From Hyphomicrobiales bacterium (GTDB lineage Bacteria; Pseudomonadota; Alphaproteobacteria; Rhizobiales; Beijerinckiaceae): 8,341 nt of DNA. This document shows positions 1 to 8,341 of the stretch, piece after piece. Made by a program: the position numbers and the translations under genes. Within the stretch, counting starts at the first letter, position 1, and each line of letters starts with the position of its first letter. Below the pieces are notes generated by a model that saw only the letters and a program-made list of their open reading frames with translations, did no database searches and was not told the origin of the DNA. The stretch is taken from positions 1 through 8,341 of the forward strand of contig JAQGJO010000311.1 of the NCBI GenBank assembly GCA_028290595.1, read 5' to 3'.

Positions 1-336
1 GCGGATACGAACGCCAACGGCGATATTTTCGGCGGCTGGGTGATGTCGCAGATGGACCAGGCGGGCGGCATTGCCGGCGTCGAGCGGGCCCAGGGCAGGG
101 TCGTCACGGTCAAGGTCGACTCGATGGTGTTCATCGCGCCGATGAAGGTCGGCGACGTGCTGGAGGTCTACAGCCTGGTCGAGAGCATCGGCCGCACGTC
201 GATGAAAATCCGGATGGAGGCCTGGGCGCAGCGCTTCCAGACCACGGTGCGCGACAAGGTGACGGACGCCACTTTCACCTTCGTCGCCGTCGACGACAAC
301 GGCCGCCCTCGGCGGATTCCCCCGGCAGTGGAATAA
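1..336 (+). CDS. yciA: YciA-type acyl-CoA thioesterase, 3' part (5' end outside window)
   Basis: This is the C-terminal 111 residues of a hotdog-fold acyl-CoA thioesterase, which hydrolyses acyl-CoA to free acid and CoA in the cytoplasm. The reading frame is open from base 1 and ends at TAA 334-336. The fragment starts just before the family signature NANGDIFGGWVMSQMDQAGG; the Asp in MSQMD (residue 19 of the fragment) matches the conserved acidic residue on the central helix of YciA enzymes. The later blocks also fit E. coli YciA as I remember it: GRVVTVKVDSMVFIAP, then VGDVLEVYS, then a strand ending TFVAVDDNGRPRRIP. Full-length relatives have about 130 residues, so only about 20 N-terminal residues and the start are missing. 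The family call is firm; the substrate range (short to medium acyl-CoA) is inferred from the family. Confidence 0.9.
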   Translation, partial: ADTNANGDIFGGWVMSQMDQAGGIAGVERAQGRVVTVKVDSMVFIAPMKVGDVLEVYSLVESIGRTSMKIRMEAWAQRFQTTVRDKVTDATFTFVAVDDNGRPRRIPPAVE

Positions 337-349
337 GGTACGGAAACAT

Positions 350-377
350 TTGCGGATCGCGCCCAATCGAATATATC
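350..377 (+). promoter_or_regulatory. Possible sigma-70-type promoter of the tRNA gene
   Basis: TTGCGG at 350-355 could be a -35 box and TATATC at 372-377 a -10 box, separated by 16 bp. The -10 box ends 29 bp before the mature tRNA 5' end. It is the only AT-rich hexamer pair in the 70-bp gap between the thioesterase stop and the tRNA. The match is partial, so this is a suggestion only. Confidence 0.3.
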
Positions 378-406
378 TGCGGCGCTTCCGACAACGCTTC
401 GCGTTC

Positions 407-482
407 GGGCCGGTAGCTCAATGGTTAGAGCCGGCCGCTCATAACGGTCTGGTTGCAGGTTCGAGTCCTGCCCGGCCCACCA
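407..482 (+). tRNA. tRNA with anticodon CAT (probably tRNA-Ile2 read with lysidine; elongator tRNA-Met is the alternative)
   Basis: The complete cloverleaf can be folded by eye. The acceptor stem is GGGCCGG (407-413) with CCGGCCC (472-478). The D arm is GCTC/GAGC (416-419 and 428-431). The anticodon stem is GGCCG/CGGTC (433-437 and 445-449, one G-T pair) around loop CTCATAA, with anticodon CAT at 440-442. The T arm is GCAGG/CCTGC around TTCGAGT. The discriminator is A479 and CCA is encoded at 480-482. The D-loop AATGGTTA and the variable and T-stem region TGGTTGCAGG look more like bacterial tRNA-Ile2, whose C34 is modified to lysidine by TilS to read AUA, than like elongator Met. It is not initiator Met, because the anticodon stem lacks the three G-C pairs. 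The identity call is moderate; the tRNA itself is certain. A long minus-strand open frame across it is an artefact. Confidence 0.95.
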
Positions 483-606
483 GCTAAATCTCTGATTGCA
501 AATTGCCTCCGGATTTCCCGACAAGCCTGGCTCGCGACCTTTGAGGGGCAAAAGGCCGCGAAAGGCGGTGGCTGCGAACCAGCCCATCAAAATTAGAAAT
601 TTAATG

Positions 607-620
607 TGCAATTAATTGCA
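607..620. repeat. 14-bp palindrome, copy 1 (TGCAATTAATTGCA), operator-like
   Basis: This is a perfect 14-bp palindrome and the best match to the consensus of a family found five times in this accessory stretch. It lies 66 bp before the start of the 55-residue small gene at 687. A looser variant, TGCAATTGATGGCA, lies at 710-723 inside that gene. The position suits an operator or a promoter-overlapping site. Which protein binds it is unknown. Confidence 0.6.
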
Positions 621-686
621 TATGAAGGAAACTCAGCTAAAAGATGCGTTTTCATGGTTCTCAAGAGCTGAAGCAGGGACGCGCCA

Positions 687-854
687 ATGCAGTTGTACAA
701 TGTCACTTGTGCAATTGATGGCAAAATTATTCAGCTTAAGGTTTGGGCCTTCAGTGCATCGTCTGCTCGCTTGAAGGTGCAAAGCGAGCACCCAGGCTGC
801 GAGGTCCTCGCGGTCATGGGCGGAGCTCCGAGGCGAGTCGGCAGAAAGCTGTGA
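687..854 (+). CDS. Small hypothetical protein, 55 residues
   Basis: The frame runs from ATG 687 to TGA 852-854 and encodes 55 residues starting MQLYNVTCAIDGKIIQLKVW. An in-frame TGA at 669-671 limits the upstream end, and a modest purine-rich AGGGA at 675-679 precedes the ATG. The predicted pattern is a beta strand (YNVTCAIDGK), a second strand (IIQLKVWAF), a helix (SASSARLKVQSEHP) and a third strand (CEVLAVMGG), then a basic tail RRVGRKL. This short strand-strand-helix-strand layout, with a SARLKVQSEHPGCEV type segment, resembles small conserved hypothetical proteins from plasmids and phages, but I recognise no named family. There is no signal peptide or membrane segment. It stands alone with palindromes on both sides (607 and 879). 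The amino-acid pattern argues that it is real; another frame starting at ATG 622 overlaps it and looks less natural. Confidence 0.5.
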   Translation: MQLYNVTCAIDGKIIQLKVWAFSASSARLKVQSEHPGCEVLAVMGGAPRRVGRKL

Positions 855-878
855 CGAAGACTGGCCGTGAGGTCGTCG

Positions 879-890
879 TGCAAAATTGCA
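879..890. repeat. Shortened palindrome variant TGCAAAATTGCA
   Basis: The half-sites TGCAA and TTGCA are the same as in the 14-bp family, but only 2 bp instead of 4 bp separate them. The palindrome is otherwise perfect. It begins 25 bp after the stop of the small gene at 687-854, like the 14-bp copies that follow the stops at 1999 and 2900. It may be a variant site or a decayed one. Confidence 0.35.
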
Positions 891-953
891 GGCGAAAAAA
901 TGCGATACGACACTGCGGGTTATGCCTCGGACTGAAAAATTACATTGTCATCG

Positions 954-967
954 TGCAATCAATTGCA
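954..967. repeat. 14-bp palindrome, copy 2 (TGCAATCAATTGCA), operator-like
   Basis: Arms of seven bases (GTGCAAT and ATTGCAC, 953-968) flank a central CA, so both TGCAA and TTGCA half-sites are exact. It lies in the gap between the genes at 687 and 1505, 17 bp before ATG 984 of a doubtful frame. It belongs to the five-copy family of this stretch. Confidence 0.55.
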
Positions 968-1504
968 CTATGTTGAATTTTATATGAATGAGGAGCGCCA
1001 AGAAAATCAAATGTCTAGACAAGCACATACGACGCTCTCGGCGGCATATTCCAGTGAGATGAAACGCGGTCTGTGCCGCATTGCAGCAAAACAAAACGGA
1101 CATGCGATATGCGCTGACAAGACGCTGCGCAGGTCTGTTCAATAGCGGGGCAGAGATGCGAGGCATGTCTTCAAGCCTGCGGGTGCACCGCAGATGCGTT
1201 GGGCACCGAGTGCGGTGCAATGGGATCGTTGCAAGCAAAGCGCGAGTTCTGGTGGGCCAGAGGTCCAGGTGCAGCAAGAGCTCCAAAATCTGATCGATAA
1301 AAGAAATTCATCTAAAAATAGAATATAATTATACCTGTCCGGTCGGGTGCGCATCTTTCGAGTAAAGTCCGAGTGGGGCGTACTAGGGCTGCCCGCACGG
1401 TTAGTTTGTGGAAGCAGAATGTTGCGCTGAGATCGACGGGGCCCGTTCCAATTTCCGGTCTTCGATAATGCCGATAAGGCCGCTCAGACGGCATGGAGGA
1501 ATAG

Positions 1505-1999
1505 ATGAAGAGGGCATATTGGAGGCGAGACAAGGCGCCGTCAGGAAAACAAGAGCGGGCATGGGCCGTCATTTTGCCTTGGATTGAAGAGGAACTGCTG
1601 GTGCTGCTGTATTCGCTCGACGGCGCAACAAACGGAATCAAGCATGACCCGGATGTCACGCACGAGTTCTGCCTGTTCGAGCTCGATGCAAGCGTCAGAG
1701 TGGATTTCAGCCGCGATCTGTTCGCCCAGCCAGAACTGTCGCCTCTGCTGCCCTGTCTCCTGGGATTCCAGTTTGCGGCAACCTCGGAAGAGGATGCGGT
1801 TAACCAGATGCAGGCCGCAATCGACAAGATGGTCTCTCATGAGATCATTTATAACGCCCCACCGGTCTGGGCGGGATTGCTCTCCAGGTCAGTCAGCATC
1901 GGTCCAGGCCCAGCGAAGAGGTCCATCACGCTGCGCGAGATCGTTGCCAGGCTGGAGCGGTCGAGCCTGATCGAGGTGGTCAGACACGGGGGTAGCTAA
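1505..1999 (+). CDS. Hypothetical protein, 164 residues, no family recognised
   Basis: The start is well set: GGAGGA at 1495-1500 lies 4 bp before ATG 1505, and the frame ends at TAA 1997-1999. The protein is soluble, with no signal peptide or membrane segment. The N-terminus is basic (MKRAYWRRDK), followed by a hydrophobic amphipathic segment (residues 19-38, containing WAVILPWIEEELLVLLYSL). Then come an acidic stretch with HEFCLFELDASVRVDFSRDLF, a helix-like part SEEDAVNQMQAAIDKMVSHE near residues 100-116, and a C-terminal helix (TLREIVARLERSSLIEVV). The last part, with its regular charge spacing, could be an oligomerisation or recognition helix, which is inference only. It is a single-gene unit flanked by palindromes at 954 and 2023. 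I do not recognise it and give no function. Confidence 0.75.
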   Translation: MKRAYWRRDKAPSGKQERAWAVILPWIEEELLVLLYSLDGATNGIKHDPDVTHEFCLFELDASVRVDFSRDLFAQPELSPLLPCLLGFQFAATSEEDAVNQMQAAIDKMVSHEIIYNAPPVWAGLLSRSVSIGPGPAKRSITLREIVARLERSSLIEVVRHGGS

Positions 2000-2022
2000 T
2001 GCCAAATTTACTGCCGGGGATA

Positions 2023-2036
2023 TGCAATTAACTGCA
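2023..2036. repeat. 14-bp palindrome, copy 3 (TGCAATTAACTGCA), operator-like
   Basis: One base differs from the perfect palindrome of copy 1. It begins 24 bp after the stop of the 164-residue gene and ends 97 bp before the start of the phosphatase-like gene, so it could serve as an operator of the latter. Confidence 0.5.
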
Positions 2037-2132
2037 ACCAAAAAACGCCTGTCAATGGCGAATAGCGGTGGGTCCTAGTCTAGCATCTGACGATGCAAAG
2101 TGACCTGCCGGACACGGAGAGGGGTTGGGTGA

Positions 2133-2900
2133 GTGATGCTCTACAAAAGATATGTCGTATCGAAAGAAGCCGCCGTACAAGATAGCCAAGGCGGCCTGCT
2201 CGGCGAAATAGAGAACCAGACGGGCTTGGCGTCCGGCTATTTTCGCGAGCGAATTTGGCCGCAAGAGGCTCCTCAACTCTGTAGCGAACATGCCTGGCTG
2301 GCTGATAAATCAGATTGGGCGACCGCCGTGGCTGCAGACCACGGTATACAGCCAGCGATCCTTGGCCAGCCAGAAGCGAAAGCGAATGCACAGGCAATCA
2401 ACGGCAGTCACGCGACCATGCCGGTCAAGCTTGGATTCATGGGGGCATTTCAGTCCTTCATGATTACGGGGGGCCCTTATGAAGATTTCCCCGGTCGCAA
2501 TAAGGCTTACGGTGTGTATCTGAGTGCAGAACCGACGCCGCCGGCCGAAAGCTTTGATGTGCATCTGCCGATTATCGACTACAGGGTGCCGATCAACCTG
2601 GAGGCGACCAGGCAGGCGCTCGTCTTGACCCTTAAGGCGGCCCTGGAGGGCAAGGCCGTATATGTGGGATGCTGCGATGGCGGCAACCGCATGGAATTTT
2701 TTCTGGCCTTGCTTGGGAAGGTCACAGGTCGGTCTGGTTGGGTGAGCCACTTGCGCATGTACGATTCGGAACAGCCGATGGCGACAGACGAGCAGCGACG
2801 CTATGTGCGGGAGTTCGACGCGCAGGAATTGACTGCCTGGTTGTACCGTCAGGCCTGGTATACCGTCTGGGATAAGGTTGTTGGCGCGCGGCGTATTTGA
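2133..2900 (+). CDS. Divergent phage-type protein tyrosine phosphatase-like protein, 255 residues
   Basis: The C-terminal half shows a cysteine phosphatase P-loop: VYVGCCDGGNRMEFFLALLG, with CX5R formed by Cys180 and Arg186 and Gly183 at the usual CxxGxxR place. Phage PTP-like proteins, as I remember them, read VYVGCMGGIGRTGTFLA here, so Cys and Arg are kept while the Arg-Thr-Gly that normally follows has become Arg-Met-Glu. Other family features fit: FDVHLPIIDYRVP (residues 141-153, possible acid loop) before the P-loop, and a YDSEQPMATDEQRRYV segment (210-224) after it. The strong GGAGAGGGG at 2116-2124 fits GTG 2133 or ATG 2136. The conserved part begins near Met96 (ATG 2418), so the first 95 residues are an unexplained extension. 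Activity, if any, would be phosphoester hydrolysis; loss of the Ser/Thr after Arg makes a weak or non-catalytic binder possible. Confidence 0.75.
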   Translation: MMLYKRYVVSKEAAVQDSQGGLLGEIENQTGLASGYFRERIWPQEAPQLCSEHAWLADKSDWATAVAADHGIQPAILGQPEAKANAQAINGSHATMPVKLGFMGAFQSFMITGGPYEDFPGRNKAYGVYLSAEPTPPAESFDVHLPIIDYRVPINLEATRQALVLTLKAALEGKAVYVGCCDGGNRMEFFLALLGKVTGRSGWVSHLRMYDSEQPMATDEQRRYVREFDAQELTAWLYRQAWYTVWDKVVGARRI

Positions 2901-2914
2901 GTCGATCTCGCAAA

Positions 2915-2928
2915 TGCATTTAATTGCA
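2915..2928. repeat. 14-bp palindrome, copy 4 (TGCATTTAATTGCA), operator-like
   Basis: One base breaks the perfect palindrome; with the flanking bases the core reads ATGCATTTAATTGCAT. It begins 15 bp after the stop of the phosphatase-like gene, at the edge of a long gene-poor gap. No gene start follows closely, which fits a transcription-blocking or boundary site at least as well as a classic operator. Confidence 0.5.
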
Positions 2929-3258
2929 TCTTGGCGTGACAATCACTCTTAGTTCGTATGCGTAGTTTTCCAGTGTAAACTTCGCTTGGCTGTAACGTTT
3001 GATGAAGCTGATACGATTTGTCGCGTCGCTCTTTTGATTCCGTCAATCCGCAGCCGAGATAATGCCGGGCTACGAGCTTAATCCAAGGCTTTGCCGGAAT
3101 TGACATCGCAGGGCGCATGAGCGCCAGGAAGCATGTCTCGGCATTGGTACTTTGAATGCCCGCAACTGCCCTTCAGGCGGCGTGTTCGCGGCAAGATGGC
3201 GACGGCGATATCATGAAGCTGTATTGCTCAGTTAAATTTCAAGTTACATATATGTTCC

Positions 3259-3272
3259 TGCAATTACTTGCA
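3259..3272. repeat. 14-bp palindrome, copy 5 (TGCAATTACTTGCA), operator-like
   Basis: Both half-sites, TGCAA and TTGCA, are exact around the 4-bp centre TTAC. It lies in AT-rich DNA in the middle of the gap between the genes at 2133 and 3791, more than 500 bp from the next supported start. Confidence 0.5.
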
Positions 3273-3706
3273 TAACTACACAATGCGACTGATGTTTCAG
3301 CGGATTGATGACATTTCACTTTCCAATTGATTTCAGATGTAAAACGTGGCTGTGAAATAATCGCATTCGCGCTCGCGACAATATCGCAACCCGATCTCCT
3401 CGATGTGGAATCGAAACGTTCATTGCTCCTGCATTGTTAAGATGGAGGCCAACAGCATAGCAAATGTGCGTCTTGTTTTGATTCTCTATAAACTCGGCCT
3501 GATTTTTGAGCGAGATCGAGATCAATATTGAGGGAAACGCTTCAGTACCAAGATTTGATCGATAGAGACTTTTGGTTCCCGACTTCAATCGTGTTAGGCT
3601 GTCAGCGCGGCGGACGTCATATGAAGACTGGTGCGCCTTGTCTAAAATCGGGCGCGTGCGTTAATTTCTATCTGTTGTTGACCGGTGGGACTATCTTCGG
3701 AAAACC

Positions 3707-3723
3707 CCTTGACGTCATCAAGG
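3707..3723. promoter_or_regulatory. Inverted repeat CCTTGA-N5-TCAAGG, possible operator before the 180-residue gene
   Basis: Perfect 6-bp arms flank a 5-bp centre, and the inside holds the 8-bp palindrome TGACGTCA (3710-3717). It ends 67 bp before ATG 3791. The segment TTGACG (3709-3714) could double as a -35 box with a -10 near 3730-3737 (GGTTAACT). The site is the most symmetric element before that gene. No binding protein is known; autoregulation by the downstream protein is a guess. Confidence 0.35.
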
Positions 3724-3790
3724 ATCGGGTTAACTGGCGCAGGTGAATCGAGTTCACCCGCGTGTCACGCGCCTGCTCAAGGAGGACTTG

Positions 3791-4333
3791 ATGGCGATTA
3801 GTACAGACGAGCTTTTCGATAGAGCTATGGAAATGTCCAAGCATATCGGAGAGAACTTTCTCGATCTCGCCCGTACACTAAGGCAGCTTCTGGAACGCGA
3901 TCCTGATCTGTATCAGCGCATTGTAAGGACGTCGGATATTGATCGGCGCAAGGCGTATTACCTCGTCACGATCAGCAAAACGTTCGATTCTCTCAAGGTT
4001 TCGAGACCAAGGCTCCAGAAAATCGGCTGGACCAAGCTTGAAAAGATCAGCAAGCACGTCACCAAGGATAACGTTGACGAGTTGCTGGACATGGCGGAAG
4101 CAAACACCGTCAAGACGCTGGAAGCCTTGATGAAGGGCGAGCGGCCTATTGCGAATGCGCATTGCGTGCTCATGTATTTCACGCCGAGGCAGTACAAGGA
4201 TATTGAAGAGATTCTTCTGCAAAACGGCGGCAAGCGGAGCGGGCGTGGCATCCTGAACAAGGAAAAGGCGCTGATCCGGGCCCTGAGCCGGGTCAAGGGC
4301 AAGCAGTTTGATCCGGAAGCTAACGAAGTCTGA
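3791..4333 (+). CDS. Conserved hypothetical protein, 180 residues, charged helical, possible DNA-binding protein
   Basis: GGAGG at 3781-3785 sits 5 bp before ATG 3791, which fixes the start; the frame is open 16 codons further up from GTG 3743 but without such a signal. The stop is TGA 4331-4333. The protein is highly charged and almost wholly helical, with no membrane segment. It has an N-terminal helix (residues 5-40, IGENFLDLARTLRQLLERDP), a possible helix-turn-helix-like segment (48-66, containing DIDRRKAYYLVTISKTF), then KIGWTKLEKISKHVT (77-91). After a second helical part (94-115) comes the motif PIANAHCVLMYFTPRQYKDI (119-138), with a basic C-terminal region (SGRGILNKEKALIRALSR). I have the impression of related hypothetical proteins in alphaproteobacterial plasmids and islands, but can name no domain. 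A regulatory or partition-like role is inference from composition. The 52-residue frame at 4349 follows after 15 bp and is probably cotranscribed. Confidence 0.8.
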   Translation: MAISTDELFDRAMEMSKHIGENFLDLARTLRQLLERDPDLYQRIVRTSDIDRRKAYYLVTISKTFDSLKVSRPRLQKIGWTKLEKISKHVTKDNVDELLDMAEANTVKTLEALMKGERPIANAHCVLMYFTPRQYKDIEEILLQNGGKRSGRGILNKEKALIRALSRVKGKQFDPEANEV

Positions 4334-4348
4334 TGAGAGGACAGGGTC

Positions 4349-4507
4349 ATGGCGCTGCGCTCTGATCGGATAAATGCCAATTATGCCGACCATGCCAGTG
4401 TGCTTGGTCACTCTGCATTCGAGCGGTCGAATGCAGATCGCTATACGATGATTTTGCTGATGATGATGACCACCTTCAATATCGCCTCTGCCTTCTTGCA
4501 AGCCTGA
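4349..4507 (+). CDS. Small peptide, 52 residues, with hydrophobic Met-rich C-terminal segment
   Basis: ATG 4349 follows the stop of the 180-residue gene by 15 bp, with GAGAGGACAGG (4334-4345) as a good ribosome binding site; TGA is at 4505-4507. The first 31 residues are polar and charged (RSDRINANYADHASV and FERSNADRY). The last 20 (TMILLMMMTTFNIASAFLQA) are hydrophobic and long enough for one membrane-spanning or membrane-lying helix, giving a tail-anchored layout with the N-terminus outside the membrane. Three consecutive Met codons are unusual. Close spacing and the binding site suggest translation with the preceding gene. It could be a small membrane protein or toxin-like peptide, or a chance frame; no family is recognised. 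Confidence 0.5.
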   Translation: MALRSDRINANYADHASVLGHSAFERSNADRYTMILLMMMTTFNIASAFLQA

Positions 4508-4514
4508 TCGGCTT

Positions 4515-4532
4515 GCTCGCGATTTCGCGAGC
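4515..4532. promoter_or_regulatory. 18-bp perfect inverted repeat (GCTCGCGATTTCGCGAGC), operator or transcript-end hairpin
   Basis: Arms of eight bases (GCTCGCGA and TCGCGAGC) flank a TT centre. It begins 8 bp after the stop of the 52-residue peptide and lies 82 bp before the PhyH start. As RNA it would form a strong GC-rich hairpin and could end or protect the upstream transcript, but no T tract follows, so it is not a classic intrinsic terminator. As DNA it could be an operator of the dioxygenase gene. Smaller palindromes follow in the same gap: GGCAATTGCC (4556-4565), CCTGCTGCAGG (4569-4579) and AGATATCT (4606-4613). Confidence 0.5.
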
Positions 4533-4613
4533 TGGAACCGGGCCAAGCGCCCAAAGGCAATTGCCAGTCCTGCTGCAGGCGGACCTTCGGCTGGCCGATA
4601 TTGAGAGATATCT

Positions 4614-5453
4614 ATGTCCGATCATGGTGCAGACACGCGCGCGCTGAGCGACGCGCAAATCCAGCATTTCATCGACAACGGTTTTGTGCGGATCGACCAG
4701 GCGTTTTCCCGTGCGCTTGCGGAGGAAGCCCGGTCCATCCTGTGGCGCGATCTCGGCTGCGCTCCCGACAAGCCGGCGAGTTGGACGAAGCCGGTCGTCC
4801 GGCTTGGCATGTATGCCGACAGGCCGTTTGCGGAGGCGGCCAATACACCTTTGCTTCACGCTGCCTTCGACCAGCTTGTTGGCGCTGGCCGTTGGCTGCC
4901 CATCGCGTCGATGGGCACATTTGCTGTTCGCTTTCCATCTTCGGAGGATCCCGGCGACACCGGATGGCATGTCGATGCGAGCTTCGATTGGGAGAAGCCC
5001 GACTTCATGGACTGGCGGGTGAATATTTTCTCCAAGGGCCGGGCATTGCTGATGCTGTTTCTGTTCTCCGACGTTGGCGAGGACGATGCGCCGACCCGCA
5101 TTCGCGCCGGTTCGCATCTCGACATCGCGCGGATGCTTGTGCTGGCAGGCGAGGCGGGCCTCACCTTGCGGGAACTGGTGGAGCGGTGTCCGCAAACCGA
5201 GGGCCGGCCGGAGATGACGGCGACTGGTGACGCAGGGACAGTCTATCTGTGCCACCCGTTCCTGGTTCATGCGGCGCAGCCTCACCGCGGCAAGCTGCCG
5301 CGCTTTCTTGCCCAACAGCCATTGCTACCACGTAAGCCGCAAAGCCTCGATCGGCCGGATGATATTTATTCGCCGGTTGAAATTGCCATCCGCAAGGGAG
5401 CAGCCGCGCCAGCCTTGTCACAAGCCAGGGGGACGCAGGCACGGCTAGATTAG
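4614..5453 (+). CDS. Phytanoyl-CoA dioxygenase (PhyH) family Fe(II)/2-oxoglutarate oxygenase, 279 residues
   Basis: Enzymes of this family oxidise a small molecule in the cytoplasm using Fe(II), O2 and 2-oxoglutarate, giving succinate and CO2. The iron triad is visible: His119 and Asp121 in TGWHVDASFDW, and His219 in YLCHPFLVHAAQPHRG; Arg230 in KLPRF fits the 2-oxoglutarate-binding Arg. The N-terminal LSDAQIQHFIDNGFVRIDQA (residues 11-30) is the usual PhyH opening, and LFLFSDVGEDDAPTRIRAGSH (148-168) is the strand and turn before the second half. The length is normal. ATG 4614 is preceded by GAGAG at 4603-4607, 6 bp away. The stop TAG 5451-5453 overlaps the 3' end of the convergent regulator gene. 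The substrate cannot be read; known members act on phytanoyl-CoA, ectoine, halogenated or natural-product substrates. Confidence 0.88.
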   Translation: MSDHGADTRALSDAQIQHFIDNGFVRIDQAFSRALAEEARSILWRDLGCAPDKPASWTKPVVRLGMYADRPFAEAANTPLLHAAFDQLVGAGRWLPIASMGTFAVRFPSSEDPGDTGWHVDASFDWEKPDFMDWRVNIFSKGRALLMLFLFSDVGEDDAPTRIRAGSHLDIARMLVLAGEAGLTLRELVERCPQTEGRPEMTATGDAGTVYLCHPFLVHAAQPHRGKLPRFLAQQPLLPRKPQSLDRPDDIYSPVEIAIRKGAAAPALSQARGTQARLD

Positions 5454-6239
5454 GCTACGTGTTCCAAGCAGAAGCTGCATCAATTCGTTCTGCGTTGAAA
5501 TGTTGAGCCGCGCATAAGCGCGCTTTCTGTAGGTGAGCACGGTGTTGACGCTGACCCCGAGACGGAGCGCGATTGCCTGGGATGACAGGCCGCGGGCGAT
5601 GAGCGCCGTGACATCAAGCTCGCGTGCCGAGAGAACCGGCGCCAGGCGGCGCAGGCGCTGGGCAAAGTCCTCGACCGTTTCGGGAGCCGAAACGCCTGCC
5701 GCGTCATGACGGCGGGTCAGGGCCATCAGGAGATCGGCGGCGTCCATGATATTGCCGGCGGCGGCTTCGTCGAACGTGCGTCCGCTGTCCATGTAGAAAT
5801 TGAGACGATAGGTGCGGCCATCGCGATGTTGCGAAATCGCCAGGCGATGATGCAGGCCGACGGCGTTGTAGCAATAGGCGCGGTAGACCGAATCCGCAAT
5901 ATCGCTGGCGGAGCTCTTCACGCTCCAGCATCCGTCCGTGGCTTTGGCGATGGAGGCAACACGGTTGGCGGGATCAAGCCGCCAGTAACGCGACACATAT
6001 TTCTGCGCCACCGAAAAGGCGACGTCGCCGGTTCCGATATTTTCAGCAAGCACGACGCGCGGCGCGCCATCGCCATCGAAGGAGAAGGCCGTCAGGTGTT
6101 TGCAGCCGGTCATCTCATGCGCCAGTCCGAACAGCGCGGCGGGAAATTTCTGGCGGCCGACGGAATCGACGAGACCGATCAGACTGCGTCCGAAGCCGCC
6201 CGAAAGGGCAGCATCGTTATGAATTGGATGCGCTTCCAT
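5445..6239 (-). CDS. LuxR-type transcriptional regulator, 264 residues
   Basis: The C-terminal 57 residues (203-259) are a typical LuxR/GerE helix-turn-helix: LSARELDVTALIARGLSSQA, then IALRLGVSVNTVLTYRKRAY and ARLNISTQNELMQLL, with the family's conserved E in the first helix and V-NTV before the recognition helix. The first 180 residues look like a GAF- or autoinducer-type sensor fold, with alternating strands such as HLTAFSFDGD and RTYRLNFYMD, but I cannot confirm the acyl-homoserine-lactone pocket residues. It probably senses a metabolite or signal unknown here. I prefer ATG 6239, preceded by GAGGG 5 bp upstream on the coding strand, over GTG 6251. The gene is divergent from the SDR gene (93-bp gap) and convergent with the dioxygenase gene, so control of the SDR is the simplest guess. 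Confidence 0.88.
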   Translation of the reverse strand: MEAHPIHNDAALSGGFGRSLIGLVDSVGRQKFPAALFGLAHEMTGCKHLTAFSFDGDGAPRVVLAENIGTGDVAFSVAQKYVSRYWRLDPANRVASIAKATDGCWSVKSSASDIADSVYRAYCYNAVGLHHRLAISQHRDGRTYRLNFYMDSGRTFDEAAAGNIMDAADLLMALTRRHDAAGVSAPETVEDFAQRLRRLAPVLSARELDVTALIARGLSSQAIALRLGVSVNTVLTYRKRAYARLNISTQNELMQLLLGTRSLI

Positions 6240-6301
6240 CAGAACCCTCACCCACGCCGCGTATCCCCCATCCCCAGCGAATAGTTAAAGACATTCCATT
6301 T

Positions 6302-6317
6302 CTCAAGCAAACTTAAG
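6302..6317. promoter_or_regulatory. Imperfect inverted repeat in the luxR/SDR divergent promoter region
   Basis: CTCAAG and CTTAAG are near-complementary arms (one mismatch) separated by CAAA, 15 bp before ATG 6333 of the SDR gene. The 93-bp region (6240-6332) must hold both promoters. It is the most symmetric element there and could be a site for the LuxR-type regulator, but it is short, and no clear -35/-10 pairs stand out. Confidence 0.25.
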
Positions 6318-6332
6318 ACGGGAGGCATTGTA

Positions 6333-7115
6333 ATGACCCAACTGGGACGATCAGGCAGGTTCCATGAACTGAGCAATCTGGCCGGCAAAAATGCCGTCAT
6401 CACCGGAGCCAGCAGCGGCATCGGCGCCGCCACGGCGATGATGCTCGCGGAGCTGGGCGCCAGGGTCATGGTCGGCTACCACCGGCGCGAGGACGCCGCC
6501 CGGTCTGTGGTTGCGGGGCTGCCGGGGGAGGGCCACGGGATCGTGCAACTGGCCCTGGAGGATATTGCTTCCGTCGAGGCCATGGCGCGCAAGGTCGGCG
6601 AAGTCTTTGATAAGGTCGACATCCTCGTCAATTCGGCCGGTTTCACCCGGCCGGTCCCGCACAAGGATCTCGAGGCCCTCGACATTCCCACGTTCGACGC
6701 CGTGCTGATCGCCGGCGTCCGTGGTCCTTATTCGGTTATTCGCGCGCTGCTGCCGTTGTTGCGCAAATCGGGCGAAGCGACCGTGGTGAATGTGTCGTCG
6801 ATTTCAGGCTTTACCGCCTCAGGCAGCAGCGTCGCCTATTGCGCGTCGAAGGCCGCGCTGGACAATATGACGATGTCGCTGGCGCGCGCGCTTGGCCCGG
6901 GAATCCGTGTCGTCGGCGTATCGCCCGGCGCGGTCGCGACTGATTTTGTCGCCGGCCGGGATCGCGCGGCGCTCGCAGTGGAGGCGCCCAAAACGCCGCT
7001 GCAGAAGGTCATCGAGGCAGACGATGTGGCGCAGGCCATTGTCGCCGCGGTGACCACTCTGCGCCGCACCACCGGTGCCCGTATCATCGTCGATGGCGGG
7101 CGGCACCTAGGCTGA
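6333..7115 (+). CDS. Short-chain dehydrogenase/reductase (SDR), 260 residues
   Basis: This is a classical SDR, a cytoplasmic NAD(P)-dependent oxidoreductase interconverting an alcohol and a ketone, or reducing a related group. Visible motifs are TGASSGIG (residues 24-31, cofactor-binding glycines), NSAG (100-103), Ser156 in VVNVSSISG, and Tyr169 with Lys173 in YCASK, then SPGAVATDF (197-205) and the C-terminal IIVDGGRHLG. Basic residues after the second strand (GYHRRE, 48-53) favour NADP(H). The Asn usually found in the N-(L/V)-x-G motif of the fourth helix appears to be Gly128 (IAGVRGPY), so the catalytic tetrad lacks one member. ATG 6333 has GGGAGG about 8 bp upstream. The length is typical. 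It is convergent with the LVIVD-repeat gene; the substrate is unknown, and general names such as 3-oxoacyl-ACP reductase would be over-reading. Confidence 0.9.
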   Translation: MTQLGRSGRFHELSNLAGKNAVITGASSGIGAATAMMLAELGARVMVGYHRREDAARSVVAGLPGEGHGIVQLALEDIASVEAMARKVGEVFDKVDILVNSAGFTRPVPHKDLEALDIPTFDAVLIAGVRGPYSVIRALLPLLRKSGEATVVNVSSISGFTASGSSVAYCASKAALDNMTMSLARALGPGIRVVGVSPGAVATDFVAGRDRAALAVEAPKTPLQKVIEADDVAQAIVAAVTTLRRTTGARIIVDGGRHLG

Positions 7116-7132
7116 GGCCGACAGCGGCTCAG
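7112..7132. terminator. Hairpin shared by the convergent SDR and LVIVD genes, possible bidirectional terminator
   Basis: CTGAG-G-CCG (7112-7120) pairs with CGGCTCAG (7125-7132) around the loop ACAG, with one bulged G. The hairpin covers both stop codons (TGA 7113-7115 on + and the reverse of 7129-7131). It is the only structure in the 13-bp gap. No T tract follows on either side, so termination is plausible but not shown. Confidence 0.35.
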
Positions 7133-8253
7133 ATTCGCTCGACGATGGACAGTCCGGAAACGCGGTCCATCAGATAGACCAGACCGCGTTCGTCCATAAA
7201 GACATCGTTGCTGGATGCGCGCCGTCCCGGCGCGTCGGGAATGTAATGGGCGGTCTCGCGCGGCTGCATCGGGTTGGAAATATCAAGGAACCGCAAGCCC
7301 TGGGCGAACCAGGCGACGGGCACTTCCGTTCCGCGGATGATCTCGACCGGCTGGTGACAGCCGGTCATTTCCGGATTGCGCTTGCCGTGGATGCCTTCGA
7401 CTTGGAAGGTCGCGACCGGTACCGGCCGCGTCTCGTCGGTGGCGTCGACAATCCAGATGAAGGCAGCAAGCTCCGGCGCCATCTCGGGATCGAGCGGGTT
7501 CACGTCTTCGTCGGCGACGATCAGATAGCGGCGTCCGTTGATGGCGAAAGGCACCGGCACCAGCGAATGGGTCGGCCATGGAAAGGGCGGGCTCCAGTCG
7601 AAGCCGGAAATCTGCTTCGGCTGGCTCATATCGCTGATGTCGAGAATAATCCCGCCGCCGTGCCAGTAGCTGACATATAATCTGTCGTCGCGCCGGATGG
7701 CGTGATGGCAGCGGTGCTGACGGCCTTGCCATGAGGGCGTCTCGCCGCCGGCAGTCCATTGTCCCGGCATCCACCAGCGCCCGACTTCGCGCGGCCGCGC
7801 CGGATCGGCGAGATCGAGGATCATCACGATATTGCCGATATAGCCGTCGATCTCCGGCGAGATATAGGCGTAGCGTCCATCGAAGGTGAAGCGATGCACA
7901 CCGGTGCCGTCGCACTGCCAGCGGGTGATCTCGCGCGGCGCCTGTGGATTGCTGATGTCGTAGATTCCCAGGCCGCCGCGCAGGCCTTCCTTTGCGGCAA
8001 TGTCGGGCGAGACGATTTCGTGGTTGACCAGCATCAACCCGTTGGCAGCCTGGACCTTATGGGAATGCAGCCCCCACGGCACCGTCAGATGGGCAATCGT
8101 CTTCGGCTTGGCCGGATCCCGCAGATCGACAACCGACGTGCCGCTCGGCGCCGACATGTGGCCGATATAGCCGTAGGCGCCATCGACCACGATCTGCCCG
8201 CCGCCGGAGCAATCAAGACGCCCGACCTCGCGAACGCCCTTGCAAATGGCCAT
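7129..8253 (-). CDS. LVIVD-repeat beta-propeller protein, 374 residues
   Basis: The protein is built of repeats ending in a strand of the type xIxDISNPxxPxxIxxW: SVVDLRDPAKPKTIAHL (40-56), LGIYDISNPQAPREITRW (95-112), VMILDLADPARPREVGRW (143-160), GIILDISDMSQPKQISGF (201-218), IWIVDATDETRPVPVATF (266-283) and LRFLDISNPMQPRETAHY (320-337). This is the LVIVD repeat pattern, so six or seven propeller blades are expected. Each blade carries a His in a similar place: GLHSHKV, GVHRF, CHHAI, PTHSL and GCHQP, which could line one face and bind a metal. No signal peptide is seen, so it is probably cytoplasmic. ATG 8253 has GGGGGAG about 7 bp upstream on the coding strand. The family role is unknown to me; the neighbourhood (SDR, oxygenase) suggests small-molecule metabolism. 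The remaining 8254-8341 is its leader and promoter region; I see no clear promoter boxes there. Confidence 0.85.
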   Translation of the reverse strand: MAICKGVREVGRLDCSGGGQIVVDGAYGYIGHMSAPSGTSVVDLRDPAKPKTIAHLTVPWGLHSHKVQAANGLMLVNHEIVSPDIAAKEGLRGGLGIYDISNPQAPREITRWQCDGTGVHRFTFDGRYAYISPEIDGYIGNIVMILDLADPARPREVGRWWMPGQWTAGGETPSWQGRQHRCHHAIRRDDRLYVSYWHGGGIILDISDMSQPKQISGFDWSPPFPWPTHSLVPVPFAINGRRYLIVADEDVNPLDPEMAPELAAFIWIVDATDETRPVPVATFQVEGIHGKRNPEMTGCHQPVEIIRGTEVPVAWFAQGLRFLDISNPMQPRETAHYIPDAPGRRASSNDVFMDERGLVYLMDRVSGLSIVERI

Positions 8254-8341
8254 GTTTCAACTCCCCCATTCAACGAGTGCTCTGGAAGCACCTGGCGGTC
8301 CGCATGGACGATTCCGCGCAACCCCTTATGATGGGTTGGGA

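Follow-up and report, generated by a model that had tools for sequence, protein, structure and literature searches.

Results

Five palindromes with the core TGCA-N6-TGCA lie within 2.7 kb beside a tRNA-Met gene of a Hyphomicrobiales bacterium, and our computations show that such sites are real, recur phage-wide with a fixed spacing, and are under purifying selection as DNA both within and between genes. Their probable ligand is a DNA-binding protein of phages, a relative of which is encoded next to them in the window (here meaning the whole 8,341-nucleotide stretch analyzed from contig JAQGJO010000311.1). On balance, we lean towards a phage-derived island whose palindromes are dispersed operator-like sites for a phage dimer, with the island protein A3 as the best candidate, which would act as a global stoperator-like regulator.

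Palindromes in the window

Exact copies of TGCAA-N4-TTGCA were located at 607..620 (TGCAATTAATTGCA), 954..967 (TGCAATCAATTGCA, which is the form seen most often in DLP3 and DLP5) and 3259..3272 (TGCAATTACTTGCA), and copies with one mismatch at 2023..2036 (TGCAATTAACTGCA) and 2915..2928 (TGCATTTAATTGCA), which begin 24 and 15 bp past stop codons; none was assigned a strand, and the TGCA-N6-TGCA core is exact in all five. All of them fall outside the open reading frames at 687-854, 1505-1999, 2133-2900 and 3791-4333, the DNA before 607 and after 3272 holds no site with zero or one mismatch, and a related 12-bp form (TGCAAAATTGCA) is present at 879. The sequence-only reading had placed the five sites and the 12-bp form correctly, and overlooked one further copy with one mismatch at 710..723 (TGCAATTGATGGCA, no strand), which lies within the 55-aa frame at 687-854 and is of doubtful membership.

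That reading had also estimated ten fixed bases at about one occurrence per million positions, which proved too simple, although its conclusion of a density far above chance holds. Five sites were reached in none of 6,000 Markov simulations of positions 483-3790 (0/3,000 order-1 and 0/3,000 order-2; mean 0.15-0.18, maximum 3). When the choice of motif was allowed for, with any 4-mer half and any spacing from 0 to 12, a family of five appeared in 0 of 600 + 600 simulations. The pattern with two mismatches was only mildly enriched (10 in the window versus a shuffle mean of 4.6, with 5/200 shuffles reaching 10). The genome scan proposed earlier was run on relatives, and in G001, the closest relative compared, TGCAA-N4-TTGCA stood near control level (9 versus 5). 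This last result is the one point in keeping with a chance cluster or an unrelated regulon of a host regulator; that explanation is scarcely credible, as it is contradicted by the simulations and by the counts and conservation of the motif in phages.

Distribution and conservation among phages

Eight phage genomes or contigs (DLP3, DLP5, RcZahn, TM16, KarBoss, HJ05, G402 and G403) each carry 18-69 dispersed copies of TGCA-N6-TGCA, with the enrichment limited to the N6 spacing, and lower counts were obtained for SIO-2 (9 sites) and Ares1 (3 sites). Most of the tailed phages carrying the motif are approximately 80-105 kb in size, and the carriers infect Stenotrophomonas, Rhizobium, Rhodobacter, Vibrio and Aeromonas. 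The site is symmetric and about 16 bp long, with palindrome centers that differ between phages. A host factor was ruled out as the binder, since the sites track phages of five host genera with these differing centers, and an RNA hairpin or terminator was ruled out because A faces C in 24 of the 69 G403 sites. Our literature search found no published report of this phage palindrome network.

Between DLP3 and DLP5, which are 83% identical, all eight TGCA bases were kept at 33/34 aligned sites, including every one of the 24 sites inside genes, against a background of 31%. A second phage pair kept 19/22 sites compared to 14% in the background. Because retention is far above background in two phage pairs, the sites are under selection as DNA. 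In DLP3, 25 of 35 sites lie within annotated genes, where a weak asymmetry of the center points forward in 13, in reverse in 10 and is unclassed in 2; between genes it is forward in 9/10, with 1 unclassed. Sites in G788 are strongly biased to intergenic DNA. The earlier proposal is upheld in part: phage-like dispersed sites for one predicted DNA-binding protein are supported by a palindrome that is shared across phages, conserved more than the DNA around it, and linked to a single family of phage proteins. A narrower reading, a repressor acting at promoters in lysogeny only, is disfavored by the genic sites of DLP3 and by RcZahn, a site-carrying phage reported to be apparently virulent (PMC8601537).

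The candidate binding protein

The gene group phrog_17202, of which the 180-aa protein A3 (3791..4333, + strand) is a member, supplies the best candidate for the predicted binder. It was detected in 6/7 large motif-rich contigs versus 0/7 motif-poor ones, and in 0/12 short motif-rich records, and 12 of 15 phages have a palindrome upstream of their own phrog_17202/A3 gene. The phrog_17202 profile matched seven phage proteins at E-values of 6.4e-46 to 2.4e-160 and the window A3 at 6.2e-13 (residues 49-123). An hhalign comparison of A3 with phrog_17202, excluding three A3-type proteins common to both sets, gave 98.9% (E 1.7e-17). Some chromosomal A3 genes elsewhere retain the palindrome ahead of a diverged gene, and A3 genes without the site had no convincing alternative palindrome alongside.

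It is improbable, but worth weighing, that another phage regulator binds the sites, such as a protein akin to the DLP3_138 'repressor', a MerR-like protein or a PadR-like protein resembling AphA, and that phrog_17202 is a linked core gene and merely a target. The link between motif and phrog_17202 is broken by Ares1 and G798. Moreover, the available accounts describe AphA, of the PadR family, as binding ATGCAA-N4-TTGCAT by ChIP-seq (PMC6855506) and HrpS as contacting TGCAA-N4-TTGCA (PMC8657755), therefore unrelated proteins can recognize this form of site. Against this alternative, a PadR domain was found in 0/16 phage records (some of them fragments; E 0.01) while the control was positive in 14/14 genomes, the 23 DLP3 proteins that recur in at least 6/8 other phages do not include the products of its MerR-like and 'repressor' genes, and the scanned island frames encode no recognizable DNA-binding protein other than A3. 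A LuxR-like gene is located at 5445-6251, outside the island.

In structural modeling A3 resembles ParB/Spo0J/Noc DNA-binding domains, and a fold of this ParB/Noc-like kind is tentatively predicted for its residues 1-118. For a long phrog_17202 protein the predicted fold was unreliable (pLDDT 41.9, built from two sequences). The A4 profile gave nothing convincing against PDB sequences, and a BFVD search mainly matched phage proteins lacking a name, with some DUF3102 proteins as well. When A3 (A4) and nine long phrog_17202 proteins were compared to ten host ParB proteins, hhalign probability was 0.3%, no better than reversed controls, and the nine proteins contained no GERRxxA-type motif. The modeled likeness, together with the symmetric site of about 16 bp, recalls bacterial parS/ParB and Noc sites, from which the system differs by these missing matches. 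It also differs in that parS sites lie near one origin, whereas the phage sites are spread genome-wide.

These features bring in a possible, though tentative, alternative in which phrog_17202/A3 spreads from or bridges parS-like or Noc-like sites and so compacts, segregates or protects the replicating phage genome, with transcription control being secondary. The complete conservation of genic sites between DLP3 and DLP5 fits this role, as does the position of the phrog_17202 gene, which adjoins RuvC in RcZahn and TM16 and lies one gene away from it in DLP3. Also in its favor, DLP5 replicates as a phagemid when it is a prophage (PMC5834331). Sites are spaced more evenly than random in DLP3 (CV 0.48; 0/5,000), in RcZahn over its first 77.6 kb (P 0.003) and in KarBoss over 50 kb (P 0.01). 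However, TM16 was borderline (P 0.06) and spacing in G402, G403, HJ05, G788, G797 and G794 was not significantly more even than random; even spacing was rejected as a general rule, as it holds in some phages only. The lack of a profile match to host ParB, the intergenic bias of G788, and the packing of the five window sites beside individual genes also argue against the organizing role. An extended version, which we consider unlikely, would have large phages organizing their whole genomes by a ParB/Noc-like protein other than ParB and dozens of parS-like palindromes retained also within genes, with reduced chromosomal copies of A3 and its sites acting on incoming phages of this group as an immunity or satellite element.

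The island beside tRNA-Met

Positions 1-482 of the window align at 79.6% with L084, the closest relative compared for this region, with no match across the next 1.3 kb. Because the similarity stops there, the left border was placed at the 3' end of tRNA-Met (CAT; 407..482, + strand), and a small phage-derived island adjoining this tRNA is the best explanation for 483 to approximately 4600. Relatives of its three main genes occur in motif-carrying phages. The 164-aa protein (1505..1999, + strand) has no assigned function and four relatives were found; its weak phage relative occurs only in contig G403 (32% over 102 aa, E 1.7e-12). The C-terminal part of the 255-aa protein (2133..2900, + strand; probable start at ATG 2136) resembles phage tyrosine-phosphatase-like proteins. 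Its CX5R segment reads CCDGGNR, compared to CCDDGNR and CRGGGNR in two relatives, and it shares 44-45% over about 150 aa with motif-rich contigs L241, L243 and L261 and 28-37% with G403, RcZahn, TM16 and DLP3. A 52-aa frame downstream of A3 (4349..4507, + strand), near the right border, had no match.

Several searches gave no lead. The 255-aa protein had no relative in one search of genome contigs and was absent from 298 genomes of the relative's family, the 164-aa protein had no match in one search of phage records, and particular viral scans with both proteins and their alignments found no relative. The tRNA was the sole plasmid match among the matches listed (20 of 26 records), and further plasmid searches gave none. 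Rfam reported nothing above cut-off except the tRNA, and PADLOC gave a single weak match, to A3 (E 0.014).

The island could instead be the scar of a decaying prophage, with no present function and with fossil palindromes, which we regard as rather unlikely. Relatives of the three genes are widely separated in G403 (14.5, 75.8 and 98.6 kb), the island has long non-coding gaps, no integrase was found among the scanned frames, and no repeat of 12 bp or more matching the tRNA end was found in the window. On the other side, all three genes remain open reading frames, the site is kept before some diverged A3 genes as noted above, and the pair encoding the 164-aa and 255-aa proteins seems to be present again in two other lineages, with both searches pointing to lineages with identical longest contigs (8195 and 2032 bp).

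Discussion

In the explanation that we favor, a phage-encoded dimer would bind the palindromes. The phrog_17202/A3 protein may control its own gene through the site in front of it and, from many positions along the phage genome, regulate transcription globally in a stoperator-like manner, and the chromosomal island would have retained the A3 gene plus its sites. One phage protein serving many dispersed operators is known from the conserved inverted repeats of Streptomyces phage phiC31 and the dispersed C1 operators of P1.

Cluster O mycobacteriophages such as Corndog are described as having 17-bp palindromes, TGTTCGG-NNN-CCGAACA (PMC4351075), and the present sites are similar in being a conserved palindrome dispersed within and between genes, with a different sequence and spacing. 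Those repeats belong to one narrow cluster with no binder named in the available text (PMC4351075), whereas the site described here is shared by phages infecting five host genera and comes with a candidate protein and chromosomal islands. Cluster A stoperators are likewise many and dispersed over the phage genome, but are reported as asymmetric and oriented with transcription (PMC9283540, PMC4351075), while the sites here are palindromic and occur in RcZahn, reported as apparently virulent. The AphA site of Vibrio cholerae has the same form, as far as that report describes it (PMC6855506); the motif-carrying phages differ in the PadR result given above.

Few palindrome networks spanning whole phage genomes are known, and the present case is one that crosses several phage groups. 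It shows selection on the sites independently of the protein code, and it names a testable candidate binder from a family without an assigned function. The role of such repeats is the same question that the account of Cluster O mycobacteriophages leaves (PMC4351075). To judge from the chromosomal islands, hosts appear to retain some of the system.

Palindromes in the accessory stretch

Five palindromes sharing a TGCA-N6-TGCA core were found in the window at 607, 954, 2023, 2915 and 3259, as the sequence-only reading had placed them, and its statement that two of them begin 24 and 15 bp past stop codons also held. An extra copy with one mismatch lies at 710. Five sites within 483-3790 were reached in none of 3,000 order-1 and none of 3,000 order-2 simulations (maximum 3), and no gapped 4+4 palindrome family of five arose in 600 + 600 simulations. 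Two more TGCA pairs, at 1216-1233 (spacing 10) and 879-890 (spacing 4), may be decayed versions of the site or resemble it by chance.

The closest relative found was a MAG, 'Rhizobiales bacterium 62-17', whose LVIVD protein is 90% identical and whose thioesterase is 93% identical. Its thioesterase gene and tRNA-Met (locus L084) match window 1-482 at 79.6%, and because this similarity ends at the tRNA end, in a comparison covering 1.3 kb of the relative beyond, the stretch past the tRNA was taken as accessory. Three well-supported genes were found there, encoding proteins of 164 aa (1505..1999), 255 aa (2133..2900) and 180 aa (A3, 3791-4333). A 52-aa ORF after A3 contains an inverted repeat, TGCATTCGAGCGGTCGAATGCA, at 4414-4435, with spacing unlike the palindrome family. 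The window neighbours from ~5477 onward were found again in a Pseudolabrys MAG (L003).

Distribution and form of the site in phages

The IMG/VR contigs L082 and L083, reached via A3 relatives, contained 7 and 15 palindromes in 12.5 and 20.5 kb; over their whole records (57 and 104 kb) the counts were 29 and 69, against 0 and 1 for a control pattern. L065 (43.6 kb), with a weak A3 relative, held 2. In seven phage records the 255-aa protein matched genes labelled 'tyrosine phosphatase' or lying in a similar position, and the palindrome was present in the three first retrieved. It is also 44-45% identical over ~150 aa to proteins in the motif-rich contigs L241, L243 and L261, which were reached through the motif alone. 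One tyrosine-phosphatase-like gene (NC_042082.1, 88724-89092) is labelled thymidylate synthase, a probable mislabel.

In a census of 4+4 gapped palindromes, TGCA-N6-TGCA or a nested form of it (GCAA-N4-TTGC, CAAT-N2-ATTG or TTTG-N10-CAAA) ranked at or near the top in 8/10 sequences; it was not among the leading palindromes in the two exceptions, L065 and phage Ares1 (3 sites in a full count). The TGCA arms are constant and the centres vary (DLP3 ATCAAT, TM16 ACATAT, HJ05 ACYGGT, G788 ATTAAT), with one or two more outer bases conserved to varying degree, giving a site of ~16 bp. Most sites in G788 (26/28), G797 (25/30) and G794 (22/37) have the window consensus TGCAATTAATTGCA, but all three contigs were picked up by scanning for that string itself.

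Placement and selection

Sites were enriched between genes, frequently 1-15 bp past a stop codon or 24-30 bp ahead of a start. Three phages space their sites more evenly than chance predicts: DLP3, RcZahn (over its first 77.6 kb) and KarBoss (over 50 kb). TM16 is a borderline case, and G402, G403, HJ05, G788, G797 and G794 do not differ significantly from random in this direction. A second widely kept position is upstream of the prohead protease gene (3249-3854 in DLP3, and orthologs), where the palindrome is conserved in 7/9 phages.

Between DLP3 and DLP5 (93.7% aligned, 83.1% identity), all eight TGCA bases were kept at 24/24 sites in annotated genes and 9/10 intergenic sites, with one DLP3 site unaligned, against 31% at random gene positions and 25/63 for TGCA pairs of other spacing. 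The result was repeated between G788 and G797 (76.6%), with 19/22 sites kept versus a 14% background and 20/50 for other spacings. Comparisons with the more distant G794 were small and mixed (1/2 and 2/4 in ORFs; 4/4 and 2/2 outside them).

No published report of the site was found by searching the site string, these phages and dispersed phage palindromes or operators, in titles and abstract starts among the matches listed, a limited negative with subscription literature mostly outside. The string itself led to two works on other regulators, AphA (PMC6855506) and HrpS (PMC8657755). The DLP3 paper uses none of the terms 'palindrom', 'inverted repeat' or 'promoter', and 'palindrom' is likewise absent from the RcZahn (PMC8601537) and B8b papers. 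The closest published analogue found is the Corndog repeat (PMC4351075).

A3 and the phrog_17202 family

A3 matches phrog_17202, a family without assigned function, and its profile aligned to that of nine long phage proteins at 98.9% probability (E 1.7e-17; reversed controls 0.3-0.4%). Its predicted fold resembles ParB/Spo0J/Noc DNA-binding domains. A3 is not called a ParB because profile comparison against ten ParB proteins found nothing. Six phages (G402, G403, G786, G788, G794, G797) carry two family members each, one a long phrog_17202 protein and the other short, A3-like and encoded a few kb off. The TM16 member (EVB27_031) is labelled ribonuclease E/G, a probable mislabel.

Chromosomal A3 is rare (10/397 genomes in the family sample and 5/397 in the order sample; 14 distinct), with a site within 150 bp in 8/14 and none within that distance in 6/14. 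One 20-kb stretch (L116, from G131) has two A3-like genes at ~8.7-10.2 kb without the TGCA palindrome; a gapped-palindrome census of it gave 20-22 copies of G+C-rich inverted pairs, which suggests a CRISPR array near the A3 homolog.

Several observations bear against phrog_17202 as the binder: Ares1 carries the gene yet has few sites, the gene was undetected in G798 (21 sites), window A3 lacks an exact site within 530 bp, and the prohead protease gene likewise has a conserved upstream site. The family was also found in 0/12 motif-rich records of <=33 kb, fragments that may simply miss one gene. In its favor, phrog_17202 is among ten DLP3 proteins shared by every one of eight other phages, weak evidence because six of the eight were reached through A3. 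A better, motif-first test on IMG/VR records, hand-chosen among at least 120 loci without lineage or G+C matching, recovered it in 6/19 motif-rich versus 0/20 motif-poor records (6/7 versus 0/7 among large records). An exact site starts <200 bp upstream of the gene in 12/15 phages parsed with script-chosen start codons (a sixteenth, G781, was unparsable); an automatic table gave only 2/9 because it ignored N-terminal extensions. A3 and its phrog_17202 relatives are put forward as the best candidate binder of the palindrome.
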